DNA from: Pempheris klunzingeri
Taxonomy: Eukaryota > Chordata > Actinopteri > Acropomatiformes > Pempheridae
NCBI RefSeq assembly: GCF_042242105.1
Contig: NC_092026.1
Span: 16,790,691-16,854,690, forward strand
DNA: 64,000 nucleotides
Direction of reading: 5' to 3'
The number at the start of each line of letters is the position of its first letter. Position 1 is the stretch's first letter. The position numbers were made by a program, and so were the translations under genes. Under the pieces are notes generated by a model. The model saw only the letters and a list, made by a program, of their open reading frames with translations. It searched no databases and had not been told where the DNA came from. Shown piece by piece: positions 1-64,000 of the stretch.

Positions 1-1100
1 CCTGGTTACTAAGACTGCTGAAAATTAAATCTTAGGGTGAATACTGTACACTACATTTGCCTTATTGTCAGTTTGTCAGTGTTTTACCGGAATCAACATA
101 TTGATACAGTTTTATTGGATCATATGTAATGAATTCATACCACACTGTCATGTTGAAAGCATATTAATTAGTTCCATTCTCACAGTTGTAAAAATATCTG
201 TTTTACATCACAGCTCTGACAATGTCCATAAAATGGTTACTTCTGTTTTTTCTCTTTTTTGTGAACACTATAAACATACAGACATTCAGCTGGTTGGCGT
301 GGAATTGACATTTTGTACAATTCATAATTCCAATATCTAAAGTAGATCAATCAAGGGAAATGGTGTAGTAAATCAGATATATTTGATATAAGAAAATAAG
401 AATCTAAGCATAATGATTAAACAACAACATCAGTAAAACACAAATGTGTGTTCACTCTTTTGTTCGTCATAAGGATCTATACACAAGTGGAATTCAGCTA
501 GAGAATATTAAGGCTTGGAAAGGACTTAAAAAGGACAAGAATAAGATTTGCTCATTCATTCATTTGATCATTACTGTCCGGTCCTGGTGTGAACAATCTC
601 CTCTTCAAAACACAGGTGAGGAAGGGCAGTGACAAATGCTTAACTGTTTCTGGTTCAGTTCAACTCTAACATGCATCTAACATCTATCTGTCATTAAATT
701 TGAAAAAAATTTGTATTACATGGCAAAATGTTATACAAGAAAATAAAATGAATTTTCTGATCTTATTCTGAACAGATTTGGAGGGGGCATGCAGTTTCTA
801 TTAGATAACTGTGAATAGGACCAAATAGGTTTCCCTTTGGTTTGAACACTTATAGTTATGGAGCTTTTTCCTTATGTTCTTATTATTCAGGTATTTCCTT
901 ACACTTTATATCTGTATATCTAACAACTTCTTTGTACTTGACTGGGAAAGATGTGACCCTCAAGACATTTACATCCCTATTGAGATATCACCATTATCAT
1001 CAGGCAAAGCTGTAGCAGAAATGACACCCCTGAACACCCAGCTGTGTTCACAGGGTGACCACAGGGGGGCGGTGTTACACCCGTGCTGTTCGTGTGGGCG
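1..1100. other. Intergenic, no gene recognised
   Basis: This AT-rich stretch has short open frames only (up to about 90 codons) in several phases. None shows a recognisable domain or convincing splice partners. It may be the flank or 3' end of a gene outside the window. GC content rises only after about position 1050, where the selenoj promoter region begins. Confidence 0.5.
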
Positions 1101-1204
1101 GTGCTAAGGAGCTCAAACATTTCATAACCGTACTGTGTGTGTGTCAATAACATGTAAAATCGTGGCGGGTTTCAGAATCTGTTCGTACATATAGCTTCAT
1201 CAAG
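1050..1204 (+). promoter_or_regulatory. selenoj promoter region and non-coding first exon
   Basis: GC-rich sequence with GGGCGG/GGGGCGG boxes near 1065 and 1095 precedes a splice donor reading CAAG|GTAAGAG at 1204/1205. The first coding exon of selenoj starts directly after an acceptor (TTTGCAG, ending 2042) with its ATG, so an untranslated first exon ending at 1204 is the natural partner. The transcription start itself is not visible; this is inferred from the donor and the base composition. Confidence 0.5.
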
Positions 1205-1543
1205 GTAAGAGTCGTCCTTGTCCGCCTGTATTTACGCGACAGTCTGTGATTTCCGCTCGGTCTCCGGCTAACGCTAGCTTACGTTAGCTAGCTGCAGTTA
1301 ACAATGTTTAATGGTGGCCCGACACGGCTGCTTAACCCGGGTTTAATGGAGCCGTAAACAATGCAAAACAAAGTGTCACACCGAGCTAATATCCATGTAT
1401 TTATTTAGTCAGTTATTTATTTATTTAAACTGTCTCTCCGACCTACTGTAGGAAGTCTATTATACACAGACTGTGGATGCGCAGGCTGTCAGCTGATTTA
1501 GGAAAAGCAGTAGAGTGCAGAATAATCAAACTGTCCTCAGGTG

Positions 1544-1798
1544 TAGTGATGTGTTGGTGAAGTGAACGACGGGAGCCGGCTCCTGATCTGGAGCCGATTT
1601 CTTGTCCACACTGAGGGGGGGTGTTACAGACACACAGCACAGTGAGCACATGAACTGGAGTGAGGGAGAGACAAGAGAGCGAGAGAGCACTGCTACATAG
1701 TCAGACTGCAGGCAGGACAGGTGAGAAACATGAGCGACAGAAAACGTTGGGAGCCAAAAGAGCCGGCTCTCTAAAAAGAGCCGAAATTCCCATCACTA
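1544..1798. mobile_element. Non-autonomous hAT-type miniature transposon with 8-bp target duplication
   Basis: The 255-bp element begins TAGTGATG and ends CATCACTA, an inverted pair. It is flanked on both sides by the identical 8-mer CTCAGGTG (1536-1543 and 1799-1806). Eight-base target duplications are the hallmark of hAT transposons. Subterminal GAGCCGGCTC-type palindromes occur near both ends (about 1575 and 1760), as in abundant hAT-derived miniature elements of fish. It has no coding capacity. It sits in intron 1 of selenoj. The intact duplication suggests a fairly recent insertion. Confidence 0.85.
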
Positions 1799-2042
1799 CT
1801 CAGGTGAAGACCACCTGCTGAGGAATTGGTTCACTTCGTACTAACGTGAGGTCATGTGCGGTCATACTAGCAGTAACATCACTTTCCTGAGACCTTTGAT
1901 TGTGAAAATTGTTGGTAATAAATTGTCTGTGATTGACTAATTGACAGGTTCGGTCGTAATCTCAACAAGATCTATTCATGTTATCAAAAGAATATCAACA
2001 GTTTTACTAAATTCCAATAATACTTGTTGAATTTGTTTGCAG

Positions 2043-4325
2043 ATGGCTGCAGCTCTGGCCAACAGAGCGATGGGAGCCATCGTAGGATCAGCTGTTGCAG
2101 ATGCTGCAGGTATTAATGAGAATAAAAGCCTCTGGTGCTGTAGTGTGATATTGTATCATACACTGTGTGGGTAACAATGAGTTTCTTTGTCCTACTTCCT
2201 GTTTTAATATTCATAAAGATGTAGCTAGCAATTCGATTTTTAAGGAGCTTCTGGTTCTGGTCAGAATTAAACTGACCCAATGACTCGTCCCCAACAGCTC
2301 AGCCCCTCCACTGGGTGTACGACCTTCAGAAGCTGCAGGGGATCCTGGCTCAGGATCCAAACCCTGAGTTCCGCTCTGAGTCGGCCAATCCTTTCTACAG
2401 GAGGCAGACGGGCCAGCAGAGCTGCTACGGAGACCAGGCGTTTGTCCTGCTGGAGTCCTTGTCTGAATGTGGAGGTAGGCTTGCTTCTTCATCTCAGCGA
2501 CCCAACAGAGTGCCTCATGGGCACTTCACATTTTTACTAATGTAAGAAGGAAATGAAAGCTCAAGTCAGCATGTCGGATGTAGGCTGGTCCTCATTGTCT
2601 GGTTGGAGTACAAGATATTTTGTTTATGATTATGATTGTTTGACTTTACAGTGTGAGATTTATGTTTGCCAGGTCTAAATGTGGACGATCTGAAGCAGCG
2701 CACACTGAAATTCTTTGGGCCGGGATCAGAGTATGACACGCCTGTCAATGATCCCTACAGAGAAAGAGGAGGTAGGAAAACTATCCATCTGCTATGCTGA
2801 TGCTAAAGAATCCACCTGTTTTCACTGAGTAGGCTTGGTATACTGATGGTGCTCTGTGTGTCCTTGTGTACACCAGGGCCAAGGCCTCAGCTGCCCATCG
2901 AGGGACCATGGAGACATGCCAGTCTGAAGAGCTTCCTGAAGAACGTGGATGCAGGCAAAGAGGAGACAGGTACATCTCATTTCTTTACAACAACTAAGCC
3001 ATAAGTGAGAGAAACAGCTTTAACTAACGTGTGTGTATTCGCCACAGGCTGTGCGAACGACTGTCAGATTGATGGAATAGCCAAACTGGCTCCTGTAGTG
3101 GCTTTTTATGCAGGAAAGCCTGACATGCTGGAAAAGGTTGAGCAGGCAGTCCGTGTCACCCAGAACAACGATGAATGTGTGGCAGAGACTCTGGCAGCGG
3201 CAAGGTGAGTGGCTTTTCCTTTTCCATGTATGTCCAGTACTGCTCATGTCTGAATATGGGAACTGAAACAACTAATAAATGATAGAAGAGCTGAATTAGC
3301 TCAGATTGGGTCCAAACTAAACTGAAATTTTCTTCTTCGTTATTTCTCAGGTTCCTGGAGCATTTCATCCTGAATGGTCCTGATCCAAAAGCCTTGGATT
3401 CGGTGCTCGATCAGCTCAGCGACCCGAACAGAAAGCAGCCCCAGGACCTGGACAAAGCCGTCATTGGTATGTGAGGCCTGCAGCATTGTTGCTTCACTAC
3501 ACCACAGTCATGGGACTGAGTCATGGGATTAAAGGGTTTTTACTCCTCCTCATTTTGTGCTACTTTAATGTACTGAATAGTTACTAATTCTATCTGAGCA
3601 GACTTGAACATGGTCTGTTTCTACACCGCTCTATCCACACACAGGGGAACATGCAAACATATGTGTTTATGCAACTTTACATTTCTACATTTGCCATGTT
3701 AGTTATACTGGAGTGACGATGGGTTTAGCTTCTTTTCTGATCGATTCCAGGACACATTCATCAGGTGAAGGAGAACTTATCAAAGACTCCTCAGGAGCTG
3801 ATCCCCGCTGTGTTTCCAAACACATGAGGTATCCTCACAAAGCTTGTTTTTACCTCTTTCATCAGTCGTGCTTTAATAAGCACAGATCAGACAACTACCT
3901 GTAACTCAGGCAGTGGCCATTTACGAGACAAATAATGACACACGCAGTTTAAAGTACCTTTTTGTTCTCATCTGGTGCTGATGTTCCTTCAGGTTTGCCA
4001 GGTGCGTTCCAAGCAGCGCTGCATGGAGTCCTGACAGCCAAGCACTATGAGCAGGCTGTCAGAGACACCATGAGCTGTGGGGGATGCACCTGTAGCAGAG
4101 GGTCCTTCATCGGAGCCTGTCTTGGGGCTCAGGTATGACCGCATGCTGATCTGACATTGTCTATATTTAATGTTATGCCAATATTGTGTGTCTGATTTAT
4201 GAAATGTGCTATTTTAATTCTCACAGATTGGACTGGAGGGAGTTCCAGCTTCCTGGAACTCCAAAACACTGCGTTATGACGTGGTGTTGGAGAACGCCAA
4301 GAAGATAACCAAACACCACCAATAG
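2043..4325 (+). CDS. selenoj: Selenoprotein J (ADP-ribosylglycohydrolase / J1-crystallin-like), Sec-encoding
   Basis: Nine coding exons join in frame: 2043-2109, 2298-2474, 2673-2771, 2877-2969, 3048-3204, 3351-3466, 3751-3828, 3993-4132 and 4227-4325, giving 341 residues. All introns are GT-AG. The protein starts MAAALANRAMGAIVGSAVAD, the N-terminal motif of the ADP-ribosylglycohydrolase fold, and is closest to jellyfish J1-crystallins. Codon 262 (3825-3827) is TGA inside exon 7 of this list. Reading continues over the next junction as NT-U-GLPGAFQ with no loss of similarity, and a SECIS hairpin follows the stop codon, so the TGA is read as selenocysteine. The metal-binding GGDxD motif of true hydrolases here reads GGCTC (Cys294, Cys296), so hydrolase activity is doubtful. 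SelJ is known from fishes, with a proposed structural or lens role; its biochemical function is unsettled. The ATG lies directly after the acceptor of intron 1, which fits an untranslated first exon. Confidence 0.95.
3825..3827 (+). other. selenoj: Selenocysteine codon (in-frame UGA)
   Basis: The frame reads Pro-Asn-Thr-TGA-G, and the last G joins GT of the next exon to make Gly-Leu-Pro-Gly-Ala-Phe. Good coding sequence with correct phases continues for 79 further residues. The SECIS at 4398-4463 supplies the recoding signal. A plain stop would remove the conserved C-terminal part. Confidence 0.93.
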
Positions 4326-4397
4326 TTATTGTTTTTGTGGCAGCACAGTGTGTTTTCTGTGTGGCTGAGAACACGGTAACAAAGTGTTGGGCTTTCA

Positions 4398-4463
4398 CAG
4401 AGCAGTGAATGAAGGTTCTTGTCTAAACTGCTGGATGGCAGGAGCCAGATGTTTTTGTCTCTG
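4398..4463 (+). promoter_or_regulatory. SECIS element in the selenoj 3' UTR
   Basis: The element has the whole eukaryotic SECIS layout. The 5' side of the core is ATGA at 4409-4412 and the 3' side is GA at 4448-4449. Between them, 4414-4423 (GGTTCTTGTC) pairs fully with 4437-4446 (GGCAGGAGCC), including four G-U pairs. The 13-nt apical loop (4424-4436) starts T-AAA, giving the required unpaired As at 4425-4427. A lower stem is offered by CAGAG at 4398-4402 with CTCTG at 4459-4463. The absence of an extra mini-helix suggests a type I form. SBP2 binding at the TGA/GA quartet would direct Sec insertion at 3825. Confidence 0.9.
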
Positions 4464-4512
4464 TTAAAGTTAAACATGATGGTTCACGTGTTCAATAACT
4501 CTGTTTTTCCAC

Positions 4513-4518
4513 AATAAA
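4513..4518 (+). terminator. Poly(A) signal of selenoj
   Basis: AATAAA lies 188 bp after the stop codon and 50 bp after the SECIS. An A-run follows at 4529-4539. Confidence 0.7.
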
Positions 4519-4544
4519 TTACTCATGAAAAAAAAAAAAGGTTT

Positions 4545-5150
4545 GTGCAGTTTATTTGGACTGAACCTGTTTTTGTTCGGGGCATGACTGCTGAATGATG
4601 TACTGTCCTCTGCTGCCACAGCTGTGCTGATTTCATATATTAGCTCCTGTGTCATTAGTTATTAGTGGATGGATGGATTTAAATTAACCTCATAGGGATC
4701 TTCATAATTTGCACAGAGTCCACAAATATTCTTATAGAAAAGGAGGCACATTTTAAACGTTTGCTTTTTCAGTTGGAGTTCTCAAATACACTCAGTTATT
4801 AGATACATCAAGGTAAGCTAATGCACTCTAATACAAAAGCCCTGCAATAAAGCTGACCTACATGACGGTCGCAATGTGTAGTTTTTGAAATGATTGTAAT
4901 TTGTAATATTTGTATGGCATTTTTTAGTATTTCAAGTATGTCTCAATAAGATTTTATTCCATGCAGTGCAGGGAGGGATTTGAAGAAAAAAAAAAAAGCA
5001 GGAAGGCGCATAGATTTTTAAAAACATTTCTGTATTTAAAAACGACATGGGAAAATAAAATACTTACACCTGTGGGAATATGTTCCAAATAAACAAAGTG
5101 AACAAATGTATTCTGAGTGAAAGAGTCCAAACATGCGAACACCCGTTGCT
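4545..5150. other. Intergenic spacer between selenoj and eif2b5
   Basis: This AT-rich spacer of about 600 bp has an A-run at 4985-4997 and no credible coding sequence. The eif2b5 promoter and 5' UTR must lie toward its right end and up to 5234. No TATA box is obvious. Confidence 0.5.
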
Positions 5151-5234
5151 CCTCTCTACGAAAAGAAGGTTGTCCTGCCGCAGCCACCGTAGCTGTGACT
5201 GACGACACAGTTAGTTAGCACCTGGGTCTCAAAC

Positions 5235-10916
<5,682 letters not shown>

Positions 10917-11106
10917 GGAGGACTTAGAAGGACAAAGAGGACTCTGTAAAAATGAACAGCTATTGTGTGAATAAAGGGATTCGGGCAGCAGCTTTTCTGC
11001 CGCGGACATCCAGTAAGGTCTTCTCTGTACAGTTCATGCTGACACACATTTTATCACTTAGTGCCACATCATGCAAGGGCTGTGTGCTACGAATGTCAAT
11101 AATCCA

Positions 11107-11112
11107 AATAAA
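11107..11112 (+). terminator. Poly(A) signal of eif2b5
   Basis: AATAAA lies 191 bp after the stop codon. An earlier AATAAA is present at about 10970-10975, so two 3' ends are possible. Confidence 0.6.
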
Positions 11113-11139
11113 GAAGGAAGACCCTTGAACCGTTTTCAC

Positions 11140-11145
11140 TTTATT
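11140..11145 (-). terminator. Poly(A) signal of the MUL1-like gene
   Basis: TTTATT on the plus strand reads AATAAA on the minus strand, about 870 bp after the MUL1-like stop codon. It lies only 28 bp beyond the eif2b5 signal and points toward it, so the two transcripts probably overlap slightly at their 3' ends. The intervening 11150-12013 would be the MUL1-like 3' UTR; I see no coding sequence in it. Confidence 0.5.
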
Positions 11146-12013
11146 GTTAACAACAAACAGTGTTGCTACAAGATTTTCAAAAGAGGCTCCATTTAATACA
11201 AGTATTAAAAATCATCCATTTTAAAAGAAGATTGTGGAAATGATTTAACTAACTGATCAGACTGCAGCTCACAAAACACAGAACATGATTAAGGAGGTAG
11301 AAGATTATCTGCTAAATTGACTCAGTCCACATCACACTAGAATTGGACTTAAATTTCACCTGGACGTGATGGCTTGAAATATAGACTGACGATGATGAAG
11401 AGGAGGATCACAGTTAAAATCAAAAGTAAAAGTGAAATACTGATTAGAACTTATCTTAAATTAGAAAAATACAATTTAATTACCAAAAAGTATGATGTTC
11501 CCTTGTAACAGTCGCTTGATTTTATTTTTTATTCTAACACTCAGCATTAAATGCTCTGCTCCTCCAACGTGTATCATCACTTGTCACAATTATTATGGCT
11601 TCTACAAGATACTAACATTTTTGAATAACAACCTTTTAAGTGGTCCATTAAGTACGGTGGCCCAGAGGGGCAAAACAGAAAGACATTGGATAAAACACTC
11701 CAACAACATATTAAACACAACCACATTTTAGAAAACCCAACAGTTTGGAAAACATAACTGATTAGGTTGTGTCCAGTTGTGAACAAGAATGACTGTCGCT
11801 AGCTGTTCTGTTGTAAAATGTCATGTTCTACATGTCATCTGGTGCTGTGTTTCGCCCTTCAAGGCCACCATACTTAAAGGTTATGATGCACATTGCAACA
11901 GGACAGGAAAAACCTGTAAGCAAGGAGAAAAGTCTAAACACGCTACCTTAGCATCAAGGTGCTGCTGTGGAATGGAAGATTAAACACCTGAGGCAGTATC
12001 CTCGTCTTCAAGC

Positions 12014-13115
12014 CTACTTATCATCCTGTTTTCCAACCAAGCCGTAGATGACGTTGGCGAGGAGAGAGGCCCCTGTGATGCCAGTGACGGCAGTCAGCGT
12101 CTTCCACATGCTGGCCGATCTCTCGTGCCTGTCAATAAAGCTCCTGTAGTCAGTGGGTACCAGGATGTAGTTGCGGCCGTCCTGCGGGGCCTGCAGTCTC
12201 ATCACCTGGCCCCCCTCCAGCACCACCTCACCGAAACCAGTCACGGTGCTCCCCACCCGCAGCAGCTCCTCGCTCTCCTCCATCGCCACGGGTTTCTCAC
12301 CGCTGATGCCCTGCACCACGATGTCCACCAAGCCCTCCTCAGCACGTTTCACTTTGAAGTAAACCCTCTCCAGGTAGCACCCAGAGGCCTCCAAGGGGTT
12401 CTGGACCTTCACATACAAGTCAGTGAAGTGGGCTCCCGGTCTGATCAGACTGAAAGGTACCGAGTTGTTGGTTTCTTTTCTGTTCATTGTCCGAGAGTTC
12501 CTGGAAAAGTAAAGTGTCAGTAACAGGCTAGTAGACTGATAAAGAGACATTTTTTAGTTTTTATTCTGTGGGGTAACACACCATGTCTTGCTGAGGGAGT
12601 TCCAGTATTTCCAGTGCTCCTCCACTGCTATCCTCTGAATCACACCGAAGCATCGTGGGACAAACTGGCTGGCCAGAGGCTCCCCGTCTGCCTGGACCAG
12701 ACCTTAAAACACATATGAAGGAAATTGTAATTCCTAAAAAATGATCCCATTCAAAACTGCATTTAAAAAAAAAAGTCAATTCTACACGTTTGTACCTTCT
12801 ACAGCAACATACTGAAGTCGCTTGTGTGGAGATGCTTTCAGTACTTTGACCAAATGCTCATCTGGCTTGAAAATGGGTATTTCCTGAAATGGGAAGGGAA
12901 GCGTTGAAATTTAAATCACTGTAGAACTACACCTGCATTAACAGGCACTTTAAAGGGACTCACACTGTGATGTACTATACACACTGTGATGTATTTACCT
13001 TCAGCTTCTTCAGCTCTTCCTTCTTTTCTTGGTATAAATGATAGAAAAGGCCAGAGAAGGCAAAGCTGGACCCGACACCGATCAAAACCAGCGGGTTTAC
13101 AGGAAAGTCACCCAT
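12014..13115 (-). CDS. MUL1-like mitochondrial membrane protein lacking the RING finger
   Basis: Four coding exons on the minus strand (12999-13115, 12796-12883, 12582-12702, 12014-12500) give 270 residues. The family member MUL1/MAPL is a mitochondrial outer-membrane E3 ligase of about 350 residues. It has two membrane segments around a GIDE/BAM domain facing the intermembrane space, and a cytosolic RING. Here the first membrane segment is VLIGVGSSFAFSGLFYHLY (about 9-27), the GIDE-type region includes HWKYWNSLSKTW and ISGEKPVAMEESEELLRVGS, and the second membrane segment is near 241-265. The frame then stops after GKQDDK, where MUL1 would continue about 90 residues to its C3HC4 RING. No Cys/His pattern was seen in the next several hundred bases. 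It may be a RING-less paralogue. The start MGDFPVNPLV is preferred over an in-frame ATG 23 codons upstream, because an acceptor (GTGTCACAG) lies between them. Confidence 0.85.
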
Positions 13116-13260
13116 ATCTGTATCTGTGACACGAGTCCGTAAATTATAATACAAGTTAATACAAGACACAGTAAACTGGCGCACACACGCTAACTAGGAG
13201 TGCGTAGTGTGTTCATCAAGAATAATTAGACACAGGAACAATAAGTGGAACAAAACTTAC

Positions 13261-13330
13261 CTGGTGAAACTCTGACTCATCTGTAAATTGGCCACAGAAA
13301 TCGAAACAGAAGCTTGTAAGAGTCATTTCC
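13261..13330 (-). other. Non-coding first exon and promoter of the MUL1-like gene
   Basis: Read on the minus strand, GTTTCACCAG|GTAAGTTTTG gives a consensus donor at 13261/13260 that pairs with the acceptor just before the MGDFP start. A CCAAT box sits at 13363-13367, about 40 bp upstream of the likely transcription start. The exon's 5' limit is inferred. Confidence 0.5.
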
Positions 13331-13675
13331 TTGTTTGCACATCTTGCGTCACGTCCCATCAGCCAATAGGAAAAAAGCAGCGTTTCTCTCATCGCTTTTG
13401 CGCCGCTTGACCAGCAGATGGCAGCAATGTCCTGCTGTCCTGCACACTCACATGTTTCACAGTCATCAGACCGATGGGTTTAACCTGACAGTGAGGCATG
13501 TGGTCCTGTCTGTGTTTACCACTTGTCAGTGAGCCCACACACTCCACTGCAAGATCAGATAACAAAAAAAAAACACAAAGACTTCTTTATAGCTCTGCTC
13601 TGTTGTAAAACAACAAGATCCACAAAATAAGGAAAGAACATCCTGACACAAGTCGTGTCAAGTTAGGTTTACACA

Positions 13676-13729
13676 GTACATCCAGTAATATTTGGCTATA
13701 CAAATATAGCCAAATATTACTGTATGTAC
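13676..13729. repeat. Long near-perfect inverted repeat (hairpin)
   Basis: An 18-base arm at 13683-13700 (CAGTAATATTTGGCTATA) is followed by a 4-base loop, CAAA, and its exact reverse complement at 13705-13722. Beyond a single mismatch the pairing continues six more bases (GTACAT / ATGTAC), giving 25-base arms over 54 bp. No target duplication was clear. Confidence 0.9.
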
Positions 13730-13883
13730 AATGTTCCCATGGGCTTGTCAGGCAAACATGTCCAGCAGTGGGACAAGAATGCAACTAAGTACATTTACTC
13801 TACTGCTCTACCAAAACACAATGTGTGGTACTTTGTGGTTTCCTTGCTATGCTACTTTATACTTAAACTCCATTAGATTAACA

Positions 13884-13910
13884 AGATAAGATAAGATAAG
13901 ATAAGATAAG
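13884..13910 (+). repeat. (GATAA)n microsatellite
   Basis: About five perfect copies of the pentamer GATAA lie in tandem. Confidence 0.85.
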
Positions 13911-16169
13911 GTACAGTTAGTGGTGTTTTAAGTTACTCTGGCTGATTCAACCTTCAGTGTGCTGTAATGTGAGCTGTGGTTGAAATTATGTGATGTCACC
14001 ATCTCTATTGACTAATAACAGGATGTGAACAGGGTAAGTTGTCGCGCCCCGACTGGTGAGGGAGCTGTCAATCAAGCACAGTTTGTACGTGAGTGAAAAC
14101 CCCTGTGTGGGTGGACTATGGGTCGTGGTTAAGACTTGACATAAAAATAATATATATGGATGAAGCTACCAAATAGTGAGTAATTAGAAATTGCTCAGCT
14201 TTGAGCAGCTAACAACATGTTTAATCAGCAGTCACAAATCTGATGATACATAACATAACATATTGAGTAATTTTCATTTTCATGCTTTAAATACGTTTTT
14301 CTGACCTCTGGCCTCTGACCTCATTTTTCTGATAATGCTTGAATAATATTTTGGATGCAGAAAGCAGGGTCTTTTTACGCTGTGGCTTTGCACTTACCTC
14401 TATCTGAATGTTTCCTCCACCATTGCACAACTACTAACATCCTTCCTGCCTCAACCCCCAGGCTCTCTGAGAAGACACCTCTTACTTTAATGTGTTTGAC
14501 ACTTCACTCCACTTTAATACGGAAGGTTTACAGCTTGTTATCATGGTGTGATGCTGATGAATGTGGCCAATCTGAATGATGCAGTCATGAAAGCGATGAT
14601 TTGCAGTCTGACTCATGTTGCATTTATGGAGACTGTGACGGGCCAGCCCTCCCGGTTACAGCCAGGAGACGTCTAAGAGGGGAGAGCAGCTCCACCAAGG
14701 AGGATTTTCCCTTAAAGCTCCTCTCAGATTGTTTTATTCTAACAACCTGTAGAGAACTAAAGAGGTTAATCTATCCAGTATTTCACAACATTGGAGGAAA
14801 GTTGCAAAAAAAAAAAAGTAGAATAACTGTATAGCGGAGTGGTGTTTTCTCCTTTTCTATCTTGTTCATAATCACATGACGTCTCAGATTTATTTGCCCC
14901 TGGAGAGGTCTGAATCACCAAAGCCCTTCACCGCTGAAGCCTCTAATCTTCTGATTAGGTTTCTACTGGAAGTTGCAAGCGTCGACCAACGTAATACACC
15001 CATGCATCATAAAGTAAAACGTCACAGATTTTGCCAGCTTCCCTTTTCTCTGCCTCTCTCTCTCTCTCTGTGTACTGAATGGCTGAATATGTTCTCTTGG
15101 CAAACAGTATTTGACTGTGAATACACACCAGTTTTAAATGTGTGGTTGTATTTTCTCCTGTCTTCTGAATGCTATCTACACCTGTTGTTTCTCGGCCATT
15201 TTTTTCCCCTCCAGGACTGAGAAGCTGTGAAGGGAGTTGCTGAAATTGAAAATGTATCTGCACTGCTGGAAATGCTGGCGATATCGGTCTGTGTTGGTCC
15301 ATTCGATTCCACAAATAGCAGTGAATCTTCAGGGGCATCTCAGACACCATCTTAACACTGTTTAATGCGACAGCTGATGTCAAGAGAAGAGAGGAGACAC
15401 ACCACTAAAGAATGTTTTGCTTTAGAGCTGCTGTCGCCTCTTTACTCTACTCAGTGCTAATCCTGATCGAAGTGTTGCTGTATTCTTCAGCATGCCTGTC
15501 CTTGACTGCTCACTGAGAGCAAAATGGTATTAACTTCAAAATGATGACGTCGGTTTTCCTATTGTTGGAACTCCTTTCACATGCGAAGACCTTGGTGCAG
15601 CATCTCCAGTCGTGCATGGAAGAAACTCCTCTGACGACACCGACAGCACCAACAGTCTCACATCTCTGCAGAGATGTGCACGAATGGACGGATCCGCAAC
15701 AGAGCAACAAGTCAGGACAAAACGAAAAGTCAAATTTAATCTAATCTAAGATAATCCTTCGAATCCTTCTTTCTGTGTTTCACAATTCTCATGTTTCTTT
15801 TATAGAGGCGCACACCCTTTGGCCCTCCCTCTCACTCATGAGCGAGAGTGGGCAGAAGTCACACCGCAACACGGCAGCTGGCCTGGATGTTTATTCCAAG
15901 TTATTTCTCTGTATTATTTCCCTACTGTACAAGATTAATTCAGGGGTTTTATGCTTTGCATATCAGAGGCCCTTGACATTAGGAGTCTTTGTGGCCTTGA
16001 AACATGACTGATAGACCGTCTAGTGCTCAGTATCTCAGAGAGAAAGATCATTTTCATATGAGATCTTTCCATGTGACCTCACTAAGGTGTTTGGTTGAGT
16101 CAAAGGAACAAGACCAAAAGTCTTCAGCCCACTAGCTGAAGCACTAGTGAGGCTGTACTTGAGACTTAG

Positions 16170-16380
16170 TGCTTTAAGCTGAATGCTACCATCAGCATGC
16201 TAACATGCTCACAATGACAATGCCGTGTGTTGTGGCGGTTATGCTGTTTACCACGTTCACCATCTTACATTAGCGTGTTTGCATGCTAACATTTGCTTAT
16301 CAGCACTAAAAACAAAGCACAGCAGAGCCAAGTAGGAATGTCATTTGTTTTGCTGGTATTTATGCAAACATTATTTTGGA
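16170..16380 (+). repeat. Dispersed fish repeat, module A
   Basis: It contains CAGCATGCTAACATGCTCAC, then sequence about mid-element for TTTACCACGTTCACCATC, and later GCTAACATTTGCTTATCAGC. The same sequence occurs in reverse orientation at about 38090-38270. This pattern is familiar as a high-copy interspersed repeat of teleosts. I cannot assign a formal family name. Confidence 0.65.
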
Positions 16381-16417
16381 TGGTACAGAGCATAGATCTC
16401 TTCTTTGTTTTTGTTCC

Positions 16418-16419
<2 letters not shown>

Positions 16420-16490
<71 letters not shown>
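16420..16490 (+). repeat. (GT)n microsatellite
   Basis: An uninterrupted run of about 35 GT units, the longest simple repeat in the window. Confidence 0.97.
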
Positions 16491-17189
16491 CCTGTCCTGG
16501 CTCTGGCTCAGCCTGCACACCTGCCTTGCATCAGCTCACCACCTCTCCTGCACATCAGCTCCAGCTCTTCCTCCACTCAGTGCCAAGATATTGTCTTTAC
16601 TACAGGGGCAGCCATGTCCAGGCTGCGATTCCTTGTGGTAGTTTTTCTTCCGTGTGTATTTCTGCTTGTTTCTATCCTCTGCCGCAGTGGATGCCTGCCT
16701 GGCTGCTACTCACTCACCTAAGCTCCTTCCTCTAATCACATCAACTTGCCATTCTTCACTCCTCCTTATCCCTCTGCCATCTCCAGCCATCCCGCCATCT
16801 CTGAGTGCCTCTAAATCATCTACTTAAAACCTAATCAGCCTTTTAGTTTAGTTATTTTCTGAACTAAAATGTGACAAATGACCTGCCAGCGTTCGTGTCA
16901 TCAAGACGCTTGTAAAACTATATAATTATATGAGTCATATGAGTATTAAAATGCTTCATATTGACAATATAACACTATATCCATGAACTTTGGGTGAGGC
17001 TGATGTGAGGCATCCTTATTTGTTTTTTCATGCACTTCTGTATAATTAAGTGACGAGTCAAATATATTGTAATTACCAGTTGGATGTTGGTGTGAACCGA
17101 CATGACATATGACATGAACGCAGTATACACAAACCAAACTATCAGACAATTTGACCTGATGATGACATTGGGTGGAAATTTCAGGGTCA

Positions 17190-17460
17190 CTAAAGTTACT
17201 GCTATTCATCCTGAGGGGAACATGAATGTGTGTACCAAGTTTCATCGTAATCCACCCAATACTTGTTGAGACATTTCCCTCGAAACCATAATGTGAACCT
17301 CATGGTGGTGCTAGTCAGGAGGTCACCAGAGGCATTAGAAATGATCCTCTGCGGTTTAGAGTTAGGGTCATGAACATCTGTGCAACAATTCATTCAGTAT
17401 TTTAGATATTTCATTCTGGATCAAAGAGGTGGGCCAAACAGCTCACAGACGGACTTTCCC
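17190..17460 (+). repeat. Dispersed fish repeat, module B
   Basis: Phrases such as CCAAGTTTCATCGTAATCCA, ACTTGTTGAGACATTTC and CCTCATGGTGGTGCTAG belong to a common teleost interspersed repeat. The reverse-orientation counterpart lies at 37630-37990. Modules A and B have the same relative order and orientation in both places, so they may be parts of one element. Confidence 0.65.
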
Positions 17461-19197
17461 GAGACAACAGCGAAAAATGACCTGGATGACAAAACCACTC
17501 AAAAGTCGTCTGAACGCAGGTGGTAAATCTACTTCATGTGTGTTCTACCAACATTTAAATGATGTGTAACACAGCTGACTAATTCCTTGATTGATGGAAC
17601 ATCCATCAGATAATATTAAAAAAAAAAAAAAAAACATTTTCTGACAAACACACACAGATTGCTTTTGATTTCCCTGCTGGGAAGATGATTTCACTCTCTA
17701 ATTTTCCTTTCTGTTTGATGAGTTTGATGCACCTTCATAATTACCATCATTGCCTCTGTTAGATATCTAGGGCGTTGACTGACAGCTTGTTGATCAACTC
17801 TTATATCATCCCAGTGAGTCCCACAGGTTGTTTGTAAGGAGGCAGAATTATATTTCAGCTTGTGCAAGAATTTATGGAGCAATTCTCAACAATAACTGAT
17901 TTCCACATTCACTTGAGTGATTAATGCTTTAATTACAGTAAACTTAACCCTTGTAGCCCCTGACTGGTACCACATTTCATCCTGTTTGATATATTTAGAT
18001 GTAAATGTTGTGTGATTGCTATGTGGCACAAAACGTTAAGATGTCACCGATCTGTAAGTGTAAGCTGAGCTAAAAGCTTCCACAGTTTTGAGCAGAGAAG
18101 CATGACAAATAGAAAAAATGTAAACACGTTTACCCTGTTCAGAAGCAGAGATCATCTTTATGACACAGGGCTTATGAGAGATGCGTTCTTAATTTTGAGA
18201 CACTGGCAATAAAACACCACTGCTCACAGGGGTGAAAGAGGGGTAAACATTGGTGGTGTCAAATGTTTGCTGCAATGACACTTAAGTAGCACAATTACTC
18301 TGAATGAGGGTAAGGTTAAAAAAAAAAATACAGCAAATAAAGCAGTGCCCTGTTGAGTGCAGTACCATCTCAGGTGTCATTCTGGTTGAGAAAATGTGAT
18401 GAAAAACATGATGCAATATCCCTACCAGTGGAGACAACATTAAAAACAATGTTAAAAAAGCTTCATATTAGAAGCCAGGGAGTTTACATACAGATCAGAT
18501 CGAGATTCATCCAGCAGAACTCAAAAGCCCAAATGTTTGACTTTAATCCCAGAGGAAGGTTATTCTGTTGCCCATCACAAGTCATCCCCTCATAGTAAAA
18601 CCAGACCTGGCAAACATAAGGAAAAGCACATGGTGCCACCGGAGGGAAACAAGGGTGGCTTCTGTGTATTGTTATCAGCGGTTCCTCAAGGTTGGAGGTA
18701 AATGAAATAATCCTCATTTCTTCACACTGCGCACAGTGATGCATGAGTGCATGGTGACAGAGCAGCCATCTGACCAGAGACAAACAGACTCACACTGCAT
18801 GTTTTTCACTTGCATTGTCCATTTGCAGAATCCCTAGAAGGAGCAGAAACAGATCTTGGTCTTCCCACACTGTTTTTGATGAATTATGAGCTCTGTATTC
18901 TCAACACTGGGCTGTGTCAACCACATGTCATACATATGTGCACCATGCATCATTCCCTGAACATATACATGCATTATCTTATCTGAGAGGAGTGCTTCAA
19001 CTGTGATTAGCTCCATATGTGGGAGCCAACTGAGAGAGTTGCATGTAACTACACACTTCATATTGAATGTCTACTGTATATGGTCTTCTAAATGGTCTGA
19101 ACGCACAATAAAAAATCTTTCTAGTTCTAGTGTGTATTTTGTTGGACTGCAAGGGTTAAATCACAGTCATTTTTATGGCAATTTTGATGTGGTTTGT

Positions 19198-19219
19198 AAT
19201 ATTAGGTGTACCTAATATT
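19198..19219. repeat. Perfect 10+2+10 palindrome
   Basis: AATATTAGGT and ACCTAATATT are exact reverse complements around a GT centre. AGGTGTACCTAAT is a phrase often seen at the edge of short fish DNA elements, so this may be a transposon end or footprint. Confidence 0.6.
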
Positions 19220-19582
19220 TCCCAGGCTAACCCTTTTCAGCTATAGGCACAATACACTTGGGTGACAAACTGCAAAACAAAAAACATAAATTATGTTTGG
19301 AAGGGGTTAATTTAGACCATTTTCTACCTCATCCAAAGGTATCTGCTTTCGTTATGTTCCTCTATACATTTATCAAGAATACGTTTTTATTAAGTAGAAT
19401 AAATTTAGTAAATAAAGGGCTCATATCGTTGTGGTTCTCAATAATTTTGATCTAGTTTAATGTATAGCTGTGGTGGAGGAAGTGCAGTTGCACCTAAAAT
19501 TATCCGACTTTTGATTTAATCGATAAGTTGCATCAGGTGTGCTTGAGATAGAACACATCAAATACTCTGACTGGCTACTGGT

Positions 19583-20592
<1,010 letters not shown>

Positions 20593-20724
20593 AGATGGTT
20601 GTCAAGAAGGAGATGGATACTTTCAAGACAGCAGTAGTCATTAAAAGTGGCATATCGTGTTGAATTTGGAGAAACCACCTGTGATATGAGTTGTGTTGAG
20701 CTATTTCAATTGTTCCTGTTTGAG

Positions 20725-20890
20725 TTCAAATCAAATCAATCAAATCAAAATCAAATCAAATCAACTTTATTGACCAAGTTTGAACAGGCAACAAGGAATT
20801 TGACTTGGTGAAACTTGACTCTCTATGTACAGTAGAAGGAAAGAACAGGACAATATAAACAATATAGAACTCTTTGACAACGGTATATAC
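20725..20890 (-). mobile_element. LINE 3' tail fragment inserted in the Tc1 copy
   Basis: On the minus strand the fragment reads CCAAGTCAAATTCCTTGTT, then GGTCAATAAAGTTGATTTGA, and ends in a (TTGAT)n-like tandem tail. This is the usual 3' end of several fish LINEs and the SINEs that use them. Only the 3' end is present, as after abortive reverse transcription. The exact right edge is uncertain. Confidence 0.7.
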
Positions 20891-20989
20891 AATGGAATTG
20901 AGTTGTTCATCGAAAGCTGAAAGTTTGTATATTTTGCCAGAACACCTCATTTGTAATGGGGGTTGAATAATTTTGAGTGCAACTGTACT

Positions 20990-21500
20990 CATGTGCCCTC
21001 CTGAAGCAAAAGTGTAGAAATACTCTTTTACAATCTAGAATTAGTCTTTTTCAGTACATTTTACTCCAGTACAGTAAAAATATGCAGTAAAAGTAAAGAA
21101 GTATTATCAGCAACAGGTACTTAAAGTTTCTTAGTAAATGCACCAGCCCCTGTGAATGACATTATATTATATTATCAAATTATTATTCTATATTATATTC
21201 TTTACACTTGTGCATAAGTATAAGTATTTAAATGTATCAAAGTAAATTTAAGAGTAACATAAAGTAAAGGTGAACTCCAGTACAAAAGCTGATTTCTGCA
21301 GAAATTGTTAGTCGTGGCTAAAATAAAACACATTATTACATATAAAACATAAAATAAACTCATGGTATTACAATAGACGTCTGAGACATTACATGATGAC
21401 ATTTTTCTTATCACAAAACAGACAATACAACATAACACAAAGGGCCGGTCGTGTCTCCATGTGAGCGCACTGACACTGTTTACGCCCTCATCCACTGACG
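20990..21500. other. Intergenic, AT-rich
   Basis: AT-rich sequence between the Tc1 copy and the vipr1 promoter. No gene or clear element is seen. Confidence 0.5.
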
Positions 21501-21519
21501 CTCACAGATGATCTGTCAT

Positions 21520-21761
21520 TGGTTACTTGTTGGTTGTTCAAGGTGAAGACCGAGTGGGAGGAGGACGGAGAGGGTGGGGGTGGTGGGGGGACTCAGGAGC
21601 GGAGACGTTCACTCCACTCAGAGCGCAAAAACGCACGGAGTCAGTGAGGGGACACACACACACACAGTCCTGCGGAGGATTATCACTGCAGAGTCTCTCC
21701 TTTTACCTCATTTTCATTGCTCCCTACAGCCTGTTATTGTCCATCACCTACTCTGAGGGAA
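21520..21761 (+). promoter_or_regulatory. vipr1 promoter-proximal region and 5' UTR
   Basis: GC-rich sequence (GGTGGGGGGACTCAGGAGC near 21585) with a short (CA)n at 21652-21665 precedes the vipr1 start codon without an intervening acceptor. I see no TATA box. The transcription start is inferred to be in or just upstream of this stretch. Confidence 0.4.
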
Positions 21762-24700
21762 ATGTTGGTGGAAGTTTCAAAGAGCTTTCTCGTCCTTGTC
21801 TCCTGCATGCTGCTGGAGCCCGTGAGTATATTTAAACACTTTGGACTTTTCTCATGACTTGCACTTGGGCTCGTTATCAAGTATGCGTCAGTTGTTCGCC
21901 TAACTTGGCAGAGTGAGGCTGACCACGTACATCTTCCGTGCAGAGCAAGTACAAGTTGGTATGCTGGATGCAGAGCGCACCGAAGTGACGAGCTTGATGC
22001 GTTCGCAGGTCAACATGTGTGTAGGAGCAAGGGAGGCTGTGGAGGGTTCAGTTAGTGCACCAAGGAAATATTTGGTCTATTTGTTTGTGTTAGTTTGGTT
22101 TTCATCATCAGTCCAGGATAGATGACAGTACAACTTAAGCGCTTTTTTTTTTTTAAGTTTTTAAAACCACACGTGACTTTCTCTCCCATCATCACAACAC
22201 CAGCTTCCTCACCCCCAGGTTCACCCTCTGCTCAAGTGTCAGCTCTGCAGCCACCACCCGCAAAACCTGCAGCTTTTAAAATGGCATTTGACATCAACAA
22301 TTCTCAGAACACCATGGCAATGGCCTCCTTTTGTCTGCCTCTGTGCTCTCTGGTCTCCAGCGTCTTTATCCGCAACTGTTTCCTGCAGAGAAGCATGTAT
22401 GATTCATGCTGGAATTCAGTTGGAGGTCAAAGCCCGTAGAATAGCACGCTGGCTTTTACATTTGCACTCGCAGACTGTTTGAGAGCTTCTGTGGTGAAAA
22501 TGAAGCAAAGGAAAAGATGGGAGGTATTGTTATTACTGGTAGGGGAGCAGGGGTGTGGGGGCGTGGATGTGATGGTCGTGATCGTGATCATGACGATGGA
22601 AGTTTTTCTCCTGATTCTCCAAGTTGCACTCCTCCAGGCAGCGGTGATCCATCTCTGACAACATCTTCTCCAATCATAGTCCAGAGGTGCATCGTGGGTG
22701 AAGTAACACAGGAGAGGCTCCGTCGCCTGAAGAGCCAGATAAATCATAACCTAAATGGGGGAGTCACCTTGTATGTGGGGGGGGGAGAGGCTGGAGTCAT
22801 ATGGACTCATTTTGATGCTAACAATAGCCACATAGTACCGGTCTGATTAATGCCCACAGAGAGGAGACTCATCCAGCTAAGTAACAGTCATAAATCTTCC
22901 GGTCCTGCAGAGGGTCCATATCTCCTCTGCTGGTAAACCCTCATGGATTTAGCTTCATGTGGAATCAACTCATGGCTGAAGATCTTCCAGGCACGCACAT
23001 GCAAATCAAAGACATATGATGGTGGAATCACATTCAGAAAAAGATAGATTTTGTGTCAGCCACATGTGTCAGGTGGAGAGATTGATGGCAGGACAGATCC
23101 GCTCATCTCAGGAAGCCCCCACTGGAGACAATACATGAGTTTGCCCTGAGATGTGAAGCACCAAGTGTAACTTGTGCAGCCTCCTGCGCCTCACTGAGAG
23201 ATAAATGATCTGTGACTGACGCTTTAAAATGCCACTGCAGCCTAAGAGATGTGCAGAAAACGTGTGTGAAATGTTCTCTTTGCAGGTGTTCTCGGCGCAG
23301 AATCAGATGTGCGACATGATGAAGGAAATAGACAAGGAGAGGAGCGTGTGTGAGGCTCAGATTGAGAACAAAACGACAGGTACGTAGTGCGTCGTAGTGT
23401 GTCTGATTTCCCTTTATTGTCCTGGCTGCTCTTCGCAAGTAGGTGCTGATTCAAGTGGTACAACAAGCTCCAAAGACAACACAAGCTGTTCTGGCCTCTG
23501 GCCATACATTACACCTTGCATGGTTGAACACTGTTTTCCACCTAATGCCAGCCCCTTGTCACTTAGTTCGGTTGTAAAGTAAACTTTGGGAGTGATTAAG
23601 GCTTACCTTTCGTTTCCATTAAGCACCATTAAGAGAAGTGCAGTGAGTGTGCAGTAACCAAACTTACTTGTTTCATTTTATTGTTGATGAAGCTGGACTC
23701 ACTTGTTGTTAAGAGGGGTGTTACATATACACAGCAAGTGGCACATAATCATGTTCTACGGAGGGATAATTGTGCTTCGTTGAGTCTCTATTATTACCAC
23801 TGTGTGTAACCGAAACCTCATTAATCCTAACTGCAGGTGTCACGAGACTCTGTTTACTTTCACACAATGAAGAAGTCATTAAACACTCATTATCTTTCCA
23901 ATTTAGATAGCATTTTCCTTCCGATAGATGCCATCGAATGTAAATTCTGCAAACTCCTTGGAGTTAGGAAGCAAAGAATACCTGCGACACTGATTCTTCA
24001 TAGTGACGAAATGGTGAGCAGGTGTTTTACAGCGCTGTGACCTGATTCTGTGTCCTGAGACCACAGCGGTCTGTTGAATTCAAATAACAGTGTGTAACAA
24101 AGGACGGGGAGCTGTTTTATTAGTCATGGTGGTGGCGTGTTAACTTAGGTCATCCGCTGTGACTTGAGGCACCACCATGTTTTGGCTGCCATGGGAACTC
24201 CAGCGCTCAACCTTCACCTGAAGCGGGCTGCTGTTTGTCACTGAAATGGGGTCATCTCACAACTGTTTTAGACCTGCACTGTTCAAAAAAACGTCTGTTC
24301 TCTGTTGTCTTTGTACATCTGGTGTTTCCACATTTGATAGTTACCTGTTTTGGGCCCTTCTCTCCATCTCTCTGCCAGGTTGCAGTGGGACATGGGACAA
24401 GATCACCTGTTGGCCCGCAGCTGATGTCGGAGAGGCGGTCACCATCCCTTGCCCTAAATATCTCTTTTACTTCTCCGGGGACATTCCTACACGTGAGACT
24501 CAAGTTAATGAAATAGATTATGTGTGTGGTGAAAGAAATGGGGAAGGAAGGAGGGAAGGAATATTTGAGGCGGACAGTGCATCGTCAAGAAGGTCTTTAA
24601 GGATACTGTGGTTAAACATATGCATGACTCCTGCAAAAGCTCAATAACTACTAAATGTATCCACTATTCTTTAAGAAATGGAGCAAGAATAGTTGTAGTT

Positions 24701-27700
24701 GATATTTTCATGCTGACAAAGGAACAAATCTCACAAACCCACAGAGAATTATCACTCACTTCTGCAGTTCCTGTTTAGCCCATTGTAGCTCATTGTTTTG
24801 GTTTAATGGCCCATAGATTTACAGCTTTGGTTCCCTCCCACTGCTGTCATCAGGTGGTTTCTGGATCTAAAGTCCACTGTGTGGTCAGACACGCGTCTCT
24901 AAATGAATAATGTAAAGCTAATGTTGCTCTGTTTCCATTGGATGACTTGAAATTGAATGTAAAGGACGCCCATTCATGGAGGAAGGAGTTGTGTGTTGGA
25001 TTTTTAAAGAAAAACCTGGGCCTTGTTGTTTCGAACCCAAAATATGTAAAATACGGCCCAGGTTTAAAAATGCAGGAGTTATCCTTTAAAGAGTGCGACT
25101 GATATGCTGCTCATCTTGATCTTTAACCTTCCCTTCGTCACAGATTCTCTGAGTCTTTGTCAGTGTTATCGTGCTCCATATTTGAAACCAGAAATGGGAT
25201 GGATTATGAAGCATGCTCAGCATCCCGCGTGTTTCACACTCCTGTTCCTGCCCATGATCACCTGTTGTTTCTATCTGACACCACATTTCATATATCACAA
25301 AGAATACAGAAACACGTGTCGCAAACATCCTGGCACCATCCACCCATCAAAGACACACTGCGTTTATTTGTCCTCCTTTAATCTGTGAGATGCTTCACAG
25401 GGAGGTAGTAGTAATTATGTGAAAGAGAAACCACTCTCAAGGGGGTTTATTGGCAGAACTGTGGCGTGTTTGTACAGTAGTCCTTGAGATTATTCCTCTC
25501 TGAGTTTCCCATATATCCCCAGTAGCCCTTAATTACCACAATGAGTTGTTTATTTGTATTCAGCTGGCAGAGCTGCCTCAATTTCAACTTGGAGCCTTGA
25601 GAAATGTTCTCTTGCTGGGGTTGAAGCAGCGTGAAATTAACTTGTAAAAACTCTGGTATAGTTCTTTGATAAGCTGTCAAGGTATATAAATGTATCAGGT
25701 GTCTATGTGCACTACGCCTCAGTTATAGTGACAAAGCCACAGAGAAGTGGGCAAACTTGCGATTAAAAAATTCAATGAATGGAGATTTGGTGTTTACAGA
25801 CGTACACCCAGTCGTTCTTAAATGGTCTGCTAATGAAAACTCTCATAAGTCAGTCCACTGGACCTGTCTTTGGTTGTGTATGATGTCTGATGGTGAAGGT
25901 GAAGAATGTTTTCACTGCACACAAAAACAACCTCACAAACTCAAACCACAGAGGTTCCATCCTCTTTGCTGTCCTTCTAACAGGTATAAAGTTACAGACG
26001 TCAGCTGTAAGTGATTGCAGCGCTATGGTGCACCTGAGCCTCTCTGCAGATGTGGTCTGTGGGTTCCTGGCCCTGTAATCTGGCCAGAATCCCCACCCCC
26101 CGTCATATTTAGAACATGAGAGGGACTCAAACAATGATTTATCATCAGCATGTGAAGGTTCAGTGCAGAGGAGAAGGGTTTTCTGGGAATCTGTGATGTG
26201 ACCCAGATGGGAGATGTTGTGACCTGAGAGAGGAGAATACTCCAGGGAAAAGAGAGGGGACAGATGAAGAATCACCACATTTGTAGGGTTGAAGGCAGAA
26301 GAGGTATACATGTCAAAGGTTCAACAGGCCCCCGCTGTGCTGGGACAGGATGAAGTGAAGGAGCCTTAATAGAAAGAGAGGGGATTATAAGTGGCCTCTG
26401 CTGCACTGATGTGCGTGTCGTCAACTGTGCAGTAAATCAACACATCAGTGCAGGTCTCTGCTGGTTAAACCTGCTCTGCTCTCGGGTCATGTGAAGAGGA
26501 CTTAATTAAGGAATGATGAACTGTCTTGGACTCGGTGCACTGTAAATTACAACCGCAGCCGGGTGAGAGCATCGTACCTCCAAATACAAGTCTTACAGGA
26601 AGTTGGGAAAACAGCCTTGTTTGCGTAGCTTGGCCACTGTCCATTTTTCAGTTCATCGATTTTATTTTGAAAAGCGTTAGTTAAATAACGTCTGATTGTC
26701 AAGAAGTGGCCCTTTTTATGAATGTCTCACAGTGTCAAAAGGGTCATTTCAGCTTCTTTTCAAATGTGCTCACTGTCAGTCAATTGCAAAAGAGTCGAGT
26801 TATTGACACATCCTGAGCCATTCACTTTATAAGCCTCACGCACAAAAACAAGCATTACGAAACATGGCGCCACAGAGATTCAGAGGCAAGTCATAAATTT
26901 AGTTGAGATAGAGTTTGGCACTCTCATGAACTCTTTACCTAGTAGGTCTAATACAAACACACAGTCATTCATCTCTTTCAATAACACGGCGACTCACCCT
27001 CTCTGTAAGCTCAGAGTGACATAGTGCGTGCCTGTCACTGCTTTCACCTACAGCCCATGATATTCAGCTGAGATGAAGCTAATCGTTGCGTTATAATATG
27101 AATCTTCCTCCAAGATATAATTAGAAAGGATAAATCATTTTTTACAACACAGCATTGAGAGAAAAGCTCACGTAAATAAAGTCTGGAAATTAAAACAATG
27201 ACGACGTGGTTCAAGCTTTCCTCGTCATCGTGCTTGACATTGAAAATCCTTGCGCTCATGTTTTGGGGGATGATGAAAGCATTCTTCTGGCAGTCCCTCA
27301 AACAAGCCAAATCCAGTGGTGGCATGGGCTGAAACAGCAGGGGCTTATCATCGCCTTTGTGTCTTGTCATGTTGTTTGAAGAAGCTAAGCTTCCATCTTG
27401 TCTGCAATACGCCGCTCAGGTATTTGTGAGCCGGACGAATTTTAATGCCAAATACATTCTAAGACTTTGGATTGTTGGTCATTTCCCAACTCGGCCTTGA
27501 TTTGATAGTGGCTGTGGGGCGATATGGTTGGGAAATGTGAGGAATGTCTCACATTCAGATTTCTACAGCAGCATTCAATGAAAGGATGAATTTGTCGCCA
27601 ACACACGCAGCTTCCTTTCTTTTTTGACGGGCAAGGAGATGAGGAAACGCTACAAATGTATGTTACACAATAAGAGAGTGAGTGAAATCACAGAGCTGTC

Positions 27701-30700
27701 TCTGCTGGTTACAGGATTAGATATGCCTCATGAACACTGTAAGAAGGGCTTTCAATCGAATACATGATTTGTGTCTGTCTGAACATTGATGCATTTCCCT
27801 CCTGTTATTAAGGAAAAAGCCTAAAACTCCTAATCTGTAGCTCTGCATTCTGCCTCACATCGGCATACATAGCACTTTTAAAGGAAGTGATTTGCTCTAA
27901 TGGTAAAATGCTCTTTGATCTGCATCATGTGTGTTATTGTGAACTACGTGTGTGCACTCTAGCCCATTTCGTACCCTCATTTTTCAATCTTTTCTAAAGG
28001 TTGTGTTTGGAATTTCACATGAGACAGACAGGAAGCATCCTCTACTGGACTCTACTGAGTTGTAGTGCTTTGGATCACTGTGTTATATTAAGCTCTTGTC
28101 TACTGAGTAGAGTAGTCTAGAGTAGTTCTATTCCAATGAGCTGTCATCTACTGAGCTGTAGTCTACTGTGCTCTACTAAGCTCTACACTGCTCTATTTTA
28201 CTGAGGCTAGTCTACTTTACCCTACAAAGCTATACAGAGATCTACTTGTTCTCCCCACCGTACAGTGGTGTACGACTCTCTGGTGAGCTCTAGTCTACTG
28301 TGCTGTACTACAGGGACCTCTGGTCTGCTCCTCTAATTTGCAGATGAAAGTGCCCTCTGCTCTCTTTATGGTCAGTCTTATGCACTTGGACCTTTCACTT
28401 CTGCCCCCATGGGCCGGCCAGGGTAAAAATATCTCTCTGCTCAACTGTTGGCCGCCTAGTGTGTGTGTGAGCGGGTGTGTATGTGTGTATGTGCGACCTG
28501 AGAGTAATTAAGAAAGAGATGGAGGCAAATACACATGGGAGCCGTCTGAGCCGGTGGGAAAACTGATCCCCTTCAGTCATTCCTTCTGTTTTCCTTTTAG
28601 TATTTGGAGGTATTCCAGTGAGACATATACATCTCAGCGTGTGACATAATTAAGTGTGTGAAGTTTTGCCTTGTGGTTCATATACCCCCCCCCCCAACAC
28701 ACACACACACACACACATTATAATACATTACTTGTAATTGAAACACACTGAATTTGCCACAGCAATTAGTTGTACTCTTGTAATAAGAGCATTATTATTA
28801 ATGTAATATTCCCTCTGTCCCTCTGCTCATTAGGTAACCTGTCAAAGACATGCACTGTGGATGGCTGGACCCCAATCAGCATAGACTCCTACATAATGGA
28901 CTGTGGATACAATCCCAACAGCACCATGGATGATAATACGGTCGGTATGGCAACCAGGGTCAGAGCCTCCTCTAGCTCCACTGCTGCGTCACGGGGTCTT
29001 CATGTTAAATGCCAGATGGGCTGTTTTCAGTAACTGAATGTGTTTTTACAGGGAGAATTCTTTGACGCTATCAAAGTGGGCTACACCATTGGTCACAGCG
29101 TGTCGCTCATTTCTCTGACGATCGCCATCATCATACTGTGCCTCTTTCGGTAAGGAGATCCGTCAAAATGCTACTGTTAATGTCCCTACGTAAAGACAAT
29201 CAAACACCTTTTTCCATCATTACAGTGATAAAAACCGCATCAGTCCCTCATTTCACACCGTACTTCCTGCATTTTATTGTGTTTTTCACACAGTAGTGTG
29301 ACTGTGCCAGGTTTTGTGGGACGAGACGTCCAAATTTGCCATTATCAGCCTGTTGCAACATTTCTCAAACAAAGCAGTCAACTGCAAGCAGACATAAAGT
29401 CAAACCACTTAGACGGGCTGCTGTTGTTCACAGCATGTCCCCTTCTGACCCTCACTTCTGGGCTTGCAGAGAAAAAGCATGTGTGTGCATGTTGGCATGA
29501 CACAACAACGGTCAGTAGAATAACTGCAGTGGTGTATTTTACATTAGTTTTTTATTTTAATTTTTTGTTTTCAGTTCAGTTTAATTTGTCTGTTTCCAGA
29601 GTAGGTTTGCTCATTTAAGTTTAGTTTTGATGGTTTGAAAATATTTAGTTTGAGTTTAGTTTGTATTAGTTTCAGTATAAGTTTTATAATATGGGACTTA
29701 TTTTTCAGGGGCAAGATTTAAAGATCCCATAATATATTCAGTTTAAGGTTCATTCTTGTGTTTGGAGGTCCCACTAGAAAAGGTTTACATGGTTTGATGT
29801 GCACAAAACACATTATTTTTCTTGTACCGGCTGCTGCAGCTTTTTTCAGCCTCTTTCTGCACGCTCTGTTTTAGACGACCAGAACAAACTCCACGCTTTG
29901 CTTTTGCATCTCTTTGACATCTCTGTATTAAGGTGAGTTGGTGTTAGTGAGGAAAAACAATGGTGGACACCAAGGTGGACTCAGGAGGTTTTTCTTGTGT
30001 GTGCTCCTGTGCCTCCTCATGCTTGTTGTGTTGAAAAACTAAAAATATTTCCTGTATATTTTCATATACATTACATATATTTTTTGTTTAAAAGTCCAGT
30101 TTTTATTTTGACTTCAGTTAACTAAAATGTTTTTTCATACCTACTTTTAGTTCCTTTATTGTCATTGTGCAAGAAGCACAACGAAATTTAAATACAGCAG
30201 CTCTCATGGACAGTGCAAACATGTGTTTTAGTGTAGTTTTGGTCATCTATAACAACCTTGGCGGCTTCTAATAAAGTCAGTTCAGTGCGTTGCGTACAGT
30301 TTGTGTGTTACGGGCTAAACAGCAGGGGATGTGTTTACTCCTCTGGCCGATGAAACGCTTGTGGTTTGGACTGTGGAGCGGAGACACAGGATGTGAGTAG
30401 CGTTTGCTGTTTATGTTCAGCTGCAGACGCCGTGTTGAGGCAGCCGGTCCGTGCTGTGTGTCATCACACCCATACTGGTGGGATGCCTCGCCTGACGGGT
30501 TTGCACAATTCACCCTCGATCATAAGCTCACCGGGAAGGCATTTGTTTGAGAACACCCAGAAGAGAGGATTGAAGTGACATTTTTGCTGCAAAAAAACAC
30601 CCCTGATTTGTTCTTGTTTACTTGTGCTGAATGTCAAGTCAGGGTTGTTCACATTTGCTTCTGCCTGATAAATATATGTTTTGCTGGAAAAACTACATCC

Positions 30701-33700
30701 AAATAAAGAATGAAACATACGGATGGTGCTATTTGAGAATTGCAGGGTTTATATGTGGCTTGACATTCAGATAACAGCAGAGAGCAGCACAGTAGGAGCA
30801 CATTGTACGGCAATAGCCATGTACATTAAGTGCTTAAAATGACTGCTGTGCTCAGCTAAAACACACATTCTTTCTGACAATGTTTGTCCCCCTAAATTAA
30901 GTCTGTGAAACTTCTGGTGAATTCTTTCTTGATATTTATTCCGATTGCATGCTTTGGTGCCATAAACACAGACTTTATCAGGATCTATCAGGGATAGGTC
31001 ATCTAAACAGTTCATTTCAGATGTTTAATCAGGGGGAATTCATGAAGTGAATTATGCATGTTGCCTTTTCCTTCTTGATTTAAATCATCTGACCGTTTGT
31101 TTGTCTCCTTCCGCAGGAAGCTGCACTGCACGAGAAACTATATCCACATGCATCTGTTTGTGTCGTTCATACTGAAAGCTGTGGCTGTTTTCATCAAGGA
31201 CGTGGTTCTGTACGGTGTCGGGGAGACGGACAATTGCCAGTCAACTGTGAGTACGCCACACACCCTCCTCTCTGAGCTCCTGAAGGCTCCTGGCTCACTC
31301 GCCGACATGTTCGTTTTATCCATTTTCTCCCCTGCTTAATAAGATCTGCGTCACAGATCAAGTTAACTCATCTGTCTGATGTACGGGCTGCAGCTGTTAG
31401 TCTCTGTTCTCTGTTGAACCACTCACTCTGACTTTACTGACTTTGTCCTGGAGTTTACTTAACATGCCAGTGCTCAAGTGTTTGTGGGTGTAGCAGTATT
31501 TGCCAAGTCCCTTCCACTCCTGTCAGGACGCTTCCTCATTCATCTTTCCAGCAGGATGTTGTGAGAGTTCCTGTTTGCTGAGCATTAAGCCTGAACTGCA
31601 GGGAGCTTTGCCAATAAATCACATTCGTTTTCATATGAATTTTTATTCGCTCGACCACATGATCATAGCGACAAAATCAAAACGCCACAAGTGCTTAGTT
31701 AAGATAAGGAGTTAGACACGACCTACGTAAGTGGCGTTGTCTCAGATCTTGTTCCAGCTACTTTATTACCACAGAGGATTAGATCTGTGGGCCGTAAATC
31801 AACGGCTTTACTGTCTATAAGTGCTGATTGTTAATGGCTGAGTTTAGACATTTCCTCTTCAGGGTACACAGATTTTCCTGGTCCAAACACAGCTGCTAAC
31901 CCTCTCAACTGTTCCTAAACTCAGCAGTAAAAAAACGACTATTGAAGGGGATCTCCACCAACTGCACACTCTGCGATTGGTTTACTTGTCATGAAGAGCA
32001 CTATTTAGCCTGTGAAAATGCTAATATATACAAAATAGTCATTCAAAATCACATTGACATTTGTAAGAACTCCTGAAAATCCATAGTCAGTTGTCCAGTA
32101 GTCCATTCATTTTGTCTAGCCATGGATAGTAATGTTTTTGAAGACATTAGAATATTGTTGTTCATTTGAATTTTCGTTTTAATGAAATCAGTTTCCCATA
32201 AATCCTAGACTGCCCAGGTTTAATGTCTTCAGCTCAACAGGACAACGAGTGCTTATCAACATAGATAGTTTTATATAGCTGGGATCACATCTAAAGATTT
32301 GGAAGAATTACATTAAGAAAAACGCATTGGTTGATATCATTGATATGGAAGAAACCAAGTCTGCATACTACTGTGCTGGTACATTTCCATGGGATTTGTT
32401 TTTTTTTTTCATGTTAACAAAAACTTTTTTAAGCCCACAAAGGTTTCAGCTCATAACAGTAAGTGATCTAGCTACAGCTTGTGTCATGACATTTGCTTTC
32501 TATAATATCTCTGTGGCTTTGTATTCATATTTTCAAAGTCAGCAAAAATAACTGCATTGGTGTCATCAGGGTTATCTTGGTTTTGCATGACTGCTCTCCA
32601 AAAATAAAATCAAAGCATCTCAATTGCCCCCAGGTGGCTAGCTGCAGCATTGGTCATAAAGCCCACATCTTCCATCTTGGCAGATGGGACAAGGCTGCCG
32701 CTAAACTATCTGGAGAGCCAGTGATATCAAATGTAGTGCTAACAGACTCACATCCCTCCAACACAAGCCATTGTTACACTGGTTGTCGAGGGCGGGTTGA
32801 CTGTAGGGAAAGAGGATGAGCTGGTAGTGCGAGGTCAGTGTCACCACACACATTGTTTTACAACCCTCCTGAAGCCAGAGCCTGACAAAGGGGCACTCTT
32901 TTATACAGTGCTGGGGGACGAGTCATGCTCTTTGATTGCAGATTTAATTAGTCCAACAGTCATAATCAGTATAATCAAGCACAACCACAAGGTTGCCCCT
33001 GTAGAATTTTGTCTAATTATATTGTGCTCATATTAATTGAGATAATGACTGTCTCCATACTGCTGCCTCTGATAAGTGACTTGCCAACTGTAACTGAATC
33101 GTTTTCTCATAAGTGAGACATCAATACTGATTTTAGAGTCATTAACCAAAAGCATTGTCTGTGTAGCCGCTGGAAACAAAATGTGCTTAGTCAGTTAAAC
33201 TTGTGTAAAATGTTTTTAATTTAATGTATTAATCTACATTCGCAGCAGTAAGCCACTAACATCCTGGTTTCTTCTGTAGGTGGGCTGCAAGGCAGTGGTT
33301 GTCTTCTTCCAGTATGGGATCATGGCGAGTTACTTCTGGCTGCTGGTGGAGGGCTTCTATCTCCACACTCTGCTAGCTGTTTCCTTCTTCTCGGAGAGGA
33401 AGTACTTCTGGTGGTACATCCTGATTGGTTGGGGTAGGTGCCAGCCTCTGTACCATATGTTGATGAATACAGATAGCTTACACAAGGTCACTTGTAAGGA
33501 GATCTGATCTACCCATTTGTCTGAAGTGGCAGCCAGAAATCATCAAATGCCCATCGAGTCACCAGATCACCAGGCAACCAGAATGAACAGCCAGAACATA
33601 CAGGATTATCTGTGATTTATAAGTGAGGTTTGGCTTTGCCTTTCTCATCTGCATAAGAATGAGTCTTGCAGCCAGTTTTAGATAGATTAGCAGCAGCAGG

Positions 33701-36465
33701 CAGCTTTCTATAGATAAATATGTGTGTGTGTGTCTATAGGTAGATAGAAAGATATCTAAATAGCATTACATACGCACATACTGGCTGAGCCCTTGCGAGC
33801 TTACATTTTAAAAAGAACATCTTTCACTTCAACACTTATTTTGGCCTTTCAGTCCTAAAATTCCAATGTCTCCTGCCTCTGAAATGTATATTCAACAACC
33901 ACTCCCCACATTTCTGATGTCTTTCTATCACATCAATAAAGTGACTCTATAAATAGGCCTGAAATGTTGTGTCTACCAGCAGGAAAATGGAAACAAGCCC
34001 GTGACTTTCCTTCACATACCCAGGATGAGCCAATATTGGCACAGAGCACATATGATTCCAGTTAAAAATGATAAGCATGTCCAAAATGCAATATTACTTT
34101 AGCTATAAAATCATCCAAAAGATTAGCAGTGTACACACGCTCGAGGCTCACTGTTATATTTGGTGGTGTTGAGTCAGTCTGACATTTGTTTGAACACAGT
34201 GGACATAATTAATAGTTTCTCGCTATGACATACAGATTATTTTAATGTTGAAATAACGTACAACAAATTCTGTCTATGTTTCTTGTTTGCAGGGGCTCCA
34301 ACCATCTTTATCTCAGCCTGGGTGATTACAAAGGCTTATTTAAATCATCCCGGGTGAGCTAGCCATTCGTCTTTGTTTCAGTCTTAAAGTTACATATCAG
34401 TAGAACAGATTAAAAAAAACTAAACAACACAACATGTGGGTTAGCATGATGATTAGCTGGTCTTTTTGGAGGTCAGTGGTGAACTATTTATCAAGACTAG
34501 AGCTCAGCATTTCATGGCTATGCCAGTGTTGCCTTACAAAGCCAATATGCAGTATCTAGTGTTACATATTTGTTCAAAAACGAATTTTTAAAATGAGTTT
34601 TAACATATAAAAATTGTTTACAGTATGCATTATGTGTAAAACAGTAATGTTAGCAGCACAGCGTCTGACTCTACAGGAATTCATGTAGATCAGTGTGATT
34701 ATTCTGCTTTTAAATGACATATCTGAATATATTAAACTGTAGATTAATTTAGTACGACATAAATTGGTATGAATGAATTACAGTCTACAGTTTAGAGATG
34801 TAATTCTTTGTTTTTTGGTAGAACAGATAAGTTATAATACCCTAAATAATGTCCTGAAAAGGGAGCAGGGGGAAATAAGTTTTCTGTTCCACTAGCCTCA
34901 AAGCTTCAAGGGTTTGTTCCTTCTTAATTCCTTTTCTTTCTTTTTTTTTGTATCTACGCTCTGACAGATGCTGGGAGATAATCGACGACAACCCGTGGTG
35001 GATTATCAAAACACCTATTTTAGTCACCATACTCGTGAGTCACGGCGCCTTTGCTAAGAGTAACATTTCTTGTACAGCTCTGCATAATGCAGTCACGTTA
35101 ACCAGTCTTGTTCTCTGCTGGCAGGTGAACTTTTTCCTCTTCATCTGCATAATCCGGATTTTGCGACAGAAGATGAATTGCCCCGACATTGGGAGAAAGG
35201 AATCCAATCAGTACTTGTAGGTTTTCAGTGCAAGATGTCAACATCTCTATCATAGCATGGGTGATAGTCATTTCCTGATATGTTGTTGGTGCTGAATAGT
35301 GAGAAGTGTAGCTTTGACTTTTGTGGGTTTTTAACAAGGGTGAACACTCGGCCTCGCTTCACTTTTTCATTTTTCGGCTTTTATAGGAGACTGGCTAAAT
35401 CCACTCTGCTGTTGATACCTCTCTTTGGCATTAACTACATCTTTTTTGCCTTCATTCCTGATGACATCCACCCACAAGTGAGGATGGTGTTCGATCTTAT
35501 TCTGGGGTCATTTCAGGTAACGTCCCATTACATCATACAAGGTGTTAGGCAGTCAGCGTTACGACTTTTCAAATGTCAGACAGAAGCACTTCTTTCTGAT
35601 GAATTAAGGGATTTGATGTGTGTAATCTTTCTTTGGACGTCTACCTCTTGTGTTTTAGGCAAATGTGCCACAAATATGGCACCAGAAGTGAGAGTCTGTG
35701 AAGACAATATGTCTGATTAAGCAAGTGAATGGTTAGTTTAGCTGAAATGTTTAATTCCGTATGCCTGAATAATGAAGTTGCTGATTTAGTGACTATTAAA
35801 TTGAATATGAACACTGAGAGCCAAATGCAATGATGGAAACGTAGCAATGGAAAGTATTCCTAATTTATAACCGTTTTAGCTCAGAATGATATCTCCTGGG
35901 AAAATTTCCCAGAGACCTAAATGATGAACCTCCTGTCTGAGCCTTAAGTTGGTCGTAATCTTACCATCATTATTCATGCACAAACATTTTGAGTGCTTCC
36001 CCAGCTGTACTATCACACTGGTATGTCTTTTCAGCAACAGCTTTTTCTGGGCGGTACATTTTATCCACTTCTCTCTCTTCTTCAGGGTTTTGGTGTTGCA
36101 GTTTTGTACTGCTTTCTGAATGGAGAGGTAAGTAAATTCAAACAAAAAAACTACAAAGATGCCGACTGTCCTTTTATGTTGCTAAATCTAATTTTCTCTC
36201 TCCCTGCTGCGTGCCATGCCCTCTTAACGCCTCCTCTTCTTCCTGTTTGTCCACCTCCTCGTCTCTCCTTCAGGTACAGGCGGAGATTAAGCGAAAGTGG
36301 CGCAGATGGATGCTGCAGAGGTTCCTGGTTGCTGACACTAAGTACCAGCAGCCCTCCATAGGCAGCAACGGCAACAACTTCAGCACCCAAATCACTATGT
36401 TGACTAAGTGTAGCCCTGCGATACGCCGGGCATCTGAGTGTCAGGAGCACCTCTCCGCCATCTGA
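21762..36465 (+). CDS. vipr1: Vasoactive intestinal polypeptide receptor 1 (VPAC1), class B GPCR
   Basis: Thirteen coding exons give 446 residues (human 457): 21762-21821, 23286-23379, 24379-24492, 28834-28940, 29052-29149, 31117-31246, 33280-33433, 34293-34353, 34968-35034, 35125-35216, 35387-35516, 36086-36127 and 36274-36465. The plasma-membrane receptor binds VIP and PACAP and couples mainly to Gs. Seen in order are a signal peptide (residues 1-20), a hormone-binding ectodomain with the conserved cysteines ([39 protein letters not shown]) and NxT/S glycosylation sites, seven membrane segments, [15 protein letters not shown] after TM1, [10 protein letters not shown] in TM6, and [15 protein letters not shown] after TM7. 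[22 protein letters not shown] and the tail [12 protein letters not shown] favour VPAC1 over VPAC2, PAC1 or secretin receptors. The end of exon 4 is uncertain (28940 or 28944). Intron 3 exceeds 4 kb. Whether it is the teleost a or b copy is not clear. Confidence 0.94.
24640..25095. repeat. Probable dispersed repeat in vipr1 intron 3
   Basis: The text resembles high-copy non-coding fish repeats, with phrases such as CATTGTAGCTCATTG, GGTTTCTGGATCTAAAG and AAAAACCTGGGCC. I cannot see ends or a target duplication. The rest of intron 3 (25100-28000) holds no recognisable exon. Confidence 0.35.
28035..28330 (+). repeat. Degenerate minisatellite of CTACTG-type units
   Basis: Variants of TCTACTGAGCTGTAGT, TCTACTGTGCT and CTCTACTAAGCTCTAC recur at irregular 10-25 bp steps across about 290 bp in vipr1 intron 3. 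Units are diverged, so the array is old or decaying. Confidence 0.75.
28683..28718 (+). repeat. C-run and (CA)n microsatellite
   Basis: A run of about 11 C is followed by about 10 CA units, about 115 bp before vipr1 exon 4. Confidence 0.9.
29530..30215. repeat. Repeat cluster in vipr1 intron 5
   Basis: T-rich TTTAGTTT-type sequence (29545-29700) is followed by a dispersed fish repeat (about 29745-29940, GGAGGTCCCACTAGAAAAGG and CACATTATTTTTCTTG). Near 30150-30200 lies a LINE-type 3' end on the minus strand (TTTATTGTCATTGTGCAAGA, then CACAACGAAATTT). Boundaries are approximate. Confidence 0.5.
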
Positions 36466-37629
36466 AACTCCTCAAAAGTTAATTCCCTCTTTGTTTTTAG
36501 CAGTTTCTACACACATGCACTGGTGCAGTGCAGGAAATATTGGTTACTGAAGGTCAATTTGACATTTTAGTGCTGAAACTAAAATTTGTTCATTGCAACT
36601 TTCTCCGTTGTCTGTCAAAAATGACAAGTGATCAGTGTTTTTCTTGCCAGGGTGAGGATGTATCTGAAACCTCCTTCAAAACTCAGCACTTGTTTAATAG
36701 AGGGGTTAAATCATTAACTAAACATGAAGAATTAACTTCCGAAAACCACAAGCAGGGACCTCCATTGTACCGGAGGTTGGCCGCACTGAGTAGCAGGCAT
36801 CTGATATTTACATAAAGGCAGTGACACATCGATGCATAGGCAAATAGATCAGTTTCTACTACAGTGTAAAGCTTTACGTCGTGAAAAGATAACACGATGA
36901 CTCAGCCAGAAGTGGTCACTGACAAGTCGCTGAACACAATCCTTAGAATACCAATTCTGCAGGGAGAAAGAGTTTCATGACCACTATGTGAATTAAAGGG
37001 AAATGGAGCACCTGGCCAGTGTTTTCCATCTGATGTTAAGCAATAGATGGAGAGAGCCAGAGACAAGCTGTGTCCTATAAGAAGCAAGATGTTTATTAAA
37101 AGGGTGTGTTACACAAGAGGACTGCAAGCACTTAGCCTAATGGCCCATGTTGCTTAGGGGACCAGTGGTAACAACATTAATGACAATGTCAGGCTGTCAT
37201 GAACAGTAGTCGCTAAGGAGGAATCTATAGCATAACCAACATACTGGACGTTCCTATCCTGTCCACGACAGCTTTATACGGGGCATACACTCTGCTGAAT
37301 TACTGCAGGATCACATTCCAGAGGAGGCACTAAAGCTCCCGCTTGTGAAATTTATCTCAGATTACAGAGGCTTTTAGTTTAGCCTGAGTGCCCAGTCACT
37401 TTACAGATGCTCACTTTTACTATTTCTAGATCTAATGGACCAGATGTATTCCATTATTAGTCCACAACACTCACATTGTGAATAAATATGTGGCAACAGT
37501 GATTAATGTCCATTTACTGGATTGCATGGACAATACACTTCATTGCATTCGTTGCTAGTTTCCTATTTCATTCTATTCTGTTCTGTGTATTTACAGATTA
37601 AATAAATGAAGTTACTGTCTCACACTCTT

Positions 37630-38290
37630 GGCTTTGTGGATGGCAGTGCTGGCTGGTCAGTCAGTCCACCACTTTTGTCGTAGCTGTAACATCTCAACAA
37701 CTGTTGGGCTGATTGCCATGAAATGTACAGAAACACACTGTCCCCAGAGGATGAATCATAATGATTTTGATGATCCGCTGACTTTATATTTAGCGCCACC
37801 AGCAAGTCAAACTTTCCATATATATAGTGAAATATGTCATCATCTCCAAGACAGGTTGGGAATATATTTTTTACAGTCATTCATGGTCCCCAGAGGATGA
37901 ATCCTAACTTTGGTGATCCCCTGACTTTACCTCTAGTGCCATCATGAGGTTGACATTTGTTTTTAGTGAAATGTCTACAACAACTACTGGATGGACTGTT
38001 GTAAATTTTAGGTCAGACATTCATGGTCTCCTTGTGATAACTATGGTTTTGCATTCAATTTGTCCAATTCTTTGATTTAACTAAATAGCACGAAGACATT
38101 CCCATCAGCCTCTGCTGCACTTTGTGTTTGATAGTGCTAATTAGCAAATGCTAGCATGCTAAGCCAAGATGGTGCACATGGTAAACATCATACTTTCTGA
38201 TCATCAGCATGTTAGTGTCGTCATTGTGAGTATATTAGCATCCTAGCTTTTAGCTCAAAGCCTAACACAGACACTAGCTTGGCTGTTGAT
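37630..38290 (-). repeat. Dispersed fish repeat (modules B and A, reverse orientation)
   Basis: CATCTCAACAACTGTTGGGC, GATTGCCATGAAATGTACAG and CCCCAGAGGATGAATC (present twice, about 37742 and 37890) are the reverse complement of module B at 17190-17460. AATTAGCAAATGCTAGCATG and the following 150 bp are the reverse complement of module A at 16170-16380. The copy lies within the probable vipr1 3' UTR. Confidence 0.7.
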
Positions 38291-38721
38291 TCTTGATCCT
38301 GTTTAATGTAATAGGGTTTATCAAGTGACACCGTGCATGATGGTTCTTACTCACTCTGTGTAATAATGTTTTCAAACATTTATTTTAAGCCACCTAGTGC
38401 TTCAGATGTTAATATGTACAGGCAGTGACAGTGTAACATTTCATGTGGGAGTCATGTTGGAGTTTGATGTTTACTTTAGTTCCCCTTCTTGTTGTACCAG
38501 TGTCTGTAAACCTGAAAAGTCAACTGAAAGTGGCTGAAAGTACCTCAGACTAATTGTCACACAGCTATTGTATATACTGTAATGTGAAATTGTAAATACA
38601 GCTAAAGACTTGTTCTATGATGTATTTGGTGGTGATGACTTATAGTGCTCAGGTGTCAACTGGAAATCAATGTTTACATTTCAAACTCTACGTTCTTGAT
38701 TCACACTATTTGCATGATGTC

Positions 38722-38727
38722 AATAAA
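38722..38727 (+). terminator. Poly(A) signal of vipr1
   Basis: AATAAA in TGTCAATAAAGTGTC, followed by GT-rich sequence (TTGCCATGTGAAGGTTGTG), a good downstream element. Confidence 0.55.
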
Positions 38728-38924
38728 GTGTCTCCTATTTGTTGCCATGTGAAGGTTGTGTAAATATGGTGTTCTGTACAGTAGGTGAAATCAGCTGTAA
38801 AGATGTTATTGAACAAAATGCCAGATGAAAATGAATAAAACCATTTGCACTGTGGATAGGCCCTCTGTGTCGCTGCAACTGAAAGCGAGACTCGTCACTG
38901 AAAGCAACACAATCAACCCTTATC

Positions 38925-38930
38925 TTTATT
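38925..38930 (-). terminator. Poly(A) signal of klhl40
   Basis: TTTATT on the plus strand reads AATAAA on the minus strand, about 365 bp after the klhl40 stop codon. vipr1 and klhl40 therefore end tail to tail with roughly 150-200 bp between their 3' ends. Confidence 0.5.
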
Positions 38931-39293
38931 TCTGCTTTAAACAAAGCCAACAGGTAATAAAGAAAATTTATCAAATAATATAACAAAAAAACAAACAAAC
39001 AGATGTACAAATCAACATTTCAGCTTTTTTATAAAATTTTGTGTGATATTCTACCTCATGTCATTCACCTTAACCCTCACTCACACTTTGCTTGCATCTG
39101 TCTCCCCCTGCTGTAGAACATAAGATTAAACAATTACATTTCATAACACTGTGTCACCTCCACAGGCCAAACTCAAATGTTACCCTCAAACACTCTAAGA
39201 CAATTTTGGGCCAATGTCCATCCCGAGTACGCTCATTTACCTCAATGCTAATGTGGCATCATTAACCTGATGGCACCCCACAGTTCGGTTCAG

Positions 39294-42200
39294 TTATAAC
39301 TTGGTGAGACGCAGAGTGTTGAGACGCACTGGAACAACAGTGGATCCCTCCGCATAGCTAATCTCTCGCAAAATCCCATTCCAGCAGTTCTCCGACTCAT
39401 CGTACCTGCGGGAAACAGAAACATGTTAGTGTATTTGTGATGCCTTATAGCATTATAAGATTTCTAGCATTATAAGAGAGCATTTATCAGAATTATTTGA
39501 CATTAAAGGGACTTTTGGGTGTTGCTCTATTAATAATAGTATAAGGAAAGGATGAAAATGTCTCCATTTTAGACCCTAATTAAGTTTATGCATAGGTACA
39601 GAAATTAATTTTAACTTTTAAAAGCAGGAATGGCACATTGATAATAATGGTTCAGTTCCTTTAGAATAGCTTGTATAAAGTGACTCTGAGCCAGCGTGCA
39701 CATTACCAGGAGAACTAGAACACCTAAATGGAATGCAGCCATTATTTTCAAATAGTCGGATGTTATTTTCCTTTATATTTTTCTTATTTTCAACAAATCT
39801 CATGAAAAGACCAAAGACAACGATGCATTAATCAGTCTCCCGGTAATCCCCAGTAATCCCAGTAATCTGTGGCCTCATACCCATTCTTTCACACTAATGA
39901 TGTAAAGATTTTCAGTAAAGATGTAAATCTTTAAAGCAGGTCATTAAATGGGTTTTATTTAAGTTAACTTAAACAGGACATAATAGTGCATTTTTGGAGG
40001 TCTATTTTCACATTGATACGCTGTAGTTGGAGTGAGTATGAAAGGAGTTTCCAATGTGGAACTCTGACGTGATCACATCTGTCCATGTCAAATTGATCAC
40101 TTTAAGCAGATGATTATTATGATGGATTTTTCTCTTTTTCTTTATTTCTCATGCAGATTTCCATCTAATTTACATTTATATATGTATTACATGAATATAA
40201 AATAATGGAACACACAGCTTAGCTATTTATTACATTACGGTTTATGTTACCAGGCATCATCAATCCACTTCCCCCCGGCCGTGTGCATTCATTTTCCGGT
40301 ATGCATCACCAGCAGCCATGATTTGTTCTTGTTCTTTGAGTCGACTACACGAGGTAGCCTGAGGAACACCACGTGGCTCCTGCATCTCGTTGACTTGTCG
40401 TAAGCTTCTAGGTGACTATTTTTTCCATTTAGATAAAATTACTTTTTGCATGCAGCCTCAGGTTACCAGCTAGAGGCAGATGGGCTACCGTGAAGCAAAG
40501 TATCATGGGAGTAAAGAAAAAAAAGTAAAAATGTAAAAAAAAACAAAGTTTTAAAATACTTAATTAGTATAAGCAAATAATTTTAACAGCACTTGTATAG
40601 GAATGTCTCTGTCCCAAGTTATTTGATTCATATAATTGGTTGATCACTGTGACCACGATCACTACAGGTGGTTTCCACTGAGTCAATTAACTGTTTGGTT
40701 TTGGTCTTTAATAGGATTCGTTGGCAGGCAAAAAACAAAGACTTTGCTTTTGATACTATGAGGTGAAAAAGTCATAAGTCATCTTAATTTGAGTGAGGAA
40801 GAAGATTTTCACATTTGTTCATTTCAAAACTTGCAACAGGCCAGATCAGGGGGATACCGCGTAATTTTGATTGTGGGATGAATCCTCTCAATAAGATCCA
40901 ATTATTCACCACCTACTAACTATGATAAACAGTGTATTAGATATGAAATAGAAGGTGGAAACTGTTGTGTGTTATGTTCTTCGTTTGTGATCACAGGGGG
41001 GCTCTCACCTCCAGATGTCAGACATCTCTGTTGGGACGGGCTCCTCACTGGTCTCACTGGGCATCATGGCGAAGCCCCCCAGAGCGTACAGGGAACCTCC
41101 CATCGACATCAGACTGAGAGAGCTGCGCTCCTGAGGGAACTCTGTGAACTCAGACCACCTGGAGCACAACAGGACAATAGCCCCCCACACACACACACGC
41201 ACGCACACACACATACACAGGAGAGTGATGACAGTGTTAAATAAGCTGCTATATTACCGTATGATGCCCACAGCAGTACAACAAGTGCTATTTTATGACC
41301 TAATGATCTGCTATTCTCGCTCCGTGAGTCATTTCACTACTGTGGGCAGATGCTTCACCTCATAATGATGTGATAAAGTAGGTCATATAAAAAAAAACTC
41401 AGCTGTCTCACTTGTTGGTGGCAATGTCGTAGACCTCGATAGAGCTGGTGAGGCCTGAGTCTGTGACCCCCGTCACCACGAAGATCTGGTCTTTGTGGAT
41501 GGTGACACCAAACAGGGAGCGGGCCGTCTTCAGAGGAGCCAGGTCCTTCCACTCAAACTTCGTGGGGTTGTAGACACAGACTCTTCTCATGCATTTTCTG
41601 CACCAAACATTTCATGCCATGTGTTAAAGGGGCGCTCCGCTGATTTTATACATGAGGTTCAGTTTGAGTCTTTTTAACAGAAAACCTGTATTACAAATTG
41701 GGGGGTTTACAGCTGTTAGCATTTAGGAGGCAGGGAGGGTCTGGTTAAAGATGCTGCTGAGTTGCATTGTGGGAAATGTAGGATCCAGCATAGTTTGAGC
41801 TTGTCTCAGTCTAGACATTAAAAATCAGGACATCTTCGCCTCTGCTGAATTCCCTTTTAAATACGGAAATACCTCTTAACTATTGATTCTCTATGATATC
41901 AAATATGATACATGCTGTAACAAAATGATAATAGAGTAAAATTAGAATAAATTATGATACTATCCAGTCAGCAATATGTTGGCATTGTCAGAAAGTGTAT
42001 TTTTTATAGTGTACATGTATTGATCGAGGAATGTCAAATCATCTAAATGGAGCCACATGTTGAAAATACAATCCTGAGGTGTGATCAAATGGTAAAAAGC
42101 ATAAAGGGGATAGTTTGTTTGGAGTGTTACATACTTGCTTTTTGACTTTCCTCCAATTACATAAACAAGACCTTTGTGTGACACGGTTCCATGGCCGTAC

Positions 42201-44094
42201 ACTTCATACGGCAGAGGGTCAGACTCTCCCCATTTGAATGACCTGTGTACAGGAAAAAAGGATGTATAATCATGAATAGACTCATGCAGCAGTAATTCCG
42301 ATGAATGAAACGGAAGCAGCCATGTTGCTGCCCAAAGAAAAGCATGCATTTCTGCGTAGCTGGAAAACGTATTGTCACAAAACTGAAAATAGCTGTTACT
42401 CAAACAGTAAATTTTGGAGATGGTTTTCACAGAACAGATTAAATATTCCTTTTCTGTAGTATCATTTGCTATATCAATGGAAATATGCATAATGCCTCTA
42501 ATATGGCTATGAGAGTGGTTTTACACTTCATGGGATGGGAATAACTGACTTTTAACATGTACTTAAAGCAGCACTGATTTCCTTTGCTAAGTATTTTCAT
42601 TTAGATAATAGACAAGCATATCATATGTAAAGTTCCATATCAAATTTGGTATCCACACTTACTGTCTGTCATAGATCATGACTGAGTCCAGGGCATGCTC
42701 GCCTTCCTTCAGCTCCTTTCCTCCAATGACAAAGATGGAGTTTTCAGCTTCAGTCAGGCCGAACAGACAGCGAGGGTTGGGCTGTGAGGGCATGCCCAAC
42801 CACTCTGAACTCACTGGGTCAAACTGGGGATTAAAACAACAATATGTGAGGAACAAAAGGTACCAGAAATCAGCATTTTGTAGATTTGATTCTAACGCTT
42901 TCTTTGTGTTTTACAGTATGGGGAATGAAGAAAAAAGTGATGCGTTCATGGTTGTCACGACTCATGCGTTACCTGTAGGAAGTAAGAGCTGAACGGTTCA
43001 TCTTTGTCCTCCTCGTTGTAGAGCATTCCTCCGACAACAAACACCTGGTTCTGATCGGTCACCAGGCTGCAGTGGTTCTTGGGAATTTCTGTCGACTCTG
43101 AGACCACAAAGCATTCATTTCCTACTGGGTCATAGGCCACAGTCCCTGTGTCACTAATCATAAGCATCAGGTCCATCTCAAACATCCCAAAGCGAGGGTT
43201 GTTGTTGAGGATACCCGGAAGGAACCCTTCCTCCTCATCATCATCCTCATCTTCACTCTCTCCCCCTTTCGCCCCATCACTGCTGAGCTTCTTTGGCTTT
43301 GGGAGACGCCCTTTGTGAGCATCTTTGACAAGATCCAGGTCCTTCTTGATCTCTTGGCTTAACCGGATGTACTGATGACGCTCTACTTTCTCTTTGAAGT
43401 AATCCAAAGCCATGAGCCTGAAACGGATGCAGTGTAACAACTCTGGCAGGTCCTTAATGCGATTTGTCTCGTCATGTCTCACCCAGTCCATCAGGGATTC
43501 AAACACCAGCTCCTCTTGCTCAACGTTGAGGGCATCTGAGGTGATGATGATGCCCAACTCACTCGGGCCTAGCTGTAGGAAGTCCTGGTCCCTGATAACA
43601 ACCTGGTAGCGTTCACAGATAAACTCCCTAGCAGCTAGAGAAAGCCTGGGACAATCCAGCAGCAGTCCTAGCCTGAAGATAGCTAAGCAGTTTCCCAGCA
43701 CCATCTTCTCTTGGAGGTAGGACACACAGACAGAGAAGATGGAGGGGATCTGGTACATGTTAGCAACCATGAAGATATCCTGGACGTTCTGTTCTGTCAG
43801 ATTAATGTCAGAGGTGTAAAGGTAGCGCAGGATCATCCCCATAACAACCGGCTCCACATCTTTGAGGACAATCTCACGCTTTTTGCTCTCCTCCAGGTCT
43901 GACAGGAACATGGCCTTGAAGAAGGGGCTGCTGGCTGCCAAAACCAAGCGGTGGCAGGGGAACTCCTTGTCCTGAATCTTGAGGACACAGTCGACAAACT
44001 TGTCATTCTCCAAGAGGTCACACAATCCGTCCTGGAGCAGAGTCTGTTGGTACATCCGTGGCTGCTCCACGGGGTCTATAGTCAGGGCAGCCAT
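39294..44094 (-). CDS. klhl40: Kelch-like protein 40 (KLHL40, KBTBD5)
   Basis: Six coding exons on the minus strand (42973-44094, 42663-42823, 42135-42242, 41412-41597, 41009-41158, 39294-39405) give 612 residues (human 621). KLHL40 is a muscle protein of the sarcomere I and A bands. It is a BTB-BACK-kelch adaptor for CUL3 that also stabilises nebulin and LMOD3. Seen in order are a BTB domain (about 30-130; [20 protein letters not shown]), a BACK domain (about 140-240), an acidic linker ([11 protein letters not shown]) and kelch repeats with GG motifs ([32 protein letters not shown]). The C-terminus [20 protein letters not shown] matches KLHL40 rather than KLHL41. BTB, BACK and the first kelch part lie in one large exon. 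The start [13 protein letters not shown] has no upstream in-frame alternative. Confidence 0.96.
41186..41220 (+). repeat. Imperfect (CA)n microsatellite
   Basis: CA units with CG interruptions lie in klhl40 intron 4, about 30 bp from the exon 5 acceptor side. Confidence 0.8.
41625..41870. repeat. Probable dispersed repeat in klhl40 intron 3
   Basis: AAAGGGGCGCTCCGCTGATT and TGCATTGTGGGAAATGTAGG are phrases I associate with high-copy fish repeats. No ends or duplications were resolved. Confidence 0.35.
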
Positions 44095-44230
44095 TTTGTT
44101 AGCTCTCCTTGTCCTGGTTGGGTTTTGTGGGCACCCTACTCACTCCCCACAACAGAGCAGGTCTGTCAGCGTTCACAGGGCTGCTAAGATTGCTGTGGAT
44201 GGCCTCCACGGGTTGGTTGGCTGGTGGCTG

Positions 44231-44370
44231 CAGCTGTTGGTGGCTGTCAGTGACTCTGTACGCCAGAGGTATTTATAGACAGGACCCTCACAAAGCTGAG
44301 GAATCCATTTTGGTGGGCAGGGAGGAGGATCTATCCACTCCTGCACCACACAGACCCCCACAAACAGCTG
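44231..44370 (-). promoter_or_regulatory. klhl40 promoter: TATA-like box and two E-boxes
   Basis: On the minus strand TATAAATA occupies 44277-44270, about 175 bp upstream of the ATG. That would place the start of transcription near 44240 and a 5' UTR of about 150 bp. CAGCTG E-boxes, the type preferred by MyoD-family factors, lie at 44231-44236 and 44365-44370. This fits the known skeletal-muscle expression of KLHL40; the function here is inferred. Confidence 0.5.
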
Positions 44371-44419
44371 AATGACTAAGCTTGAGGGTGACAGCATGTT
44401 AAATCCAGCAGAACATCTC

Positions 44420-46925
44420 ACCAGGCAATCTAACTAGGTCTTAGGCTGGTTGGTAATTTAATTTTGTGTCATGCGTCAAAAGGTGCCCAGCCTGCATGGG
44501 CTTACCTCAAAGATAACAACCAAGAGCAATAACAGCATAGATAATAAGAGGGACAGAACAAATGTAATACACTTCCACAATGTCAAATATGAATGCAGCC
44601 CTGCTCCTTAGACACGATGGCTATTAAACATAATTCAGGCATATCTGAGGCACAGACTGTCCCTTTAACACATTAAACCTAATGTGCCATTGTATGTTGT
44701 TGGTGAGCATTTAACATAAACATATGAGAAAAGTGAAACACATGATGACATTCTGTAGACATTTTAAGGAAAAGCCAATATCTAAAATTATGATATAATG
44801 GAGGAATAATCACTGATCTCTCTCAGACTACACTTTATTACTTTGGTGTTACATATTTTCCTATTTCTCTGGGCACATACAGGGCAGTATGTGCTGTGTA
44901 CACGTAGCAGTGGTTCCTGGAAGATTAGCATGTTACATAATAAACTTAGAACAAGCAACCACAAAAGACTAACACACCAAGCATGGGCGCAACACTTAGA
45001 CTAAATGTATTGCTTATTCACAGCGTCCCCATGAGCTTTCCTCAGGTTTCAAAGGTTGTGACACGCTTCACTATACATACCACATCACTAGACACAGGTG
45101 TTTGTAGACATTATTCAGCAGGTGATACACTCTAAATGTCCCCGTTATTACTTCCATTTAAATCACCCTCTTAAATGTCAGTCAAATGTCAAATGAAAAT
45201 GTCAGTTTCAACACATGTAATTCAACATTTTACATTGATTATAATTGGTTAGATATAATTAACACAGTAGGTCCATACAAAAAAGGTCATTATCAAATCA
45301 ACCACATTTCAGATAACAAGTCAAATTGTTCTCATTTTTCATTACATATGGGCTTAATGAAGATTATGACACATGCCTGCATATGTTTTATATAACTCTG
45401 TAATATGTGTAACCACCTTTAATCATCTGATCCAGAGATACACCCAGAGGGATGAACCTTCACGCAGATTTCATAGACTGCTTTCTTCCCTTCCCTTCCC
45501 TTCGCTTCCTGAAACCTGTCCAGGTGAGGGGCTGTGAAAGACAGCAGCTGGCCTTCTCCCTCCTGCCACTCCCCCACAGCTGGGGTGATGGACAGAGGGG
45601 GGAACGGTTCTGAAGCCTTAAGTTCACTGATGTAGCTTCACACTGACTCACAGTTTTGCAATATTTGACATTTTCAGTGTAAACTGACTGATGTTTGACT
45701 GCAGTGACCGAATTTGAATAAAGAAAGTAAAATAGATACGGACCGTGTTCCCTTAGTCCACTTCAACTGTGGAGCAAACCTGTGGAAAAGTCATTAATAC
45801 TGGTAAAAAATAAGGTTTAACCGTTTATTCATACATTTATTTATCATGCATTCTTAAAAACACACTGTTTAACTCTTGTGTTTGGTTTTATTCAAACCAA
45901 ACATCCTTCAAAAGGTTGTCAATTTTATTTTATTGGTCAGAGATGTGTAAAACCCTGAAATACAACAAAACCATTCGTCAATACAAACTGAAACGAGGTA
46001 CTACTGTAATCAAACATCAAAAGTTCAGCACCAGTTCTCCACCTCCTCCTACAGAACACAGAACGTCCCCAACAGTCCACCTGTGAACAAAAGCCTGCAC
46101 ATTGTCCACCGTTTGATAATATGCGTGCTCCACCTTTAGACGAGACTTCACCAGTCCCTTCAGAGCCGCCACTGTGTGGTTTGTGGTATATTCTCCACAT
46201 TTCCTATTACTGACACATACAGTATCTCCCTTCTATGACTTTTCCGTCCTTAAGGACAGCTATCCTCTTTTAGCTGTACCATGGGATGATGCAAAGGCTT
46301 GATGTTGACTTTTTCTAGCTTATAATGCTCTTTCTCATGAAGGTATGTTTTTTGTAAATAAAAAAAAAGATGTCACCCACAATTTCACACGATGGCTTTT
46401 TTTAAATTTCCTTGTACAGGACTATTTTATTACTCTTTTTTTTTAAAAACTAAATCTAGCAGAAAGCTCTCCTCTGCAATCTCCTGTCCCCTCACCTCTA
46501 ACGTGGTCCCTTTTAACCTTACATGAACTAACTAACATGAGATTAAATGATCTCTGTGTTCCTCTGTGTTGTCCATTCTTACTTCTGCCTTTTTCTCTCC
46601 CTCACGACCAGAAGTGTGAAGAACAGATGTAATCAGCTGCAAACACCTGTGTGGCTGAACAACAGTGGGTTCGTAGGAACTCAGTTTTTATCATTCACAC
46701 AGGAAGTTCATGATCAGCTGTGGTCAAACTAGGCCATCTTGTGGTGACAGATAGCAATGCCCCACTAACATGCAAATAAAACCCGGCACAGACTTTATTA
46801 ACTTATATTAGAGCATTTCCACTGAGATAAACAAAAGGCAGACTTTCATCCACTTTATCCTCCTCTGCACACTGCAGCAAAACAAACTTTGAGCCGTACC
46901 TGTGTCTCTTTTGGATGAAACAAAA
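44420..46925. other. Intergenic between klhl40 (5' side) and hhatl (3' side)
   Basis: About 2.5 kb without a credible gene. An 87-codon minus-strand frame at 45937-46200 has no recognisable domain or splice signals. Muscle enhancers could lie here, but I see no motif cluster that proves one. Confidence 0.45.
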
Positions 46926-46926
46926 C

Positions 46927-46932
46927 TTTATT
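46927..46932 (-). terminator. Candidate poly(A) signal of hhatl
   Basis: AATAAA on the minus strand, about 985 bp after the hhatl stop codon. The region between (46933-47913) would be the 3' UTR and contains no other recognisable feature. Confidence 0.45.
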
Positions 46933-47913
46933 TCAAGTCAAACGTCTGAAATGAACACCTTTGAATAAAAACCATACAATGAGAAAAGGCATTCACAATC
47001 CGCATCGACCCTTTCTGTCTGCCTGCTACACTGGAGAGCAGAGCAGGTTTTGGTGACAGGCAGGATAAGACTGACCCATACTCCCTGCTGGGCCGCTGCC
47101 TTTCATAGTAAACTGAGGGCGTGGATCATGTGGAAAAGGGGCGGAGGGGAGATATGCTGACATATCCAGACACTCCAGTAATCTCCTTGTAGATGACATT
47201 GGAGTAAAGCTGTCTGGATGGTTGAACTACATTAAATCTTTCAATAGTATACGAGATCTAATACATTCTCAATCGCCATTAAAACAGACTATAGCAAATA
47301 TACATCAGCTGCTAGCTATGTGGAGGACCTCCACAGCACCCTTTGTTTATTTTCTTCAGTGCACTCCATAAGTTGCACCCTGATTTCAAGTTTTTAACCC
47401 TTTTAGTATATGGTTAAAAGTTGTGAAGAATGGGATCTCAGACACTTAAGGCAACCTTCTGACTAAAAATAATCATAATGGAGGATGTCCATGTTTCAGA
47501 AAAAAACAAAAATGAACTCAAGTGACAACCATGCAGAGCAAAGTAGTTGTTCCTTAATAATACTGTTTGTCCTTTTATATACTATTAGTTGTAGCATCAT
47601 CAAATACGTGTGAGGCCAGACATTTCCTAAACAATCTTTTGTTCAGACACAATACAAATACAAAATGCACCGTCGGTGGTTTTGTGCCAAAGGACGTGGC
47701 GATTATCTACAGCAAGTGCACTTGAGGATATTTCACAGTTCAAAACATCGCCTCGCTTCTGACAAACAAAAGCAAAAACACAGGCTTGTGAACAATAGTA
47801 GGTGCTTGACTGGCTGTTACAGTCTGGTTCGGTGCCGTTCGCAACGCCGAGGGTGGAACAGTGTGAGGGGGCTGTTGACCGCGAAGTCTGTGAAAGTCAG
47901 ATTTTCAGTCTGT

Positions 47914-50900
47914 TTATTCTGCTTTTTCTTTGCCGTCATCGACTGGCTTCGCCGGCTCCGGATCGTCCAGCAGAGCTTGTTGTCTCTCCCTTTCCTTCAC
48001 CAGCTGCACGCCACAGTAGGTCACAAATAACACTGAGAGGGTGGACAGAGGAAAACCTGGAAGAGCACAAAGAGAGAAAGAAAGGGGGAGTGAAGGTAGG
48101 GAAAGAAATAAGAACAGAAAAGTATGACTTTAAAGGAATGCGGCTTCATTGTGCTGTGCAAAAAGGGGATGTTCAACTGGAGAAAATGCTCTGCTGTTTA
48201 GATCCTTTTATCTGTGTGAGAGAAAGCAGTAAAGGGGATGCCAAAGAAGTGTGATATCTGGAGGATGGAGTCCCTTGAGATTCTGTTGCTTTTGATGTCT
48301 GCCTGTGTTGCTCTCGCTTGAAGTAGACAGAAAAGAACTGTCTCAGTTTCATTTTATATTATATACTCTTGTTGTTCCCACCTTTGAAAATCAGTCGTTT
48401 TCCCACCAGTTTGGCGAACTCCAGACTGTTCAGGGAGAGAACATTGTAGAGGATGATGGCCCAGAAGTTGGCAGCATTGAACACACCTCGGATCCTGCGT
48501 GACATGGCTTCACCCATTGCACCCTAGATAGTGCACACATTAAGTTTACATTACAAATTACAAATAGCATACTTATATATCATTGATTGTGGGCTAAAAG
48601 TGACGTATCCTTATGTTTCTCACCTCAATAGTAGAAAATGGTGGAAGGGAGAAGAACTTGGCCACCCACAGCTCAAAGTTGAGGCCAAAGCAGTTGAAAA
48701 AGGACCAGAGGTAGACCAGCTCACATGGGCCCAGCCACAGGGTGGTGATGGCGAAGGTGCAGAAGGTTGCCAGGAACTCCTTGAAGATTTTGTCGTGATC
48801 CCCACCGATATAGTCGTAAACATACCTGCAAAATCGCAACTCAAGTTCAACTTGATGAAGGATCAAAATAGTCTTCTATTTACTGTTTCTTCTGTCGTTT
48901 AAACCTGCGTGTCGATACTCAAACACTCACTTGCACAGCCAGTCATTGATGCCTCTGTCAAAGTGCCTGAAAAAGACAATTATTACACAGTTTTAATGTT
49001 TAGTTTTAAGGTGGACAAAGAAACCACAAAATGATTACTTCAGGTTGCGCACAACTCAGCAGTCACACGTACGTCTCAGCGAAGACGTAAAGCATGGTGA
49101 TACACTTAGGAGGCTGAGGGGGGTCCAGGTGGTCCAGTGTAGACACAGTGTTGATGATACCAAACATCATGGCCGCCTTCACCCAGTCATACACCAGGTT
49201 GGAATAAGCCAGACCAGCTGCAAAGGCACACATGGAAACAAAGCAAGGCACACTGATGGTTGTTGAGAAACATTAACACATCAATTTCTACTAAAGCGGT
49301 ACCATTTTCATGTTTGATGAAGAACGCAATGCTTGGGGTAAAAGTAAATGACCAAAGCCGTGTGAAAAGTGCGTGGAAACATAGATCACGCTCACCCAGA
49401 CACCAGTCAGAAAGCTTGGTGACCAGCTTCATGTCGCTGGGGATCGTCAGGATGTAGAGGTAGTGGAAGAAGACGTCCACCGCCAGAATAATTCCCAGAT
49501 GCAACAAGGCCTTGGTGGTGATGTTCCACAACTCCCGTTCCTTGCGTGTCAGCTGGGTGTTGTTTGCCTGCGGAATTAAATCAATTTTGGAAACAAGCCA
49601 TCATTGTTTTTCTTTTAAATTATATGATTATCACAGCATATCATAGACATTAGCTGGAGGGACATCACATTGAAAATGATTCAGAATAACGCAACACATA
49701 TTAACAGACTTAGAGTATAAAACTAAAAATACAGCTATGGGTGGAAAGTGATTGTAATTCAAGTGTTCATGAACCTTAAACCTTTGTTTTCTGTCTCTAC
49801 TCACGGACTTACATGGACACGGAGTATTATGTGTGGGAATGGCAGAAGCCTTCAGGAGTCTTCTAGCACAATGTGCTCTCATGAGTGCTTGATAACAGCT
49901 ACCACGTTGAAGTGCCACATTGGATGCTCAGTTTCCACTCTTACTCATTTTCCCTCCGATCGATCTCCACTGTGGGTCGAAATCTGAATCCTCACCTGGA
50001 CGTGATACCTGTCGAAGGTCATGATGGGTCCAAAGAAGAAGAAGGGGAGGTAGAAGTTGTATCTCAGCAGGTCAGCGAATGTGTAGTTTCCATCCTTCTT
50101 CTCGCAATTCTCTAAAGCGAAGCTCATACAGCGCATGATGCTGAAGCCGCAGCCTCCATAGAACAGGATGTCTTGCAGGTCAAAGGAGCCGGTCACCAAG
50201 GCTTCCTACACAAAGGCCCGAACATCATCATTTCCATGCAGACAGCACGTCCACACTACCCAGTATTTGGCTTGACTGCACTTGACAGCAATACACCTGC
50301 ATATACTTCTACTGTTATTAATAATGAAATTACAACAGGAGTAGTAGAAAAAGACGTAGGAACATATCTAACATTACATTGAATTATAGTACTTATATCA
50401 CTATATGATACCATATTACTACTTATATCGTCATTATTTTATTTTTACATGACATACTGCTGTATATAATGGTATTCTTTTCAATTTATCTTAAATATTT
50501 ATTATATTTTTTATTTTCTTAAATTTCTCATTTTACTTTCAAATAGTTCTTCATGTGTTTTTTTTTAACATTTTTAAATATTCCAATTTCCCCTCATGGC
50601 AGTGACTGCATTTTAATGCATTAGTCTCCCTAACATTAAGCATAATAACTGAAGGATCCCTTTACTTCTATAAGTTTGTGCTGTTTAACCTTGCTGCATT
50701 GTCCAGTTTGTTGGTTTCCCTGCAGAAGCCATGAAAACACCTTCGGTTCATTTAAGCTACACAAGATGAAATCCCATCATGTCGGTTCTCAAACACTCCC
50801 ACTGATTCTGCTCCTGGTCTGTAAAGCTCAAAGTCCCACAGCTCATTCTGTATCAGGCGTGGAAACTCCCACTCACCTGCCAGGAGTTATAGGGCTCCAG

Positions 50901-53531
50901 CTTGATGGAGGCCAGCGTGGCCAGGCCGGCCGCAAAGCACATCCATTTGCTCTTGACAAGGGCGACGCTGTAGATGATGATGCAGTGAGACAGAACCAGA
51001 GCCATGAAGGTCCAGCCCATCGTGACCAGGACTGCCAAACCCCCGTACACACCAAAGATCAAGGATCTGTGCTGTGGGTACAGAGGGGCCAGCGTTAGTG
51101 TGGCGTCACGACAGGAGTTTTGTACTATTCATAAATGAATGCAACACACGTGACGAGTGATGTTAGTACATTACACTGTATAGACAACAACAGACAAAGT
51201 TTAGGATGGAAAGATGAAATAATTGTGAGGACAAAACAAATGTAGTCCATGTAACAATGGTTTAAATGAGACACATGACAAAATGTTTGAACATGTACAA
51301 GTTTATTAATGTTACCTTACATCCATCTATACCAATCTTCGTTGTAAGCATGGAACAAGACAGAAAACATGTTTAAAACATATTAAACTGTTTTAAATAT
51401 GTCAAAATATAGATATATTTTTTAAATAGAATCATCTGTATACTGAACAGACAGCATCACCGTCTAACAGAATGCAACTCATGCTCATGCATCAAGTCAA
51501 TAATGTGTTCGAGGTTGGGGTACATACATATAGTATTGATGATTTAGTCGTACAGCTCAGGGCCTTTCTGTTCGCATCAATACAATGTAGCTTTGAATGG
51601 AGTTTGTTTATTCCACACATTGAATGAAATCTCATGTGTGGCTTTGACTGGAGCAAAGCTTGCGTTCACATACACACGAGCACATGCATACTGTACGTAC
51701 AGCAAACATATAGTACAAATACACATGCCATTGGACCTCTGTGCAACTCGATCACAGCGCCGGCTCATGGACGTTCACACACATGCACGCACCTTTGGAG
51801 CAAGCACGGTGAATATCTTGGCAAAGATTACGTGACCGATGAGAGCAAAGAGGATATGATTGCGGAATGTAGAGAACCACATCATCCATTCGAAGTCCGC
51901 AACATCCTGTGGTAGAGGAAGAAGCATTAGGAGCGACCACTCTCCTCCGACATCTAGCATCGGTAAATCCAATTATGGAGCACTATGAGATTCATACAGA
52001 GCGTATGTATGTATGAGCAACATACCATTTTCCTGCCAAAGTAATGCCATCCTGGTTTCACGCTTTCTTTGAAGGCCTTCCTGTTTATGTTCTCTGAATG
52101 AAGAGGAAAACAGTGTTTAATGCAGTGAGGGCTCTAGGATGAGGAGTGCTGAGTCTAGACTTAAGGCAGTTTTATTTTGGGGCTCTATGTGAAAAGTGAG
52201 CCTTTTTTAAACAATCTATCTGAGCGATGGGTCCTGTAGGAGTCCAAATCTGAACAGCTGTGGATCTAACTGCCAAAGTGAATATTAGGTGTGAGAGCAC
52301 ATTCAGTCCATTTGATAACATCAGATATTACATAATGTGTTGATGCTTTTCTATTTTTGAGGCTGACACTCTTACGGCCATAATCTGGTTGTAGGAGATT
52401 AGTTCACTGTGTAACCTGAATGAAACGCTGACAGAAACGACGACGGTGACAATAAAAAATAAGTGTGATGATCATAATTGGAGTCACAGCAGCGACGCCG
52501 AGACAATCAGCGCACAGGAGCAAATGCGATTGGCGTGAGCTCCCGTGGCAGCTCCTCCGGCTTCGCCTGATCACACTAATGGCCACGAAAAAGGATATCA
52601 GAATGTGAGGGGTCAGTCAGGGAAAGCCTCTTACTTCTGGGAACACAGCCAAGTTTCTGTTATGAGCATACAGTGCTACTGTAGCATGCAGACCTGAGCA
52701 CTTTCAATGCCAAAAATGACCAAGACAAGAGTGAGAGATTAAGGCCTAAAGAAAGAGAATCGAGAGAAAAATGATGACTGACTACAGTACTGTGCCTTGG
52801 CCGATCTGACTGCTCACACTGTGACAGACAGTACCATCCACCAGCTTACACACAGCCCACTCAGATCAGTGTGTGAACAGGGGACTTCAGCGTTACACTG
52901 CCTGAACACAAGTAAACATTTGGCAGCATTTCAGGATGAACGGTTTGGGATTAGTTTGCTCTAACTGAGTCTTGAAGTCTGAAATATCTTCATTAGGAAG
53001 ATAATTAGAAAAGTAATTAGAGCATCTTTAAATTGTCTTTGTATTAATAGGAACGTGCAGAAATCCCTTAGGGGATGGGGGGGGGTCTTTTAATCTGATA
53101 AATGAACTTTGTTCTACGCAGTTTTGGGTTAAATAGAGCAGTGTTATTTGTTTTTGAAGCTGATTTTAAAAATTAATTCCCATTGTTCCATTTAAAGTGA
53201 TTTATCAGTGGGATTCCTTTGGGCTGAAAGGGTTTTTTACTCATAAAGACGGCTCAGCTCTGAGGCAGCTGCTCGAATAGTGTCCTCTCACTCTGACTTC
53301 AGTAAATATATATATGCCTGAAGTTCAATGAACTCTAGCTTTATGGTGTGGATTTTTACCTCTCTCTGCCTTGCATTGACAGCGTGTGTGTGCTCTGGAC
53401 ATCTCTTGACACGTTTTGCACTCACCACTTGAAGCTTCAAATATCCAACTGCCTGCCCATATCAAGGCCGCGGCGAGTACAGCTCTGTAGAGATACAGCT
53501 CATATCTGGGGAGGGCAGCCTTGATCCCCAT
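47914..53531 (-). CDS. hhatl: Hedgehog acyltransferase-like protein (HHATL/GUP1), MBOAT family
   Basis: Eleven coding exons on the minus strand give 510 residues (human 504): 53426-53531, 52026-52093, 51793-51906, 50877-51071, 49996-50205, 49396-49567, 49073-49217, 48931-48966, 48624-48825, 48382-48523 and 47914-48056. HHATL is a multi-pass ER membrane protein of the MBOAT fold, abundant in heart and skeletal muscle and reported to dampen hedgehog palmitoylation. Diagnostic blocks are [15 protein letters not shown] at the start, [69 protein letters not shown] and [15 protein letters not shown] at the end. The invariant MBOAT histidine is replaced by leucine in [14 protein letters not shown], as in other HHATL proteins, so it is probably not an acyltransferase. 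An upstream in-frame ATG is rejected because an acceptor (CGTGCAG) lies just before the chosen start. Of the two teleost copies I cannot say which this is. Confidence 0.96.
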
Positions 53532-54032
53532 GGTGAATCTGCACGCTGGAAGCCTAACGGGTTGAAAAGCAATCAGCCACACAATAATAGACGTGACTGA
53601 AGGCAAACAGCGTGAAGAAAATATAGACACATCTGAAACCAGTGATGGATGATTTGGATAAAACCAGTAAGCTGATTTAAGGGCTTGCAAAGGCTTATTG
53701 AACCTTGATGTTCAGATATCAGTGGTTATTGTGGAGAAAATGCCTTTTTTTAGTCAGATATGAGACACTAGTGTGTATAAGCAGTCTCTGACAGCATACT
53801 GCGTGGGCTCCACCATAGGAAATGTGACTAATAAGACAGACCTGGGGTGGGTTTTTTTTAATAGGACGACTGCACATACAGTAAAAGGCTTTGAAGCCTA
53901 TACACTGTAAATCACTGTAGATTGCTGCAGTAGATTCCCTGTCGCACTAAACCATTTTAGAACACAGCCAAGTGGAATAACAACAGAAAAACACTATATG
54001 CATACAAAAGCACATTATGGTGGTTGAAGTAA

Positions 54033-54121
54033 TGTATATGTATGTATGTATGTATATATATATATATATATCTCCTATAGAGAGAGAGAGAGAGAGATAT
54101 GTAGATATATATATATATAGA
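54033..54121 (+). repeat. Compound microsatellite (TATG)n (TA)n (GA)n (TA)n
   Basis: Four simple-repeat blocks adjoin each other in the probable hhatl 5' intron. This length is unstable by nature. Confidence 0.9.
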
Positions 54122-54354
54122 TCCCCGTGCCACATACAGACCAAGGTGCTTTAAAGAGGTGACATTTTACTAATAAGCCTTTAGGATCGACAGGGCAGTG
54201 ACTTAAATAGGACTGCAGAGCCCGGGCGCCGCGGAATCAGCACCGTCAGCTGCGCAACCCTACCTCTCCTTCCTATTATAGCCCGTGCAGTTGGTCTGCT
54301 GTGGAGCAGGGCAGCTGCAGTGCTATGTGATCTGAGAGGCGCTGGGGGACTCAC

Positions 54355-54480
54355 TTCACAGAATAATATAGCACTGACAGGAATGACCAAGAATGGTGCA
54401 TCGGAGTTAGAAAACACAAGGACAGTTACTTTCCAGTGGAGACAAACGCACTTGTACTGCGCCAGGCTCATGTAGCGCAC
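54355..54480 (-). other. Candidate non-coding first exon of hhatl
   Basis: Minus-strand donor TTCTGTGAA|GTGAGTCCCC at 54355/54354 could pair with the acceptor before the hhatl ATG. A second possible donor (GAGAG|GTAGGG) lies near 54265. Which is used is unknown. Confidence 0.35.
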
Positions 54481-54895
54481 TTTGAGCTGAAGTTAAAGGA
54501 GTTGCACTAACAAGTCTTGTCCGAGCCAAGATGTAACCATGGCTGAGCAGGACCCCAGAAAAGCGTCCTGCATACAAATCGAGGTTCACTGTGCCACTGC
54601 TCCATGCACACAAAGCCTCTAACACACTGATCCCCTGCATTGATTAGTGCGCTCCCTCTGTTATTAAACCATGTGTACAAATAAAATAGACTTGTTTTTT
54701 ACTAACCTTGTATCCGCTTCACACTGTCAAGATGAGGGCAGCAGTGTTTACAGCCCGACCCTTCACTTAGAGAAAATAAAAAACAAAAAGGTGGTTGGAG
54801 GAGCTTTTCTAATTCATCCGTCTTGTGGGGGCTTGCCGCTGCCGCTGCCTGCGATCACCAGCCTCGGCCAGTCAGGATGTTGCGGACTCAACGAA

Positions 54896-54943
54896 AGGAG
54901 GAGGAGGAGGAGGAGGTGGTGGTGGTGGAGGTGGAGGGGGATA
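54896..54943 (+). repeat. Purine-rich GGA/GGT repeat
   Basis: GAGGAGGAGG passing into GGTGGTGGTGG and GGAGGTGGAG. The open frames over it are artefacts of the repeat. Confidence 0.85.
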
Positions 54944-55399
54944 TATTTATCCTTCACTACTGCACCGCAGTGAGGGGTGGTCCACGCCGAGCCCATCAGA
55001 CCTCACCGGGGCGCAAAAACACTGTGGGACAATGGTGCAAAATGAGGAGGAGAGAGGCTGCATCAATCAGCACGAGCATCACAGAGACACACACACACAC
55101 ACACCACACCTCTGATGGCTCTCCAGCCAACACGTCCAATGGATCGGGCGTGTGCGCATACCACAGGGTGTATTAAATGAAATGCACACACATGTTCACC
55201 AATGGACAGAGGCGATTGCTTCTGAGTTTCATGGTGTGAACCCTCTTTCCTCTGTGGTATCAGAATAGGTGGCACTTTATAAAGTCTAACAAATATCTAA
55301 GGATTTCATATTTTTACAGTTTTAAGTTAGATGTTCTCCATTGTAATGTGGCACATTATGAAGACCTGTGACAAAATAGCATGTAACCTGCCTCTACTG

Positions 55400-56509
55400 T
55401 AGATACCAAGGAGCGTCACTCGCTCTCTTCAAACACACAATAAAGACATTTGGTTAGAGAACATGTGGGCTCCTCCAAATCCGACACTGATGTGACTGAA
55501 CATGAATGCTGGCAGGCAGAGTAACTGTAATAACCTCAAGGCGTTTTCCCATTTTAACCACTAGGTGGCGCCCTCGGCCCCCTAGACAACACACACACAC
55601 ACACACACACACACCAAAGAGGTTTGGATTAACGTCAACTATTTGCCTGGGTTGTTACACGGGCTGCTGTTTGCCCAGTAGCCCGTCAAAGCCACGGCGA
55701 CGTTTCGCCTCGCAGTCAGTCACACAGAGCGCACCCTGGTCATTTAATGCTGATAATAAAGAGGTATAATCTGTTGCGTGCCAGCGTCAGTAATTACAGA
55801 GGAAATGAAGCTGGAGAAAGCCGCGGCCAGCCAGCCAGCTGCATGGGCTGAGCCGTGAGTGTGCGCTGCCTGCCGGAGAGAATCCATCACAGAAACAAAC
55901 CGCCCCCTCCCACTCCGGGTGCCCCCGCTTCAGATGCAACTCAAAATACATAAAGCCTCCATGTTGCACAGGGGATGTAGGTCCAGCAGATATGAACTGT
56001 TTGCCTGAAAGTGTTAGCTAACTTTAACGCTGAACAACTTGCGCCTGGTGCATGTTTTTGGACGATAACAATCCTCCGACGGGCTTCCTACTGTTTTCAA
56101 CGTTGTTCCAGACACGGCCTCACGTTTTGGATGATCGGAGCTGCACAGCTAACTCGCTAACCCCTAAGCTACTTGCTAACTTCAGCTAGTTAGCAATTCA
56201 ACGTCGTTTGTTTTTGGTTTTTTAAGCCGCACACGCTGTCTGTGTCGCCCACAAAAAGACTTGTTTGCAGCGATGACATTTCGCGGAGAGCCATAAATGA
56301 CAGCCATTCATCGGCTTCCATTCACCACCGTGCTAGCTGGCTGGCTACTACCGCTGCCACAACACTTCGCCCCGGACGGTCGCCTGGCTTTGTGGGCTGG
56401 CTGGTCATCTTCAGCTTAAACCGCTAGCTAACAGCAGCTAGCAAACGAAGCAAGCGCGCTAGTACGAATAACATTGAGGGAGACAAAACGGGATTAACCA
56501 TCCGTCTAA
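55400..56509 (+). promoter_or_regulatory. ctdspl promoter region and 5' UTR
   Basis: A GC- and CpG-rich stretch with repeated GCTAGC/GTTAGCTAAC motifs leads into the ctdspl ATG at 56510 with no acceptor in between. Its composition is that of a housekeeping-type CpG promoter. A (CA)n tract lies at 55588-55614. Short upstream ATGs are present (for example 56273). Confidence 0.5.
55588..55614 (+). repeat. (CA)n microsatellite
   Basis: About 13 CA units. Confidence 0.9.
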
Positions 56510-59500
56510 ATGGACCACATGTCCATAATAACCCAGGTTTCCAACCCGAAGGAGGAGGAAATAATATCCTTTAACCAGGAAAAAGGTGAGTAAAAGTCCT
56601 TTAGAGGTGTGCGACTAATGCTAGCTGGCTAACTACTTTTCTCGACTGACGTTAGCTGTTAGCTCGCGCTTGCTAGCAGCAGTTGTAGTAGTTGAAGACA
56701 CACTGGTTGCCTGTTTGTGATAATATTACAGAAACGTGGACACACAACTAATATTAGTTAACAAACTAAGTACGCAACAAGTTTATCAGAGGGGCCTCGT
56801 CCCGAGTAAGTTAACGAACTAGCTTAACGCCTGTTTGCTGCACGTTTCAGTGTAGAGAGCGCTCCTGTGACAAGACGTGTGGTCTGATCCCATTAAGGTT
56901 AACTAATGTGTGACATTAGTGAAGCACTAAGTTAGTTATCCACTCCTGGTTAATCCTAAACGATGCCCTCAAAGCCATCGCTTCTAAACATCTGTATTCC
57001 ACACGCTTCTTTGTGTGTTTTGGCTACCTAACTGGGCTAAATGATCTGAGAGGTGACTCACTATGAATCACAACCACAAGGAGCCAAGAAGTTCACAGTG
57101 GTTTGGTCTGAGGGGGAGCAAAAAGTTTTTGGGAGCGAAGCAGTCTTGCGGGCAGAGGAGAGCTGTCTGCTCACAGTTTTGTAGGGTGTTAATATGTCCA
57201 GTTAATTAGCACAGCAGTTTTCCTTAAGACGTGGACTTGGTGGCAAAGCCATCTGCGGACTGTGGATGTACAGGTTTACACTGCTGTCCATTCATGTGCT
57301 TCTGCCCATGTAGTAAACAGTGAAGCTGCTGTATCTCAGATGGACATTACCTTGTGTGTTTTCTCTCTACAGTGGAATTTAGCTGGTGGAGTTTTTGTCA
57401 CCAGTCAAACCTGGAAAAAAAAAAAGAAAATACCCACGCATATGGGGATTTCAGGGTCAAAGCGCTTGCTTTGTGCTTTCATTTTCATTGAAGCCGTCCT
57501 TATTTATTTCTCCAGTCACTCTTAAATGTGATCTGCAGTCAAGGTCAAATCTCTCTTTCAAGACCATAGCTGCTCAAGTCCTTTCATTCCCATTCATCTC
57601 CAACTCTGACACTTTCCGGGTCACCCAGGCCCATGGGACATGTATCAGTATCGCATCTCAAACTGGACTTGTCAGACCATTAGTAATGTGAGAACTTAAG
57701 TCTTTCAAGCACTACAATGCATTCTCCTCTGAGGGTATAAAGGTATACCCCCAGAAATCACTATGGATTCTGTGCGACTTGAACATATGTGTGCGTCATA
57801 TGAGATTGTCATTGCAGGTATGTGGGCGTCACTGGAGAATATCATTGTAGGCTGGGATTTGATCCACACCATATGAATGTATGACTGTAAAAAAAAACAG
57901 TGCAGATTCCACTGCAGTGATGCACACTTGATAAACATCTTAATGTGTCTCAGTAAGAATATTGTGAAGATGCACTTCTTGTGCTTGAAACATATCAGAC
58001 GGTATTTCTAAGGGCTTGTGTGTGGAGGTGGTTTTAAAGTGACGGTAAAGTCCTTTATGGTCACTGGGTATGAGTAGTGCTGAACTGATTTGTTATTTAA
58101 GTGGTTTGTTAATAGGGAAATTCATCTGCTCATGGTTAAATTTGGATCAAATGAACGGTTTTAAATTACTGTTCCTGTAAAATTGCAAGGCAAGCTTCCT
58201 AAAAGCATTTTTTTCCTTTTGTAAATGTTTTTTTTTTTTTTCCTTTGTTCTTTTGGCTGCTGGTCAGAGAATGTAAGCAAGTACAAGGCATCATTTTTCG
58301 CTTGTGATTTGGATTTGTCTTCATTTACAGACTGCAGGATTGATTGGAAGATCCACAGGTTAAGTTTTAGTTGTGAGAAGATTTATTGTGTGCTGCTAGT
58401 TAAGGACACATCATAGGTCTTTAAAACTTTAATCTTTGCCAAGTATCAGTAAATGATTTAAAAATGTTTGATTCTGTAATAACAATTAAGCACATCTAAG
58501 TCGGAGACAGTCAGCCTACTGATTAAGTCGTAGTATACTTGCATTCTGCCAGCATTTAGTGTGATTGTTTACCAGCAGAGGAAAAATCACACCTAATGTT
58601 GTCCTGAGTAAGCTGAATTATAGAGGATGAAGTGGAGCAGCGATGTTGCTCTTTGTTTCCCACCACTTCCATTTTACTCTTAAGAATTAGTCACACAGGA
58701 TTCTTCCCTTGGGACCAAGCCAGATATCCCATCATTATGGGAATAGTTTGGCCATGTCCTTTCTTTCATTTGCTCTGGAAATTTTAAAAACAACAAGGTT
58801 TAAATGTAACTTGCATAGTACTCAGCTGCGATATAAACAGGGATTTTAAAAGAAGTTTAAAAGTTTTTTTTTTTTTCACAGTTAGAATATTTTCAAGTAT
58901 ACAGCAAGATTCTTAGCTTTATTCCCTGGGTTTATTATACAGCCAGCCAATGATCCGACGGTCCCTTATCTATTGCATAACAGGCAACATGTAGCCCATC
59001 CCAGCAGCTGTCTTAGAGGAATTTAACAGGTAGTCTTCCATTGCTTGAACAGGCTCCAAACTGTCCAGACAAAAATTGACCACCTTTGCTCTCAGTGTTC
59101 CTCTCCTGGCTGTCTTACGACATGTGCCTCCCTTTCACACTGGTTCGGCTGCCAAGCAGCAGCCTAAATATAGACTCGCTGCCCTGTTGGCCAGAGCACC
59201 ACTGACCTCGAGGCCAAGTATAACTACTTGCAAAGATGACAGTGATCTTTTTTTTTTCATTCTCGTGGTCATACAAGGATTTAGTATTGAAAAAACGGCA
59301 ATTTGATTTTCGAAAGAAGAAAATAAGGACTGTGGTCTTTAACTGTATAAAGCTGCCACTCCATTCAGATTTTTACGCATTAGGTCTCAGAGTGGTTGTG
59401 AGAGTGGTTATGAGATGAGTGAGTGGCTCTTACACGATGCCTTTTCCGGCACGCTGAGTCTGTATTCTGCTTGATTTGACTTGCTGTGACTTTTTAAAAC

Positions 59501-62500
59501 CAAACTTTTTCCAAAGTATCTAACGGTGTCTTAATCATTTGGTGTTACACCATCGTCTCCACTTCTTCACAGTCCTTTACTTAGCAGACAGATATTTGTG
59601 TTAAATGCCGGTGGGAGGCTTCACTCCCTCATGTTTAGATTGCGTTACATTTGTTTTTGTACAATACAAGAGTAAAGGCACTCGACTCTGTTAGATTAGT
59701 GTATTTACATTTGATGTACATGTACAAGCCAGCTGATAGTCTTGTATTGTTATTGTGACAAATGCTCAGTGCACCACCTACAGTCGACCAAATCTGAAGT
59801 CAAAAGATTGCACTGCACTGCCTACAGCATGCAGCGTGGGAGTAATTAAGCCAAAGCTTTACGATGCATCAACAATCGCAAACCCGCCCATGAGTCCAGA
59901 ACATAACATTCACTCCTCAGCTACAGAGAGAGGTGGCTTTTCTTGGTCATGTTGTTGGTACACCTATCAAATAAATGATTTATACTGTGATTGTATGATC
60001 TGGATAATACTGTTCCTGAAAGGCACAGAGGAACAGCACAGGGAATATGATGCTGTGTCCAAAAAATGCCTCATGTTTCATGGTGATGAGACCTTGGACT
60101 TTGCTGTGAACATAGGAAGTGGACTTTGACTTGTAACATACTTAATTAAACACAGAGTTCACCCTGTTATTAGTAAATCACTACCCTCCATCTAGCCCAT
60201 GTTTGCAATGTCTGTCAGAGGCTCTGCTCTGTGCACGACCCGGCAGTCCTGGGTGTTTTTGTGCAAGAAGTGGGCCATTTGGTTGTAGTGATGAGTCACA
60301 GGGAGCTGATAACTGCCTCACTGTCCCAGTTTTACAGTAATACAGAGCTGAAATGACAAGACAAAGTCCAGTTTAATAAAGGAAGTCATGTGGTCCTGAT
60401 TAGATTATTTTTAGATATAAACCAAGCCCACTATGGTAGATATGATCATCTTGCAGTATTGCTGTCTAACTAAAGATCTAAGTAAAACCAGGGGATCACA
60501 AAAGACAATTTGGTTAATTTCCTTTAGGATTATTTCATTGTTTTATTCCCTGGTGATATCTCCAAACAAATCTCAGTCACTTTTATTTGGTGGTTGTGGA
60601 AAAGTGTAGTATTTTCCAGTGGATTGGGTCAGATGGTGGCCTTTTTATACTGCAAACACTGAATTTATGAGGGATGCTATTTTGTTTCTCTTCTGTTAGC
60701 ACCTGCAGTATGCTTTCTTTTGTTGTGGACACTAAGAGGACAGGATATGGGTTTCCTGCTTGCATCTCTTTTGCTTACAATCCGTTTGCTTCCATTACTT
60801 ACTTTTTACAAAAATGATGGCCTGTCTCTTCATGGACCCCATCAATGCCAGTCTGTCCACCAGAATGTTACTTTAGCTCCTATTTGGCTCATTCTTTCTC
60901 ATGTTTTAACTTTGAAACTTTTGGTTCTTACATATTGACATTCTCTAAAAAGGTGTATCCATGTGATCCGAGTCGGAGGCAGTATAAATTACCAAAAAAA
61001 ATTCCAACAAAAAAAATCTTAAGTACTCTAGTTTTTCTACATACAATTATGCATGATTGTTTTATTGAATATTGTAATAAAAATGAACTGTAAATTAGCA
61101 AAAAACAATATCAGTAATGGCCACATACAGTTCCAGTCGTGCTCCTCCAGCATCACTGCTTGATCGAGCCATTTGTTCCATGTACTTTTAAGTTACTTAG
61201 AATAGTCGATGAATGTTTTAATGGTGTCTCCGTGTTGATGGATGCATATTGTACTTAACTTGTCTTGGGGTGAGGGAGCATGTGCTTCTGATAAGATATA
61301 GACTAAATACTAAGCACGGCATGCCCTAGCTTGAAAGGCAGTAATTAATGTGGCTGGAAACCAGTGACGGAGGGAAATGACAGAGAAATCGGGGAAGGCA
61401 GAGAGTGTTTTATGTAGCCGTGACACGCTGACAGTCTGCTGTTACAGTGTCTGGTACCTCTCCTGCTCTTATGAGTATTTTTAGCTGTGGAATATGAAAT
61501 TGAAGTAATCTTCTTGCAACAACAGTGTGATATCTCCACATTATGCTTCAAGATACAATGATATCTTGGGCTGTTCTGCCGGTCGAACACTTGACAACGC
61601 TGGATTGATGTAAAAATAGTTTTGGTGTTTGTAAGGGCTGTCAGAAGTTTGTCCTGAGCAATATATTGCACACTTGCTTGTTTTTATGGCAAGTCATTTT
61701 GATGTATTTTCTTCAGGCGCAGTGCTTCCTATGACAAATGTCTGGGTATTTCTCTAAGGTCAGGAGCACAAAGTGGCATGATACCAAGATGCCAAAAGAC
61801 ATGACATAATGGTATTTGCTCTTCGCTGGTCTTCAGTTGCAAAAGCATTCTGGTTGTGTGAGCCGAGGGGTGAGTAGGGGGGACTAATGGGTGGAGAGGA
61901 ATGCAGCCTTGTATAGGCTCTGCGGGGTCTGAGGGCCTCCCACCTCTTCCCTCCCACTCGTCTCTTGTGCATGTCCAGGCTGCTTCAGTCACTCACCTGC
62001 CAGCTGAAACATGGGAGGGGAAGGGGAAAGCTTTCAAAATGGAGACTCCTAGGCCAATCAGGTGACGGGATCCAGGGCAGGGCAAAAAGGAGAAGGGAGG
62101 AGGGTGCAGCTTCCAACTTGTCACTATTAATAAAAGCTCAGTGTCTGATTTAGGCCCCGCTCCGTAGTCCTGGAATGAGAGGAGATTTGCAATCAGAGCA
62201 GAGTACGCTCTGAACTGTCGCTATGTGTGACTGATGAAGTCACCCAGCCAGCTAAGTTATTTCTGATCAGTGGTTCTGCCAGCCTGGGTCAACAAAACCA
62301 ACACTAATGCCGTTTAATCACACTGTCAAGGTCTCACCTATTGTTGTGATTCAGTGCGGCCCACACCAGCGTGGCCACTTAGGAGAACTGTAATGAGGGC
62401 ATATAACACTTTGTTCCCAGTTATTCCGACAGCATCCGCAGCTCAGCATGCAAATAACCAAGTGTAAACGCTTCCCAGCCCCAGCCTGCTCCATTTTTAT

Positions 62501-63998
62501 TACAGAACATCGATTTGCATATCCACTCATTCACCCTCCGCTCTCCCACCTCCTCCTGTTGTTTTGACAGCGTCCCAGTCTAACAGCAGCCTAAAGAAGC
62601 AGAGGAGCCGGAGCATCTTCAGCACATTCTTCTGCTGCTTCCGCAACTACAATGTGGAACCGCCAGCCACCACCACCAACACCAGCTCCCTGCCTCCACC
62701 TGTTGAGGAGAACGGATCGCCTCCCAAGGTGGGCTGCTGCTCCACTAAACTCCAACCAATTGTTTTTTCCCCTTCATCCTCGTGGACCCTTTTTTTTTTT
62801 GTCTCCTGTTTTTGTTCTCCTTCCTACCCCTCACCCTGTTTTTGTATGTGTGTGTGTCTATCTCTCTTGTGTTGTAGTGTGACCAGGTCGAGGTCATCCC
62901 TGTCCCTAGTGTATGTATCGCCTTTTTTTCTTTTCCTCTGCATGCAGGCTGAGTGGGCTGGTGCTGGCACATCCTGTCTGTGTGGGCTCCACTGCTCCTC
63001 AGAGAGCTTTTGCTCTGCTACCGTTCTGCGGTTCATTTTCAGCCCATCGTAGAGCTGGCTGTGTGGAAGGTGTATAAGCACCTATGGGTTTATATGGTGC
63101 CTCAGTGCCTGATCTGCATGAGTGACACTTTGTGGTTTGTATGCTTTCAGAAATCCGGTGACACTAACTGTCTAACATGTTCAGTTTAAAACCGTTTCTG
63201 TTTATCGCCTCAGGTGCTTCCATGCAAGAAGTAAATCCATTTATTGTTCTACTTATCCATGCAGTTCAATAATATTAGAGTTCAGCTTCTCAGTAGCTCC
63301 TAGTGTTCAGGTTTGTTTCCTCAACTAATTCATCCCATCACTCTCAGAAGGAACTACATGTGATGTGGTTATCAGGTGGTCTGGCCAACAAACTGGTCAG
63401 ATCACCCATCAGTGACTGTATGACGGTCAACTCTTAAGGTCCATCAGAACTGATTTTGAACAGATTTTTATTTTTTTTTTACTGCACTAATCCTGCTCTG
63501 AGCCGTAGATCCAAGATCCCTTCATCCTACGTTTATGGGTGTTCTACAGCAGCTAACTTTTGCATGGCGTGTGAGAAGTTATATTTCATATCCACAGATT
63601 TGACAGAAATCTGAGGGGCTCAAAGACAGCATTACTCTCTGATTGGGTGGCTGTAAACAGGGGAATTCCCTGAAGAAACCTATGTGGTGTCATTTGAAGT
63701 GATGGGTCCATTAAACGCAGTTCAGACATGGCTTTATCTCCGCTGCATTGTTACCCATGGAGACGCTCTTCCTAACATGGTGTTGGCTTTTCTGCTCAGC
63801 CTTACACTTCAATTTATGCAAAGTACATGTCTCTCCCCCCCCCCCCCCCCCCCTACCTGCATCTGACATTATGTGCCTTGTCCCCCCCCCATTCAGCCAC
63901 CAGCCAAATACCTCCTACCAGAGATGATAATATCTGACTATGGCAAAAAATGTGTGGTGATTGACTTGGATGAAACGCTCGTCCACAGCTCATTCAAG
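56510..63998 (+). CDS. ctdspl: CTD small phosphatase-like protein (CTDSPL/SCP3), 5' part
   Basis: The first coding exons are present and the gene runs off the right edge. Exons are 56510-56585, 62571-62728, an optional 33-bp cassette at 62878-62910, and 63897-63998, whose GT donor is the last two bases of the window. CTDSPL is a nuclear HAD-type phosphatase that removes Ser5 phosphate from the RNA polymerase II C-terminal domain, with REST recruitment and RB1 as other reported roles. The N-terminus [17 protein letters not shown] matches human MDGPAIITQVTNPKEDE. Exon 2 has [20 protein letters not shown]. The last exon reads [10 protein letters not shown] and [15 protein letters not shown], where DLDET is the catalytic DxDx(T/V) motif that begins the phosphatase domain. 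Intron 1 is 6 kb. The a or b suffix is uncertain. Confidence 0.95.
56586..62570 (+). other. ctdspl intron 1
   Basis: 6 kb of intron with no recognisable exon, RNA gene or mobile element. T-runs occur at about 58229 and 58865. The mature miR-26 sequence, which resides in an intron of this gene in other vertebrates, was not seen here and would be expected in a later intron. Confidence 0.5.
62878..62910 (+). CDS. ctdspl: ctdspl 33-bp cassette exon
   Basis: After the acceptor TTGTGTTGTAG, 33 bases encode [11 protein letters not shown] and are followed by the donor GTATGT. The length keeps the frame, and the exon sits between the 62571-62728 exon (ending K) and the PPAKY exon. Human CTDSPL has an optional 11-residue segment, GDQRQVIPIPS, at the same point, so this is probably a conserved alternative exon. 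Confidence 0.8.
63835..63853 (+). repeat. Poly-C run upstream of a ctdspl acceptor
   Basis: Nineteen consecutive C, with a second run of nine C at 63882-63890 that forms the polypyrimidine tract of the next exon. Confidence 0.9.
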
Positions 63999-64000
63999 GT

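Follow-up and report, generated by a model that had tools for sequence, protein, structure and literature searches.

Introduction

The founding paper of selenoprotein J (SelJ) is that of Castellano et al. in 2005. SelJ is a selenocysteine (Sec)-containing relative of ADP-ribosylhydrolases found in ray-finned fishes, of which medaka and stickleback have an additional copy, SelJ2 (PMC3316567, PMC9087173). In algae, SELENOJ is reported with Sec as well as with Cys (PMC7539508). Zebrafish Selenoj has been quantified by mass spectrometry and is reduced in sbp2-/- larvae, where it is one of two selenoproteins with the smallest decrease (PMC8881744). A table entry of PMC11591929, citing Castellano 2005, gives SelJ a structural role in the lens, and the parts of the SelJ literature consulted contain no functional test of the protein. 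Fewer than 1% of SELENOE, SELENOL and SELENOJ genes are reported to be well annotated in Ensembl, and RefSeq, with its selenoprotein pipeline, to do much better with such genes (PMC12822975).

The selenoprotein mRNAs of SELENON, SELENOT and SPS2 carry a selenocysteine redefinition element (SRE), a stem-loop in the coding region closely 3' of the UGA-Sec codon (PMC8704476, PMC4561486), and a comparable arrangement is seen in the gene described here.

We analyzed a stretch of 64 kb of the Pempheris klunzingeri genome, hereafter the window. It holds what is almost certainly a fish selenoprotein J gene, in which UGA codon 262 is decoded as selenocysteine via a SECIS element, yielding a 341-residue protein with the ADP-ribosylglycohydrolase fold. 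Like the SelJ of ray-finned fishes, the product is a Sec-containing relative of ADP-ribosylhydrolases, and the gene itself shows no difference from that family. Because fish SelJ is already known (PMC3316567), the gene as such is no surprise. Its mechanism follows the textbook; the hairpin after the UGA and the bacterial relatives with Cys are the less ordinary parts. The case confirms a gene that is prone to be broken up by routine annotation.

The SelJ gene has a single in-frame TGA

The SelJ gene (window 2043-4325, + strand) was rebuilt by eye and by script. Its nine coding exons lie at 2043-2109, 2298-2474, 2673-2771, 2877-2969, 3048-3204, 3351-3466, 3751-3828, 3993-4132 and 4227-4325, all introns are GT-AG, and the coding sequence amounts to 1026 nt. 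The ATG stands immediately 3' of an AG acceptor (2041-2042), a layout that is identical in the paralogue described below, and exon 9 includes the terminal TAG (4323-4325). Exon 7, of 78 nt, contains the complete Sec codon (TGA, 3825-3827) and one base beyond it, ending at 3828. In the frame that runs from ATG to TAG this TGA, at residue 262, is the sole internal stop; the other two frames of the spliced coding sequence contain 14 and 13 stops. The product has 341 residues, 261 before the TGA and 79 after it, exactly as the earlier note on this DNA had proposed, and the TGA indeed falls within the NT-U-GLPGAF context that the note had given, which spans residues 260-268 of the rebuilt frame.

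A second SelJ gene keeps the TGA and the frame beyond it

The 646-Mb genome was searched with the SelJ protein, accepting matches with E up to 1. Seventeen exon matches were obtained, nine on the SelJ gene itself and eight on contig C21. The latter belong to a second SelJ gene (L016 1760-7695, corresponding to G000:C21:7060760-7066695), which is 67% identical to SelJ and has an open frame except for the Sec TGA. We treat this gene as a paralogue, which may correspond to the SelJ2 described in other fishes (PMC3316567). It has nine exons with the same phases as SelJ and encodes 344 residues. Exon lengths are equal in seven of the nine, exons 2 and 9 of the paralogue being longer by 3 and 6 nt, and its TGA, at residue 263, aligns with SelJ residue 262. 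The splice phases, which the earlier note had described as clean around the TGA, keep the nine GT-AG exons of SelJ in one frame and recur in the paralogue; together with the shared TGA, this agreement goes beyond coincidence.

Identity between the two proteins covers 230 of 341 aligned columns, the shared TGA column included, with 181/261 upstream of the TGA and 48/79 downstream. Nei-Gojobori (NG86) estimates gave dN 0.19 and dS 2.15 upstream, where dS is near saturation, and dN 0.28 and dS 1.04 downstream. Because dN/dS is low past the TGA, this stretch is still selected as protein, and the exons downstream of the TGA, as judged from the two genes, evolve under purifying selection. The 79 residues that had looked conserved in the earlier note show 48 identities and a dN/dS of ~0.28/1.04.

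Both genes carry a SECIS-type element in the 3' UTR

The earlier note had reported no SECIS element. In contrast, we found one in the proper place, in the 3' UTR at 4398-4463 (+ strand), with its ATGA / AA / GA core at 4409-4450. The core begins 83 nt past the stop codon and lies upstream of a poly(A) signal (AATAAA, 4513-4518, + strand). It consists of ATGA, a 10-bp helix without mismatch (three G-U pairs), a 13-nt apical loop in which AA comes early, and GA past the helix. The fold of 4375-4480 has a z score of -3.2, with one of 200 shuffles as good.

The element is of the eukaryotic type and stays below the Rfam threshold: RF00031 (SECIS_1) scored 19.2 bits on 4398-4463 in a 1-kb scan, under the gathering score of 35, with an E value of 1 over 4227 families and ~2e-4 for RF00031 alone. 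Six more weak matches in the same scan belong to families unrelated to SECIS. At the gathering score Rfam gave no match in the whole window, and a permissive Rfam scan of the 64 kb, up to E 10, gave 14 matches with RF00031 not among them. A scan with the core pattern, which was written after the element had been spotted by eye, found two matches on both strands of the 64 kb, the SelJ SECIS being the better one (score 8.5) and the only one free of mismatches; the same pattern gave 18 matches in ten shuffles, two of them scoring at least 8. In the paralogue, the SECIS at L016 7797-7857 reached 24.1 bits with RF00031 (E 0.048 in 1 kb), likewise below the gathering score of 35, and its helix has two mismatches. 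A SECIS_1 search of the genome, in which 150 of 15,612 candidates were scored, returned three strong elements elsewhere and neither the SelJ nor the paralogue SECIS.

The genome also encodes a tRNA-Sec gene, which at 78.1 bits is the sole one of 24 matches above the cut-off of 47. With the same model all 14 control genomes gave matches as well, above the cut-off in five.

SelJ belongs to the ADP-ribosylglycohydrolase family and has lost its metal motifs

Residues 11-317 of SelJ match the Pfam family ADP_ribosyl_GH (PF03747) with an E value of 2.5e-43 and a score of 149.2 bits (cut-off 26.2), which places SelJ in the same family as ARH1-3 and DraG. Among solved structures, the sequence matched mt-SAF23, MJ1187, an ADP-ribosylglycohydrolase (2cwc), DraG and, weakly, ARH3; NCBIfam gave nothing beyond a weak DraG match far under its cut-off.

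Read with the standard code, the frame closes at 3827, and one could take the TGA as a true stop, exons 8-9 as relics and the gene as a pseudogene or the source of a truncated protein of 261 residues. However, exons 8-9 keep their frame and splice sites and, compared with the paralogue, a low dN/dS; the PF03747 match ends within them, past the TGA, and both genes retain the TGA together with a SECIS-type element. We consider such a truncation highly improbable and favor selenocysteine at this codon.

In DraG/ARH enzymes, the TDDT and GGDxDT motifs bind metal ions. Unlike ARH1-3 and DraG, SelJ is without these acidic motifs and has SCYG (64-67) and GGCTCS (292-297) instead; the paralogue has TCYG and GGCTAS at the same places. 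Since the acidic metal-ligand motifs are lost, hydrolysis of ADP-ribose by the known mechanism is unlikely in SelJ. For the same reason we would expect the protein to act in redox chemistry or as a structural protein akin to a lens crystallin, rather than in ADP-ribose hydrolysis. That the metal motifs are gone and Cys or Sec occur in their region suggests the kind of chemistry to be sought in SelJ.

Bacterial relatives have cysteine at the Sec position

A genuine selenoprotein is usually recognized by Sec in one lineage at a position where close relatives have Cys. A tblastn search with the fish protein, carrying X at residue 262, returned three plasmid records, the best being an open piece from Vibrio campbellii (E 1e-9). 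Used as a query in turn, this piece led to two Rhodobacteraceae proteins, from M382 and Alisedimentitalea scapharcae, that are 97.7% identical to each other. The coordinates of these marine bacterial SelJ-like proteins are L018, L021 442-1353 and L022 442-1353, and the Vibrio copy is split over two reading frames.

Our first bacterial alignment had C at the Sec position, and was redone with X because C could have favored a match to Cys. With X in place, the column holds Cys in all three SelJ-like bacterial proteins (two of them being the 97.7% identical pair), in the contexts GMHC-GL and GMAC-EL, and the pairing recurred when SelJ carrying X was compared with the Vibrio piece by BLASTP. The bacterial proteins are 26-27% identical to SelJ and, unlike it, have no Sec codon. 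They share with SelJ YG.Q at the place of TDDT and the motif R[VT]T[QN]N[NT]D. One Asp (GGDS) is retained in them at a site that is Cys in the fish proteins. The Sec column is Gly in two of two haloarchaeal proteins, which retain TDDT and GGDTDT. In four alignments to solved structures, all distant relatives and two of them near-identical, residue 262 stands opposite Leu, Leu, Val and a gap, with no Cys. Scans of genome-contig and viral-contig collections revealed no relatives of the fish SelJ proteins, and a viral-contig scan with the Vibrio piece revealed none either; a phage collection yielded one distant hydrolase. The earlier note had counted an aligned Sec or Cys as support for the selenocysteine reading, and such residues are what the relatives show: a TGA in the paralogue of the same genome and Cys in three of three SelJ-like bacterial proteins.

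The bacterial alignment also bears on the possibility that the mature mRNA lacks exon 7 through skipping. The 78 nt of this exon can be removed with the remaining frame open, and the result would be an in-frame protein of 315 residues without selenocysteine. Yet the paralogue keeps both the length of exon 7 and its TGA, a SECIS would serve no purpose in a Sec-free mRNA, and the three bacterial proteins align to the end of the exon, with Cys at the Sec position. We give skipping as little credence as truncation.

Together the TGA of the paralogue, the SECIS in both genes, the bacterial Cys and the tRNA-Sec gene support the selenocysteine reading with which the earlier note began.

A stable hairpin follows the UGA

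The spliced SelJ mRNA is predicted to form a hairpin of 94 nt in exon 8 (3999-4092, + strand). It begins 7 nt past the UGA, in the neighborhood where the SREs of SELENON and others lie (PMC8704476, PMC4561486). For the 102 nt past the UGA the folding energy is -59.8 kcal/mol, and the minimum over 114 windows along the SelJ mRNA falls here. Compared with 500 dinucleotide shuffles and with 500 synonymous shuffles the z scores are -6.6 and -5.4, and no shuffle of either kind was as low; as in SREs, the stability of the hairpin in SelJ exceeds the demand of the coding sequence. Among 206 GC-matched genomic windows, taken along the + strand of the 64 kb with a step of 25, none reached this value; the closest was the same hairpin (-55.8 at 4001), and the next, elsewhere, had -45.7. 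When folds were ranked by codon, the Sec codon took third place among 306 in SelJ, next to its neighbors, and first place among 309 in the paralogue.

In the paralogue, the same stretch folds at -47.4, the lowest of its 121 mRNA windows, with z scores of -2.1 (dinucleotide, 16/500 as low) and -2.6 (synonymous, 4/500). In the outer stem, ten pairs are identical in both genes, with a pair probability of at least 0.99 in the whole mRNA. Folding the two genes jointly with RNAalifold gave -35.7 against a null of -18.0 (sd 3.6, 0/500 as low), in which the codon columns of both genes were permuted jointly to control for ancestry, 6 of 36 columns being immovable. An earlier null, in which the two genes were shuffled separately, gave -14.2 (0/300) and leaves ancestry uncontrolled. 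Under the joint permutation, single-gene folds were as low in 0/500 for SelJ and in 20/500 for SelJ2; from the latter count, the paralogue hairpin by itself is weak support.

The paralogue is able to form 28 of the 36 SelJ pairs; over 1000 synonymous shuffles the mean was 21.6, and 28 was never reached. Between the two sequences, 25 pairs are unchanged, two are changed on one side, one on both sides and eight are broken, six of the broken ones in the apical part. Folded separately, SelJ (36 pairs) and the paralogue (35 pairs) have 22 pair positions in common. Codons are identical at 17 of 24 identical residues in the hairpin stretch and at 99 of 199 elsewhere (p 0.055).

We suggest the SelJ hairpin as a candidate selenocysteine redefinition element. 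The SELENON redefinition element is shorter than 94 nt. Compared with known SREs, the SelJ hairpin thus differs in its length, and its decoding activity is putative. The hairpin beside the UGA goes unmentioned in the passages on SelJ of PMC3316567 and PMC9087173. Our literature search, outside which key papers lie, turned up no SRE in SelJ, and searches of PMC8704476, PMC4561486 and PMC3541580 found no mention of SelJ. The hairpin makes the use of a redefinition element by SelJ testable.

Such a strong structure 3' of the UGA might on its own prompt a near-cognate tRNA to read the codon, so that an amino acid other than Sec is inserted; the SELENON redefinition element does yield some Sec-independent readthrough (PMC4561486). 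Against this stand the SECIS-type element in both genes and the Cys that the bacterial relatives have at this position, a residue that usually signals Sec. This explanation strikes us as even less probable than truncation or exon skipping, and decoding as selenocysteine remains our reading of the codon.

Proposed decoding of the SelJ mRNA

The selenocysteine machinery recruited by a SECIS comprises SBP2, EEFSEC and Sec-tRNA. When a ribosome reaches the UGA at codon 262, the SECIS, 323 nt further along the SelJ mRNA, would recruit this machinery, leading to insertion of Sec, and the hairpin 7 nt past the UGA may aid the decoding. From these sequence features we infer that Sec is indeed inserted in Pempheris klunzingeri. 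When selenium is short, translation would presumably terminate at the UGA. With the last exon junction 141 nt downstream of the UGA, the mRNA would then be expected to be open to nonsense-mediated decay.

The observations can also be combined into a broader history, which we put forward tentatively and regard as rather doubtful as a whole. SelJ would represent a branch of the ARH fold shared with marine bacteria, in which Cys occupied the Sec position and the metal site decayed. In fishes, this Cys would have been replaced by Sec, Cys would have arisen at former metal-site positions (65 and 294 in the two genes, 296 in SelJ only), and the hydrolase pocket would have turned into a Sec/Cys redox center, with reading of the UGA dependent on the unusually strong hairpin as an SRE. 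If this history were true, the output of SelJ would be set by the hairpin plus the SECIS.

Neighboring features of the window

Weak Rfam microRNA matches at 54038-54143, on both strands, fall in an AT-rich simple repeat and are most likely an artefact. The gene next downstream of SelJ (5235-8000, + strand) resembles, we assume, translation initiation factor eIF2B epsilon; an open reading frame within it (6536-7015) was without a Pfam match. An open reading frame at 12014-12553 (- strand) has a GIDE E3 ubiquitin ligase domain and is presumably MUL1-like. A transposase piece with a DDE_3 domain, which we take to be Tc1-like, is located at 19747-20592 (+ strand), and a BTB-BACK exon of a Kelch-like gene at 42955-44139 (- strand).
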